Part shown: piece after piece, positions 1 through 64,000 of the stretch
Layout: each line of letters opens with the position of its first letter
Numbering within the stretch: position 1 is the stretch's first letter
Assembly: GCF_017876675.1 (NCBI RefSeq)
Contig: NZ_JAGIOI010000001.1
Coordinates: 1,736,001 to 1,800,000 of the forward strand
Source: Arthrobacter stackebrandtii
Lineage (GTDB): Bacteria > Actinomycetota > Actinomycetes > Actinomycetales > Micrococcaceae
Direction of reading: 5' to 3'
Length of the DNA stretch: 64,000 nucleotides
Notes under the pieces: model-generated
Database searches by the model: none
What the model saw: only the letters and a program-made list of their open reading frames with translations
What the model was told of the DNA's origin: nothing
Program-made: the position numbers and the translations under genes

Positions 1-294
1 CAGGGCTCCGTGACCCGCAGTGCCACAGAAGAAGCCTTCCTACGGTGGAATGTGGTCCCGTCGGAGGTTACGGAAGCCGGCAGCAGGGAAGCTGTGGAAG
101 CATCCGTGCTGGCGGGATTAGGCACGGGGCTCATGGGTGAAGTGGAATTCAGTCACGACCCCAGGCTGGCACTTGTCGACTTCAACGAAGGCCTTCCGCC
201 TCTGGTGGAATACATCGTGCATCGCACAGATCGCGGCAACGACCCGGCGCTGAGGGCGGTCCTCGCTGCTGCTTTGGGCACCGTTGCTTCTTGA
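1..294 (+). CDS. LysR-type regulator, C-terminal fragment (cut by window edge)
   Basis: The reading frame is open from the first base and ends at TGA 292-294, giving about 97 residues. The text resembles the effector-binding end of LysR regulators: a GSVTR start of the family's 'xxGSxTRxxFE' stretch, then EAVEASVLAGLGTGLMGE, which matches the 'V.aGlGial' helix, then a short C-terminal helix. The helix-turn-helix part would lie upstream of the window, so the target genes cannot be inferred. Family assignment is moderate because only one third of the protein is visible. Immediately downstream lies a transposase remnant, so the gene sits at the edge of a rearranged segment. Confidence 0.6.
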   Translation, partial: QGSVTRSATEEAFLRWNVVPSEVTEAGSREAVEASVLAGLGTGLMGEVEFSHDPRLALVDFNEGLPPLVEYIVHRTDRGNDPALRAVLAAALGTVAS

Positions 295-299
295 CTCGA

Positions 300-579
300 C
301 GCCCGCCAGGAAGCAGCAGAAGGACCTGTTGCTGCCGGTGTGTGGTGGTTGTGGCTGCCGACTTGGCGGAAACCCTCAGCGGTCAGGCTCGGTGATATGA
401 CGCGGTAGTCGGGCAGATTGAAAAGCATGGTGGCAGCGTCAACTGCCACAACGGTAGGCTCGTTCAAGGCTCGTGGTCCTGTTCCAGGTTGTATGCTTAG
501 ACACACTCATCCCAGCAGGGCCACGGGCCCTTTGCATAGGCAAATCAAGAACTCAAACCCCCACCAACCGCGGAGAGCC
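300..579 (-). mobile_element. Decayed ISL3-family insertion sequence end
   Basis: On the minus strand, the frame beginning near 506 reads TGPRALNE, then DAAT, FNL and DYRV. These line up with TGLRALNE, DAAT, FNL and DYRV at the N terminus of the intact ISL3 transposase at 8013-9353. Similarity stops after about 45 residues and the frame then runs into unrelated text. At 572-579 the sequence ggagagcc matches the outermost bases of the intact element's terminal repeat, in the orientation expected for the transposase 5' end. The remnant therefore keeps one terminus and the start of the transposase and has lost the rest. Confidence 0.6.
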
Positions 580-593
580 GGTTAAAGGGGTGT

Positions 594-613
594 GGCCGCC
601 TGGTGGGGCGGCC
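594..613. repeat. Short GC palindrome, copy a
   Basis: The 20-base sequence ggccgcctggtggggcggcc has perfect 7-base arms (ggccgcc/ggcggcc) around a tggtgg loop. Six copies were found in the window, all next to rRNA operons or the ISL3 element. Here it lies about 108 bases beyond the 3' end of 5S of operon 1, where it could contribute to transcript ending or act as a REP-like element. Confidence 0.8.
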
Positions 614-673
614 ATGGTGTGTGGTTGAGCCGGCCGTGTGGTGGCCGTGGTGGTTTTGGTTGTTAAGTGGAGG

Positions 674-703
674 GAGGCCCCGCACCTGGTGGTGTGGGGC
701 CTC
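674..703 (-). terminator. Probable rrn operon 1 terminator hairpin
   Basis: gaggccccgcacc and ggtgtggggcctc form a 13-position stem with one mismatch and a tggt loop, about 20 bases after the 3' end of 5S. There is no strong U run after it on the minus transcript, so it may act with a factor or only as a 3' stabiliser. Confidence 0.55.
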
Positions 704-720
704 GACCTCGTTTTGGTGTT

Positions 721-839
721 GTCCGGCGGTGTCCTACTCTCCCACATCCTCTCGAATGCAGTACCATCGGCGCTGTGGGTCTTAGCTTCCGGGTTCGGAA
801 TGGGACCGGGCGTTTCCCCCACGCTATGACCACCGTAAC
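721..839 (-). rRNA. rrf: 5S ribosomal RNA, operon 1
   Basis: The minus strand begins gttacggtggtcatagc and ends near gacaccgccggac, with the internal cccggtcccattccgaac block of bacterial 5S. The 5' and 3' ends are complementary (helix I). The length of about 119 bases fits actinobacterial 5S. It is the last gene of the operon 16S-23S-5S, separated from 23S by about 220 bases. It is identical to the copy at 9573-9691 as far as I can read. The exact ends are accurate to within a few bases. Confidence 0.93.
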
Positions 840-1060
840 TCGTTCCCCGAACCGTGTTTGGTTGGGTGGCTTGTTGGGTGTTCCTTTTGTGAACAACTTG
901 TTGTTATTTTATTGTACAGGCCCCTGGTGCCGTCCCGTACCGTTGTGGTGGTGGGGGTGGTCACAGGGTTTCTGTGGTGTTGGGTTTCCAAACGGTTTGT
1001 TGTTTGGGAACCACATAGTGAACGCGAGCAGTCTTAGTGTTTATAAGAGTGTGTGTGGTG
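840..1060 (-). other. 23S-5S spacer with 3' arm of the 23S processing stem, operon 1
   Basis: No gene is present. Bases 996-1030 (plus strand tttgttgtttgggaacc, then cacatagtgaacgcgagca) are complementary, with few mismatches, to 4379-4413 on the other side of 23S. In the precursor RNA the two would pair into the long stem that RNase III cuts to release pre-23S. No tRNA gene lies in the spacer. Confidence 0.6.
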
Positions 1061-6315
<5,255 letters not shown>

Positions 6316-6476
6316 TAACTAAACAGACACACACAACCACACCGGAAAAAGATGACAGCTGCGTGCACTAAATTCGAAACCAGCTAAACGATCATGCATC
6401 ACCACAGGGGCGGCAACACACAACCAAATAACCAATCAAATAAATAAATTGGTATCAATAAAACTTGGCACACTAT

Positions 6477-6492
6477 TGAGTTCTCAAACAAC
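6477..6492 (-). promoter_or_regulatory. boxA-type antitermination element in rrn 1 leader
   Basis: The transcript reads gttgtttgagaactca, the conserved leader element of actinobacterial rRNA operons that recruits NusB/NusE-type antitermination factors. It lies about 160 bases upstream of 16S and is repeated in the 16S-23S spacer. Confidence 0.65.
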
Positions 6493-6567
6493 AACCACAC
6501 CCAGCCACACACCCAAACCAAAACAAACGCTTCAGTCCGTGGCGATCAGCACCGGGGCAACTTTTCA

Positions 6568-6596
6568 ATCTTACCCCCCAACAAGCCAGAAAGCAA
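6568..6596 (-). promoter_or_regulatory. Proximal rrn promoter, operon 1
   Basis: On the minus strand ttgctt (-35) and taagat (-10) are 17 bases apart. They are followed by tgaaaagttgccccggtg, where gttgcccc resembles the initially transcribed sequence of actinobacterial rRNA promoters. The distal promoter also has gttgcccc after its -10. This is inferred from sequence only. Confidence 0.5.
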
Positions 6597-6720
6597 AACC
6601 AACCAAACCGGCCAGCCCCACCCACCAGAACACAACCATCCACCAGCAAAACAAGTCCGCCGGCAAACAATCAAGAAAGGGGATCCGTTGACCTCCGCAC
6701 CAAGCGGGGCAACTCGAAAA

Positions 6721-6749
6721 ACAATACACCCCTTTCCACCCAAACGCAC
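6721..6749 (-). promoter_or_regulatory. Truncated distal rrn promoter, operon 1
   Basis: The -10 box tattgt (6721-6726) and downstream gttgcccc are kept. The duplication junction at 6737 replaces everything upstream, so the -35 position reads gtgcgt instead of the ttgcac found in operon 2. The promoter is probably weak or dead here. Confidence 0.5.
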
Positions 6750-7824
6750 ATCCACCACCACCCCCACCACCCAAAAAGCACCCCCCACCAACCCACCAAC
6801 CCCCCCAAAAACCCCGGAAACACAACCAACAAACACCCCACTGTGATCCCCATCCCACACCCCACCAACACCCAAAAACCACCACCAAAACCACCACAAC
6901 CGTGACCCACACCACCCCACCAGACCACGCACCCTCCACCCGACACCCCACACCCCGCACCACAAAAAACCCGGGGCCCAGGGGCACACCACCAGACCCA
7001 GCAACCAGACCCCGGCCCATCGGTTGCAGCAACCAGGCCCCTGCACCCCCGCCACCAGGTCCCGGCCGGGCCGGTCGTGCAACAAATCCAGCATCCCGGG
7101 CCACCAGCGTCACACCCGGACCATGACCGCCGGCAAAAAAAATGCGTCCGTGCCACGGCACCCGGCACCCGCCCCAGCAGCCACAACACCAGACCTGACG
7201 CGACGACAGTGCAGGCGAGACAGGCAGCCAAGAGAAACCAGCCCCCAGGGCAGGCCGGCAGCCAAGAGAAACCTGCCCCCGGACCCGTGTACGGGAGCCG
7301 TCCCCGGGGTCCGGCACCGCCAACAGTGCGATTCCAGCCGGGCGATGAAGGCCCCGGCACCCCTTCAAGGACCTCCCTCCCCAGCCCAAACCCCAGCCCA
7401 CCCACACCCCACAACCCCACGGCAGCACGCCGGCAGGGCTGCAGGACTGCGGGGCGGCGGGGCAGGTGGCGTCGGGCGGCGGGGCAGGTGGCGTCGGCGG
7501 ATTCCTTGCGGGATGCCGGTGTTTGAACCGGCAACCACCGGGACCGGCACGAAAGGAAGGCACCAGGGAACCAGCCACACCGGCAACGCCGGGCCCGCCG
7601 GGTGTTCCGGCAACCGGTCATACGTGGCCGGAGCGCAAAAGCCCTGGCGCCGTTCGTCAACCCGGGGCCGGCACCGGCAGCTGCCTGGTGGCAGGATCCT
7701 TCTCCGCGCACGCGGCGGGCGCTCCCCGAACGGGGGCTCATGCGGCGCATGCGAAGGCTGGTGCCTCCCCGGGGCGATGGCCGGCACGGTGCCGGTGGTG
7801 GTGTGTGGGTGATGAAATGCGGGT
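6737..7824. other. Gene-free, strongly strand-skewed C-rich tract
   Basis: From 6737 to about 7000 the plus strand is nearly all C and A, so the minus strand is G-rich with many G3-G7 runs. From 7000 to 7800 the base composition is very GC-rich, with local tandem repeats: ggcggcggggcaggtggcgtc twice at about 7453-7495, and gcagccaagagaaacc twice at about 7226-7274. Long open frames exist on both strands, but their low-complexity Pro/Ala/Gly/Trp translations look like composition artefacts. No gene was accepted. Confidence 0.6.
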
Positions 7825-7923
7825 GGCCGCCTGGTGGGGCGGCCGGGGTGATGAAATGCGGGTGGCCGCCTGGTGGGGCGGCCGGGGTGGTTTAAGTGGG
7901 TGTGGCCGCCTGGTGGGGCGGCC
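7825..7923. repeat. Array of three GC palindromes (copies b, c, d)
   Basis: ggccgcctggtggggcggcc occurs at 7825-7844, 7864-7883 and 7904-7923. Copies b and c are spaced exactly 39 bases apart as part of a longer tandem unit that begins gatgaaatgcggg. The array abuts the left end of the ISL3 element. Confidence 0.85.
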
Positions 7924-7941
7924 GGGGTGTGGGTGTTAAGT

Positions 7942-9387
7942 GGCTCTCCGTGGTTCGTGGTGAATTCTGGTTTCGTGTCACTGAACGGAGGTGGCTCGTA
8001 GCCTGCGTTGTGATGGATGTTCTGACGCATTCATCGATGACAGGACTACGAGCCTTGAACGAGCTTACTTTGCCGCACGCTGATGCTGCCACCACGATCT
8101 TCAATCTTCACGATTACCGCGTTCTGGGAACCGAGACGTTGAGTTTCGGCCAACGCAGAATCCATATTGAAAGCACCGTCGATTCCGGATGCCCTAGCTG
8201 CGGTGTCATCGGCACCCGGCGCCATTCCGGCCGGCAGCAACGCGTTCGCGATATCCCGGTGGCTGGTCCGGTGGAAGTCGTGTGGGCCAAGCGGCGATTG
8301 TTCTGCGACGAATCATCATGTCCCCGCAGAACCTTCTCTGAATCCACGCTCGAGATCCCGGCCAGGTCACGCACCACGAGCCGGCTCCACGGCGCACTAG
8401 TTGATGCGGTGGTCTCTTCCGGGCGGGCAGCGACAGAAACAGCCATCGCCCACGGGGTCTCGTGGTGGTTGGTGCAAAAAGCCTTGACCTTGGCGGCAAC
8501 GAAACTGCCCAACGTTGATCTCTTACGGCCACGCATGCTCGGTATTGATGAACACCGTTTCCGGTCCGTGCGCTTCTTCAAAGACCCGGAAACGAGTCTC
8601 TGGAAGCGCATCGAACCGTGGATGACGACGATCGTTGACCTGGATACCGGGCAGATCCTGGGTGTTGTTGACGGGCGAGACCACACCGGGGTCGGTGCGT
8701 GGCTCATCAAGCGGCCCCTGGAGTGGCGGCTCGGCGTGCAAGTTGTTGCTATTGATCCCTCAGCAGCCTTCCGAAAAGCATTGCGGATGTGGCTGCCCCG
8801 CACCGCCGTCTCAGTGGATCATTTCCATCTGATCCAGCTAGCGAATCAGGCACTGACAGAAGTCAGGCAGCAACTTTCTCACCAGGTACGTGGTCGCCGT
8901 GGCCGGGCCGTGGATCCAGCCTGGGCGCACCGGATGCTGCTCCTGCGGGCCAGCGACACACTCTCAGATCGAGCACGGGCGAAGCTAGAGACAGTCTTCG
9001 CGACCGATGACCCGACGAGGAAACTCAAGGCTGCCTGGGACGTGAAAGAGCAAGTGCGAATGCTGCTGCGCACCGGCTCCTTGGAGGATGCCGAGCTGGC
9101 CAAGGAAGAACTCGAACGCCTCGTCAAGGAATCCAATCAGCCAGAAACGACCAGGCTCTGGCGGACCATTTGCCGTTGGTGGAAAGAGATCGAGGTCCTC
9201 ATCGTCACCGGCGCCACCACAGGAAAAGTCGAAGCCAACAACACCAGCATCAAACACATCAAGAGGACCGGCCGTGGCTTCGTCAATAGCGCCAACTACA
9301 CAACACGTATTATGCTCAGGAGCGCCGCCCGAACAGCGGTGAATCATCCATGACAACAATGGAATTCACCACGAACCACGGAGAGCC
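7942..9387 (+). mobile_element. Complete ISL3-family insertion sequence
   Basis: The element is 1446 bases long with perfect 26-base terminal inverted repeats at 7942-7967 (starting ggctctccgtggttcgtgg) and 9362-9387. One intact transposase lies between them. The 8 bases outside each end (tgttaagt and ggttaaag) share gttaa but are not an exact duplication, so no clean target-site duplication is visible. It sits inside an array of GC palindromes between the two rRNA operons. Confidence 0.88.
8013..9353 (+). CDS. ISL3-family transposase
   Basis: The 446-residue enzyme catalyses cut-and-paste or related transposition of its own element. The N-terminal part has a zinc-finger-like Cys pattern (CPSC, then FCDESSCPRRTFSE) typical of ISL3 transposases. 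The C-terminal two thirds is the DDE-type catalytic domain: IDEHRFR (Asp near 178), AIDPSAAF (Asp near 247) and KVEANNTSIKHIKRTGRG (Glu near 407). The start chosen is ATG 8013; a later ATG at 8040 would still keep the conserved RALNE stretch. The frame is uninterrupted and both terminal repeats are intact, so the element may be mobile. The N-terminal motifs recur in the remnant at 300-579. Confidence 0.92.
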   Translation: MDVLTHSSMTGLRALNELTLPHADAATTIFNLHDYRVLGTETLSFGQRRIHIESTVDSGCPSCGVIGTRRHSGRQQRVRDIPVAGPVEVVWAKRRLFCDESSCPRRTFSESTLEIPARSRTTSRLHGALVDAVVSSGRAATETAIAHGVSWWLVQKALTLAATKLPNVDLLRPRMLGIDEHRFRSVRFFKDPETSLWKRIEPWMTTIVDLDTGQILGVVDGRDHTGVGAWLIKRPLEWRLGVQVVAIDPSAAFRKALRMWLPRTAVSVDHFHLIQLANQALTEVRQQLSHQVRGRRGRAVDPAWAHRMLLLRASDTLSDRARAKLETVFATDDPTRKLKAAWDVKEQVRMLLRTGSLEDAELAKEELERLVKESNQPETTRLWRTICRWWKEIEVLIVTGATTGKVEANNTSIKHIKRTGRGFVNSANYTTRIMLRSAARTAVNHP

Positions 9388-9401
9388 GGTTAAAGGGGTG
9401 T

Positions 9402-9465
9402 GGCCGTCTGGTGGGGCGGCCGGGGTGTGGGTGTTGAGTGCGGGTGGCCGCCTGGTGGGGCGGCC
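9402..9465. repeat. GC palindromes e and f at the right flank of ISL3
   Basis: Copy e (9402-9421) has one change in the left arm (ggccgtc). Copy f (9446-9465) is exact and corresponds to copy a of operon 1. Copy e shares its upstream context ggttaaaggggtgtggcc with copy a at 580-597, so operon 1 looks like a version in which e and f have merged into one unit. Confidence 0.8.
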
Positions 9466-9525
9466 ATGGTGTGTGGTTGAGCCGGCCGTGTGGTGGCCGT
9501 GGTGGTTTTGGTTGTTAAGTGGAGG

Positions 9526-9555
9526 GAGGCCCCGCACCTGGTGGTGTGGGGCCTC
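9526..9555 (-). terminator. Probable rrn operon 2 terminator hairpin
   Basis: Same 13-position stem and tggt loop as at 674-703, about 20 bases after 5S. Weak U tract. Confidence 0.55.
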
Positions 9556-9572
9556 GACCTCGTTTTGGTGTT

Positions 9573-9691
9573 GTCCGGCGGTGTCCTACTCTCCCACATC
9601 CTCTCGAATGCAGTACCATCGGCGCTGTGGGTCTTAGCTTCCGGGTTCGGAATGGGACCGGGCGTTTCCCCCACGCTATGACCACCGTAAC
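9573..9691 (-). rRNA. rrf: 5S ribosomal RNA, operon 2
   Basis: Second copy of the 5S gene, apparently identical to 721-839, with the same flanking spacer and terminator-like hairpin. It has the conserved 5S core and complementary ends. Confidence 0.93.
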
Positions 9692-9912
9692 TCGTTCCCC
9701 GAACCGTGTTTGGTTGGGTGGCTTGTTGGGTGTTCCTTTTGTGAACAACTTGTTGTTATTTTATTGTACAGGCCCCTGGTGCCGTCCCGTACCGTTGTGG
9801 TGGTGGGGGTGGTCACAGGGTTTCTGTGGTGTTGGGTTTCCAAACGGTTTGTTGTTTGGGAACCACATAGTGAACGCGAGCAGTCTTAGTGTTTATAAGA
9901 GTGTGTGTGGTG
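9692..9912 (-). other. 23S-5S spacer, operon 2
   Basis: Same as 840-1060. It contains the 3' arm of the 23S processing stem at 9848-9882, pairing with 13231-13265. No tRNA. Confidence 0.6.
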
Positions 9913-15167
<5,255 letters not shown>

Positions 15168-15328
15168 TAACTAAACAGACACACACAACCACACCGGAAA
15201 AAGATGACAGCTGCGTGCACTAAATTCGAAACCAGCTAAACGATCATGCATCACCACAGGGGCGGCAACACACAACCAAATAACCAATCAAATAAATAAA
15301 TTGGTATCAATAAAACTTGGCACACTAT

Positions 15329-15344
15329 TGAGTTCTCAAACAAC
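15329..15344 (-). promoter_or_regulatory. boxA-type antitermination element in rrn 2 leader
   Basis: Transcript sequence gttgtttgagaactca, identical to the operon 1 leader element. Confidence 0.65.
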
Positions 15345-15419
15345 AACCACACCCAGCCACACACCCAAACCAAAACAAACGCTTCAGTCCGTGGCGATCA
15401 GCACCGGGGCAACTTTTCA

Positions 15420-15448
15420 ATCTTACCCCCCAACAAGCCAGAAAGCAA
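15420..15448 (-). promoter_or_regulatory. Proximal rrn promoter, operon 2
   Basis: ttgctt, 17 bases, taagat, then a gttgcccc start region. Same as in operon 1. Confidence 0.5.
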
Positions 15449-15572
15449 AACCAACCAAACCGGCCAGCCCCACCCACCAGAACACAACCATCCACCAGCA
15501 AAACAAGTCCGCCGGCAAACAATCAAGAAAGGGGATCCGTTGACCTCCGCACCAAGCGGGGCAACTCGAAAA

Positions 15573-15601
15573 ACAATACACCCCTTTCTGCGGGTGTGCA
15601 A
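15573..15601 (-). promoter_or_regulatory. Intact distal rrn promoter, operon 2
   Basis: On the minus strand ttgcac (15596-15601) and tattgt (15573-15578) are 17 bases apart, followed by ttttcgagttgccccgc. The duplication junction at 15588/15589 runs through the spacer, so only this copy has both boxes. The element lies about 400 bases upstream of 16S and 55 bases past the stop of the preceding gene. Confidence 0.5.
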
Positions 15602-15655
15602 ATCGGACGGCGCCTCTGCAAATTGTGGGCGGAAAAGTGGTGGCCACAATAGCGG

Positions 15656-16033
15656 CTATGCCGCCTTGGAAGCCTTGGCGAGGTACTTGGGCACTAGTAC
15701 AGCGCACAGGGCTGTCACACCCCAGACTATGAGAGTGGCCCAGATCCACGTCCAGAATCCATAGATTCGAATGCCGCCAAATGGCAGGTTGGCAATGATG
15801 AGTGCCAACCAGGTGGAGACCAGTGACGCTGCGCCTGCCATGGCTGGCAGGTGCTTGGTGGCGAGTTTTGCAACCAGACCCACCAATACCGACTGTGCAA
15901 TGGTGAACATGACCACCGCGGTGATGAAACCACCGATGCCCAAGGAGAAGCGGGACAGAAGCATGGCGGCCAAAATGAGTGCCACTGCAGAACTGCCCAG
16001 CTGAAAGCCAATCTGGATCAAAAGTTGTTTCAT
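15656..16033 (-). CDS. Small four-helix membrane protein (holin-like)
   Basis: The 125-residue protein is almost entirely hydrophobic. Four predicted membrane segments lie at about residues 8-28, 33-53, 65-85 and 95-117, with a short basic tail (KYLAKASKAA). The layout resembles the 'phage holin family' or four-helix actinobacterial membrane proteins, whose cellular function is mostly unknown. The start is ATG 16033, preceded by an aggat-like ribosome site. It is transcribed toward rRNA operon 2 and ends 55 bases before the distal rrn promoter. No partner gene is adjacent. The membrane location is well supported; the role is unknown. Confidence 0.75.
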   Translation of the reverse strand: MKQLLIQIGFQLGSSAVALILAAMLLSRFSLGIGGFITAVVMFTIAQSVLVGLVAKLATKHLPAMAGAASLVSTWLALIIANLPFGGIRIYGFWTWIWATLIVWGVTALCAVLVPKYLAKASKAA

Positions 16034-17150
16034 GTGACGATCCTATGTGCCCCAATAGGGAAGCGGCCAGAGCCGGGGCTCGTTTTCGGCCGGGCGCCCT
16101 CTTTATAGCCACATCCCCGCGAGGTAGTTGCAGATCCGGGGCGCCGGCTGTGGATCTTCTGTATATAGGGATACCTGGACAGCGGGTGCCGAACCATCTG
16201 GGGCAAAGTTGTAGAAGCTGTGCATGGCTGAGGTATCGCTTTTGACAGCGCGGGCCGGTGAAGTCCATTTCTGCAAGGTCGGTCAGTGGATGGGATCAGC
16301 GAGCAATCCGTGCTGCTGATTGCGGCCACACCATGTTAATACCCGTGTGACGCCATGCCCCTTCGGCAGGAAGAGATTGCGGGTGCTTGCTCGCATCGCA
16401 TGGTGGCGGCTCCCCAATCCATGTCTTCTCCGCCGACAGCGTCTCACCAACGAACAGGTCCCATAGTGATTAGCTCCTATGGTGATAACCGCCGAGGACG
16501 GGGAACGGTTGTCCGCAGATGCGCGAATCGACCACATGGCATGGCCGACTTCCCCGTATTCATAGCCTGGCAAGTCGCAGCGGGCACGCACGGGGCGCAC
16601 GACTCAGACCGACCGGGTCGGCGCATGAATGCGGTTCGCGGATCCGCCTTCCAGCGACACGTAGCAGGACCGGGTGGTCGCGGTGGGGTTGCCGCATCGG
16701 GGCATGACCCTTACCCTCCGTGTCATGGATGGAAAGTTGCCGGTAACGGGCTCAGCGCTACGGCGTCCCACATCAGCTGTTCGATGACCGGTCACCTGCT
16801 GCCGGCATCGACATCCAGAAGACACACCTTCTACCGCATCCCTTATATAAGGAAGGACGGCGATGCCGGAAGCCAGGCCAGATTATCTGGCTGATTTGTC
16901 GGTGCTGCGCCAGCGCGCCACCGAATTCCTGAAGCCCAGCACGCCTCACTGGATGTTGCCATTAGATAGATAAGAGGAAGGCTGACGGAGCCAAACGCAC
17001 ATGGTGAGACTTCGCCATCCCTGCCTTCACCGCCCATGGCTGCTCGGGCTGCTGGGTCGAAGACCGTTGAGGCTGGCTCTCGAGCCGAACCGGCGTCCGG
17101 GAGAGGCAATTGGAGCGCACGTCCACGGCCTCACAGAACGTTCGGGCAAC
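16034..17150. other. Intergenic region without a convincing gene
   Basis: Open frames on both strands (for example 16355-16894 plus) have erratic composition, no recognisable domain and no good ribosome site. The stretch looks like decayed sequence. The only frame with a plausible start is the 36-residue one listed separately. Confidence 0.5.
16863..16973 (+). CDS. Possible 36-residue small protein or gene remnant
   Basis: ATG 16863 follows a ggaagg ribosome-site-like sequence by about ten bases. The protein reads MPEARPDYLADLSVLRQR and ends HWMLPLDR. Its composition is protein-like, but no family is recognised. It could equally be the start of a gene truncated by rearrangement in this decayed region. 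Confidence 0.25.
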   Translation: MPEARPDYLADLSVLRQRATEFLKPSTPHWMLPLDR

Positions 17151-17193
17151 AAAAGATCCCCGGAAGGAACACTTGGTTCCTGCCGGGGATCTT
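17151..17193 (-). terminator. Terminator of tRNA-Leu
   Basis: On the minus strand agatccccggcaggaac and ttccttccggggatct form a strong stem, followed by tttgtt. It lies 9 bases after the tRNA 3' end. Confidence 0.75.
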
Positions 17194-17201
17194 TCAAAAC
17201 G

Positions 17202-17284
17202 TGCGCGAGGGGGGATTTGAACCCCCACGCCCTTTCGGACACTGGCACCTGAAGCCAGCGCGTCTGCCGTTCCGCCACTCGCGC
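17202..17284 (-). tRNA. tRNA-Leu (anticodon CAG)
   Basis: The minus strand starts gcgcgagtggcggaacgg and ends ccctcgcgc plus discriminator A. Acceptor arms gcgcgag/ctcgcgc pair perfectly, and the T-arm gggggttcaaatccccc is canonical. The anticodon loop ttcaggt sits in a ctggc/gccag stem and carries CAG, which reads CUG. A long variable arm, as expected for Leu, follows. CCA is not encoded. A strong terminator follows at 17151-17193. Confidence 0.95.
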
Positions 17285-17698
17285 GTTTTTTGAATCTGCT
17301 TCACTGTCGGACCGAAGTGATTTCGGCTTTCAGTGGAACAGCGAGATCAAGCATATAGGACGTTTGCCCGATTTGCCTAAACGAGCCGCTCCACACACGT
17401 CCCGGAGCGGGTAAATCACCCTTCAAATGTGCCCCACAGCCCCTAGAACACGCGGATTTCCCTTCTCTCAAAACTTCCTTAAACTTCCCCTACCAGGGTA
17501 GGAAATTTGCCACATTCGGCCCTCTCTATGGGTATATTCAAAGACTGCGGCAGTAGTATCAAGCTTGAACACGGTTGTCCGCAGCGCGGATGACCCTCGC
17601 GTTGCGCCCGTTCACGGGCCGCGAGGAGACTCTGGATTCACCCCGCGTCAGCGGCGGCAACGAGAAGCAGTATCAACACCTTGAGGAGAGGAGAGCGC
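17285..17698 (+). promoter_or_regulatory. Upstream region of the fhaA-pknB operon
   Basis: This gap of about 410 bases carries no gene. It must hold the promoter and 5' leader of the growth-control operon, and probably the tRNA-Leu promoter on the other strand. No consensus -35/-10 pair stands out. A palindromic cctaccagggtagg lies at about 17490-17503. Confidence 0.4.
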
Positions 17699-18502
17699 AT
17701 GGGATTGTTTGACAACGTCGAAAAGGGCATTGAAAAGGCAGTGCGTGGCGCCTTCTCACTGGGCTCCAAGACATTGCAGCCGGTGGAGATGGCCAACGCC
17801 CTCCGCCGCGAGCTGGACGACAAGGCCATGACCCTTGATGCCGGCCGCACCTTGGCACCCAACGTATTCAACATCGAACTGGGTGACACCGACTTTGAAC
17901 GCGCCCGCACTTGGGGGGTCACCCTCGCTGAAGAGTTGTGCGACGTCGTCATCAACCATGCGCGCAGCCAAGGCTATGTTCTGCAGGGCCCCGTACGCGT
18001 AGCCTTCAACCATCATGACGAAATGCGACCCGGCCAGTTTGAGGTCGTGTCCTCCACGGAGCGGGAAAGTGCCGCCCCGTCACAGCCGGCCCAGGCGCCG
18101 GCCCGTCCCACCCAAGGTCCCAGTGCGCCGTCGGAAGTCCCGGCACCTGTCTACAAGCGGCAGCCTGCCCCGTCACCCCCGCAACCAGCCGCTGCACAAG
18201 GCCAGCCAGTGCTGGATATCGACGGCCAACGCTATTCGTTGAACGCCGCCTCGATTGTCCTTGGACGTTCATCGGAGGCAGACATCTTGATAGACGACAC
18301 GGGTGTATCCCGCAAACATCTGGAAATCCGCACTGCCGGCGGTGTGAGCACCGCAGTTGACCTTGGCTCAACCAACGGCAGCTACGTCGACGGCCACCGG
18401 ATCCAAGGCATGGCGGCCCTGAGGGACGGATCCACCATCACCATGGGACGGACACAAATTACGTTCCGCATCCTGCCAGTACGCGGCGGAGGGCAGCGAT
18501 GA
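17699..18502 (+). CDS. fhaA: FHA-domain protein FhaA
   Basis: The 267-residue protein has a DUF3662 domain at about residues 1-120 (MGLFDNVEKGIEKAVRGAF), a Pro/Ala-rich linker, and a C-terminal FHA domain at about 175-262. The phosphothreonine-binding signature is GRSSEADI, SRKH, DLGSTNG. In mycobacteria FhaA binds phosphorylated partners of the Ser/Thr kinases and helps to control peptidoglycan precursor export. The start is ATG 17699, six bases after gaggagagg; an in-frame TTG at 17681 is less likely. It is the first gene of a seven-gene operon and overlaps fhaB by four bases (ATGA). Cytoplasmic; function by homology. Confidence 0.95.
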   Translation: MGLFDNVEKGIEKAVRGAFSLGSKTLQPVEMANALRRELDDKAMTLDAGRTLAPNVFNIELGDTDFERARTWGVTLAEELCDVVINHARSQGYVLQGPVRVAFNHHDEMRPGQFEVVSSTERESAAPSQPAQAPARPTQGPSAPSEVPAPVYKRQPAPSPPQPAAAQGQPVLDIDGQRYSLNAASIVLGRSSEADILIDDTGVSRKHLEIRTAGGVSTAVDLGSTNGSYVDGHRIQGMAALRDGSTITMGRTQITFRILPVRGGGQR

Positions 18503-18984
18503 ACGAGCTCAGCCTTGTTGTAACAATCCTGCGCTTCGGCTTCCTAGTCCTCATGTGGATTATGGTGTTCGCCGTGGTGGCTGCAATGCGCCGCGACCTT
18601 GTCATCGGCCGCAAGGCCAAGGTTGGGGCCCCCACGGCCCGCCAGGCACGAAAGCACCCTGAATTGGTGGAAGAGGCGCCTCCGGCCAAGGTTCAAGCAC
18701 GTGAACTCGTGGTGACTGAGGGCCCACTGGCAGGAACCACCCTTGAGCTCGCTGGCATCCCCATCCTGCTGGGGCGCGCCCAGGAGGCCACCCTCGTCTT
18801 GGAGGACGACTACGCCTCCGGCCGGCACGCCCGCCTGTTTCCGCAGGGGACCCGCTGGTTTATTGAAGATTTGGGCTCCACCAATGGAACCTTCCTCGGT
18901 GGCAACGCACTGACGCGTACACTTCCCGTGGAACTTGGTGTTCCGGTGCGGATCGGCAAAACGGTCATCGAATTGAGGCCGTAA
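18499..18984 (+). CDS. fhaB: FHA-domain membrane protein FhaB (FipA)
   Basis: The 161-residue protein has one N-terminal membrane segment (about residues 7-28, FGFLVLMWIMVFAVVAAM), a basic linker, and an FHA domain at about 75-155 with GRAQEATL, SGRHARL and DLGSTNG. It is anchored at the inner membrane face and recruits phosphorylated proteins. In mycobacteria the homologue links PknA/PknB signalling to the divisome. ATG overlaps the fhaA stop, and one base separates its stop from pstP, so the three are translationally coupled. Confidence 0.93.
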   Translation: MNELSLVVTILRFGFLVLMWIMVFAVVAAMRRDLVIGRKAKVGAPTARQARKHPELVEEAPPAKVQARELVVTEGPLAGTTLELAGIPILLGRAQEATLVLEDDYASGRHARLFPQGTRWFIEDLGSTNGTFLGGNALTRTLPVELGVPVRIGKTVIELRP

Positions 18985-18985
18985 G

Positions 18986-20707
18986 ATGGCCGATACCCCG
19001 CTGCTTCTGCGCTATGCCGCCAGATCCCATGTGGGCATGGTCAGGGCAAAGAATGACGACTCTGCATATGCCGGCCACTTTCTGGCCGTTGTTGCCGACG
19101 GCATGGGCGGGCACGCCGGCGGTGACGTGGCCAGTGCGTCCACCGTGCTGGACCTGATCCACCTCGACCACAACCGCCACGGCGACGACGCCGAAGCGAA
19201 CCTGGCGGACGAAATCCAGAGCGCCAACTCGTTGCTGTCCGAGCTGGTCCACGTCAACCCAAAGCTTGCCGGCATGGGCACCACCGTGACCGCGCTGCTA
19301 CTGTCCGGAGACCGCCTGGCCTACGCCCACATTGGTGATTCGCGCGCATACAGGCTCAAGGACGGCGTCTTCGAACAGATGAGCACCGACCACACCTTCG
19401 TCCAGCGCATGATCGACGAGGGCCGCATGACGGAGGCTGAGGCCGAGGTCCACCCCCACAAGAATGTGCTCATGCGCGTCCTGGGCGACGTGGATGCCTC
19501 CCCTGAACTGGACCTGAAGTACTTTGACGCCACTGCCGGCGAACGCTGGCTGCTGTGCTCCGACGGGCTGAATTTCGTCCGTCACGAAATGATCGAAGAG
19601 GTCATTCGCAACACCAAATCGCTGGCCACCGCCGCCGACACCCTGATCGAGCTGACCCTGGCCGCCGGTTCCCCCGACAATGTCACAGTTGTCGTCTTCG
19701 ACATCGAGGAGGGCGTGCTTGACGACGCCCCCACCGCCTCACTGGAAACCATTGATCCTGCTGCCGGCCAGCCCGCTGAGCTGCCGGCGTCTGATGCTGA
19801 AGATAAAGCGCACGACGCCGGACACGCACCCGAGGATGTTGCGCCAGCTTCCGCTTCGCCCGCCGACGGGGACGCCGCCGATGGCGCCGAAATCCCGGCT
19901 GCCGAGGCTGCAGTGGAGAACAACAGTTCCGGCGCCCTCGATGTCAACATCCGCGAAGCAGCCATTCTCAGGCAGCTTGCCTCCCGGGAACATGAGTTGG
20001 TGGGAGCGGCCCTGACAGCCAACGCGGAAGGCAAGATCCCGCACCTGGCCCGCAAGCCAGTGACGCAGCGTGCCGCCATGGTCCTGACTCACAAACCGGT
20101 CGCTGCCCCCACCATCGTGGAAGATACCGAAGTATCCCTGCCGCGGCTGCGGTACCGGCCCCTGGTGGTGGCAATCATCGCCGTGCTTGCGACCCTTGCT
20201 GTCGTGGCCGGCTCGTGGGCCGCCTACGCCTGGACGCAAACCCAGTTCTTTGTCGGTGCCGCCAACGGCAACGTGGCCATCTACCAAGGCGTGTCACAAT
20301 CGCTTGGCCCCATCCCACTCTCGCATCTCTACCGTGAGACCGATGTTGAAGTTGAATCCCTGCCGGATTATTCCCAGCAGCTGGTGGCCAAGACCATGCC
20401 TGCCACAACCCTCGGCGACGCGGAACAGATCATCGAAGACCTGCAGCTGGGCACCGGCACCAGCCTGCCTCCCTGCGATCTGGTTGAACCGACCACGAAG
20501 GCGGCCACGGGCAAAGCCACGGCATCTGGCACTGCCACACCCTCTGGCGCTGCAACCACGGCCGCACCAACCACCGCTGCGCCCAGCCCTGCTGCAACCG
20601 CCAAACCCGAGGGAACAGCCGCAAGCACGGCAAAGGCCAGCGGCACGGCAACGGCAAAACCCTCGCCGACACCCACCCCGACCTGCATTCCAGGAGGTGC
20701 AAAGTGA
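18986..20707 (+). CDS. pstP: Serine/threonine protein phosphatase PstP (PP2C)
   Basis: The 573-residue enzyme reverses PknA/PknB phosphorylation. The PP2C domain (about residues 8-240) shows the metal-binding motifs: KNDD at 22-25, DGMGGHAGGD at 38-47, GDSRAY and SPDNVTVVV. A long acidic, Ala/Pro-rich linker follows. A single membrane helix at about 391-413 (LVVAIIAVLATLAVVAG) leads to an external part ending in a Thr/Ala/Pro/Lys low-complexity tail that includes PTPTPTC. The total length is somewhat above the usual ~500 because of the linker and tail. The stop overlaps the GTG of rodA by four bases. Confidence 0.95.
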   Translation: MADTPLLLRYAARSHVGMVRAKNDDSAYAGHFLAVVADGMGGHAGGDVASASTVLDLIHLDHNRHGDDAEANLADEIQSANSLLSELVHVNPKLAGMGTTVTALLLSGDRLAYAHIGDSRAYRLKDGVFEQMSTDHTFVQRMIDEGRMTEAEAEVHPHKNVLMRVLGDVDASPELDLKYFDATAGERWLLCSDGLNFVRHEMIEEVIRNTKSLATAADTLIELTLAAGSPDNVTVVVFDIEEGVLDDAPTASLETIDPAAGQPAELPASDAEDKAHDAGHAPEDVAPASASPADGDAADGAEIPAAEAAVENNSSGALDVNIREAAILRQLASREHELVGAALTANAEGKIPHLARKPVTQRAAMVLTHKPVAAPTIVEDTEVSLPRLRYRPLVVAIIAVLATLAVVAGSWAAYAWTQTQFFVGAANGNVAIYQGVSQSLGPIPLSHLYRETDVEVESLPDYSQQLVAKTMPATTLGDAEQIIEDLQLGTGTSLPPCDLVEPTTKAATGKATASGTATPSGAATTAAPTTAAPSPAATAKPEGTAASTAKASGTATAKPSPTPTPTCIPGGAK

Positions 20708-22125
20708 GCCAGCTTCTCACCGTGGCAAAACCGCGGCGCAACACCGAACTGCTTCTGCTGGTGCTCGCCCTTGGCATGTCTGCCCTGGCCAATGCGCTGG
20801 TCAACATGAACCTGGGCCGCACCTTTGACAACGACTACTTCACGCAGATCGCGGTCCTCACCATCCTGGCACTGGCCTTCCATGTTGTCCTGCGCCTGAA
20901 GGCAAAATATGCCGACCCAGTCATATTGCCCATTGTGGTTGGCTTGAATGGCCTTGGCCTTGCCGTGATCCACCGGCTGGACATCACATCCGGGCTAAAG
21001 GATGCCCCGCGGCAGTGGATGTGGACCAGCCTTGCGGTGATATGTGCCATCGCCGTCATATGGTTTCTGCGGGACCACCGTATCCTTCGACGCTATACCT
21101 ACATTTCACTCGTTGCTTCTGTGGTCCTGCTGATTCTGCCCATGGTGCCGGGCATCGGGTGGAGTGCATACGGGGCAAGTGTCTGGATCAAGATTGGACC
21201 ATTCAGCTTCCAACCGGGTGAAATCGCTAAGATCACCCTTGCCATATTCTTTGCCGGGTATCTATCCTCCAACCGCGACCTGATCCTTTTGGCGGGCAAG
21301 AAGATCGGGCCGCTTCAGCTGCCCCGCGCACGCGACTTGGCACCGATGCTCGTGGCCTGGCTGGCCAGCGTGGGCGTATTGATCTTCCAGCGCGACCTCG
21401 GATCGTCAATCCTCTTCTTCGGCCTGTTCATGGTCATGATCTACGTGGCCACCAGCCGCGTGAGCTGGATCTTCATCGGCCTTGGGCTCATCGCAGTGGG
21501 TGGGGTTGCCGCCTACCAATTTTTCCCGCACGTCGCCCGACGCATCGATGTTTGGATCAATGCCTTCGACCCCGCCTATATTGGCGCTCAGTACGGCAGC
21601 TTCCAGGTAGTGGAAGGTCTGTTTGGCATGGCCAACGGCGGCCTCATGGGCACGGGCTTCGGCCAGGGCTCCCCCGACAAATTGCCGGTGGCCAACAGCG
21701 ACATGATTATTGCGGTTATCGGCGAGGAATTGGGCCTCATTGGCCTGTTTGCGGTGCTATGCCTGTACGCCCTGCTGATTTCCCGAGGCTTTCGCGCAGC
21801 ACTGGGCACAAGGGACGCCTTTGGCAAGCTGCTGGCGGTGGGGTTGTCCTTTGCCATGGCCCTGCAGTCCTTCGTCATCATCGGGGGTGTGACGCGGCTG
21901 ATTCCCCTGACGGGTCTCACCACGCCGTTCCTGTCCGCCGGCGGTTCGTCGCTTCTGGCCAACTGGATCATCGTGGCGTTGATCCTGAAGATTTCAGATG
22001 CCGCACGCCGCCCCATAGACATGTCCGGCCTGGCCGCACCGAGCGATCCGATCCTTCCACCGGCCCAGATGAACCCCAACAACAACCATGACGGACTAAG
22101 CCCGCAGGAGGTGAGCGCACCATGA
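20704..22125 (+). CDS. rodA: SEDS peptidoglycan glycosyltransferase RodA
   Basis: The 473-residue polytopic membrane protein has about ten helices and belongs to the FtsW/RodA/SpoVE family. It polymerises lipid II into glycan strands together with the class B PBP encoded next. SEDS signatures are visible: FSFQPGEIAKITLA, FQRDLGSSILFFG near the catalytic Asp loop, and the C-terminal GGSSLLANWI. The start is GTG 20704, overlapping the pstP stop. The hydrophilic C-terminal tail (PPAQMNPNNNHDG) is cytoplasmic. It overlaps pbpA by four bases, so the polymerase and transpeptidase are made together. Confidence 0.95.
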   Translation: MSQLLTVAKPRRNTELLLLVLALGMSALANALVNMNLGRTFDNDYFTQIAVLTILALAFHVVLRLKAKYADPVILPIVVGLNGLGLAVIHRLDITSGLKDAPRQWMWTSLAVICAIAVIWFLRDHRILRRYTYISLVASVVLLILPMVPGIGWSAYGASVWIKIGPFSFQPGEIAKITLAIFFAGYLSSNRDLILLAGKKIGPLQLPRARDLAPMLVAWLASVGVLIFQRDLGSSILFFGLFMVMIYVATSRVSWIFIGLGLIAVGGVAAYQFFPHVARRIDVWINAFDPAYIGAQYGSFQVVEGLFGMANGGLMGTGFGQGSPDKLPVANSDMIIAVIGEELGLIGLFAVLCLYALLISRGFRAALGTRDAFGKLLAVGLSFAMALQSFVIIGGVTRLIPLTGLTTPFLSAGGSSLLANWIIVALILKISDAARRPIDMSGLAAPSDPILPPAQMNPNNNHDGLSPQEVSAP

Positions 22126-23576
22126 ACCAAGCCATCCGAAATTCATGGATAGTGGCCATAGCCCTGTTCGCACTGCTGTTTAGCTCCGTTACCTACGTGC
22201 AGTTTTTTGCCGCTGATTCCCTCAACAAGAACCCGAACAACCAGCGCCAGCTCCTGGCCACGTTCTGCAACAGCCGCGGCCCCATCCTTGTGGGCGGCCA
22301 CGCGATAGCCGAGTCCGTGTCCACCAACAGCGACTGCAAGTACCAGCGCGTCTACAACGAGCCCTACCTTTATGCCGGGCTCACTGGCTTCTACAGCAAG
22401 TATTCGGGACAGTACGGCATCGAGTCGGCCATGAGTGATGAACTGACTGGCACCTCTGACGGCGCGCTGTTTGACCGAATTGCCCAGGTTTTTACAGGCG
22501 CGCAGCCCCAGGGCCGTTCCGTTGAACTCACTATTGATCCCGTCATACAGCAACTGGCCTACGACATGATCCCGGACAATGTGGCCGGCTCCATCGTGGT
22601 GATGAACCCCAAGACGGGGGCCATCATCGCCATGGTCTCCAAGCCGTCCTACGACACCAACTTGATGGCCACGCATGACAAGGCCGCCTTTGACGCTGCC
22701 ATGGCGGAGCTCGTCAGCGTACCCGGCATCAACCTCTTCGGTTCATCTGCCTACAAGCAGCTGTATTCCCCCGGCTCGGTGTTCAAGATCATCGACACCG
22801 CGGCGGCCCTTGAATCCGGAAAGTACAAGAAGGACAGCATCCTTCCGAACCCCGCCAACTTGGCGTTCCCGGGCATCGAATACACCCTGCCCAATTATGC
22901 CTACGGCCAGTGCTACACGCAGGACAAGGCGTCGTTTGCCTTTGCCCTGGAGAATTCCTGCAACACACCCTTTGCCAGCATTGCCCTTGACATCGGACAG
23001 GACGCCCTCACCGCAGAGGCCGACAAGTTTGGATTCAATGACAAGTCGCTGACGTTCCCCGATTCGGTGGTGCCCAGCCGCTTCCCCGGAAGCAGCGGAA
23101 CCCTGGACGACGCCGCCCTCGCACAGAGCGCGATCGGCCAGCGCGATGTCCTTGCCACTCCCTTGGAGATCGCCATGATGACGGCCGCCATCGCCAATGG
23201 CGGCAAGCAAATGGCACCCAACCTCGTCAAGGCCGTCCGCACACCCGATCTCAAGACGGTTTCATCCCTGGAACCCCAGGTCCTGAGGCAGTCGACGACA
23301 CCCGAGATTGCGGCGCAGATCACCGAGTGGATGGTTAGTGTGGTCAACAACGGGATTGGCTCCGCAGCCGCCGTGCCAGGCGTTGAGGTGGCAGGAAAAA
23401 CAGGAACAGCAGAGGTCAGTGACGGTTTGAACAACGCATGGTTTACAGGATTCGCCCCGGCGAACGACCCAGAGGTGGTGGTCAGCATCGTCATGCCAAA
23501 TGTTGACGTGGCCACAGGAGCAGAATTGACAAGTCCCAATGCAAGCAAACTCTTCAAGGCGGTGTTGAAAAAGTGA
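22122..23576 (+). CDS. pbpA: Class B penicillin-binding protein PbpA
   Basis: The 484-residue transpeptidase crosslinks peptidoglycan made by RodA. It has one N-terminal membrane anchor (about 9-29), a pedestal region, and a transpeptidase domain with all three active-site motifs: SVFK with Ser219, SCN at 279-281 and KTGT at 426-429. The length fits the actinobacterial PbpA group. ATG 22122 overlaps the rodA stop and is preceded by gcaggagg. Its stop overlaps the GTG of pknA. It is membrane-bound with an external catalytic domain, and a likely target of beta-lactams. Confidence 0.95.
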
Positions 23577-25408
23577 GGCCTACATCTGGTATCACCTTAG
23601 GCGGCAGGTTCCAACTCACTTCACGCATTGCCATCGGTGGCATGGGGGAGGTGTGGAAGGCCCAGGACCTGGTCCTTGGCCGCATCGTTGCGATCAAGAT
23701 CCTCAAGGACGAATACACGGGCGATCCCGGGTTCCGGGCGCGATTCCGTGCAGAAGCCAAGCACACGGCCCTGCTGAACCACGACGGCATTGCCAATGTC
23801 TTTGACTACGGCGAGGAGGACGGCTCCGCGTACCTGGTGATGGAGCTTGTCCCCGGCGAGCCCTTGTCCGCGCTGATTGAGCGCGAGCACGTGCTCTCCG
23901 CGGACTGGACGCTGTCAATGATCGCCCAGACCGCCCGCGCCCTGTCCGTGGCCCACGCCCAGGGCCTGGTGCACCGCGACGTCAAGCCCGGCAACCTGCT
24001 CATCACGCCAGACGGCAAGGTCAAGATCACCGACTTTGGCATTGCCCGCCTGGCCGACCAGGTGCCGCTGACACAGACCGGCCAGGTCATGGGAACGGCA
24101 CAGTACTTGGCGCCGGAGCAGGCAACTGGGCAGATCGCCACCGGAGCAAGCGACATATATTCCCTTGGCGTCATAGGTTATGAGTGCATCACGGGCCACC
24201 GGCCATTCTCCGGTGAATCCCAGATCGCCATCGCCCTGGCCCAGGTCAACGACGCCCCGCCGCCGTTGCCGGACACACTGCCCACGCCTGTCCGTGCGCT
24301 GCTGATGTCCATGCTGGCCAAGGATCCGACCAACCGGCCTGCCAACGCCCTGAAGCTGGCGGAGGCGGCCGAGGCCATCCGCGCCGGCGACATCAAGGCT
24401 GCCCACGCCGCCGTCCCCGGGATGCTCCTGTTCGAAGCCAGCACCGGCCCCATCACCGCACCCGTTGACATCAACGCCACCGCACCCACGTCCGTGGTCA
24501 GCAACATCGCCGAGCCAAACACCACAGCACTGCCCGTAGTGGAGGAGTCACCGGTTCCCGAACCGTATGCTCCCACGCGTGCGGAGATGCTGGGTGCCCA
24601 GCGTGCCTGGACGGACGAGCCCGACGGCGTCGACCTCCTTGACGACGACGAGGAACCGGCCGTGGAACCCAAGAAGAAGGGCCGCAGCCCCTGGACGTGG
24701 CCCCTTGTTGCCCTGATCGCATTGCTCGTCTTTGCCCTCGGCGCACTGCTGCTGCAGTCCCTCGGCATCTTTGACGCCAAGCCTGCCCCAACGGTGTCGC
24801 AGACCCAGACCCAGGAAGCCCCGCCCACAACGTCCGAGGCGCCGACACCCGTTGAGACCACGCCGGAACCCGTCGAGACCACGCCGGAACCTGTGGATAT
24901 CAACAACAATGCGTACGCTGGCAGGTCCATCGCCGATGTCACTGCAGATCTCACCGGCATGGGAATGGTGGTGTCTCCCGTTGATGAGGCAAGCGACACA
25001 GCCCCTCCGGGGGTGGTGATCCGGGTCGAGCCGACCGGGCCCCAGATCATGGGCAGCACCATCACGGTCTACGTCTCCACCGGCCCGGACCTGACCACGG
25101 TGCCGTCCTTTGCCGGCAAGACAGGCGACCAGTATGACGCCGAACTGGTGGAAGCCGGCTTCATCCCCAACCGCGCCGAAGAGCCGTCCTCGACCGTGGA
25201 GGCAGGCAAAGTCATTCGCGTCCAGCCCACGGCCGGTGAGAAGGCTGCGCCTGGTTCCGTGGTGCTGTACTTCGTCTCCACAGGACCGGCGCCCGAGCCG
25301 ACCCCTAGTGCCCAACCTGAACCGGAGCCGAGCGCAACCCCGAGTGCCGAATCGGCACCCAAGGATGAGCCCAGCCAGGGCCCGGCCAAGGATGAGGCAA
25401 AGCAGTAG
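23573..25408 (+). CDS. pknA: Serine/threonine kinase PknA with PASTA repeats
   Basis: The kinase domain (about 10-275 of 611) has GGMGEVWKA, Lys42, HRDVKPGN (Asp136) and DFG 154-156, with an activation loop rich in Thr (TQTG, MGTAQY). A linker and one membrane helix (about 375-398) lead to two external PASTA domains (about 445-575) and an acidic Pro/Glu tail. PASTA domains bind muropeptides or lipid II. Mycobacterial PknA lacks them, while this orthologue-by-position carries them. The start is GTG 23573, overlapping the pbpA stop. It phosphorylates divisome and cell-wall proteins with PknB. Confidence 0.93.
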
Positions 25409-25466
25409 CCTTCCAACATCAAATCCCGAACACCCTCTCCCACGATCGAAAGGACAACAGATACTC

Positions 25467-27404
25467 ATGAGTGTCCCCGGCGTCCTTAATGACCGTTACG
25501 AGATTGGCGAACTGCTGGGCCGGGGTGGGATGGCCGACGTCTACAAGGCGCAGGACACCCGCCTCGGCCGGGCCGTCGCCGTCAAGCTGCTGCGGGCGGA
25601 CGTCGCCCGTGATTCACAGTTGCAGGCCCGCTTCCGCCGTGAGGCGCAGGCCGTGGCCGGACTGAACCACCCCTTCATTGTTGCCGTCTACGACACCGGT
25701 GAGCACATCACCAACGACCATGTCCGCGACAGCGCCCACCTGCCCTACATTGTGATGGAGTATATCCACGGGCGCACGCTGCGGGACTTGATCCGCAGCA
25801 AGGACATCAACATTGAGCAGGCCGTCAACTACACCATGGGTGTCCTGGCTGCGTTGGACTACAGCCACCGCGCAGGCATTGTGCACCGCGACATCAAACC
25901 GGCCAACGTCATGGTCACGGAAGATGACCACGGAGTCCTGGGCCAGGTCAAGGTCATGGACTTTGGCATTGCCCGGACCATTGCCGATTCCGCTGCCACC
26001 ATGACGCAGACACAGACTGTCATGGGCACCGCCCAGTATCTCTCCCCCGAGCAGGCCCGCGGGGAGAACGTCGACGCCCGCAGCGACCTGTACTCGGCCG
26101 CCTGCCTGCTGTACGAAATGCTGGCAGGCAGGCCCCCGTTTACGGGCGACTCGCCCTTCACCGTGGCCTACCAGCATGTGCGCGAGCACCCGGCACTGCC
26201 CAGCAGTTTCAATCCGGAAATCTCGCCCGCCCTGGACGCGCTGCTGATGCGCGCGCTGGAAAAGGACCGTGCGAACCGGTTTCAGGACGCGGCTGCATTC
26301 CGCCGCGCCCTGCGGGCAGCCAGTGCCGGCGTCATGCCCCCGGAACCCCGTGTCAGCCAGGCCCCGATTCCAGCAGCCGCCCGGCTGCCTTCAACCGGAG
26401 TTGTCAGCCCCTCACCTTCATCTGTTTTAACGGACGACGACGGTCCCTCCACGCGTGCCATGGCGAAGGAACTCGCAGGTGGGGCCTTGACAACGAACGA
26501 CGGCGGCTTTGAGGAGGTGCCGGACGTTCCCCCGTCCACCAAGCGCCGGCGCACCGCCTGGATGGTCACCTTGTTCATCCTGCTCGCCGCAGTTCTGGGC
26601 GGCGGTGCATACTTGGGGTACAACCTCCTGCAGTCCAGGCCCCCGGCAGTCCAGCCCGTCGCGGTGCCTTTCTTGGTGAACAGCCCAGAAAGTGAAGCCC
26701 TAAACCAGCTGCGCGATGTGAAGCTGGAACCGCACAGCACCGAGGAATACTCTGCGACAGTCACGGCCGGGCAGGTGATCCGCACGGACCCTGCGGGCGG
26801 GACCAGCCTGAATCCGGGCTCCACCGTGCAGGTTTACGTTTCGAAGGGCCCCTCAACGGTCACCATTCCGGAGGGCCTGGCCGGGCGCACGGACGCGGAT
26901 GTCCGGGCGCTGTTGAGCAGCCTGAACCTGAAGATCATGCCCAATGACATGGTCAATGACGGTTCCATCGCGGCCACGCTGGTGGTCACCACCGACCCCG
27001 CACCCGGTGAGACCGTTCCTGCAGGCTCCAGCATCACCATGAAGGTCTCCAATGGGGAGATTCTGATGCCGTCGCTCTTTGACCTGACGGATGACCCGGA
27101 ACAGGTGAAAGAAGTGGTCACAGCAGCGCTCAAGGCCGTCTCGCCGTTCCTTGAGGTGACGTTCAGCGAGGCTGAAAACACGGTGGTGACACCCGGACTC
27201 GTTACCGGCCAGTCCATCAGCGCCGGAACCACCGTGCCTCAGCGGACCACAGTGAATGTGACCCTTGCTGCGGCCCCGGTAACCGTGGAGCCGCCTGCTG
27301 CTGAGCCCACGCCTGAGCCAACACCCAAGGCCAAGGCCTCGGAGAAGGCCCAGCCCACGGCGACTCCGGACCCACCGGCAGGCGATTCGGGCAAAGGCCA
27401 GTAG
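25467..27404 (+). CDS. pknB: Serine/threonine kinase PknB with PASTA repeats
   Basis: The 645-residue receptor kinase has Lys40, HRDIKPAN (Asp142), DFG 165-167 and the activation loop TMTQTQTVMGTAQY, whose TxT pattern is the known autophosphorylation site. A single membrane helix lies at about 365-390. Three PASTA-like domains follow, then a Pro/Glu/Lys tail. The start is ATG 25467, downstream of gaaaggac; the much longer open frame upstream overlaps pknA and was not used. A 58-base gap separates it from pknA. It is the last gene of the operon and is followed by a strong terminator. Confidence 0.95.
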   Translation: MSVPGVLNDRYEIGELLGRGGMADVYKAQDTRLGRAVAVKLLRADVARDSQLQARFRREAQAVAGLNHPFIVAVYDTGEHITNDHVRDSAHLPYIVMEYIHGRTLRDLIRSKDINIEQAVNYTMGVLAALDYSHRAGIVHRDIKPANVMVTEDDHGVLGQVKVMDFGIARTIADSAATMTQTQTVMGTAQYLSPEQARGENVDARSDLYSAACLLYEMLAGRPPFTGDSPFTVAYQHVREHPALPSSFNPEISPALDALLMRALEKDRANRFQDAAAFRRALRAASAGVMPPEPRVSQAPIPAAARLPSTGVVSPSPSSVLTDDDGPSTRAMAKELAGGALTTNDGGFEEVPDVPPSTKRRRTAWMVTLFILLAAVLGGGAYLGYNLLQSRPPAVQPVAVPFLVNSPESEALNQLRDVKLEPHSTEEYSATVTAGQVIRTDPAGGTSLNPGSTVQVYVSKGPSTVTIPEGLAGRTDADVRALLSSLNLKIMPNDMVNDGSIAATLVVTTDPAPGETVPAGSSITMKVSNGEILMPSLFDLTDDPEQVKEVVTAALKAVSPFLEVTFSEAENTVVTPGLVTGQSISAGTTVPQRTTVNVTLAAAPVTVEPPAAEPTPEPTPKAKASEKAQPTATPDPPAGDSGKGQ

Positions 27405-27407
27405 ATG

Positions 27408-27447
27408 AAAAGGCCCGGCCACTCCGTCACGGAGTGGCCGGGCTTTT
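27408..27447. terminator. Bidirectional terminator between pknB and trpG
   Basis: ggcccggccactccg and cggagtggccgggc form a 15-base stem with a short loop. It is followed by tttt on the plus strand and preceded by aaaa, so it serves both convergent transcripts. Confidence 0.85.
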
Positions 27448-27510
27448 CTGTGCCGCCTGCATCTCAACCTTTGAGGGGGAGGGCGTCCGGCCCAGCTGTT
27501 CGCGGCGTGT

Positions 27511-28149
27511 TCAGCTGTTGATGAGCGGACTCAACGTCGCAGCCCTTGCAGCGGCGCCGGACAGCCCCAGGGACTCGAGCCAGTTGCCCAGCATGGTGTA
27601 TCCGCCCTCGGTGAGCACGGATTCGGGATGGAACTGGACCCCGCACAAGGGGGCACTCTTGTGCGCCAAACCCATGATCACGCCGTCGGCCGTCTTCGCA
27701 GTCACCTCCAACACCTCAGGGATGCTGGACGGCACAGCAGCCAGCGAATGGTAGCGGGTTGCGGTGACGGGGCTGGGAAGGCCTGCAAACACGCTCGTGC
27801 CGTGGTGCAGGACCTCACTGGTCTTGCCGTGCATGAGCTGCTCGGCATGCGTCACCACGCCGCCGTAGGCCTCCGCCAGTGCCTGGTGGCCCAGGCACAC
27901 CCCAAGCATGGGCTTCGCGTGCCCGCCGCACCACTTGATGAGTTCGATGCACACCCCGGCCTCTGCGGGGGTGCCGGGACCGGGGGAGACGAGGACGCCG
28001 TCGCGCGCCTCAGCCATCTCGATGGCTTCCGCCAAGGTGACGTCGTCATTGCGGACCACTGTGGTCTCCGCGCCCAACTGCTGCAGGTAGCCAACCAGTG
28101 TGTAGACAAAGCTGTCGTAGTTGTCGATCACAAGAATCCGTGTGGCCAT
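27511..28149 (-). CDS. trpG: Anthranilate/aminodeoxychorismate synthase glutamine amidotransferase
   Basis: The 212-residue class I glutamine amidotransferase releases ammonia from glutamine for the chorismate-using synthase subunit in tryptophan or folate synthesis. Visible motifs are ILVIDNYDSFV, the nucleophile loop GVCLGHQ, and HPESV with the catalytic His/Glu. The start is ATG 28149, one base after the stop of the small membrane gene upstream; an ATG-less extension to 28167 is possible. Position between pknB and the sortase matches Rv0013 and relatives. Whether it serves trp, pab or both cannot be told from sequence. Confidence 0.92.
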   Translation of the reverse strand: MATRILVIDNYDSFVYTLVGYLQQLGAETTVVRNDDVTLAEAIEMAEARDGVLVSPGPGTPAEAGVCIELIKWCGGHAKPMLGVCLGHQALAEAYGGVVTHAEQLMHGKTSEVLHHGTSVFAGLPSPVTATRYHSLAAVPSSIPEVLEVTAKTADGVIMGLAHKSAPLCGVQFHPESVLTEGGYTMLGNWLESLGLSGAAARAATLSPLINS

Positions 28150-28150
28150 C

Positions 28151-28315
28151 TCAGACCCCACCACCAATCGTCGAATCGTTCAGGGGATTGAATTGGGAAA
28201 GCCAGGGAAACACAAACTGCATGAGCAGCAGCACGGCCGCGACCACCAGAACGATCGCGATGATGATCCGGAACCACAAGGGACCGGGCAGGTTTCTAAA
28301 GATCCAGCCGTACAT
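28151..28315 (-). CDS. 54-residue single-pass membrane protein
   Basis: The protein begins MYGWIFRNLPGPLWFR and has one strong membrane helix (about 15-38), then a short polar tail ending TIGGGV. ATG 28315 lies two bases after the srtE stop, and its TGA is one base before trpG, so the gene is firmly inside a three-gene operon. No function is recognised. The aromatic/basic N terminus and the single helix suggest a small membrane adaptor. It could be missed by annotation because of its size. Confidence 0.8.
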   Translation of the reverse strand: MYGWIFRNLPGPLWFRIIIAIVLVVAAVLLLMQFVFPWLSQFNPLNDSTIGGGV

Positions 28316-28317
28316 GA

Positions 28318-29259
28318 CTAGCCTTTCTGGTTCGCTGCTACGAGGTCCGCGATGGCGGATGGAGGTCCGGCACTGGCCGGCTGCCAGGATTCCAGCAGCG
28401 AGTAGGCGATGATCCGTTCCTCGGCGCCGAAGCGGGGGTTGCAACTGGTCATGGTCAGGAACCACTCGGTGGGCACGGCCTCCGGGTCCGTGGGCACGGG
28501 CAGCAGGACGTCGGCCCGGTCCGGCATGACGATCTGGTTGTTGCGGAACACGTACGTGTAGTAGCCGTCCTTGGTCTGGATATAGATCTTGTCGCCGGGC
28601 ACCAGGGTGTGGATGGCGTCCAGGACGGCGCCGTGCGTCTGCCGGTGGCCGGCTATGGCAAAGTTGCCGACGCCGCCAGGCATGGTTGAGGAGTCATAAC
28701 GGCCGAGTCCAAGGGAGTCCAACTGTGCCGGTGCCACGCCTTCAACCAGGGGGCGGCTGTAGTTCTCGCCAAACCGGGGGATGTAGGCGACGCCGAACAC
28801 CTCACCCGGCACTGCCGGCTCGGCCGTCACCACCGGTTCACCGTAGTCGCTTGGCGTCCCCGGGTCAGGGGGAGTGAGCGGACCCTGGAAATCCCGGGCA
28901 AACTCGGAGACAGCCTGCTGCTGCACGGAATTGGCCTCGATATTGGTCCACCACAGTTCCCACACCACAAACAGCAGCAGGACGATTCCAGCAGTAATGA
29001 GCAGCTCGCCCAGGACCTGGACGAGGGTGCGGAAGAAACCCTGTTTGGGGCGCTGCCTGCTGCGGCGGTTCCCGGCGCGGCCGCCTGGGCCGGCTGGGCT
29101 GTTTCCGGCGCTGCGCGCCCGGCCGGTGCGGCTGCCGGGCTGTCGCCGGGCCGCCTCCTCACGCAGACGGTGCCGGCGCTCGTTTCCGGAGATCAGCTCC
29201 TGCACGCCCACCCCGGAATCGGCATGGTCTGGCGATGGAGCCACGCGGTTCTCCTTCAC
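28318..29259 (-). CDS. srtE: Class E sortase
   Basis: The 313-residue transpeptidase anchors secreted proteins to the cell wall. A long basic cytoplasmic N terminus (about 1-78) precedes one membrane helix (about 79-103). The sortase barrel follows, with catalytic His205 in AIAGHR, Cys273 in TMTSCNP and probable Arg282. Class E enzymes of high-GC bacteria recognise LAXTG-type signals. No sorting substrate is seen nearby. It heads the operon srtE - small membrane protein - trpG and is divergent from crgA. Confidence 0.92.
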   Translation of the reverse strand: MKENRVAPSPDHADSGVGVQELISGNERRHRLREEAARRQPGSRTGRARSAGNSPAGPGGRAGNRRSRQRPKQGFFRTLVQVLGELLITAGIVLLLFVVWELWWTNIEANSVQQQAVSEFARDFQGPLTPPDPGTPSDYGEPVVTAEPAVPGEVFGVAYIPRFGENYSRPLVEGVAPAQLDSLGLGRYDSSTMPGGVGNFAIAGHRQTHGAVLDAIHTLVPGDKIYIQTKDGYYTYVFRNNQIVMPDRADVLLPVPTDPEAVPTEWFLTMTSCNPRFGAEERIIAYSLLESWQPASAGPPSAIADLVAANQKG

Positions 29260-29438
29260 GGCTGGTGGGCGATAATGTCATGCAATCCCTGGGCACATTA
29301 AATGCAGTTAGAATTGCCTCAACAATACCGGCAGTTCACCACCTGAGAACAATTTGCCCACGCAACACCTGCGCTCATGAACCGCCCATCCACCTATCGA
29401 GCGGACCGCCCAGCCGGCCGCGTTGTCAAGGAGCTCCT
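29260..29438. promoter_or_regulatory. Divergent promoter region srtE/crgA
   Basis: 179 bases between two divergent genes; it must hold both promoters. No unambiguous consensus pair was identified. Confidence 0.4.
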
Positions 29439-29693
29439 GTGCCTGAGTCCAAATCGCGTCGCCGCCCCGCCAAGGGACCCGCCCAAACTCCTTCCAGCAA
29501 GGCACAGCAGCCCAACGCGGTGTGGTTCCTCCCCGTCATGGTGACGCTGATGCTTCTGGGGCTCGTCTGGATCATCACGTACTACATTTCCGACGGCGGG
29601 TTCCCCATCCCCAACATTGGCAACTGGAACATCGGAATTGGCTTTGCCATTGCCCTGGCCGGGTTCATGATGACCACGCGCTGGCGCAGCTAG
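29439..29693 (+). CDS. crgA: Cell division protein CrgA
   Basis: The 84-residue protein has a basic cytoplasmic N terminus (PESKSRRRPAKG) and two membrane helices (about 33-53 and 62-80) joined by the loop SDGGFPIPNIGNWN. CrgA binds FtsZ-ring and PBP components and tunes septum assembly in actinobacteria. The start is GTG 29439, after aaggag at a good distance; the longer upstream frame has no support. Its TAG shares bases with the stop of the next, convergent gene. Confidence 0.93.
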   Translation: MPESKSRRRPAKGPAQTPSSKAQQPNAVWFLPVMVTLMLLGLVWIITYYISDGGFPIPNIGNWNIGIGFAIALAGFMMTTRWRS

Positions 29694-29986
29694 CCTCCGG
29701 ATTCCTCCTCTGAACCCGGGTCGCTTTGCACGTAGCGGCCCTTCGGATCTCCTGCGGTACGGCCCGGCACATCGCCGGCCGTGCCGTAGTCAGCCTCAAC
29801 GAAGCGCCCCCGGCCGTCGTTTTCCGACGCCTCCTCCGTGCCCGCCAGGCCGTAGTCGCCCTCTATGTAGCGGCCTTCCGGATCCCCTGACTCGTGTCCC
29901 GGCTCTGCGCCGGCCGTGCCGTATTCGCCCTGGACATACCGTCCCCGGCCCGCTTCGCCGTCCACCGGCTCTTCATAACTGGACAT
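29690..29986 (-). CDS. 98-residue acidic protein with four tandem repeats
   Basis: The protein has four copies of an approximately 24-residue unit whose core is GR-(Y/F)-(V/I)-x-x-(E/D)-YG-x-AG: GRYVQGEYGTAG, GRYIEGDYGLAG, GRFVEADYGTAG, and a last partial GRYVQSD. Linkers are rich in Glu, Gly, Asp and Pro. No signal peptide or membrane segment is present. ATG 29986. It converges on crgA and the two stop codons interlock (cta/tag at 29690-29693). I do not recognise the family. The regular spacing suggests a real, probably disordered or beta-arc protein of unknown role. Confidence 0.7.
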   Translation of the reverse strand: MSSYEEPVDGEAGRGRYVQGEYGTAGAEPGHESGDPEGRYIEGDYGLAGTEEASENDGRGRFVEADYGTAGDVPGRTAGDPKGRYVQSDPGSEEESGG

Positions 29987-30346
29987 TGTGCTGCCCTGCC
30001 TTCCACAGCACCAACACCGAAGCCCTGGTGGCTGTCACTGGTGCCGCTCCTCTTTTCAGTCTAGGCCGCCGCCAGCGACTTAGACAGGGCAACAGCCTGG
30101 ACAGGGCAGCCGTGCCCGGCCGCGGGCCCGCAGGCGTCCCCGTTGGAGCAACTGCGACCGCTCGCCATGTCGGGTCCTGCTGGAAACGGCGGGCCCTGCG
30201 TCGTACGGCCCCGCCTCAAGGGCCGGGGCGGCGCCTGGCTGTTCCTGGCGCCTATCAACACTCAACACTGGTTCGTCACTAGTTCCGGGCACCCGCACAG
30301 TATCAAACGGCGGCCCGGCAGGGCATAACCTTCAGCGTTCCACCAC
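29987..30346. other. Intergenic region, possible small Cys-containing frame
   Basis: No clear gene. A minus-strand frame ending at 30061 includes MASGRSCSNGDACGPAAGHG followed by CPVQAVALSKSLAAA. It has three cysteines but no ribosome site that I can see, and it was not accepted as a gene. Imperfect GC-rich inverted repeats lie at about 30180-30240. Confidence 0.35.
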
Positions 30347-33076
30347 TCAGGAATAGTAGCCGCCGCTCTCCTTTGGAGTGTCCCCGCCGTTCATGAGTGC
30401 CGCCAATTGTTCGCGCGACTGCAGATCCAGCTTGATGAATGTCCTGTACAGGTGGCCTTCAATGGTGCGCAGCGAGACATTGAGGCGGGCGGCAATTGAG
30501 TTGTTGGATTCGCCCTGTGCCACAAGCAGCGCGATCTGGTGTTCTCGCCGGGTCATCTTGGGCTGGTCAATGGACTGGAAAACTGGTGAGACCAGCCCTG
30601 GCATCTGCTCACGCATGGCCACCACTTTGCTGGCCGCCTTGCGGCTCTTGTGGACCTTCCCCCGGTCACTGAACTTTCGCAGCGCATGCGCGGCAAGCTC
30701 CACGCCAATGAGTTCATAACCAAGATCCATGGCGGTGGTGCTGGCCAGGTCCAAGACGGCAGGATCCTGGGACTCCATGGCGTGGACCCACGTGATGAAG
30801 AATTCCTTACTGCCGGATTCCACCTGCTGGGCAACCTCTCCCAGGCGGGCGACAGCCGAGGATTCACCCACCCTCAACAGCAAGGAGAGGACCGTCGCCT
30901 CAATGCCCAGGTAGCCGTTCGCGGCACACTCGCGCTGCAGGCTTCTCAGCCTGGCCAGGCCAAGGTCGTGCTGCCCGGTCAGGCACTGAGCTGCAGCCGC
31001 GTAGGCGGTGCCTTCAATTTCATTGAACTTGCCCGTGCGTTGGTTCAGGGCCGCCAATCGGGTCAGGCACCGCTGCGAGGCCGGAATATCGCCACTCATG
31101 ACGAGCCCATAGGCCTGGATTCCCAGCGCCGTTGGCAGCACGGACCAGGGATCGTATTCTGCCAGCGCTCCAACGGCCGGTTCCAGTGCTGCCAGCACAT
31201 CTGGGATATGGCCGCGGCGGCAGGCCATCATGGCAGCGCCCAGGTCCCGCAGGCCGCCCGCATACAGCAACAGGTCGGCATTCCGGAACGTGTCGGGTTC
31301 CAGGGCCGCGGCCACCTCATCCCACGCGCCGTCGTAAATCAAGGTGGCCACTGCACGGGTGTAGGCCAAAATTGAAATGTCGGGCCGGGAAAATCCCGTG
31401 GGCGCCTCTAGTTCATCGAAAATCTCCATGGCGAGGACCCTGGCAAGATCCACCCGGCCCATGGCCGCGAGTATCTCCGTGTGGAGTCCTTTCAACGACA
31501 CACGATGCCCGGCGTTGTCTGCCAGCGGATGCCGGCGCAGGGCTTCAATCAGCTCCCTGGCGTGTGCGATGTCGCCGGTCGACACCTCCATCGTGGCACG
31601 GATGACCAGGACGGCAATGTCCGCCGGAGTGGATAATCCGTCCAACACAGGCGCTCCGAAGCGGGCATCGTATGCGGCAAGTGCCGCCTTGAGCTCGGCC
31701 TGGTATCCAACGCTGGCAAAATGGCTGAGGTGAACGGCATGGAGGGCATATGCGCCGTCGTCAGCATTCTCCGCCATGGCAAACGACTGCGCAGCCAGCA
31801 GGCGTGCCTCATCCGGCTCATTTTGGTTCACCATGGCGATGGCCCGCTCCGCCAGCATTGGCGCCGAATGGTCTGAGAGGCTGAGGCTGTTGCTGAATGC
31901 CAGCGCATCCAAGGGGCGCATCAGTTGGTTGGCGCACGTGGCTGCTTCCAACAGCCGCCCCTCCGGCACGGGCAGTCCACACGCCAGGGCCCACCGGGTG
32001 AAGCTGATGGTTGCTTCCGGGGTGGCGCGTTCTGCCGGAGGCACGAGGCGGGTGACGTCGGCCCAGTACTGGCGGGCGCGCCCCACAGGAACCGTGGCTC
32101 GTATGGCTGGTGCAGTGACGGCCTTGGACAGGCGCATGGCCAGCTGCGGACCCGGCAGAATCTCCACCAGCTCGCGCTGCTGGATGTCATCGACGGCATC
32201 GGAGCTGGTCAGGTCCAACAAAACGTCGAGTGGAAGCTGCCCGGCCAATGCCAAGATCTCGACGATGCGCCGTGAATCAGGGGCCAGGTGCTCCAGGTCC
32301 ATCTGGAGGTATTCCCATGACTCGGAGCCAAGCCTGTCATCCGGATGGTCCAGGACCCACACGCCGCCGATGTTGCGCAGCGATCCTTCATCCTGTGCGC
32401 CCGTCACCAGTCCCTGCAGCACGAGGGGGTTTCCGGAGGAACGCTTTGCGAGGTAGTCCGCCGTCGCACCAGTGACCTTGCCGCCCAGGATGTCCTCCAG
32501 AAAGTCCCGGACGTCTTCTGGTTGGAGAGGTGCAAGCTCATAACGTCTCAGGTGGCCGTCGCGCCACAATTCACGCAGGTAGCTGTCGTGGCTGCCCGGC
32601 CGGTCCACAATGATCAGCTTGCATTCGGTCGACATGAGCACTTGCAGGATGATGGCGGCACTGTCGCTGTCAAGGAACTCTGCGTTGTCCACCATGAGAA
32701 ACACATGGGGATTGGATTCCAGGCTGAGCTGGACCTGGCCCATCAGGCCATTCAGGACCTCGTAATAGTTGTTGCTGCGGACAACGTTGGATCCAACCCT
32801 GGCATTCACGGCGCCGAACGGGATGCCGGCCAGTGCCTTGCTTGCGGAGAGCCTGATGATGGCGGCCTGTGGACCCAGGGCAGCATGGACCTGCCCGAGC
32901 ATCCACGTCTTACCCACCCCGCGGGGGCCGACGATGAGCACACCACGGGAGGAGCCATGCACCAGCGTCCTCACAATGTCTTCGGCGTTCGCCCGGCGGG
33001 CCACATTTCCCCATTTCACACAATCACGGCAGCAGCTGCCCTCGGCTGGTGCCGGACAGCTGATCCCGGCACCCAA
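30347..33076 (-). CDS. Large ATP-binding LuxR-type transcriptional regulator
   Basis: The protein has up to 909 residues. Near the N terminus is an ATPase module with Walker A GPRGVGKT (about 54-61) and a Walker B-like FLMVDNAEF. The middle is helical and TPR-like. The C-terminal LuxR helix-turn-helix (about 840-895) reads MTRREHQIALLVAQGESNNS, then IAARLNVSLRTIEGHLYRTF. This is the LAL/MalT-like architecture of ligand-responsive activators. The start is uncertain: TTG 33076 gives the longest frame, and GTG 33019 (VKWGNVARRANAEDIV) gives a more usual N terminus. No adjacent target operon is obvious, so ligand and regulon are unknown. Confidence 0.88.
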   Translation of the reverse strand: MGAGISCPAPAEGSCCRDCVKWGNVARRANAEDIVRTLVHGSSRGVLIVGPRGVGKTWMLGQVHAALGPQAAIIRLSASKALAGIPFGAVNARVGSNVVRSNNYYEVLNGLMGQVQLSLESNPHVFLMVDNAEFLDSDSAAIILQVLMSTECKLIIVDRPGSHDSYLRELWRDGHLRRYELAPLQPEDVRDFLEDILGGKVTGATADYLAKRSSGNPLVLQGLVTGAQDEGSLRNIGGVWVLDHPDDRLGSESWEYLQMDLEHLAPDSRRIVEILALAGQLPLDVLLDLTSSDAVDDIQQRELVEILPGPQLAMRLSKAVTAPAIRATVPVGRARQYWADVTRLVPPAERATPEATISFTRWALACGLPVPEGRLLEAATCANQLMRPLDALAFSNSLSLSDHSAPMLAERAIAMVNQNEPDEARLLAAQSFAMAENADDGAYALHAVHLSHFASVGYQAELKAALAAYDARFGAPVLDGLSTPADIAVLVIRATMEVSTGDIAHARELIEALRRHPLADNAGHRVSLKGLHTEILAAMGRVDLARVLAMEIFDELEAPTGFSRPDISILAYTRAVATLIYDGAWDEVAAALEPDTFRNADLLLYAGGLRDLGAAMMACRRGHIPDVLAALEPAVGALAEYDPWSVLPTALGIQAYGLVMSGDIPASQRCLTRLAALNQRTGKFNEIEGTAYAAAAQCLTGQHDLGLARLRSLQRECAANGYLGIEATVLSLLLRVGESSAVARLGEVAQQVESGSKEFFITWVHAMESQDPAVLDLASTTAMDLGYELIGVELAAHALRKFSDRGKVHKSRKAASKVVAMREQMPGLVSPVFQSIDQPKMTRREHQIALLVAQGESNNSIAARLNVSLRTIEGHLYRTFIKLDLQSREQLAALMNGGDTPKESGGYYS

Positions 33077-33688
33077 GACCAGACCATAGCCAAGTGGCTA
33101 AATGCATACTCATTCTAGGGACATATGGTCAGCCATGTCGACGACCCTACGGGATATTAAGTACGCACCCTTGATTTTCCCGGCATCGGATCGTCCTGCT
33201 CCTGAAGATAAGTGGCCAACGAGCGTTCTCCGGGACTCGGTGAAGGCCAAGTCTCGGGAAGTTGGTGCCGGCCGTTGGCCTGTTGGTGGGCACCAGGCAG
33301 CCGGACGGTACAACCCGGGATACACGCGGCTGGCACTATGCTGCCGGCGAGCAGATGAACATCGCCGCCGGACAAACCAATCGCACCATTCCGTTCAAGA
33401 TCTGCAACACCCTGGGCAGTGGCAGCTGAATGGTTGAGGTTCCCGGCACCAATCAAGACTTTGCCAGGCTCGACAGCGGGTAGCGCCCCCGCCCCGAGCA
33501 CTGCCCACGTCCCGGTGGCCGTGGCGGTGGGATGGATCTCGGACAGCTCGAACAGTTCGGCGCTGGTATGCCGACCGGCGCGCCACGGCGGGGCCAGAGT
33601 TCGCACGGCCGTCCGCGCAGCTGGCAACCTAGATCTCGGGGCGCATCTTGACCAGGTCAGCTGGACATACTCGGGGGATCGATGCCGG
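33077..33688. other. Decayed region downstream of the LuxR gene
   Basis: Several overlapping open frames exist, but none has a start site or a recognised domain. A plus-strand frame at 33262-33429 is listed separately as a possible remnant. Confidence 0.4.
33262..33429 (+). pseudogene. Possible C-terminal gene remnant
   Basis: A 55-codon frame opens just after an in-frame TGA at 33241. It reads protein-like text: LVGTRQPDGTTRDTRGWHYA, then AGEQMNIAAGQ and NRTIPFKICNTLGSGS. There is no usable start upstream. The composition is more natural than that of the competing frames, hence a likely 3' remnant, but no family is recognised. Confidence 0.25.
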
Positions 33689-34141
33689 CTACCCAGCCCC
33701 GGCCCACCCATCACCCCTTCGTAAGAGCCGCCATTGCCCGCGCTTCGCACCGTCTCGATCCGCACCTGCAGCGACCAGCGCCTCATCCAGGCTGTCGCCA
33801 TGGACACTCAGCGCCCCCAACAACAGGTGCTTGATCCTGACATGATCGGAATGAAGCTCCCGCGCTGTGCGCTGCGCCGCCTTTAGTGCGTCCAGAGACT
33901 TTCGGGCGAACGGCAACGATTCTCAGGTTTCTTGCGGACGAGGGGAGGCGAAACTCAATATCGCAACACAGACCTCCTCCGGCCAGACGCCCGGCGCCGC
34001 CTGCACTGCGTCCGGGAAAGCGTGCAAAAGCCCCAATAGTAGATGCTCAGGACCGATATACGAGTCATGCATCATTGTCCTTGACTCTTCCTGAGCCAGG
34101 ACCAGCGCCCGCCGAGCAGCTTCGGTGTAGTTCTCAAACAA
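33689..34141 (-). pseudogene. ClpC-like N-domain protein, broken by an in-frame stop
   Basis: The minus-strand frame begins near TTG 34141 with LFENYTEAARRALVLAQEES, then YIGPEHLLLGLLH, the first half of the Clp amino-terminal repeat. It hits TGA at 33923-33925. The same frame then resumes with PFARKSLDALKAAQRTAREL, then HVRIKHLLLGAL, the second half of the repeat, and stops at 33689. Both halves keep the 'IgxEHlLLGLl' signature of ClpC N domains. A single stop therefore interrupts a two-repeat Clp_N protein. Such stand-alone proteins are thought to bind substrates or adaptors of ClpC. The ATPase part is absent. Confidence 0.7.
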
Positions 34142-34389
34142 CTTTGAACCGCGCGTGCCCTTGAGCGTAGTCTTCGCGATGCGCCAGCACCACGGACCGC
34201 CTTCCAATGCGCGGAAAAGTGCAACTCCCGGCTGGCGTTACCCGTCACCAGCGAGTTTCTCTGACCTGCGGTGATGCTCGAACCACAGCTGCTGAAATTC
34301 CATGTTTTGTGTCCCTGTCTTGAAAAGCACGGCCGGCGTTCTGATCGATCTAGACTTGGAACTTTCCTGACTGAAATGGAGAATCTGGC
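34142..34389. other. Intergenic region before the phosphatase gene
   Basis: 248 bases with no gene seen. The promoter of the downstream phosphatase presumably lies here. Confidence 0.4.
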
Positions 34390-35010
34390 TTGCGAAACTT
34401 GTACATTGTCACCCATACAGAGGCCACGCACCACGTAGAGAACCTCGTCGGCGGTTGGTACGATTCCGCCCTCACCTCCAAGGGAACAAAGGATGCCCAG
34501 CTTGTAGCCTTGGCATTGCGGAAGCTCATCCCAACCGATGAAGATTCTCTGCTGTTTTCTTCAGATCTCCTCCGCGCACGCCAAACTTCAGAACCGATTG
34601 CTGAAATCCTCGGCTCCACGCCGGTGATGGATGCTGACCTCCGAGAGCAGTCCTATGGCGCAGCCGAGGGCACGCCACCCGGAACAACTCCCTTTGCGCC
34701 TCCTCCCGCCCAAGGCGATCGCATGAGGCACCGAGACGGAATTCAGGGGTCGGAGACCAGATTCGAGTGGGCGGGGCGCGCCTACGCTGCTCTCGACCGA
34801 ATCCTCACCGTGGAGTCAGCTCACACAATTGTGGTCACCCATGGAGGCACCGCGACCTACCTGATTGCCGCATGGATAGGGCTCCCACTTGAAGCTGCCG
34901 GCCACGTGAAGTTCAAAACATCGCCTGGCGGGATCAGCCACCTGCGAGAAGACGATTTCTTCCACGACCGGCAAGTGGTGACACTCAACGACCACAGCCA
35001 CCTCAACTGA
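34390..35010 (+). CDS. Histidine phosphatase family protein with variant motif
   Basis: The 206-residue protein has the phosphoglycerate-mutase-like fold. The N-terminal catalytic motif is VTHTEATHH, with Thr-His-Thr in place of the usual Arg-His-Gly. The second His is in VVTHGGTATYL (about 155), and the acid/base region is LREQSYGAAEG. The nucleophile His is kept, but loss of the Arg of RHG could change the phosphate pocket, so substrate and activity are uncertain. The substitution may be typical of a subfamily rather than a lesion. Start TTG/ATG region at 34390. It stands alone between decayed DNA and the DnaA-box cluster. Confidence 0.85.
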   Translation: MRNLYIVTHTEATHHVENLVGGWYDSALTSKGTKDAQLVALALRKLIPTDEDSLLFSSDLLRARQTSEPIAEILGSTPVMDADLREQSYGAAEGTPPGTTPFAPPPAQGDRMRHRDGIQGSETRFEWAGRAYAALDRILTVESAHTIVVTHGGTATYLIAAWIGLPLEAAGHVKFKTSPGGISHLREDDFFHDRQVVTLNDHSHLN

Positions 35011-35114
35011 CAGTCACCGCACCACTGGCACAAGTAGCGGTGACACCAATTCAGGATCTGCGGCAGGCATCTCCGCAGCATGCAAATTGGCAGTTGACAG
35101 GCGTGAAAACCCTC

Positions 35115-35470
35115 TGTCCCCAAAGTTCTCCACACTGTGGATAACTTTTTCCCACAACCCACAGACTTATCCACGGGCGTTGACAAGTCCTTCGAACTAT
35201 CCACAAGCAGTCTTCGAAGCTGTGGTTATCCCAAGTTGTTCACAAAGTTATCCACAGACGTGGATAACTTTGCGCGATGAAAAGCCCGGCATGCCGTAAG
35301 ACCCCGTCAGAAAGTAATCCACAGCTGTGGAATTACATGTGTGTAACTTATGCCCAATGTGCATAACCCTGTGGAGAACTAGTAGTTCGACGAGTCTTCA
35401 GGTACTCGAACTACAGCTCTGTAAGTTATGCCCATGTGTGGACATCACTGTGGATAACTGTGGATACGTG
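35115..35470. promoter_or_regulatory. Dense cluster of DnaA-box-like sites
   Basis: Within 335 bases there are three exact boxes: tgtggataa at 35136 and 35449, and ttatccaca at 35248. There are at least six near matches with one change (35167, 35197, 35259, 35315, 35358, 35459). Some are paired as inverted repeats, for example ttatccacagacgtggataa at 35248-35267. The cluster fills the gap between the phosphatase and flavin reductase genes, 15 kb from dnaA. It could titrate DnaA, act as an auxiliary or alternative origin, or regulate the flanking genes. Confidence 0.75.
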
Positions 35471-35483
35471 GGAGTATTGAGCC

Positions 35484-36035
35484 ATGGAACTAGCCGATTC
35501 TCTCGATGTCCACAGAGTTTTCCCACAGGATCCGAGCCAGGATCAAATCGATGAGTACCGCCGGCTCAGTGCAGAGCAGGCCGGCTCGGTGGCTGTGATC
35601 AGCACGAAGCAGCGCGGACGGGACCATGCGGCCACGGTCAGTGCCTTCATTTCAGTCTCCTACGACCCACCGACATTGTTGGTGAGTCTCTATGCGGAGT
35701 CCAGGATTGCCCTGGCGGTGGCGGAATCAGGCAACTGGGCTTTATCGCTGCTGAGCGCCGAACAGAAGAGGCAGGCCAACTGGCTGGCAAGTCCCGGCAC
35801 CCCGGTTGAGGGGCTGTTGAACCAGATTGATTTCAGGCGCGGCCCCGCAACCGGCAATGCTGTCATTGCCGGGGCACTGGCGTATTTCGAGGTGGAGACG
35901 ACACAGGTCCACACGGCCGCAACCCACCTGTTGGTGGTGGGACAGGTCGTATCCATGGGCGAGGACGCGCTGTGGACCCGGGAACTGTCCCCGCTGATCC
36001 ACTACGGCGGGGACTACCGCCGGCTCAAGCCCTGA
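35484..36035 (+). CDS. Flavin reductase family protein
   Basis: The 183-residue FMN-binding split-barrel protein resembles the reductase components of two-component monooxygenases. Conserved text: GSVAVISTKQRGRDHAATVS, then FISVSYDPPTLLVSL, and the C-terminal LIHYGGDYRRL. Such proteins reduce FMN/FAD with NAD(P)H or bind heme or flavin. No partner monooxygenase is adjacent. ATG 35484 comes 17 bases after the last DnaA-like site, so its promoter overlaps that cluster and could be DnaA-sensitive. Cytoplasmic. Confidence 0.88.
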   Translation: MELADSLDVHRVFPQDPSQDQIDEYRRLSAEQAGSVAVISTKQRGRDHAATVSAFISVSYDPPTLLVSLYAESRIALAVAESGNWALSLLSAEQKRQANWLASPGTPVEGLLNQIDFRRGPATGNAVIAGALAYFEVETTQVHTAATHLLVVGQVVSMGEDALWTRELSPLIHYGGDYRRLKP

Positions 36036-36065
36036 CGCCCAAGGCGCGCCGGGCGCCGTCGATTA

Positions 36066-36923
36066 TCAGAAGATAAATACAGGGAAGGTGGAAACCTTCC
36101 ACAGCGTCAGCGCCACAAGGATGAGGACGACAGCAGCCATGCCGCCCCACTGGATGAGGTTCCGGTTCTTCGCCGGAGCGTAGGCGATGGCCGTTGCGCA
36201 CAATGCGCCGGCAACCAGGCCGCCCAGGTGTGCCTCCCAGGCGATGCCGGGCACCATGAAGCCGATGACGGCGTTGATCAACAGGAGCACCACGATTTGG
36301 CGCAGGTCTCCGCCGCGCTTCTTCTGGACGACAAAGAGTGCACCGAAAAGGCCGAACACGGCACCGGAGGCTCCAACGACCCAGGTGTCGTAAGGGGCAA
36401 TCAAGAGCACGCCGACTGACCCGGCGAAGGCGCTGACAAGGTAGAGAGCCAGGAAACGGGCCCTGCCGAACGCCGGTTCAAGGGCGTTGCCCAGGATCCA
36501 CAGGGCATACATGTTGAATGCAATGTGCATGATGGACGTGGAATGCAGGAATGCCGAGGTCAGCATCCGCCACGGCTCGGACTCCGTCAGGGCCGGCGCG
36601 TAGGCAAAGGTCTGCATGATGAAGTTGTCGGGGGCAAGCCACAGGAGGGCGTAGCCGGCCAGACAGATGACCATCATGGTGATGGTGATCACCGGGCGGC
36701 CGGCACGTGCCACGCCGCCGAAAATCGTCCGGCGGGAGGCGACGGACTTGCTGGTCTCGCGGACACAATCCACGCATTGCACGCCCACGGCGGCGCTCCG
36801 CTGGCAGTCTGGGCACGCAGGGCGGCCGCACCGCTGGCAGCTCACGTAGGAGACACGGTCAGGGTGGCGCGGACAGACAGGTGCGCCCACGGCGGGACCT
36901 GGGACCGGGTATGGCGTGCTCAT
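36066..36923 (-). CDS. Rhomboid family intramembrane serine protease
   Basis: The 285-residue protein has an N-terminal zinc-binding B-box-like segment (CPRHPDRVSYVSCQRCGRPA, then CPDC and CVDC, about 17-53). It is followed by six or seven membrane helices with the rhomboid active site: HIAFNMYA (about 133-140), GASG with Ser186, and AHLGG with His232. It cleaves membrane proteins within the bilayer. The start is ATG 36923 after aaggaa; the longer frame to 37145 overlaps the cyclophilin gene. Its position next to ppiA is usual for Micrococcaceae origin regions. Confidence 0.93.
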   Translation of the reverse strand: MSTPYPVPGPAVGAPVCPRHPDRVSYVSCQRCGRPACPDCQRSAAVGVQCVDCVRETSKSVASRRTIFGGVARAGRPVITITMMVICLAGYALLWLAPDNFIMQTFAYAPALTESEPWRMLTSAFLHSTSIMHIAFNMYALWILGNALEPAFGRARFLALYLVSAFAGSVGVLLIAPYDTWVVGASGAVFGLFGALFVVQKKRGGDLRQIVVLLLINAVIGFMVPGIAWEAHLGGLVAGALCATAIAYAPAKNRNLIQWGGMAAVVLILVALTLWKVSTFPVFIF

Positions 36924-37026
36924 CGTGAATATTCCTTGTTGGTCATATATAAGGAAGGCCCCAGCCGCCGGCACGCGCGGTGCCGGCGGCCGAAGCCAGG
37001 AAAGCAGATTGAAGCCAGTAGCCCTG

Positions 37027-37569
37027 TTAGAGCTGCTCGACGGTGACGGAGTTGATGACAACGTCCTCGCGCGGCTTGTCGCCTGCACCGGTTGCAACGC
37101 CTTCAATGGCATCAACGACGGCGCGTGAGGCCTCGTCGGTGACATCGCCGAAGATGGTGTGCTTGCCCTGCAGCCAGCTGGTGTTCACGGTGGTGATGAA
37201 GAACTGTGAACCGTTGGTGCCGCGGCCGCCCTGGATGCCTGCGTTCGCCATGGCGAACTTGTAGGGCTCGTTGAAGTTGAGGTCCGGGTTGATTTCATCG
37301 TCGAACTGGTAGCCTGGGCCACCGATGCCGCGGCCCAGGGGATCGCCGCCCTGGATCATGAAGTCCTTGATGATGCGGTGAAAGATGGTGCCGTTGTAGA
37401 GCGGGGCAGTCGTCTTCTCGCCGGTGGCCGGGTGCGTCCATTCCCTGGTTCCGGTCGCCAGGCCAACAAAGTTGTCCACCGTCTTGGGAGCGTGGTTGCC
37501 AAAGAGGTTGACCTCGATGTCGCCAAGGCTCGTGCTGATAATTGCTTTTGCGGTTGGGATTGCAGTCAT
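37027..37569 (-). CDS. ppiA: Peptidyl-prolyl cis-trans isomerase (cyclophilin)
   Basis: The 180-residue cyclophilin catalyses proline isomerisation during folding. Family motifs are present: NHAPKTVDNFVGLA, FHRIIKDFMIQGGD with the catalytic Arg, GTNGSQFFITT, and HTIFGDV. No signal peptide, hence cytoplasmic. ATG 37569. The gene lies 103 bases upstream of the rhomboid gene on the same strand. Homologues occupy the same place near gyrA in many actinobacteria (the ppiA of mycobacteria). Confidence 0.95.
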   Translation of the reverse strand: MTAIPTAKAIISTSLGDIEVNLFGNHAPKTVDNFVGLATGTREWTHPATGEKTTAPLYNGTIFHRIIKDFMIQGGDPLGRGIGGPGYQFDDEINPDLNFNEPYKFAMANAGIQGGRGTNGSQFFITTVNTSWLQGKHTIFGDVTDEASRAVVDAIEGVATGAGDKPREDVVINSVTVEQL

Positions 37570-37705
37570 GGCGATATTCTGCCACGACTAAGTGGGAGTT
37601 TTCTGACAACGGCGGCCATTCCGCGCGCGGCGAACTGTGGCGGGATAGCAACGGCCCGGTTGTGGACGTAGGCTGAACATGAAACTGCTGACACCTGGAG
37701 GAAAT

Positions 37706-38791
37706 GTGAAGAAGGTTGACCGTTTTACCCAAAGTTTGGAAGATTCACTCAATACCGGCGTGGATTGGGCTGCGCCCCATGTTGAACATGCAAAGGACTG
37801 GACAGCTCCCCGGGTGGAGGCGGCGCTGGCTTGGGCCGTACCCCGCATTGAGAAGGGCATCGAGCAGGCTTCCCCCATCGTCCAGGACGGCCTGCGCAGA
37901 GCCGCCCAGTACACCGCCGACGGCGTGGCAACCGTAACGCCCAAACTCCAGGAAGGCCTTGAAAAGTTGGCGCCAAAGATCTCCGATGCCGTGGACGACG
38001 CCACCCCCCACATCCAGGAGGCGATCGCCAAGACCGGCCCGGCCATCACCACAGCCAAGGGCAAGGTGGTGGACGACTTCATCCCGTTGTTCTCGGAGAA
38101 GCTGGGTGACGCCGCGCACGCTGTCGAATCCGCGCTGGAAAGATCCCAGGCCCCTCAGAAGGTGGAACTCGTTGCCGCCAAGCTGGCAGGCAACAAGAAG
38201 GCGATCGCCAAAGCTGAGAAGGCGGCCCGGGAATCCGCCCAGAAACTGGCAGTCGAGCTGAAGAAGGCCGCCAAGGACGCCGCAAAGAAAGACAAGAAGT
38301 CCGGCAAGGGCTGGATCGTGGTGGGTGTCATCGTCGCCGCCGGCACCGCCGGCGTTGCGGCATGGAAGGCGTCCAAGCCCGTGGCGGACCCCTGGCAGAC
38401 CCCGGCACCCGTGGTACCCGCCGCTCCCGTCCCTGCCCCTGTTGCGGCGGACGACGGCGCAGCCACCAAGGCTGCCACGGTCGCCGACACTGTGGGGGCG
38501 AAGGCGTCGAACGCTGCCGCCGAGGCGAAGGAGAAGGTCGCCGACATGGCCGCGAAGGTTGCAGACAAGGCTGGCGACGCCGCAGCCGAAGTTGCATACA
38601 AGGCTGACAAGGTCGCGGACAAGGTTGCCGACGCCGCAGCCGAGGCGAAGGACAAGGTTGCCGACGCTTCGGAATCCGCCAAGGGAGCAGCGGCCGACAT
38701 CGCCGGCGACGTCAAGGAGGCCGCATCAGATGCCGTGGAATCTGCCAAGGACGCGGCTGCAAAGCCGAAGCCGAAGGCTCCCAAGCAGTAA
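37706..38791 (+). CDS. Ala/Lys-rich helical membrane-anchored protein
   Basis: The 361-residue protein has three parts. The first 200 residues form amphipathic helices with Lys/Ala repeats. One membrane helix follows at about 210-227 (GWIVVGVIVAAGTAGVAAW) and then a Pro-rich stretch. The last 110 residues repeat an 11-residue-like pattern (AAEAKDKVADAA, KADKVADKVADAA), reminiscent of LEA or apolipoprotein-type helices. The start is GTG 37706 with ggagg five bases upstream; ATG 37679 is an alternative. No enzymatic function is recognised. The C-terminal repeat could bind membrane or nucleoid, which is a guess. Confidence 0.8.
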   Translation: MKKVDRFTQSLEDSLNTGVDWAAPHVEHAKDWTAPRVEAALAWAVPRIEKGIEQASPIVQDGLRRAAQYTADGVATVTPKLQEGLEKLAPKISDAVDDATPHIQEAIAKTGPAITTAKGKVVDDFIPLFSEKLGDAAHAVESALERSQAPQKVELVAAKLAGNKKAIAKAEKAARESAQKLAVELKKAAKDAAKKDKKSGKGWIVVGVIVAAGTAGVAAWKASKPVADPWQTPAPVVPAAPVPAPVAADDGAATKAATVADTVGAKASNAAAEAKEKVADMAAKVADKAGDAAAEVAYKADKVADKVADAAAEAKDKVADASESAKGAAADIAGDVKEAASDAVESAKDAAAKPKPKAPKQ

Positions 38792-38817
38792 AAATCACCA
38801 AACGCACGTGTGGTGCG

Positions 38818-38860
38818 GGCTGGGCCGGGATCCGAGGGGATCCCGGCCCAGCCGTGTTTT
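38818..38860. terminator. Terminator after the helical protein gene
   Basis: Perfect 16-base stem ggctgggccgggatcc/ggatcccggcccagcc with a gagg loop, followed by gtgtttt. It can also serve the convergent transporter gene. Confidence 0.85.
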
Positions 38861-38914
38861 GGGCCAGTATGCGTCCCCGGTGCTGCCGGCAGACCACAGA
38901 CCTTGGCGCTGCGC

Positions 38915-39826
38915 CTAAGCGGCGTCCTTGCGTTTCTTTCCGGACGGGAGCTGCAGGGGCTGGTTCTTCAGGCCGCTGCGGCCCTGGCGCATGATGACGA
39001 TGGCCAGGCCGGCCAGGATCAACGTGAGGCCAACATACGTGCCGCCTGGCAGCGCCTGGCCAAGGAAGATCCCGGCCAGGAGCGCGGCCCCGGGTATCTC
39101 CAAAAGAATCATCATGGAAACCACCAGCGGGGAGATTGTGGCCAACAGATGGTTGAAGATGGTGTGTCCAAGGAGTTGGGCCGCCACCGTGACCGCAATA
39201 ATGCCCCACCAGGCCTCAGCCGGAATGTCCACCAGCGGCTGGCCCAGCACCAGGCACATGGCCAGCAGCACCACTGAACACAAGCCGTAACAAATGCTGG
39301 AGTAGACACTCGTGGAAAGCGTTTTGCGGGCACGCGCGCCGGCCAGGGTGTAGACGGCGGCCAGGGCACCACCCGCCATGGCCAGCAGGTCACCGAGCAG
39401 CGCCTCCCGGGACACTCCCATGTCGAACCCTGTGATGACCACGACGCCAATGAGCGCTGTCCCCAGCCCCAGGATGACCGGCCGTGCAGGCCTCCTGCCC
39501 CTGATCCACTGAAACAGCGCAATCCAGGCCGCCTGCAGGCAGACCAATGCGGTGGCTGCGGCCACGCTGGTCAATTTCACGGAGGTGACAAAGCAGGCAA
39601 AGTGCAGGGCCAGGGCAGTTGCTGCAATCACCAGATATTTCAGTTCCGTGCGGTTCAGCGAGGCGAACTGGCCCCGGTCCTTCAGCGCCGCGGGAATGCC
39701 CAGTGCCACGGCGCCAAAGACATTTCGCCACAGGGCGATGGTGAGGGGTGGTGCCATGGTCGCCGCCATGATCGGGCCCGATGCCGACACGCCCAAAATG
39801 CCGACAACGGCCAAGAAAATGATCAC
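38915..39826 (-). CDS. EamA/DMT-superfamily transporter
   Basis: The 303-residue protein has about ten hydrophobic helices in two homologous EamA halves, the layout of drug/metabolite exporters (YdcZ/RhaT/EamA type). N-terminal text GVSASGPIMAATMAPPLTIA and RNVFGAV matches the first EamA motif, and LGHTIFNHLLATISPLVV and ILLEIPGAALLAGIFLG the second. The basic tail GKKRKDAA is cytoplasmic. The start is GTG 39826. The substrate cannot be inferred; amino acids or metabolites are typical. Confidence 0.9.
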   Translation of the reverse strand: MIIFLAVVGILGVSASGPIMAATMAPPLTIALWRNVFGAVALGIPAALKDRGQFASLNRTELKYLVIAATALALHFACFVTSVKLTSVAAATALVCLQAAWIALFQWIRGRRPARPVILGLGTALIGVVVITGFDMGVSREALLGDLLAMAGGALAAVYTLAGARARKTLSTSVYSSICYGLCSVVLLAMCLVLGQPLVDIPAEAWWGIIAVTVAAQLLGHTIFNHLLATISPLVVSMMILLEIPGAALLAGIFLGQALPGGTYVGLTLILAGLAIVIMRQGRSGLKNQPLQLPSGKKRKDAA

Positions 39827-39949
39827 TGTTCAAGCCTAAGGCACCCCAACGGTGCCCACCTCCAGCCGAGAAGGGGATTGTCCGTCTCGCCGGGGCTGTT
39901 GTGGAGCAGGAAAAGCGGCCTGCCTCCCCGAGGATGTGGTGCCGACGAC

Positions 39950-39992
39950 GTTTAAAACAGAACAACCCCGGTCCAAGGACCAGGGTTGTTCG
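39950..39992 (-). terminator. Terminator of tRNA-Ala
   Basis: On the minus strand aacaaccctggtcc and ggaccggggttgtt form a stem, followed by ctgtttt. Confidence 0.75.
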
Positions 39993-39996
39993 TTCA

Positions 39997-40072
39997 TGGT
40001 GGAGGCACGGGGACTCGAACCCCGAACCCCCTGCTTGCAAAGCAGGTGCGCTACCAATTGCGCCATGCCCCC
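39997..40072 (-). tRNA. tRNA-Ala (anticodon TGC)
   Basis: The minus strand starts gggggcatggcgcaattgg and ends tgcctccacca, with CCA encoded. The anticodon loop tttgcaa lies in a cctgc/gcagg stem, giving TGC. The D-arm and T-arm (ggttcgagtcc) are canonical. It forms an Ile-Ala pair with the tRNA at 40264. Confidence 0.96.
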
Positions 40073-40263
40073 ATGAGGCTGATTCAGTATATATGAATCA
40101 AGGCCAACTCATTCAACCGAATCTGTTGCCTTGCTCCATGTTGTCTTCACAACTTTGGTTTCCCGCCACTTCCTATTCAGGATAATTGCAGCACCCAAAG
40201 CCGTGATAACTATCAACAACTTCTTCACCGCACACCATCCTGACCAGGAACCGTTGGATTCCG

Positions 40264-40337
40264 TGGGCGTACCTGGACTTGAACCAGGGACCTCTTCGTT
40301 ATCAGCGAAGCGCTCTAACCGCCTGAGCTATACGCCC
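40264..40337 (-). tRNA. tRNA-Ile (anticodon GAT)
   Basis: The minus strand starts gggcgtatagctcaggcgg and ends tacgccc plus A. The anticodon loop ctgataa within the cttcg/cgaag stem gives GAT. The T-arm ctggttcaagtccag is canonical. It lies between gyrA/DUF3566 and tRNA-Ala, the usual actinobacterial order. Confidence 0.96.
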
Positions 40338-40454
40338 TCACCGGCCCTCATCGGGCCGAGACAAAACTTTACCGCACAGAATCGGAAAGTCCAAAATCGG
40401 CGGGCCTGAAGCCACTTCTGGCCCGCCGATTCCCGGATTCATGCAGATTTTTCG

Positions 40455-40997
40455 CTAATCATCGGTCAGCGTGACACCAATTCCGCCCACCAGGGTGGAG
40501 GAAATGTTGTACAGCCAGGCCGAGAGGACCGAAAGTGTGGTCAACAACACGACATTGACGACAGCGACAATGGTGGAGAACGAAGCCACCTGGCCCAGCG
40601 AGGCAAAACTGAGCAGGTCAAACGGAGTGCCGGCCTCCTGGCCCTGAATCTCATTGATGAACTGGTTGACCTTGTCGAACAGGCCCATGGCATCGAGAAC
40701 GGACCAAAGCACGATCGTGGCCACGACGGTAATGATCCCGAGAGCCACCGACAGCAGGAATGCCATCTTCAGCACGGACCACGGATCGATCTTGCTGATC
40801 AGTAGCCGGGCGCGCCGGGCCTTCGCCTTGGGCGCGGGCTTGACCAGTGACGGCGGCGCCTTCGGCCGTGGCGCGGCAGATGCCGGACGCTGGGCCGACG
40901 GGGGCTTTGGGGCGCCACTGGGGCGCTGTGGCGGTCGGGCAGGGGCACCTACCTTGGGTGCTGAACCAGGCCGCGGAATCGGCTTATTGGTGCTCAA
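40455..40997 (-). CDS. DUF3566 membrane protein
   Basis: The 180-residue protein has a long Pro/Ala/Lys-rich cytoplasmic N terminus (about 1-65) and the DUF3566 domain. Two membrane helices lie at about 80-102 and 145-168, and the signature [17 protein letters not shown] opens the domain. The family is found next to gyrA in actinobacteria; its role is unknown. The start is TTG 40997, with ggagg six bases upstream, overlapping the gyrA TGA as TTGA, so it is translationally coupled to gyrA. Confidence 0.92.
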
Positions 40998-43639
40998 TCG
41001 GTACCTCCAGTTATTCCGTCATTACCGCTTAACGGTACTTCATCATTCTGCTGGACCGTTTCGAGCACTCCGTCGGCCGTTGCCGGCGACTGGGCTTCTT
41101 CATCCATTTCATCGTCTTCTTCAAGGCCGCGCTCAGTATTCCGTGCAATGCCAATTATGCGGTCGTTCTTGTCCGGCTTGGCAAAGATGACGCCCATGGT
41201 GTCGCGGCCCTTGGCCGGAACCTCTGAAACATTGGACCGGACCACCTTTCCTCCGCTCATAACCACCAGGACTTCATCTTCTTCCTGCACGATCAATGCA
41301 CCAATGAGGTCACCGCGGTCCTCCACGAGTTTGGCAACCTTGATGCCCAGCCCTCCGCGCCCTTGGAGCCGGTATTCCTGAACGGCAGTTCTCTTGGCAT
41401 AACCTCCTTCTGTGACAATAAACACAAAGGACTCGTCCGTAACAACCGAAGCTGACAGCAGTTCGTCAAAGTCACGGAACTTCATTCCAGTCACGCCCGA
41501 CGTGGCACGGCCCATGGGCCGCAGCGCCTCGTTGGTTGCGGTGAAACGGATCGACTGGCCCTTGCGGGACACCAGCAGGAGGTCGTCGGTGTCGGAGACG
41601 AGCTGCGCCGAGACGAGCTCATCGCCGTCGCGGAGGTTGATGGCAATGACGCCCGCGGAACGGTTGGTGTCGTAGTCCTCAAGCGAGGTCTTCTTGACCA
41701 GCCCGTTCCGGGTCGCCAGGACCAGGTACGGCGACTGCTGGTAGTCCTTCAGTTCCATGACCTGGGCGATTTTCTCGTCAGGCTGGAACGCCAGCAGGTT
41801 CGCCACGTGCTGGCCCTTGGCATCACGGCCGGCTTCGGCCAGCTCGTACGCCTTGGCGCGGTAGACCCGTCCCAAGTTGGTAAAGAAGAGCAGCCAGTGG
41901 TGCGTTGTGGTCACGAAGAAGTGCTCGACGACGTCGTCCCCGCGCAGCTGCGCCCCCTTGACACCCTTGCCGCCGCGGTGCTGCGTGCGGTAGTTGTCGC
42001 TTCGGGTGCGCTTGACGTAGCCGCCGCGGGTGATGGTGACGACCATTTCCTCTTCGGGGATGAGATCTTCCATGCTCATGTTGGGGTCATAGCCCATCAT
42101 GATCTCGGTGCGGCGGTCGTCACCGAAGCGTGCGGTGATCTCCGCCAGTTCCTCGCTGACAATGCCGCGCTGCACCTCCGGGTCCGCCAGGATGCGGTTG
42201 AACTCGGTGATCATGGTCTCCAGGACATCTGCACGGTCCTGGATTTTCTGGTGCTCCAGGGCGGCCAGGCGGCGCAGCTGCATGTCCAAGATGGCCTTGG
42301 CCTGGATTTCATCAATGTCCAGCAGCTGGATCAGGCCGTCGCGGGCCTCCTCGGTGGTGCTGGAACGGCGAATCAGGGCGATGACCTCGTCGAGGGCGTC
42401 CAGGGCCTTCAGGAGTGCGCGCTGGATGTGCGCCTCTTCCTCGGCCTTTCGAAGCCGGAACCTGGTCCGGCGGACAATGACGTCCATCTGGTGGGTGACC
42501 CAGTGGCGGATGAAGGCGTCAAGCGGCAGGGTGCGGGGCACACCGTCAACAATGGCCAGCATGTTGGCGCTGAAGTTTTCCTGCAGCTGTGTGTGCTTGT
42601 ACAGGTTGTTCAGGACCACCTTGGCGACGGCGTCGCGCTTGAGCACGATGACCAGGCGCTGGCCGGTGCGGCCGGAGGTCTCATCGCGGAGGTCGGCGAT
42701 GCCGGCGATCTTGCCGTCCTTGACGAGGTCGGCAATCTTGATGGCCAGGTTGTCCGGGTTTGCCTGGTAGGGCAGTTCCGTGACGACGAGGCAGGTGCGG
42801 CCCTGGATTTCCTCAACGTTGACCACGGCGCGCATGGTGATCGAGCCACGGCCTGTGCGGTAGGCATCCTCGATGCCCTTGCGGCCCAGGATCTGCGCGC
42901 CGGTGGGGAAGTCGGGTCCCTTGATGCGTTCGATGAGTGCCTCGAGCAGTTCCTCGCGGCTCACGGTGGGGTTGGCCAGGTACCACTGGACGCCTTCGGC
43001 GACCTCACGCAGGTTGTGCGGGGGAATGTTGGTGGCCATGCCCACCGCGATGCCGGAAGAGCCATTGACCAGCAAGTTGGGGAAGCGGGACGGCAGGATC
43101 GTCGGTTCCTGGTTCTTGCCGTCATAGTTGTCCTGGAAATCGACGGTTTCCTCGTCGATGTCGCGGACCATCTCCATGGCCAAGGGCGCCATCTTGGTTT
43201 CCGTGTAACGGGGGGCGGCAGCGCCGTCGTTGCCGGGGGAGCCGAAGTTGCCCTGTCCCAAGGCCAGCGGGTAGCGCATTGTCCAGTCCTGGATCAGGCG
43301 GACCAGGGCATCGTAAATGGCCGTGTCGCCGTGGGGGTGGTACTGGCCCATGACCTCGCCGACAACGCGGGCGCACTTGTTGAAGGAACGCTCCGGACGG
43401 TAGCCGCCGTCGAACATTGCGTACAGCACGCGCCGGTGGACCGGCTTGAGTCCGTCACGCACGTCAGGCAGTGCACGGCCGACAATGACCGCCATGGCGT
43501 AATCCAGGTAGGAGCGCTTCATCTCATCCTGGAGATCAATCTGCTCTACCTTGTCATGGAGCAGGTTTCCTTCATGAACCTCGACGGCGCTTTCATCCGT
43601 GGTGGGTTCGTCCGGGTTCTGTGGTGTTTCGTCACTCAT
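40994..43639 (-). CDS. gyrA: DNA gyrase subunit A
   Basis: The 881-residue subunit cuts and rejoins DNA during ATP-driven negative supercoiling. Visible: the winged-helix region with [14 protein letters not shown] (quinolone-resistance region; Thr at the E. coli Ser83 position), the catalytic tyrosine in APRYTETKM, coiled-coil arms, and a C-terminal beta-pinwheel with the GyrA box QHRGGKG. The acidic C-terminal tail is typical. ATG 43639. It lies 69 bases downstream of gyrB and overlaps DUF3566. The length is slightly above average because of the tail. Confidence 0.97.
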
Positions 43640-43708
43640 AATCTTAATATTCCATTCCCAATATATGTCGGTTTCGCACTATTTCCGGAGGGGCACGTCA
43701 TGGCCCGT

Positions 43709-45985
<2,277 letters not shown>

Positions 45986-46143
45986 CTACCTTGAGACGGG
46001 CCCAGATGGTGGCCCAACGTGCCCTAGAACGCGTAAAAAGCGGCTCAGGGCGCAATTGCCAGCTCTTCTTTAAGGAGATGTACGGCCGATGGTGTTTGAA
46101 TCGCCCTGCAGCGCCTTGGACAGCTTGGGTCCGACGGCGCGCG

Positions 46144-46734
46144 TCATCCGTAGGTGTCGCGGGGTCCGCGCCCCTTGACATTGCGGAATCCCTTTCGCCA
46201 GCTTGGCGCTGCCGGGCCGAGGACCATGATCTTCGTGACGACGCCGCGACCCAGGAGGTCATCAAACTTCGCCAGCAGGGATGATGACAACAGCCGCAGC
46301 TGCGTGGCCCAACTGGTCGAGTCGCACCTGATGTGGAGCGTGGTTTCCTCAAAGCTCTCCGGCTGGCAATGGGCGGCAATGTCCGGCCCCACCAGCGTGT
46401 CCCACTGGGACATGACGGATCCAACAGCCAGTGGTGAGCTCCATCCCCTGTCCGAGACAAGGCGGTTCACCACGTTGCCCAGCCCCTGCGGGTCACGGCC
46501 CCCGCCGTACTTTGCATCCAGAAACGGCTTCCGCTTGTTCTTGGAAACAGGCTTTTCACCCAACCGGCTGCGTGGAATCCGTAATTCTCCCCGGCTCTTG
46601 GCGATGGTCCGCATGCGGTTCAGTGCAGCCTGGGCAGCATCAACCTCGGTGACATGGTCACTCGCGGCCGCCGCCCTGCTGCTTTTTTTCCCCACTGGAT
46701 CACCGTGGGAATTTCCCCGCGGCTGGTCATTCAT
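46144..46734 (-). CDS. DUF721 protein (DciA-like)
   Basis: The 196-residue protein belongs to the DUF721 family, found between recF and gyrB in actinobacteria. The domain lies at about 95-190: VSDRGWSSPLAVGSVMSQWD, GPDIAAHCQPESF, and a KH-like end. DUF721 proteins such as DciA load the replicative helicase in bacteria without DnaC. A basic N-terminal half precedes the domain. The start is ATG 46734, overlapping the recF stop by eight bases. The link to helicase loading here is by family, not direct evidence. Confidence 0.88.
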   Translation of the reverse strand: MNDQPRGNSHGDPVGKKSSRAAAASDHVTEVDAAQAALNRMRTIAKSRGELRIPRSRLGEKPVSKNKRKPFLDAKYGGGRDPQGLGNVVNRLVSDRGWSSPLAVGSVMSQWDTLVGPDIAAHCQPESFEETTLHIRCDSTSWATQLRLLSSSLLAKFDDLLGRGVVTKIMVLGPAAPSWRKGFRNVKGRGPRDTYG

Positions 46735-47956
46735 TGGGCACAACCCCGCCGGGAACCACTTGGACGGTCGCCCCCGCCAGTTCAGTCGGAATGTCTTCAC
46801 CCACAGCCGCCGTTACAAGGACCTGCTCGGCGGTCGAAACCATGCCGGCAAGTTTTCGTCGACGCTGGGCATCCAGTTCCGCAAAGACGTCGTCCAGTAT
46901 CAGGATGGGCTGGTTGCCGGCGACGTGCTTGTCCTCGTCCAGGACGTGGAAGGAGGCAAGCCTCAGTGCCAGTGCAATCGACCAGGATTCCCCGTGCGAG
47001 GCATAGCCGCGCGCCGGCGCCTGGCCCAGCAGCAAGTCCACCTCGTCACGGTGCGGTCCCACCAGCGACATGCCCCGCTCAAGTTCACGCCTTCGGGAGG
47101 ATGCCAGTTCCACGCGGTACTTCTCCGCCAGCTCTTCCACCGAAAACAGCGAAAGGTCTTCACCCTCGTCAACCTCATCAGGCACCCCAGCCGTTGGCGG
47201 GCCGGACGTGTCGGGGGATGCGCCGTCGTACTTTTCCGGCTCATTCAGGCTGCTGCGGTAGATGGCCCTCAACAGTTTTGACCCGTCGGTGAGCTGGGCG
47301 TAGGCCTCTGACATGTGCGGCCGCAGCCGGTTGAGCAATTCCAGGCGTGCTGCCAGGAGTTCCGCGGCGATGACGGCCAGGTGTTCATCCCAGACGTCAA
47401 GGGTGGACAGATGCGACTCTGAAACACCGGAACGGGAGAAATGCTGTGACCGTGCAGACTTCAACAGTGCATTGCGCTGTTTGAGCACCCTGTCGTAGTC
47501 GCTGCGGGTTCCGGAGTGGCGGGGCAACAGGACAACGAGGAGGTCGTCCAGGAAACGACGGCGGTTGCCGGGATCCCCCTTGACCAGGGCCAAATCCTCG
47601 GGTGCGAAAAGGACGGTGCGGCAAATGCCCAGGACGTCCCTTGCACGGACAGGGTTGGCACGGTTGATGCGGGCCCGGTTGGCGCGGGAGGCGTTGATTT
47701 CCACTTCCACCATCACCTTTTGCTCGCCCCGGACAAGCTGTGCCCGGACAAGTGCCCGTTCGGTGCCGAAGCGGAGGAGGGGTCCGTCGCTGCTGACCCG
47801 GTGGGATGAGAGTGTGGAAAGGTAACCGATGGATTCAACGAGGTTCGTCTTGCCCAGTCCGTTGGAGCCAACGAGAACTGTGACGCCGGGCGACAGGGTG
47901 AGATCGACCTGGGCGTAGCTGCGAAAATCGGTCAGCGACAGGTGTTCAAGATACAT
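46727..47956 (-). CDS. recF: DNA replication/repair protein RecF
   Basis: The 409-residue SMC-like ATPase loads RecA at gaps together with RecO and RecR. Visible motifs are MYLEHLSLTDFRSY at the N terminus, Walker A GSNGLGKTN (about 32-40), the signature SHGESWSIALALRLA, and Walker B LILDDVFAELD. The middle has a variable acidic insert (EVDEGEDLSLFS). ATG 47956. It sits between gnd and DUF721 in the dnaN-gnd-recF-gyrB group. The usual actinobacterial length is about 390-410. Confidence 0.96.
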   Translation of the reverse strand: MYLEHLSLTDFRSYAQVDLTLSPGVTVLVGSNGLGKTNLVESIGYLSTLSSHRVSSDGPLLRFGTERALVRAQLVRGEQKVMVEVEINASRANRARINRANPVRARDVLGICRTVLFAPEDLALVKGDPGNRRRFLDDLLVVLLPRHSGTRSDYDRVLKQRNALLKSARSQHFSRSGVSESHLSTLDVWDEHLAVIAAELLAARLELLNRLRPHMSEAYAQLTDGSKLLRAIYRSSLNEPEKYDGASPDTSGPPTAGVPDEVDEGEDLSLFSVEELAEKYRVELASSRRRELERGMSLVGPHRDEVDLLLGQAPARGYASHGESWSIALALRLASFHVLDEDKHVAGNQPILILDDVFAELDAQRRRKLAGMVSTAEQVLVTAAVGEDIPTELAGATVQVVPGGVVPNE

Positions 47957-47977
47957 TGAGCCAAGCTTTGTGCACTG

Positions 47978-48865
47978 CTAGGAGCCCGCAGGTTTGGTGG
48001 CGTGACCGCCAAACTGGTGACGCAGTGCCGAAACCATCTTCATGGCGGGGGAGTTGTCTTCGCGCGAGGAGAACCTGGCGAACAAGGCTGCTGTGATGGC
48101 CGGTGCCGGAACGGCGTTGGCAATGGCCTCCTCAACAGTCCAGCGGCCCTCGCCGGAATCTTCGACATAGTCGTCGATTGATTCCAGGCCGGGATCTTCA
48201 TCAAGTGCCTTCACCATCAAATCCAGCAGCCAGGAACGCACAACGGTTCCCTTTTGCCAGGCGCGGAAAGTTCCAGGCAGGTCCTCAATGATTTCCTTCT
48301 TGGCCAGCAGTTCGTAGCCTTCTGCGTAAGCCTGCATGAGGCCGTATTCGATGCCGTTGTGGACCATTTTTGCGTAGTGGCCTGCGCCGACACCGCCAAC
48401 GTGGACAAAACTGTCGGCCCGGTCGCCTTCGGGACGCAGTGCGTCAAGGACCGGAAGGGCCCGATCCACATCCTCTTTGGCGCCGCCGGCCATAAGTCCG
48501 TAGCCGTTTTCCAGGCCCCAGACGCCGCCGGAAACCCCAACATCCATGAAGCCGATGTTCTTGGCAGCCAGCATTTCACCATGCTTTTGGTCCTCGGTGA
48601 AACGTGAGTTCCCGCCGTCGACCAGCAAGTCACCCGGTTCCAGCAGCACGGACAATTCGGTGATGACCGAGTTGGTGATCTCTCCTGAAGGAACCATTAC
48701 CCAGATGAGCCGGGGTGACGGGACGGCCTTCACCAGTTCGGCAAGGTTCGGGACATCCGTGACGTCGGGGTTGCGGTCATATCCGGTGACATCAATGCCG
48801 GCGGCCCGCAGCCGTGCACGCATATTAAAACCCATTTTTCCAAGTCCGACGAGTCCGATGTGCAT
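47978..48865 (-). CDS. gnd: 6-phosphogluconate dehydrogenase, short (decarboxylating) type
   Basis: The 295-residue enzyme converts 6-phosphogluconate to ribulose 5-phosphate in the pentose phosphate pathway. The Rossmann start MHIGLVGLGKMGFNM is visible, then DVGVSGGVWG in the substrate-binding loop, HNGIEYGLMQAYAEG with the catalytic Lys/His region, and the C-terminal FSSREDNSPAMKM. The short form is usually NAD-dependent. The start is ATG 48865; the frame extends further upstream into dnaN but without homology. Its place between dnaN and recF is a hallmark of actinobacterial origins. Confidence 0.94.
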   Translation of the reverse strand: MHIGLVGLGKMGFNMRARLRAAGIDVTGYDRNPDVTDVPNLAELVKAVPSPRLIWVMVPSGEITNSVITELSVLLEPGDLLVDGGNSRFTEDQKHGEMLAAKNIGFMDVGVSGGVWGLENGYGLMAGGAKEDVDRALPVLDALRPEGDRADSFVHVGGVGAGHYAKMVHNGIEYGLMQAYAEGYELLAKKEIIEDLPGTFRAWQKGTVVRSWLLDLMVKALDEDPGLESIDDYVEDSGEGRWTVEEAIANAVPAPAITAALFARFSSREDNSPAMKMVSALRHQFGGHATKPAGS

Positions 48866-48917
48866 GAAATTAGCTCTCTTTCGTGGGTTGGCGGCTGATG
48901 GGTTTTGTTTCTTTAGC

Positions 48918-50042
48918 CTATTGGCCCGGCAACCTGACCGGCATGACCAGGTAGCGGTATTCGTCGCGGCGTTCGCCGTCGATTTCGTCCTGGGCACTGA
49001 GCATGGCCGGCTTCGGGGCTGAAGTGAACGAGAAGCGGACGTACTTGCTGTCGAAGGCGCTGAGGCCTTCACTCAGATAGTGGGGGTTGAACGCGACCGT
49101 GATTTCGTCACCGACGAGTGCGGCTTCCAGGTTTTCCGAGGCCTGTGCATCCTCGCCCGTGCCGGCATCCAGCGTCAGCTGGCCGTCTGTGAAAATGAGC
49201 CTGACGGGGGTGTTTCGTTCGGCAACGAGCGAAACACGGCGGACGGCCTCAGCCAAGGCATGGGTTTCGACCGTGGCGTGGATGGGTGTGGTGTCCGGGA
49301 AAAGCGAGCGGATCTTGGGGTAGTCGCCGTCAACCAGCAGCGAGGTGGTTCGACGTCCGCCGCTTTCAAAGCCGATGAGCTCGCTGTTGTCGGACAGTGC
49401 GATGTTGATGTTTCCCGAGCTGCCCAGCGTCTTGGCAACTTCACTGAGCGTCTTCGCCTTGACGAGTGCGCCGGTGGAAATATTGGGGTTGGTGGGGTTC
49501 CAGCGAATTTCACGCAGTGCCAGGCGGTAGCGGTCTGTTGCCAGAAGTGTAATGAGGTCGCCCTCGATTTCCATTTTCACGCCGGTGAGGATGGGGAGGG
49601 TGTCGTCCTTGCTGGAGGCAATGATTACCTGGGAAACAGCCTGGGCGAAGGCTTCACCATCGACTGTTCCGCTGATATCCGGAAGGGCGGGCAATTCCGG
49701 ATAGTCGCTGACCGGCATGGTTGCCAGATGGAAGCGGCTGCTGCGGCAGGTCAGTGTGACTTTGCTGCCATCGGTGTCAATGTCAACGGGTGCAGAGGGA
49801 AGGCTGCGGCAAATGTCCGCAAGGAGCCTTCCTGAAACCAGAATGGTGCCCTCCTCTGAAATGTCAGCAGGAATGTGCAGGCGCGCTGAAATTTCGTAGT
49901 CGAAACTCGACAGGCTCAGAGTTCCGGCTTCTGCCTTCAACAACAGCCCGGAAAGCACTGGGACAGGCGGACGCGGTGACAGGGAACGTGCGGCCCAGCT
50001 GACTGCTTCGGTCAGAACATCCCGTTCGACTCGGAACTTCAC
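48918..50042 (-). CDS. dnaN: DNA polymerase III beta sliding clamp
   Basis: The 374-residue clamp encircles DNA and tethers the polymerase. Three clamp domains are seen, beginning MKFRVERDVLTEAVSWAARS and ending with the family end YRYLVMPVRLPGQ (the 'MPMRL' motif of the binding groove). The start is GTG 50042. It lies 457 bases from dnaA across a DnaA-box-bearing gap and 52 bases before gnd. The length matches the family (about 375). Confidence 0.97.
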   Translation of the reverse strand: MKFRVERDVLTEAVSWAARSLSPRPPVPVLSGLLLKAEAGTLSLSSFDYEISARLHIPADISEEGTILVSGRLLADICRSLPSAPVDIDTDGSKVTLTCRSSRFHLATMPVSDYPELPALPDISGTVDGEAFAQAVSQVIIASSKDDTLPILTGVKMEIEGDLITLLATDRYRLALREIRWNPTNPNISTGALVKAKTLSEVAKTLGSSGNINIALSDNSELIGFESGGRRTTSLLVDGDYPKIRSLFPDTTPIHATVETHALAEAVRRVSLVAERNTPVRLIFTDGQLTLDAGTGEDAQASENLEAALVGDEITVAFNPHYLSEGLSAFDSKYVRFSFTSAPKPAMLSAQDEIDGERRDEYRYLVMPVRLPGQ

Positions 50043-50499
50043 GGAAGGGTGCCGCCTTTCATGGTGCGAAAAAGTATCGTGCTGGTTTTGCCTGGAGGGC
50101 CGGTAGGAGCCCTGGGCAGGAATGACATTACATGCTTGCAGCTAGCTTAGCCCCTTGGGCAAGGCCTGTGGGCATTGCTTTGGGGTTCACGGGGACTGCC
50201 GGCGGGTAGGAACCAGATGTTCTTTGAAACGAAGAATTCTTGTAGTTCGTAGTGTTAATAAGTCCTGTGGATACTGTGGATAAGTGCCCTCAGCCGCGGG
50301 GTTCCGCGAAAATTGGCTGTGCACAGTGTGTGAGGTTCTTCCGTCTGAGGCTGTGGGGAGCGGTGGAGAACTTTTCCTGCCGATTTAACGATCCACAGGC
50401 GACCCTGTGGTTATCCGCAGGGAACGGCCGTTGTACACCGACTTATCCACAGGGTTGTCCACACCTGTTAATTTCTTTAAATTTTGCCCGCTGCGCGGG
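50043..50499. promoter_or_regulatory. oriC: dnaA-dnaN intergenic region, candidate oriC
   Basis: The gap has two exact DnaA boxes (tgtggataa at 50275, ttatccaca at 50443) and near matches at 50266, 50411 and 50455. An AT-rich run gttaatttctttaaatttt at about 50467-50485 could unwind. Actinobacterial origins typically lie here. The dnaN promoter must also be inside. Confidence 0.7.
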
Positions 50500-51948
50500 C
50501 TAGCCCTCGCGCTGCTGCTGTTTGATCTTGTTGGTCAGTTCCGTGACCTGGTTGTAGATGGCCCGGCGCTCTGCCATGAGTTCGCGGATCTTGCGGTCCG
50601 CGTGAATGACTGTTGTGTGGTCCCGACCGCCAAATTCCTGGCCGATCTTGGGCAGTGACATGTCCGTCAGTTCGCGGCAAAGATACATGGCGATCTGGCG
50701 CGCGGTCACCAGGGTCCTGGTGCGGGACTTGCTGCACAGCTCCTCGAGGGAAATATTGAAGTAGGCGGCCGTTTGTCCCAGGATTGCCGTTGAGGTGATC
50801 TCTTGGGCGCCGTCGTCGGTGATCAGGTCCTTCAAGACCAGTTCCGCCAAGCCGACATCCACGGGCTGTCGATTGAGGCTGGCGAAGGCGGTGACTCGAA
50901 TCAGGGCGCCTTCAAGCTCACGAATGTTGGTGGAGATCTTGGAAGCAATGTACTCAAGGGCGTCGTCGGGGGCAGAAAGGCCCTCACCAATGGCCTTTTT
51001 GCGCAGAATGGCAATGCGGGTTTCCAGCTCCGGCGGCTGGACGTCCGTCAACAGGCCCCACTCAAACCGGGACCGCATACGTTCCTCAAATCCCTGCAAC
51101 CGCTTGGGCGGAAGGTCTGAAGTGATGACCACCTGCTTGTTGTGGTTGTGCAGGGCGTTGAAGGTGTGGAAGAACTCTTCCTGCGTGGCGTCCTTGTTGG
51201 CCAGGAACTGGATGTCATCGATGAGCAGGATGTCCACGTTGCGGTACAACTGCTTGAAACTGGCGCCTTCATCGTCGCGGATGGAGTTGATGAAGTCGTT
51301 GGTGAATTCCTCGGAATTCACGTAACGGACCCGGATCCCGTTATAGAGGCGGCGTGCGTAGTGGCCAATGGCGTGCAGGAGGTGGGTCTTGCCCAAGCCG
51401 GAGTCGCCATAGATGAACAGTGGGTTGTAGGCCTTGGCCGGCGCTTCAGCAACGGCCACGGCTGCAGCGTGGGCAAACCGGTTGGAGGAACCAATGACAA
51501 AGGAGTCGAAGACGTACTTGGGGTTTAGCCGGCCAAATTCCTGAGAGGTGCTGGGAAGTGTAGGGGACGGCTTGGAAGACGACTCGACAGGTTCTGCCAA
51601 GACAATCTGCTCATGGTGGCTGGGTGTGGAGAGGGCAACAGGCGAGGGAGCGGGCTCCTCTTCCTTGACCGGGGGAACCAGATCCGCGTTGACGCTGAAC
51701 GCACAGCTGATTTCCTCCGAGAATACTTGCGCCAACGCATCGCTTAGCGCGGTGTGGAGCTGCGTCTGAAGAACTTCGCGTGTGAGTTCATTGGGAACGG
51801 CCACCAGCAAGGTGTTTCCAATCAGGCCCTGGGGCTGGGTCAGGACAACGAAGCCCCGCTGCCTGGGTGAAACCCGTTCATCCTGTTCCAAGATCCTGAT
51901 GACGCGCCGCCAGGAACTACCAACGTCATTGATGTCCTCAGTGCTCAT
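50500..51948 (-). CDS. dnaA: Chromosomal replication initiator DnaA
   Basis: The 482-residue AAA+ initiator has domain I (about 1-85, [12 protein letters not shown]), an acidic Pro-rich domain II, and the domain III ATPase with [14 protein letters not shown], Walker [10 protein letters not shown] and Walker B LLIDDIQF. The domain IV DNA-binding region has the signature [15 protein letters not shown]. The start is ATG 51948 ([13 protein letters not shown]). The same frame runs on to 52035, but without ribosome-site support. DnaA binds the boxes on both sides of its gene and usually represses its own promoter. Confidence 0.96.
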
Positions 51949-52059
51949 TGATTGTTCCGTCCTTACTCCCGCGTGGATTGCAGGAATGCTCATAGTTACA
52001 CGCCGGTCGGGCGTGATCTCGGTAACACAAGGCAAGGTGCCATTTTTGCCGCCATGTCA

Positions 52060-52260
52060 ACCGTCGAATCACAGTAATCCACAGAGTTATGCACATCCGT
52101 GGATAACTTGCTACGCGCCTAGCCTAGAGGATGAAAAGCCCAGAAGATAGCGGGGCAAACAGCTTGTGGATAAATCTCACAACAGGGGGTGATTCAGGGC
52201 TCCGTCCACAGCTGTTGTCCACGAACTTGTGCACAGCTGTGAATAAAGGTGTGGAGAGGT
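52060..52260. promoter_or_regulatory. DnaA-box cluster upstream of dnaA
   Basis: Sites: taatccaca 52075, ttatgcaca 52087, cgtggataa 52098, tgtggataa 52165 (exact), ttgtccacg about 52215, and tgtgaataa 52238. The cluster lies between the divergent dnaA and rpmH genes and may belong to the origin or control dnaA expression. Confidence 0.7.
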
Positions 52261-52502
52261 TGCCGGAGCCGCAATCCGCCTGTTTCCGGGGTCGGCGCCC
52301 GCGTTCGGCTCGACCCGGCGTTTGACTGGGATGGCCATGATGACCTAACGTTGTGAAGTCCCATGTGTCTGTTTTGCGCACCTGCGTGCGCCTCCTGTAA
52401 TGGGAGGCAAAATGAACAGGCATCCATATACTTAGCGTCGACCCCTTTCTTACCTGTTAGCTACGGGCAAGGCGCATCTTTGATTGTCTTGGAGTAACTA
52501 CC

Positions 52503-52640
52503 GTGAGCAAGCGGACTTTTCAGCCGAACAACCGCCGTCGTGCCAAGAAGCACGGCTTTCGCCTTCGCATGCGCACCCGCGCCGGCCGCGCCATTTTGGC
52601 CGCACGCCGCGGCAAGGGTCGCGTAGAGCTGTCGGCCTAA
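52503..52640 (+). CDS. rpmH: Ribosomal protein bL34
   Basis: The 45-residue basic protein reads [20 protein letters not shown] and ends GRVELSA, the universal L34 text. It belongs to the large ribosomal subunit. The start is GTG 52503, after ggag. It begins the plus-strand gene series rpmH-rnpA-yidD-yidC-jag-rsmG on the right side of the origin. Confidence 0.97.
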
Positions 52641-52695
52641 ACAATAACTGCTTGACGCTTCGTCGAGCCTTAGTGAAGTAGCGGTTGATCGCAGG

Positions 52696-53121
52696 GTGCT
52701 GGCCACCAGAAATAGAATGCGGACATCCGCCAACTTCTCACATACTGTACGTTCCGGCGTCCGCAATGGACGCCGGAACTTAGTGTTATATATGGTGTCC
52801 ACTTCGTCGGATGAACCCAGCCAAATCGGGTTCATCGTGTCGAAATCTGTTGGGAACGCCGTGACCCGCAATCTCGTTAAGAGGAGACTGAGGGAGATAG
52901 TTGTCGAAACACTTCGGCAGCATCCCCAGGGAGTCAATGTGGTGGTGCGGGCCCTGCCCGCATCCGCCGCTGCCTCCTTCAGCGAACTTGTCACGGACTA
53001 CCGCAAGGCAAGCTCCTCGGCTCTGTCCCGTTTGCACGGGCGGCCGGGAAGCCCACTGCCTTCGACACTGGCACCTGCAGTGGATAAGGTGAGCGGGCAC
53101 AGAGGAGGAGAAGTTTTGTGA
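52696..53121 (+). CDS. rnpA: Ribonuclease P protein component
   Basis: The 141-residue basic protein assists the RNase P RNA in trimming tRNA 5' ends. The family motif is VGNAVTRNLVKRRLREIV (about 54-71), and the N-terminal NRMRTSANFSHTVRSG is also typical. The C-terminal extension of about 25 residues (GRPGSPLPSTLAPAVDKVSG) is longer than usual but common in Micrococcaceae. The start is GTG 52696. The stop overlaps the yidD GTG by four bases. Confidence 0.95.
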   Translation: MLATRNRMRTSANFSHTVRSGVRNGRRNLVLYMVSTSSDEPSQIGFIVSKSVGNAVTRNLVKRRLREIVVETLRQHPQGVNVVVRALPASAAASFSELVTDYRKASSSALSRLHGRPGSPLPSTLAPAVDKVSGHRGGEVL

Positions 53122-53513
53122 GCACATCGCAAACTGAACGTCGGGCACCCAAGTGGTTGTCCGACGTCGTGCTCTTCCTTTGGCACCTCCCCCAAAACAT
53201 CCTGATCATCGTCTTGAAAATGTACCGGCGCGTCATCTCACCCATTTATGGGCAGGTGTGCCGGTTTTTTCCGTCATGTTCGGCCTATGCCCTGGAAGCC
53301 GTGACCGTACATGGCGCGGTCAAGGGCAGCTGGTTTGCGGCGCGGCGCATCATTCGGTGCCACCCGTGGAGTGCCGGCGGGTTGGATCCTGTTCCGTCCC
53401 CGGCCCATGTTGACTGGGACGACCCCACCACGGTGCCCCTCATTGTTCAGCTGAACCACCCGGATGTATTTCTGGCTAAACAACAGGAAACGCAAAGCCG
53501 CAACGCGGCTTGA
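53118..53513 (+). CDS. yidD: Membrane protein insertion efficiency factor YidD
   Basis: The 131-residue protein has the YidD core (about 30-100) with YRRVISPIYGQVCRFFPSCS, then AYALEAVTVHGA and RIIRCHPWSAGGLDPVP. The conserved Cys residues and an amphipathic N-terminal helix are visible. It is a peripheral inner-membrane protein that helps YidC insert proteins. A C-terminal tail of about 30 residues (LIVQLNHPDVFLAKQQ) goes beyond the E. coli length. The start is GTG 53118, overlapping rnpA. Confidence 0.94.
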   Translation: MSTSQTERRAPKWLSDVVLFLWHLPQNILIIVLKMYRRVISPIYGQVCRFFPSCSAYALEAVTVHGAVKGSWFAARRIIRCHPWSAGGLDPVPSPAHVDWDDPTTVPLIVQLNHPDVFLAKQQETQSRNAA

Positions 53514-53531
53514 GGAGATAGATAAAGAAAT

Positions 53532-54494
53532 ATGGGCTTCTTCAATACAATTCTGTTCCCGTTCAAGTGGATTGTTTCCTGGATCATGGTGGCATTCCAT
53601 GACCTGTTCACGTGGATGGGCATGGATCCCGCCTCGGGCGTCACTTGGACGCTGGCCATCATTGGCCTCGTTCTGGTGATCCGTGCTGCGCTGATTCCTG
53701 TCTTTGTCAAGCAGATCAAGGCACAGCGTGGCATGCAGGCCTTGCAGCCGGACATGAAGAAGCTCCAGGCCAAGTACAAGGGCAAGACAGACCAGCTCTC
53801 ACGCCAGGCCATGGGCCAGGAACAGATGGCGCTGTACAAGGAGCACGGCACCAACCCGTTCTCCGCATGTTTGCCCATGCTGATCCAGATGCCGTTCTTC
53901 TTCTCCCTCTTCCAGGTGCTTTCCGGTGTGGCCAAGGCCAACATCAACAACGAGGGCATCGGGGCCATGACGCACGACGAGGTCGTGCAGTTCGATGAAG
54001 CCACCATCTTTGGTGCGCGGCTCTCGGATGCGCTGCTCCCGTCGTGGCAGGGTGGCAACCTGACCGTTGCGATTGCCGTACTTTCCATCGTCATGATCCT
54101 GGCGATGATTGCGTCGCAGTTCATCACGCAGAAGCAGATCATGTCCAAGAACATGTCTGAAGAAGCCATGCAGGGCCCGTTCATGCGCCAGCAGAAGATG
54201 ATGCTTTATGTCCTGCCGCTCGTGTTCGGCATCGGTGGCATCAACTTCCCCATCGGTGTCCTGATTTACTGGACCACCACCAACCTCTGGACCATGGGCC
54301 AGCAGTTCTTTGTCATCCGCCGGATGCCCACGCCTGGATCGCCTGCCTACAAGGAATACCAGAAGCGCCGCGAGGCCAAGGGCTTGCCGCTGCTGGGCGC
54401 GTCCAAGAAGCAGGTTGAGGAAGTTGTCGAGGAGATTCCTGAGCCCAAGGGCCAGCGGAACCAGCCACAGCGCAAGAACAGGAAGAAGAAATAA
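53532..54494 (+). CDS. yidC: Membrane protein insertase YidC
   Basis: The 320-residue insertase has five helices in the Gram-positive/short YidC form and lacks the large periplasmic domain. The start is MGFFNTILFPFKWIVSWIMV. Family motifs are KQIKAQRGMQALQPDMKKLQ, with the cytoplasmic helical hairpin after it, and GACLPMLIQ-like ACLPMLIQMPFFFSLFQVL. The C-terminal tail is very basic (RNQPQRKNRKKK), which helps ribosome contact. ATG 53532 follows gaggagatag. Its stop shares a base with the jag start. Confidence 0.96.
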   Translation: MGFFNTILFPFKWIVSWIMVAFHDLFTWMGMDPASGVTWTLAIIGLVLVIRAALIPVFVKQIKAQRGMQALQPDMKKLQAKYKGKTDQLSRQAMGQEQMALYKEHGTNPFSACLPMLIQMPFFFSLFQVLSGVAKANINNEGIGAMTHDEVVQFDEATIFGARLSDALLPSWQGGNLTVAIAVLSIVMILAMIASQFITQKQIMSKNMSEEAMQGPFMRQQKMMLYVLPLVFGIGGINFPIGVLIYWTTTNLWTMGQQFFVIRRMPTPGSPAYKEYQKRREAKGLPLLGASKKQVEEVVEEIPEPKGQRNQPQRKNRKKK

Positions 54495-55015
54495 TGTCTG
54501 AAGACACACAAATCATCCCTGAAGAAGCAACGGCCGCCATCGGTGTCAGCCGTCTCGAAGAAGAAGGCGACATCGCCGCCGACTACCTCGAGGAACTCCT
54601 GGACATTGCCGACATCGACGGAGATATCGACATCGAAGTGCGCAATGGCCGCACCTACATTTCCATCGTCGCCGAGGAAGGCTCCGATTCACTGGCCAGC
54701 CTGGTCGGCGAGGACGGGGAAGTCCTGGACGCCCTGCAGGAGCTGACACGGCTGAGCGTGTTGTCCGCCACTGAATCCCGCTCACGACTGGTTCTGGACA
54801 TTTCCGGCTACCGTGAACGCCGCAACGTTGAATTGGCCCAGATTGCCAAGGACGCAGCCGAAGAGATCAAGTCGGGAGCCGAATCGGTGGCACTGGCACC
54901 CATGGGCGCCTACGAACGAAAGATCGTGCATGACGCCGTTGCCGAGCTCGGCCTGGAATCCGAGTCCGAGGGCGAAGGCGCCAAGCGACACATTGTAGTG
55001 AGCGCCGCGTCCTAA
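54494..55015 (+). CDS. jag: Jag-type KH/R3H RNA-binding protein
   Basis: The 173-residue protein has a KH-like domain (about 45-100, GEDGEVLDALQELTRLSVLS) and a C-terminal R3H domain (about 110-170) with RERRNVELAQIAKDAAEEIK, then the R3H-like YERKIVHDAVAE. It is the KhpB/Jag homologue usually coupled with yidC. KhpB binds RNAs and affects cell elongation and division in firmicutes. The overlap with yidC (taatg) shows coupling. Note that the canonical RxxxH is represented by RKIVH. Confidence 0.93.
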   Translation: MSEDTQIIPEEATAAIGVSRLEEEGDIAADYLEELLDIADIDGDIDIEVRNGRTYISIVAEEGSDSLASLVGEDGEVLDALQELTRLSVLSATESRSRLVLDISGYRERRNVELAQIAKDAAEEIKSGAESVALAPMGAYERKIVHDAVAELGLESESEGEGAKRHIVVSAAS

Positions 55016-55044
55016 GGCGCAGTGCACCAAAAGAAGCAAAAACG

Positions 55045-55080
55045 GTCCCGGCCACTACCTCAGGGGAGTGGCCGGGATCC
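55045..55080 (+). terminator. Hairpin between jag and rsmG
   Basis: cccggccact and agtggccggg form a 10-base stem with a short loop, about 30 bases after the jag stop. No U run follows, so it may attenuate rather than stop transcription. It also argues against an rsmG start at 55022. Confidence 0.5.
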
Positions 55081-55099
55081 GAGTTTAGAGGACACAAAC

Positions 55100-55738
55100 G
55101 TGGTGGAACTTACGGCACAAGAGGCTGTTGCGGCCCAACAAATTTTTGGCGACCGCCTTGGCCTTGCCAAGCGGTATGTTGAACACCTGGCGACATCCGG
55201 GATCGAGCGGGGACTGATCGGCCCGCGGGAGGTTCCACGCCTGTGGAGCCGGCATGTGCTCAACTGTGCCGTTGTGGCCGAATTGATTGACGACGGCGCC
55301 AAGGTCGCCGATGTGGGCAGCGGCGCCGGCCTGCCGGGCCTGTGCCTGGCGATCGCCCGCCCTGACCTGTACCTGACCCTGATCGAGCCGTTGGAGCGCC
55401 GCGTCATATGGTTGGAGGAGGTGGTCATGGACCTTGGCCTCTCTAACGTGGAGATCATTCGCGCTCGTGCCGAAGCCGCCATTGGCAAGGTGGAATGCAC
55501 CGTGGTGACCGCGCGCGCCGTCTCTGCCCTCAACACCCTGGCGCCGCTCACCATCCCGCTGCTTGGTGGTGAAGGTGAACTGCTGGCCATCAAGGGCCGC
55601 AGCGCGGAAGAGGAAATCACCAAGGCAGCAAAGGTCCTGAAGAAGCTCGGCGGCATGCACACAGAGGTGGTCATTGCCGGCGGGGACATTTTGGAAGAAC
55701 CCACCACAGTGGTGCGTGTGAAGGTGAAGCGGCGCTGA
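55100..55738 (+). CDS. rsmG: 16S rRNA (guanine527-N7)-methyltransferase RsmG
   Basis: The 212-residue SAM-dependent methyltransferase modifies G527 of 16S rRNA. Motifs: RLWSRHVLNCAVVAELI, the SAM-binding loop ADVGSGAGLPGLCLAI (about 75-90), and VTARAVSALNTLAPL. The start is GTG 55100 or 55103, eight to eleven bases after gagg; an in-frame start at 55022 would place a hairpin inside the coding sequence. It stands between jag and parA as in most actinobacterial origins. Loss of RsmG gives low-level streptomycin resistance in relatives. Confidence 0.94.
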   Translation: MVELTAQEAVAAQQIFGDRLGLAKRYVEHLATSGIERGLIGPREVPRLWSRHVLNCAVVAELIDDGAKVADVGSGAGLPGLCLAIARPDLYLTLIEPLERRVIWLEEVVMDLGLSNVEIIRARAEAAIGKVECTVVTARAVSALNTLAPLTIPLLGGEGELLAIKGRSAEEEITKAAKVLKKLGGMHTEVVIAGGDILEEPTTVVRVKVKRR

Positions 55739-55812
55739 TCCCCGATGCTGTGGGTTGGAACCGATAGGCTAGAGGTTGGCAAGCATAGCCACAGGAAAGT
55801 GAGAGTGCCAGC

Positions 55813-56859
55813 GTGACCAGTAGCGAAGCATCTTCGCAACGGATTCCTCCGTTCATGACGTTAGGGTCTGCACGCTCCAACGCCTCAAATCAACCGAAAG
55901 TGTTTGATTTTCCTCGACGTGACGATGTTTCACGTGAAACGGATGTTGAACGCTTCGATCCTTTGGACAACGACTTTGATGACAGCAGCCCCATTGCGAG
56001 CCAGCTGGTAAACGAGACCAAGCGCCGCGAACGGCTGCTGGGGCGGGAATTGCCGCGGCCGGCACATACCCGCATCATGACCGTAGCGAACCAGAAGGGC
56101 GGCGTCGGCAAGACAACCACGACAGTCAATGTTGCGGCTGCGCTTGCGTCTGCAGGTCTTCACGTTCTTGTTATCGACATCGATCCGCAGGGCAATGCGT
56201 CCACAGCGCTCGGCGTGCCGCACCATGCTGAAATTGACAGCATCTACGATGTCCTCATCAATGACTTTCCGATGTCGGAAGTTGTGCAGCAATGCCCCGA
56301 TATTGACAATCTGTACTGCGCGCCTGCGACCATCCACCTTGCGGGAGCGGAAATTGAACTGGTTTCCCTTGTCGCGAGAGAACAGCGGCTGCGACGGGCT
56401 ATCGACGAGTATGTGAAATTCCGCGATGCCAATGGCCAACAGCGTCTCGACTTCATCTTTATTGACTGCCCTCCAAGCCTCGGACTTCTGACCGTGAACG
56501 CGTTCTGCGCGGCCAATGAAGTAATGATTCCCATCCAATGTGAGTACTATGCTCTGGAGGGCCTGAGCCAGCTGCTGAAGAACATTGAGATGATTCAAAA
56601 ACACCTGAACTCTGATCTTGTTGTTTCGACCATTCTGCTCACCATGTATGACGGAAGAACCAACCTGGCGGCACATGTCGCCGCGGATGTTCGCGAACAC
56701 TTCCCCCAGCAGGTGCTCCAGGCCATGATTCCGCGATCAGTGAGAATTTCAGAGGCGCCGAGCTACCAGCAGACTGTTATGACGTATGATCCGTCGTCCA
56801 CAGGTGCGTTGTCATATTTGGAGGCCGCGGCGGAGCTGGCAGAACGCTCCGTTGGCTGA
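55813..56859 (+). CDS. parA: Chromosome partitioning ATPase ParA
   Basis: The 348-residue Walker-type ATPase moves origins by a gradient on the nucleoid. The deviant Walker A is ANQKGGVGKTTTTVN (about 92-106), with IDIDPQGNAS and the Walker B FIDCPPSLGLLT. An N-terminal extension of about 85 residues precedes the domain and contains a parS site in its DNA (55926-55941, coding DVSRET). The start is GTG 55813. It is followed by parB after 87 bases. ATP-dependent dimerisation and ParB-stimulated hydrolysis are expected by homology. Confidence 0.95.
   Translation: MTSSEASSQRIPPFMTLGSARSNASNQPKVFDFPRRDDVSRETDVERFDPLDNDFDDSSPIASQLVNETKRRERLLGRELPRPAHTRIMTVANQKGGVGKTTTTVNVAAALASAGLHVLVIDIDPQGNASTALGVPHHAEIDSIYDVLINDFPMSEVVQQCPDIDNLYCAPATIHLAGAEIELVSLVAREQRLRRAIDEYVKFRDANGQQRLDFIFIDCPPSLGLLTVNAFCAANEVMIPIQCEYYALEGLSQLLKNIEMIQKHLNSDLVVSTILLTMYDGRTNLAAHVAADVREHFPQQVLQAMIPRSVRISEAPSYQQTVMTYDPSSTGALSYLEAAAELAERSVG
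55926..55941. promoter_or_regulatory. parS: parS centromere site inside parA
   Basis: tgtttcacgtgaaacg matches the parS consensus tgtttcacgtgaaaca at 15 of 16 positions. Confidence 0.9.
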
Positions 56860-56946
56860 CAATGCCGTGCCTGATTCAAATTCCCACATACAATGAAGTC
56901 CAGCAGGCCCCACATTATCGGGGTCAATTCAATGGAGGATGTCTCA

Positions 56947-58002
56947 ATGACTGACAAGCGCAGGGGTCTTGGCCGCGGTTTGGGTGCTCTAATCCCGAAC
57001 TCTTCAGGCGATGAGACAGGTGCGACGCAGCCGACGCGCCCCGTGGACCTGTTCTTTCCAGAGCCGAAGAACCGCAAGGCACCTGTCACAGCCGCTCCGG
57101 CTGCAGAAGCTGCAGCGCCAGTTGCTGCCACAAAGCAGACACGCTCAAGGAAGAAACCAGTGGCTGAAGAGGCTGAGCTGGTCGATGTTCCTGGTGCTAC
57201 GTTCATGGAACTTCCTGTTGGGGAGATTCATCCGAACCGGAAGCAGCCACGTACGGTATTCGATGAAGACGACATGGCTGAGTTGGTCCACTCCGTCAAG
57301 GAAATCGGCATACTTCAGCCGATTGTCGTGCGAAAGTCCACGGAAAAGGGTGACCAGCCCTATGAATTGGTCATGGGTGAGCGCCGCTGGCGTGCCAGCC
57401 AGGCGGCTGGACTTGAAACCATCCCTGTCATCATCAGGGAAACCACGGATGACAACCTGCTGCGCGATGCCCTGCTTGAGAACCTTCATCGCAGCCAACT
57501 GAATCCCCTTGAAGAAGCCGCAGCATACCAGCAACTTCTTGAAGACTTCGGCACAACACATGAACAACTAGCCGACAAGATTGGTCGATCCCGCCCGCAG
57601 GTTTCAAATACCCTGCGTTTACTGAAGCTTCCGCCCGTGGTGCAGCGACGTGTCGCAGCCGGTGTCCTCTCGGCAGGCCATGCACGGGCCCTGCTGGCAC
57701 TGCCCGATGGTGATGCCATGGAACAGTTGGCTCAAAAGATCGTTGCAGAGGGCATGTCTGTTCGTGCCACAGAGGAAGCTGTACAGCTGTACCAGGCCCC
57801 CGCCGGCGACAAGAAGGCGCCGGCCAAGGCGCCCAGCCCGCGCCACGAGCGTCTCGATTTCCTGGCGAGTTCACTTGCTGACCGCTTGGACACCAATGTG
57901 AAGATCTCGTTGGGCGCCCGCAAGGGCAAGGTCAGCATTGAGTTTGCCTCAGTTGAGGACCTGAACCGAATCATGGATGTATTGGCACCCGGCAACAACT
58001 AG
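56947..58002 (+). CDS. parB: Chromosome partitioning protein ParB
   Basis: The 351-residue CTPase and parS-binding clamp has an N-terminal ParA-stimulating peptide (DKRRGLGRGLGALIP). An Ala/Pro-rich linker precedes the ParB/CTP domain with GEIHPNRKQPRTVFDEDD and GERRWRAS. A helix-turn-helix follows (TTHEQLADKIGRSRPQVSNT), and the C-terminal dimerisation part starts around 300. The start is ATG 56947, eight bases after ggagg; the frame upstream to 56893 is unlikely. Three parS sites lie within 2.3 kb. Confidence 0.95.
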   Translation: MTDKRRGLGRGLGALIPNSSGDETGATQPTRPVDLFFPEPKNRKAPVTAAPAAEAAAPVAATKQTRSRKKPVAEEAELVDVPGATFMELPVGEIHPNRKQPRTVFDEDDMAELVHSVKEIGILQPIVVRKSTEKGDQPYELVMGERRWRASQAAGLETIPVIIRETTDDNLLRDALLENLHRSQLNPLEEAAAYQQLLEDFGTTHEQLADKIGRSRPQVSNTLRLLKLPPVVQRRVAAGVLSAGHARALLALPDGDAMEQLAQKIVAEGMSVRATEEAVQLYQAPAGDKKAPAKAPSPRHERLDFLASSLADRLDTNVKISLGARKGKVSIEFASVEDLNRIMDVLAPGNN

Positions 58003-58015
58003 TTGCTGATCGTCG

Positions 58016-58051
58016 ATTGAGGTGGTGTTTCACGTGAAACGCCACCTCAAT
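58016..58051. promoter_or_regulatory. parS: parS site within a 36-base palindrome after parB
   Basis: parS tgtttcacgtgaaacg (58026-58041) is centred in a longer inverted repeat with outer arms attgaggtgg and ccacctcaat. Seventeen of 18 pairs match. As RNA it could form a terminator-like hairpin for parB. Confidence 0.88.
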
Positions 58052-58164
58052 GGCGTTAAGGTGCGTTCTCCTGGAGCCATCCTAAGCCAAATATTTTCTT
58101 CCAGCTTTTCCTGCAAATGACTGGGTAGTTGCAGTCGGGCATGTTGCTGGGGGAGTCGCACCGC

Positions 58165-58180
58165 TGTTTCACGTGAAACA
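58165..58180. promoter_or_regulatory. parS: parS centromere site, exact consensus
   Basis: tgtttcacgtgaaaca, perfect match, 139 bases beyond the previous site. Confidence 0.93.
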
Positions 58181-60390
58181 GCTTGCTTGCGGTTCTCTGA
58201 CCACCGTGATGGATGAGAGCCTCGGATTTCGTTGGAGTCCTGCAAGTCCCTGATGCGCCTGTGCACCGAGATCGATCGCCTACGCACCGGCTGAGCCATG
58301 ATCGGGCTGATGCTGGCGCAATGTAAGCAATAGCCTTCGTGAACTCGCTGCGATGCGCTATGTACGCTCAATGAACAAGTGTTGTTTCCTGCACAATCAA
58401 GTACCTCGCAAACTTGCTAGGCCTAGTCCACTAGAGACGAGGTCGGGCTGTGACAGTGCCCTGCGAGGCGCGAGGCCATGGCGCGGGTGAAATTGAATAG
58501 TGCATCGGAACTGGCAAGGTGCGACGGTGATGACCCCTAATCCGACAAGACACCACAATTCTCAATAGTGGACCGTGGACGGCAGCCTCTGTGCTCCGCT
58601 GCAAAGCGTCGTCGTGGCTGTCTCCGGTCGAGGTGGTTAACCTAGCTGCCTCAACTCTGCAAGCACATTGGCGCATAGGTGAAAATCAGGCTGGTGGGAT
58701 TCCGTCACCACGAGCAATTGTGCACATATGCCCCTATTGGGGCGAGGGCCTGTGGTAGCCCGCAAGGGCCTGGTAGGCGTTGGATGCTACATGCGCTCGG
58801 CCAACGCCCTTGAGGGCCCTGAGGGGACGCTGGAAGCTGCGGGGAGGGGCATGATGCCTGCCGGGTCACTCCGGCCTGGGCAGGCTCCTGGGAGTGGGGC
58901 CATGAGGGAAACACATACCCTGCTTTGTTGAATCTCGGGGGATCGTATCCGGCTACCAACGTTCATGAGCGCGCCGCTCCCTGGGCGGGCGCCTAACTAA
59001 CAGGGTAGACCGCGAGGTTCAGGACCTGCGGCTGGAAACCGAACTTCGCCTCCCAAAAGGATGCGGTGCTTGCCGAGGCCGCAGTAAAGCAATCGAGATG
59101 CAGTGAATCGCCTTCAGGACCGGCGGGCAAGGTGCTGCCTGACCCTAATGGGGTAGAAGTCAGGTGCGAGTAGGACGGGAGATCGCTAGTCGTTGGACCT
59201 CAGGATTGAGGAAGGTGGTCTGGGCGAGCCTGAGTGCTGTCCCACGGTCATGGACGCCTGCCGGCTTCAAAAGCATGGGCCTTCCGGCCGCGTGTGGCCG
59301 TTGGCCGACTGCCCTGAAGGGTCGGTGCGGTTCTTCGGCCCGGGCTGCAGAGGAAGTCATGCCACCGATTCTCCTAGAAGTGTCACTTGGATCGTTTTGG
59401 TGAAAGCCGGGCGGTTGGCTGCCGCGGGAATACTCCCTTGCCCACGATCTGATTTGTCGAAATCCGCTACACCGTCCCTTCGGGCCGCAGCCATGACCAA
59501 CAGGAGTAGGAGACGTAGGTGTTGGGCATTCGAGCAGGGACCCCACGAAGTTGAACGCCAAGCTTCCCGGCAGAGACGGGGCAGCCCTGCGGGCAGGAGA
59601 AGCACACTGTACAGATAGCTCTTCACTGTCCAGCCAGCATTGGAATGCCATCACCCACGCAGCATGCGGCTTGGGCCAGGTTCCTTCGACCGCACGGCAT
59701 CGATGCGCGCTATATGTCGGTTGTAGTCATTCAGGTGCTGCTGCCTGTCGCGTTGCCCTGTGCCGGGCCGACGCCATCAAGGTCACCGGGAACGCGCTGG
59801 CATCGAGGGTTGTTGGGGGCAGACACCGCACGATCGCTACCTTTCGTCCATGGAGGTCTCGATGGAACGCACTGGCTTCGACGTGTATCGAAACCCGCGC
59901 CCTGAGCATATGTGAGCGGTCCGTGCTTCACTCTTCCCGCCTCAGCCTCGAGTTCCTGGTCTGCCCAAGAAATGACCGGCCGGTACGCCGCGGCCATGGC
60001 TTGAGTATCTTGGTCGGTGCAGCCCAGGGGTGCTGCCGTCCGGAAGACCCCGTGCCGCGGCCCTGGAGCATGATCGGCAGCTGCACGTGAGGTAGGCTCC
60101 TGAGCCATGCTCTGCGCACCTGAAGGAGCGATACTAATTGGGCGCCGCCAGCCGCCAGAAATGGGTGCCACCGCCACCGACTCGACGACGCCTATGGACG
60201 TAGCTGCATGCCCGGGCCCGATGCCGACGCCGATGGCACACTCAACTCCCCACTCCCATCGTCAACACGCGCGAGGTTGTCATCGACAAACAGCGCGACA
60301 GGTAACAATGGATCTCAGGATTGGCGAACAGATGAAGGGCAACGCTGACTCTGTTTCGGAGCGCAACGTCTCGTGTGTCAGAATACCGTC
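58181..60390. other. Gene-poor, decayed region beside parB
   Basis: About 2.2 kb contain no convincing gene. Open frames on both strands have uneven composition and no domain. One stretch at about 59008-59100 reads DREVQDLRLETEL, followed after a frame change by FASQKDAVLAEAA. This resembles the end of IS3-family OrfA (REVxxLRxENE), so old transposon debris is likely. Nothing else is identified. Confidence 0.45.
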
Positions 60391-60882
60391 ATGGAACTCA
60401 GACTCTTGCCCATGCCCGACGTTGAATTGGCTGCATGGATTGCGGCCAGTCTCAACGACTATGTTGCGGACCGAATCAAGGGCGGCGAGACCGCTGAGCT
60501 TGCAGAAGCCACAGCAGAGAAGTCCTTCGCCGAACTCTTTCCAGACGGTAAACCAACTGTTGGACACGTCGTACGGAATGCCATCCGAGATGACGGGGAA
60601 GCAGTCGGGTACATCTGGATTGGCCCGGACTCCAGCAACGGCGAGTCGGCTTGGTGGGTGTGGGATATTGCAGTCCATGCGCAGCACCGAGGTCGCGGCT
60701 ATGGACGGAAAATCATGGAACTGGCTGAGGCAAAAGCCGTAGCGAGTGGGGCGACGAGCATGGGCCTGCATGTCTTCGGGTTCAACACTATAGCCAGGGA
60801 TCTCTATGAATCAATGGGATATGCGCCAACGTCAATCAGGATGGCAAAGCAATTGAATGCGACACCTGCAGAAGTCATCTAG
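60391..60882 (+). CDS. GNAT family N-acetyltransferase
   Basis: The 163-residue protein has the GNAT fold. An N-terminal helical region precedes strands VGYIWIGPD and AWWVWDIAVHAQHRGRGYGR, with the acetyl-CoA motif A (Q/RxxGxG/A as HRGRGYGRKIMELAE, about 100-115). It ends with LHVFGFNTIARDLYESMGY (motif B). It acetylates an amine or protein N terminus; the substrate is unknown. The start is ATG 60391; the frame also opens at 60373. It stands alone in a decayed region, with no operon partner. Confidence 0.88.
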   Translation: MELRLLPMPDVELAAWIAASLNDYVADRIKGGETAELAEATAEKSFAELFPDGKPTVGHVVRNAIRDDGEAVGYIWIGPDSSNGESAWWVWDIAVHAQHRGRGYGRKIMELAEAKAVASGATSMGLHVFGFNTIARDLYESMGYAPTSIRMAKQLNATPAEVI

Positions 60883-61829
60883 TAGGGAGACAGGATCCTC
60901 ACTGAGCCGGTGAGGTCTGCCTTTTGAATCAGTCACGTTGGAGCCCTTGCGCATGTCGGTGGTCCGCACCAGGAATCAGATTCGAGCTACATTGTAGACC
61001 GGGGTCAAGATGTGTGGTTCCTTGCCTGCCGCATAGCTGGCGCCCAGGGCCCACGGCTCATTCATGAATCGATTTCCCGATGCGTAGCGTCAGTCAACGT
61101 CCAATGGCATCGCTGCCCGCTGGGAGAGTCCGTGCAGGCATACCCTCTCTGCGCACAGCTAATCTTGTGGAAACCCAGGCCCGGGTGACGCAAGAGAAGT
61201 TTAGAATCATCCAATTGATGGTCGTCTCAAGGTGACTCGGAAATCGTTGCCTGTAGGCGTCTGCAAATAGCACTCCTTGTGGTGGCAAGACAGATTCTTG
61301 AGGGACGTGGCGGCAGCTTCATTGATGGCGTCTACACGCGGGTGGTGCTCTAAACGGCGAGCCGCCGGTAGGGGTGCCTGCGCCGAACATGTTGATCATC
61401 GTGGACGGTGTCCAACGAGTCCTGGGCTGTCACGGCTACCCAATGTTCCTTGCCGCGTGGGCGTCACTAATCTGGCTGCACATATCGATGTTCTGAGAAT
61501 TGCACAGACACTATGGCATGCCAGGCTGGGTCGTGCGGCCAAGGCCAGGTAGCTGGTACCTACTGCCCCACCCAGCAGAGACGGCCGCTGGTCGGTTGCC
61601 AGCGGGGTGGGACCATGGTGTCCACTCGCCCCCAGATAGGAACCACAACATATCGCGACCTGTCCTTTGGCGAAGGGCCATGTGGTGAACGTCTGCTCAC
61701 CATGTAGCTTCGAGTACGGTCAACGGCTGCCCGATCAGAGTGGCGGGTCAGTTTCCTGCGAACCATTCGCGCGGTGACCTATCATGTGGGGCTTTGGTTC
61801 AACCACGCGCTGGGCTTTCTGGCTGAGGT
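60883..61829. other. Intergenic region before the IS21 element
   Basis: About 950 bases with no supported gene. All frames are short or oddly composed. It resembles the decayed region before the acetyltransferase. Confidence 0.45.
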
Positions 61830-61890
61830 GTCGACGCCAACCGAAAATAGGGCCATAATCGCCAGTTGAAAATGAGGCCACCTGACATCA

Positions 61891-63141
61891 TTGAAGGTGA
61901 TCAATTTGGATGATTGGGTAACTATCCGCCACCGCTACGCGAACGAGAAGATCTCCAAGCGGGAGCTGGCGAAACAGCTAGGCGTCTCGCGTGGCACTGT
62001 AGATCGGGCGTTGGCCGCGAAGGCTGCGCCGAAGTATGAACGAAGGCCTGCGGGTTCTTCCTTCGACGCTTTTGAGAAGGATGTTCGGCGCTTGCTAGTG
62101 GTGACGCCGAGGATGCCGGCAACGGTGTTGGCAGAGCGGGTGGGCTGGACTGGGGCGGCGTCTTTGTTCCGGGCCAAGGTCGCAGCGATCCGGCCCGAGT
62201 ATGCGCCGGCGGATCCGGCGGACCGCCTCGTGCACGAACCGGGCAAGGTGGTGCAGTGTGATCTATGGTTCCCGCATCAGCCTCTGCCGTTAGGGCACGG
62301 GCAAGAGGGCAAGCCTCCGGTGCTGGTGATGACTAGTGCTTATTCTGGGTTTGTGCAGGCTCGCATGATTCCCTCCCGGACGACCGAGGATCTGCTCGGG
62401 GGTATGTGGGAGCTGATCCAGGAGGCCGATGCTGTACCGGCTCGCCTGTTGTGGGACAACGAGACTGGGATCGGGCGCGGGAAGCTGACCGAGGCGGCCA
62501 GCGCGTTCGCCGGGGTGTTGGGTACCGAGATCAAGCTCTTGCCACCGAGGGATCCTGAGTCCAAGGGCATGGTGGAGCGGATGAACGGGTTCTTCCGCCG
62601 CGGGTTCATGCCGGGTCGTGATTTCATTGACCCGCATGATTTCAACGACCAGCTCTATGCCTGGTTGCCACGGGCGAACGCCCGCTACACCCGCACCCGC
62701 GGCGGCACCCCGGCAGACATCGTGATCGAGGACCGGGCGGCAATGCGCCCGTTGGGTCCCATCGCCCCGGAAGCCGTGTTCCGCAAAGAGATTCGACTGC
62801 CCAGGGATTACTACGTACGGGTTCATTCGAACGACTACTCCGTGGACCCGTCCGCGATCGGCCGGCTCGTGCAGGTCACAGCAGATCTGGATACGGTCAC
62901 GGTCACCGCCGGCGCTACGGTGTTGGCACGGCATGAACGCCGATGGGCCAAACACCAGATCTTCACTGACCCGGCCCATGTCAGCCGCGCCGCCGAGTTG
63001 CGTCGGGACTACCGGACCTCCATGGCCCGGAAACCGCCAGGGCAGGAGGCCGTGCAGGAGCGAGATCTTTCCATCTACGACCAGGCCTTCGGACTCTCCA
63101 CCCCCAGCGACGACCTCGAGTTGGCTGGAGCTGCGCAATGA
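61891..63141 (+). CDS. istA: IS21-family transposase IstA
   Basis: The 416-residue transposase has an N-terminal helix-turn-helix (ISKRELAKQLGVSRGTVDRA, about 21-40) that binds the element ends. The DDE catalytic core follows, with Asp124 (VQCDLWFP), Asp189 (LLWDNETG) and Glu229 (DPESKGMVERMNG). The last part is the beta-barrel/Mu-C-like region (FRKEIRLPRDYYVRVHSNDY). The start is TTG 61891 or GTG 61897. It overlaps istB by four bases (ATGA), and the two act together. Confidence 0.95.
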   Translation: MKVINLDDWVTIRHRYANEKISKRELAKQLGVSRGTVDRALAAKAAPKYERRPAGSSFDAFEKDVRRLLVVTPRMPATVLAERVGWTGAASLFRAKVAAIRPEYAPADPADRLVHEPGKVVQCDLWFPHQPLPLGHGQEGKPPVLVMTSAYSGFVQARMIPSRTTEDLLGGMWELIQEADAVPARLLWDNETGIGRGKLTEAASAFAGVLGTEIKLLPPRDPESKGMVERMNGFFRRGFMPGRDFIDPHDFNDQLYAWLPRANARYTRTRGGTPADIVIEDRAAMRPLGPIAPEAVFRKEIRLPRDYYVRVHSNDYSVDPSAIGRLVQVTADLDTVTVTAGATVLARHERRWAKHQIFTDPAHVSRAAELRRDYRTSMARKPPGQEAVQERDLSIYDQAFGLSTPSDDLELAGAAQ

Positions 63142-63908
63142 GCGCCGTCACCGCAAACGCGGGCAAGGATGTTCAGTACTACGCCCGGGCGCTGCGGGCG
63201 CCTCGGATCGGGGACGGGTACCGGCACCTGGCCGACACGGCCCGGGATGCGGGCTGGACGCATGAGGAATACCTTGCCGCCGTGCTCTCCCGGGAAGTCG
63301 CCGAGCGCGAAGCCTCCGGTGCCGCGTTGAGAGTCAAGGCCGCGAAATTCCCTGGCCACAAGACCCTGGAGGAGTTCAACTTCGATCACCAGCCCGCTGC
63401 CGACCGGTCCCTGATCGCTCATCTGGGCACTGGGTTGTTCCTGGAGGAAGCGAAAAACGTTGTCTTGCTCGGCCCGCCCGGGACAGGGAAAACGCACCTG
63501 GCCGTCGGTATCGCTACCCGCGCCGCCCACTCCGGGCACCGGGTTCTCTTCGATTCCGCGACCGGCTGGGTGGCCCGCCTCGCCCAGGCCCACAACCGCG
63601 GGCAACTGGCCGCCGAGCTGGCCAAACTGCGCCGCTACAAGCTCCTCATAATTGACGAAGTGGGCTACATCCCGTTCGACCAGGACTCCGCGAACCTGTT
63701 CTTCCAGCTCGTCTCCTCCCGCTACGAGCGGGCCTCGCTAATCCTGACCAGCAACCTTGCCTTCAGCCGCTGGGCCGACGTGTTCGGTGACGCCACGATC
63801 GCCTCGGCCATGATCGACAGGATCATCCACCACGCCGAAGTCATCAACCTCACCGGCAACAGCTACCGCCTCCAAGGCCGGCTCAAGCCACAAACAATGG
63901 CACAATAA
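63138..63908 (+). CDS. istB: IS21-family helper ATPase IstB
   Basis: The 256-residue AAA+ ATPase selects target DNA and stimulates IstA. It has an N-terminal helical domain (YYARALRAPRIGDGYRHLAD), Walker A GPPGTGKTHLA (about 112-122), Walker B LLIIDEVGY (about 172-180), the ISTB 'SRYERASLILTSNLAFSRW' sensor region, and a C-terminal YRLQGRLKPQ. It resembles DnaC/DnaA-type ATPases. ATG 63138 overlaps istA. The frame is intact. Confidence 0.95.
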   Translation: MSAVTANAGKDVQYYARALRAPRIGDGYRHLADTARDAGWTHEEYLAAVLSREVAEREASGAALRVKAAKFPGHKTLEEFNFDHQPAADRSLIAHLGTGLFLEEAKNVVLLGPPGTGKTHLAVGIATRAAHSGHRVLFDSATGWVARLAQAHNRGQLAAELAKLRRYKLLIIDEVGYIPFDQDSANLFFQLVSSRYERASLILTSNLAFSRWADVFGDATIASAMIDRIIHHAEVINLTGNSYRLQGRLKPQTMAQ

Positions 63909-64000
63909 GACCACACACCGTGGCCCCGTTTTCAATTGGCAAAAGTGGCCCTATTTTCGGTTGGCGTTGACATGAGGGCAGGACAGGTGCGAGGAGTCCA

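Follow-up and report, generated by a model that had tools for sequence, protein, structure and literature searches.

The described systems closest to the locus studied here are groups of DnaA boxes that lie outside oriC. In Escherichia coli, DARS1 and DARS2 are situated far from oriC (PMC11317965); the DARS core has box I opposite in direction to boxes II and III, at equal spacing, and the essential boxes of datA all face the same way (PMC5742627). Near-oriC clusters of DnaA boxes in Bacillus subtilis and Streptomyces coelicolor repress untimely initiation, according to two reviews (PMC4585315, PMC5742627), the S. coelicolor cluster being that of Smulczyk-Krawczyszyn 2006 as cited in PMC4585315. 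In Mycobacterium tuberculosis, the DnaA-bound regions given by Hicks et al. (2020, PMC7738170) are oriC, rpmH-dnaA, the region upstream of dnaB, Rv3843c-RVnc0040, and Rv0010c-Rv0011c, and ChIP-seq in M. smegmatis recovered regions homologous to those bound in M. tuberculosis. In the Rv0010c-Rv0011c region, two box-like sequences form a palindrome; the region is bound by DnaA in vitro, and a region homologous to it was among those found by the M. smegmatis ChIP-seq (PMC7738170). Mutants of this site form longer cells, as do dnaA mutants, which the authors liken to hypomorphic alleles and for which the initiation rate is reported as unchanged; the site is called cryptic and its consequence is left between titration and nucleotide exchange (PMC7738170).

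The window analysed here is a stretch of 64,000 nucleotides (G000:C1:1736001-1800000; positions within it carry the prefix W) from a 4.43 Mb, single-contig genome whose closest named records are Micrococcaceae, e.g., Arthrobacter psychrochitiniphilus and Specibacter cremeus. We take Rv0011c to be crgA. The Rv0010c-Rv0011c site is then like the DnaA-box cluster of the window in lying on the 3′ side of crgA, near the origin, and in comprising a box-like group with a palindromic pair. The window cluster differs in having 14 boxes and four three-box units and in lying three ORFs away from crgA, between genes for a histidine phosphatase and a flavin reductase (Table 1). Given the position of crgA, the site is parted from it by a LuxR-type regulator, an unknown ORF, and the histidine phosphatase. 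A gene for 6-phosphogluconate dehydrogenase shares the minus strand with dnaA and dnaN; recF was located through Pfam, and gyrA and gyrB were assigned by gene order only. From the usual gene order, we take rpmH to be the neighbor in the gap upstream of dnaA, and this rpmH-dnaA gap presumably contains the dnaA promoter.

Table 1 Features of the window, in window positions; spacings of three-box units are given as outer (tandem)/inner (convergent).
Feature	Start	End	Strand	Remarks
ORF containing crgA	29235	29693	+	PF06781 (cell division protein CrgA) at W29442-29687; putative ancestral left neighbor of the site, now 5.4 kb off
LuxR-type regulator	30347	33076	-	Between crgA and the cluster in the source genome
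Histidine phosphatase	34390	35010	+	PF00300; left neighbor of the cluster
DnaA-box cluster	35114	35514		14 boxes (at most one mismatch), 3 exact; built largely of four three-box units
Three-box unit	35114	35144	+	Spacing 12/10; first box with 2 mismatches
Three-box unit	35236	35267	+	Spacing 12/11; central box W35248
Single conserved box TAATCCACA	35315	35323	+	Mean conservation 0.99 in 13 genus relatives
Three-box unit, left-facing	35348	35378	-	Spacing 12/10; third box with 2 mismatches
Three-box unit, left-facing	35426	35457	-	Spacing 12/11; third box with 2 mismatches
Flavin reductase	35484	36035	+	PF01613; separates rhomboid from cluster in own genus and two other named relatives
Rhomboid protease gene	36066	37145	-	Putative ancestral right neighbor; cluster beyond its 3′ end throughout Micrococcaceae
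dnaN	48918	50042	-	
dnaA-dnaN gap box cluster (presumed oriC)	50266	50463		5 boxes; three-box unit absent
dnaA	50500	52035	-	
Box cluster upstream of dnaA (rpmH-dnaA gap)	52075	52258		7 boxes; three three-box units, two overlapping

Boxes were scored on both strands, allowing up to one mismatch to TTATCCACA or TTGTCCACA. Thirteen lie in W35126-35467 and one more at W35506 within the flavin reductase ORF; the exact boxes are at W35136, W35248, and W35449. The preliminary description, which had counted three exact and at least six near-exact boxes, some in inverted pairs, therefore if anything understated the cluster (14 boxes, three exact, over W35126-35514). The inverted pairs are present at W35126/35136 and W35248/35259, and the cluster, 15 kb from dnaA, is indeed denser than those at dnaA, with 14 boxes against 7 (W52075-52246) and 5 (W50266-50463). 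In 200 local 2-mer-block shuffles, the mean maximum per 400-bp stretch was 1.94 and the highest 4, compared with the 14 observed. The motif TTWTNCACA occurs nine times in the window against 2.42 expected, and four of the nine are inside the cluster. Genome-wide, exact boxes number 32 for TTATCCACA and 47 for TTGTCCACA; beyond its own 400 kb, the source genome was scanned for exact boxes only. Across 13 aligned genus relatives, the window base is retained in 89.0% of box cells versus 69.1% of spacer cells (Mann-Whitney p 5e-11), and the central box W35248 is identical in all 13. An Rfam search of W34000-36500 gave no match. Terminator-like matches turned out to be the convergent box pairs, whose stems have five pairs, and were not counted as terminators.

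The boxes recur in a three-box unit, defined as a tandem pair at spacing 12 or 13 followed by a convergent pair at spacing 10 or 11, with each box having at most two mismatches and at least two of the boxes at most one. Within the 400 kb of the source genome, such units are found only in the cluster, where there are four, two per direction, and upstream of dnaA, where there are three; five shuffles contained none. The rpmH-dnaA gap thus resembles the cluster in carrying three copies of the same unit and is DnaA-bound in M. tuberculosis as described in PMC7738170, but it lies in the presumed dnaA promoter rather than beside crgA.

The position of the cluster is conserved well beyond the genus. 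We collected 80 named Micrococcaceae loci anchored on the DUF3566 gene, four of which stop before the rhomboid gene. At least four boxes lie beyond the rhomboid 3′ end in 74 of the 76 loci in which it is present; the exceptions are L081, with two boxes, and L086, with three, and the short locus L108 has nine. In Micrococcaceae loci spanning both, the cluster is ~13-18 kb from the dnaA-dnaN gap. In the window itself, the flavin reductase gene separates the cluster from the rhomboid gene. A four-box cluster beyond the rhomboid 3′ end was also found in 12 of 13 further genera within the family and in 4 of 15 order-level genomes (one of these order-level genomes, G053, has an inverted rhomboid gene), and in that survey it lies ~11 to 23 kb from dnaA. 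Judged by eye among the genes listed, the gene beyond the cluster varies, being crgA in G036 and others in G029, G032, and G033, and crgA, a sortase, and a trpG/pabA-type gene stand further out in several. The rhomboid gene is retained in L081, a Renibacterium MAG, yet that part of the locus has at most two boxes per 600 bp, making it one of few losses in the family. Locus L059 is titled Sporosarcina beigongshangi, a Firmicutes name; its DUF3566 protein is 96% identical to that of the window and has the same neighbors, and it is probably a mislabelled Micrococcaceae genome.

Outside the family, the boxes are found at crgA. CrgA (PF06781) is present in 117 of 118 genomes of the class Actinomycetia, of which 70 were examined: the 30 with loci plus 40 picked to cover genera and families not yet represented (the 47 left out include G134, G147, and G161, with crgA 95-123 kb from dnaA). 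In these 70 genomes, 183 boxes fall within the 630 bp at the crgA 3′ end, where the flanks would predict 8.2; the controls gave 15 boxes for the reversed pattern and 9 for the crgA 5′ side. At least one box lies 3′ of crgA in 66 of the 70 and at least two in 54, with none in four; this stretch was strictly the densest in 59 genomes, tied in 8, and beaten in 3. A genome with at least two boxes there occurs in 24 of 31 families. The representative of the window’s own family, G031, scores zero at crgA since its cluster sits at the rhomboid side, off crgA. Beyond the class, 54 genomes of the phylum were sampled, and 24 gave a crgA match while 30 did not; the 24 carry 39 boxes on the 3′ side against 2.7 expected, at least one in 18 and at least two in 11 (in one of the outside-class loci, L345, the 3′ side was scored over 189 bases only).

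In 29 of the 30 genomes for which it was determined, the dnaA-crgA distance is 10-132 kb; in the remaining one it is 336 kb. Three, three, and four boxes persist at crgA in the genomes where it is separated from dnaA by 124, 132, and 336 kb, respectively; two genomes with crgA 85 and 128 kb away have zero boxes there. On balance, the box site follows crgA. The window cluster shares the synteny of this crgA-linked site, with crgA on its left across the intervening ORFs, and it contains the unit in four copies.

At the 70 class loci, box-pair spacings peak at tandem 13 and 12 and at convergent 10, 23, and 24, and in the Micrococcaceae clusters they peak at convergent 11 and tandem 13. On the dnaA-dnaN side, the tandem spacings are 12 and 9, and no convergent pairs occur within 40 bp when one mismatch per box is allowed. 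The full unit is present in 33 of the 70 class loci and in 19 of 31 families; 37 of the 70 are without it under the rule used. Since the unit spacing was picked from the same loci, alternative spacings serve as the control: 12/13 followed by 12/13 occurs in 10 of the 70, and all others in 0-3. Among the 71 full-length Micrococcaceae loci, 134 units lie beyond 13.5 kb in 62 loci, zero lie at 2-13.5 kb, and six lie near dnaN in six loci. A unit is found beyond the rhomboid gene (in the window’s own genus, beyond the flavin reductase gene) in 24 of 35 dnaA-to-rhomboid stretches. We considered a rule that the unit is generally absent from oriC; it holds in the window and fails in some relatives, as 5 of 15 order-level genomes and one family genome (G059) have a unit in the dnaA-dnaN gap. 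Its presence upstream of dnaA and within certain dnaA-dnaN gaps raises the possibility that the unit is a platform for DnaA binding in general.

At the sequence level, the position, the conservation, and the three-box unit of the site are established. We regard it as fairly likely that the cluster represents, in Micrococcaceae, an ancient, predicted DnaA-binding control site found just 3′ of crgA across many Actinomycetota. By analogy with the mycobacterial site, DnaA very likely binds the units of the cluster. As an enlarged copy of the crgA-side predicted DnaA site, the cluster is probably a switch tuning DnaA and not a second replication origin.

The preliminary description had proposed the true origin or an auxiliary one as a possible identity for the cluster, to be checked by GC skew. 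The cumulative GC skew of the source genome’s 400 kb does reach its minimum at W35321, with a single-break fit at 35-36 kb, and the cluster has more boxes per stretch than the gaps flanking dnaA. In four genus relatives, however, the skew minima (within 100 kb) are displaced 13.3-13.5 kb from the cluster, three to the dnaN side and one to the opposite side. The skew of the dnaN-DUF3566 interval is -0.036 in the source genome and averages 0.008 in the genus and 0.003 in the family. In 14 order-level relatives this interval is flat or has negative skew, averaging -0.024 (range -0.096 to 0.024); the 10 of them that lack a four-box cluster beyond the rhomboid gene, and serve as controls, have a mean of -0.022. 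Since the flat interval recurs without the cluster, the skew plateau appears to belong to these genes and not to the cluster. The oriC of this phylum is expected beside dnaA, between dnaA and dnaN, and the cluster is 15 kb away; the most AT-rich 40 bp reaches 0.70 in the dnaA-dnaN gap versus 0.65 in the cluster, a small difference. The boxes, moreover, accompany crgA even at a distance of 336 kb from dnaA. As the boxes stay with crgA and the skew is flat in relatives that lack the cluster, a replication origin is unlikely, and we give a real or auxiliary origin at this site very little credence. Fourfold-site skew, which appeared lagging-like for gyrA, gyrB, and dnaN, was dropped as confounded by expression-linked codon bias.

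A second suggestion was that the cluster regulates the flavin reductase gene. In the window’s own genus, the cluster ends 17 bases ahead of the flavin reductase ATG, with a further box inside the ORF, and at least 10 boxes per 400 bp lie upstream of the gene in 22 of 30 flavin reductase loci, all 22 from that genus; the remaining eight, from other genera, have 0 or 1. Although each of the 15 flavin reductase matches among the 80 Micrococcaceae loci adjoins the cluster, 59 of the 74 clusters are in loci without a match, so that control of this gene cannot be the original role. Three other genera carry the gene with at most one box around it, while their cluster is at the rhomboid gene. DnaA might instead regulate another adjacent gene, and in G029, G032, and G033, among the genomes listed, a plus-strand gene does follow the cluster too. 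The identity of the following gene, named by eye among those listed, varies between genera, leaving no constant target, and around crgA the boxes are concentrated 3′ of the gene, with nine on the 5′ side. No sigma-70-like promoter was detected in W34900-35700 by a scan that misses some actinobacterial promoter types, and in M. tuberculosis the expression of both neighbors was unchanged in dnaA mutants (PMC7738170). Transcriptional control of a neighbor, be it the flavin reductase or another adjacent gene, accordingly seems improbable to us.

The switch that we favor would work through the geometry of the unit. In contrast to datA, whose essential boxes run one way, the tandem-plus-convergent arrangement would bring bound DnaA into a partly head-to-head orientation, and such a complex would alter the amount of active DnaA, thereby coupling initiation to growth and division. 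Micrococcaceae would have multiplied the unit, here into four facing units, giving a greater DnaA-holding capacity. For the direction of the effect, we lean tentatively and slightly toward a positively acting, DARS-like site over a sink. The longer-cell phenotype in M. tuberculosis points to a positive effect of this kind. The DARS1 and DARS2 cores of E. coli (MG1655) consist of a tandem pair at 12 followed by a convergent pair at 14, and the window cluster has the same core topology, two boxes in one direction and one opposite, with an outer spacing of 12. The convergent inner spacing of 10/11 in place of 14 speaks against a DARS-like site, the 12-and-14 combination being absent from the cluster. 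The site, furthermore, usually lies near dnaA, the window cluster has several units, and the occurrence of the unit elsewhere than at the crgA site lowers the odds of a DARS-like role.

A sink for titration or inactivation, datA-like or Bacillus/Streptomyces-like, is a possibility we hold with more doubt: placed near the origin and duplicated early, it would soak up or switch off DnaA and block re-initiation. Both the number of boxes (14) and the closeness to dnaA favor a sink, and crgA is 10-132 kb from dnaA in 29 of 30 genomes. Since DARS1 and DARS2 are far from oriC and the site is usually near dnaA, a sink would also suit its location better. The cluster is like datA and the B. subtilis and S. 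coelicolor clusters in being an off-oriC box group, and theirs restrain initiation, the latter two repressing its untimely occurrence (PMC4585315, PMC5742627). The recurrent unit, on the other hand, is convergent at a fixed spacing that a plain sink would not need, and the cluster therefore lacks the single direction shared by the essential boxes of datA (PMC5742627). The mutants of the M. tuberculosis site also look like reduced rather than raised DnaA activity (PMC7738170). The preliminary description’s idea of a DnaA-titration locus, or more broadly a control locus, is plausible given the class-wide recurrence and the DnaA-bound mycobacterial counterpart (PMC7738170).

DnaA bound at the cluster could alternatively act at long range as part of the orisome, looping to DnaA at oriC and helping or delaying its firing. 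The usual location of the site within 132 kb of dnaA (29 of 30 genomes) would permit this, and contacts of actinobacterial DnaA domain I have been proposed to link distant box clusters within oriC (PMC13270200); a dnaA distance ranging from 10 to 336 kb argues against it, and we rate such looping as rather unlikely. A bolder version of the DnaA switch, which we put forward as speculative, is that Actinomycetota have their own class of off-origin DnaA-remodelling sites, linked to crgA instead of the origin and retained by crgA-bearing lineages throughout the phylum, in which the convergent unit would recharge or reshape DnaA in a DARS-like manner with a different geometry, and which would have been amplified to multi-unit arrays in, for example, Micrococcaceae.

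Off-origin DnaA sites are known as a kind, and one mycobacterial instance of the crgA-side site has been published (PMC7738170). As far as we have searched, the phylum-wide recurrence beside crgA, the three-box unit with its own spacing, and the four-unit expansion in this lineage are new; in the open-licence literature searched, we found neither the three-box unit nor the breadth of its conservation described. The regulation of actinobacterial DnaA outside oriC is poorly known. If a crgA-side site with a defined unit is phylum-wide, its function becomes testable in harmless soil bacteria carrying four units, and because crgA is a cell-division gene, the question of replication-division coupling is raised.

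Of the five DnaA regions of M. tuberculosis, four have a counterpart in the source genome that carries a box cluster. One of these clusters is a group of eight DnaA boxes at G000:C1:1725102-1725340 (L046:10102-10340), between rplI and dnaB and directly upstream of dnaB, which is the counterpart of the M. tuberculosis site upstream of dnaB. The dnaB product is 879 aa long and has an internal, weak homing-endonuclease match below Pfam’s cut-off, perhaps reflecting an intein. The window also contains two rRNA operons on the minus strand (W721-6315 and W9573-15167), which are 8.85 kb apart and 35-51 kb from dnaA.
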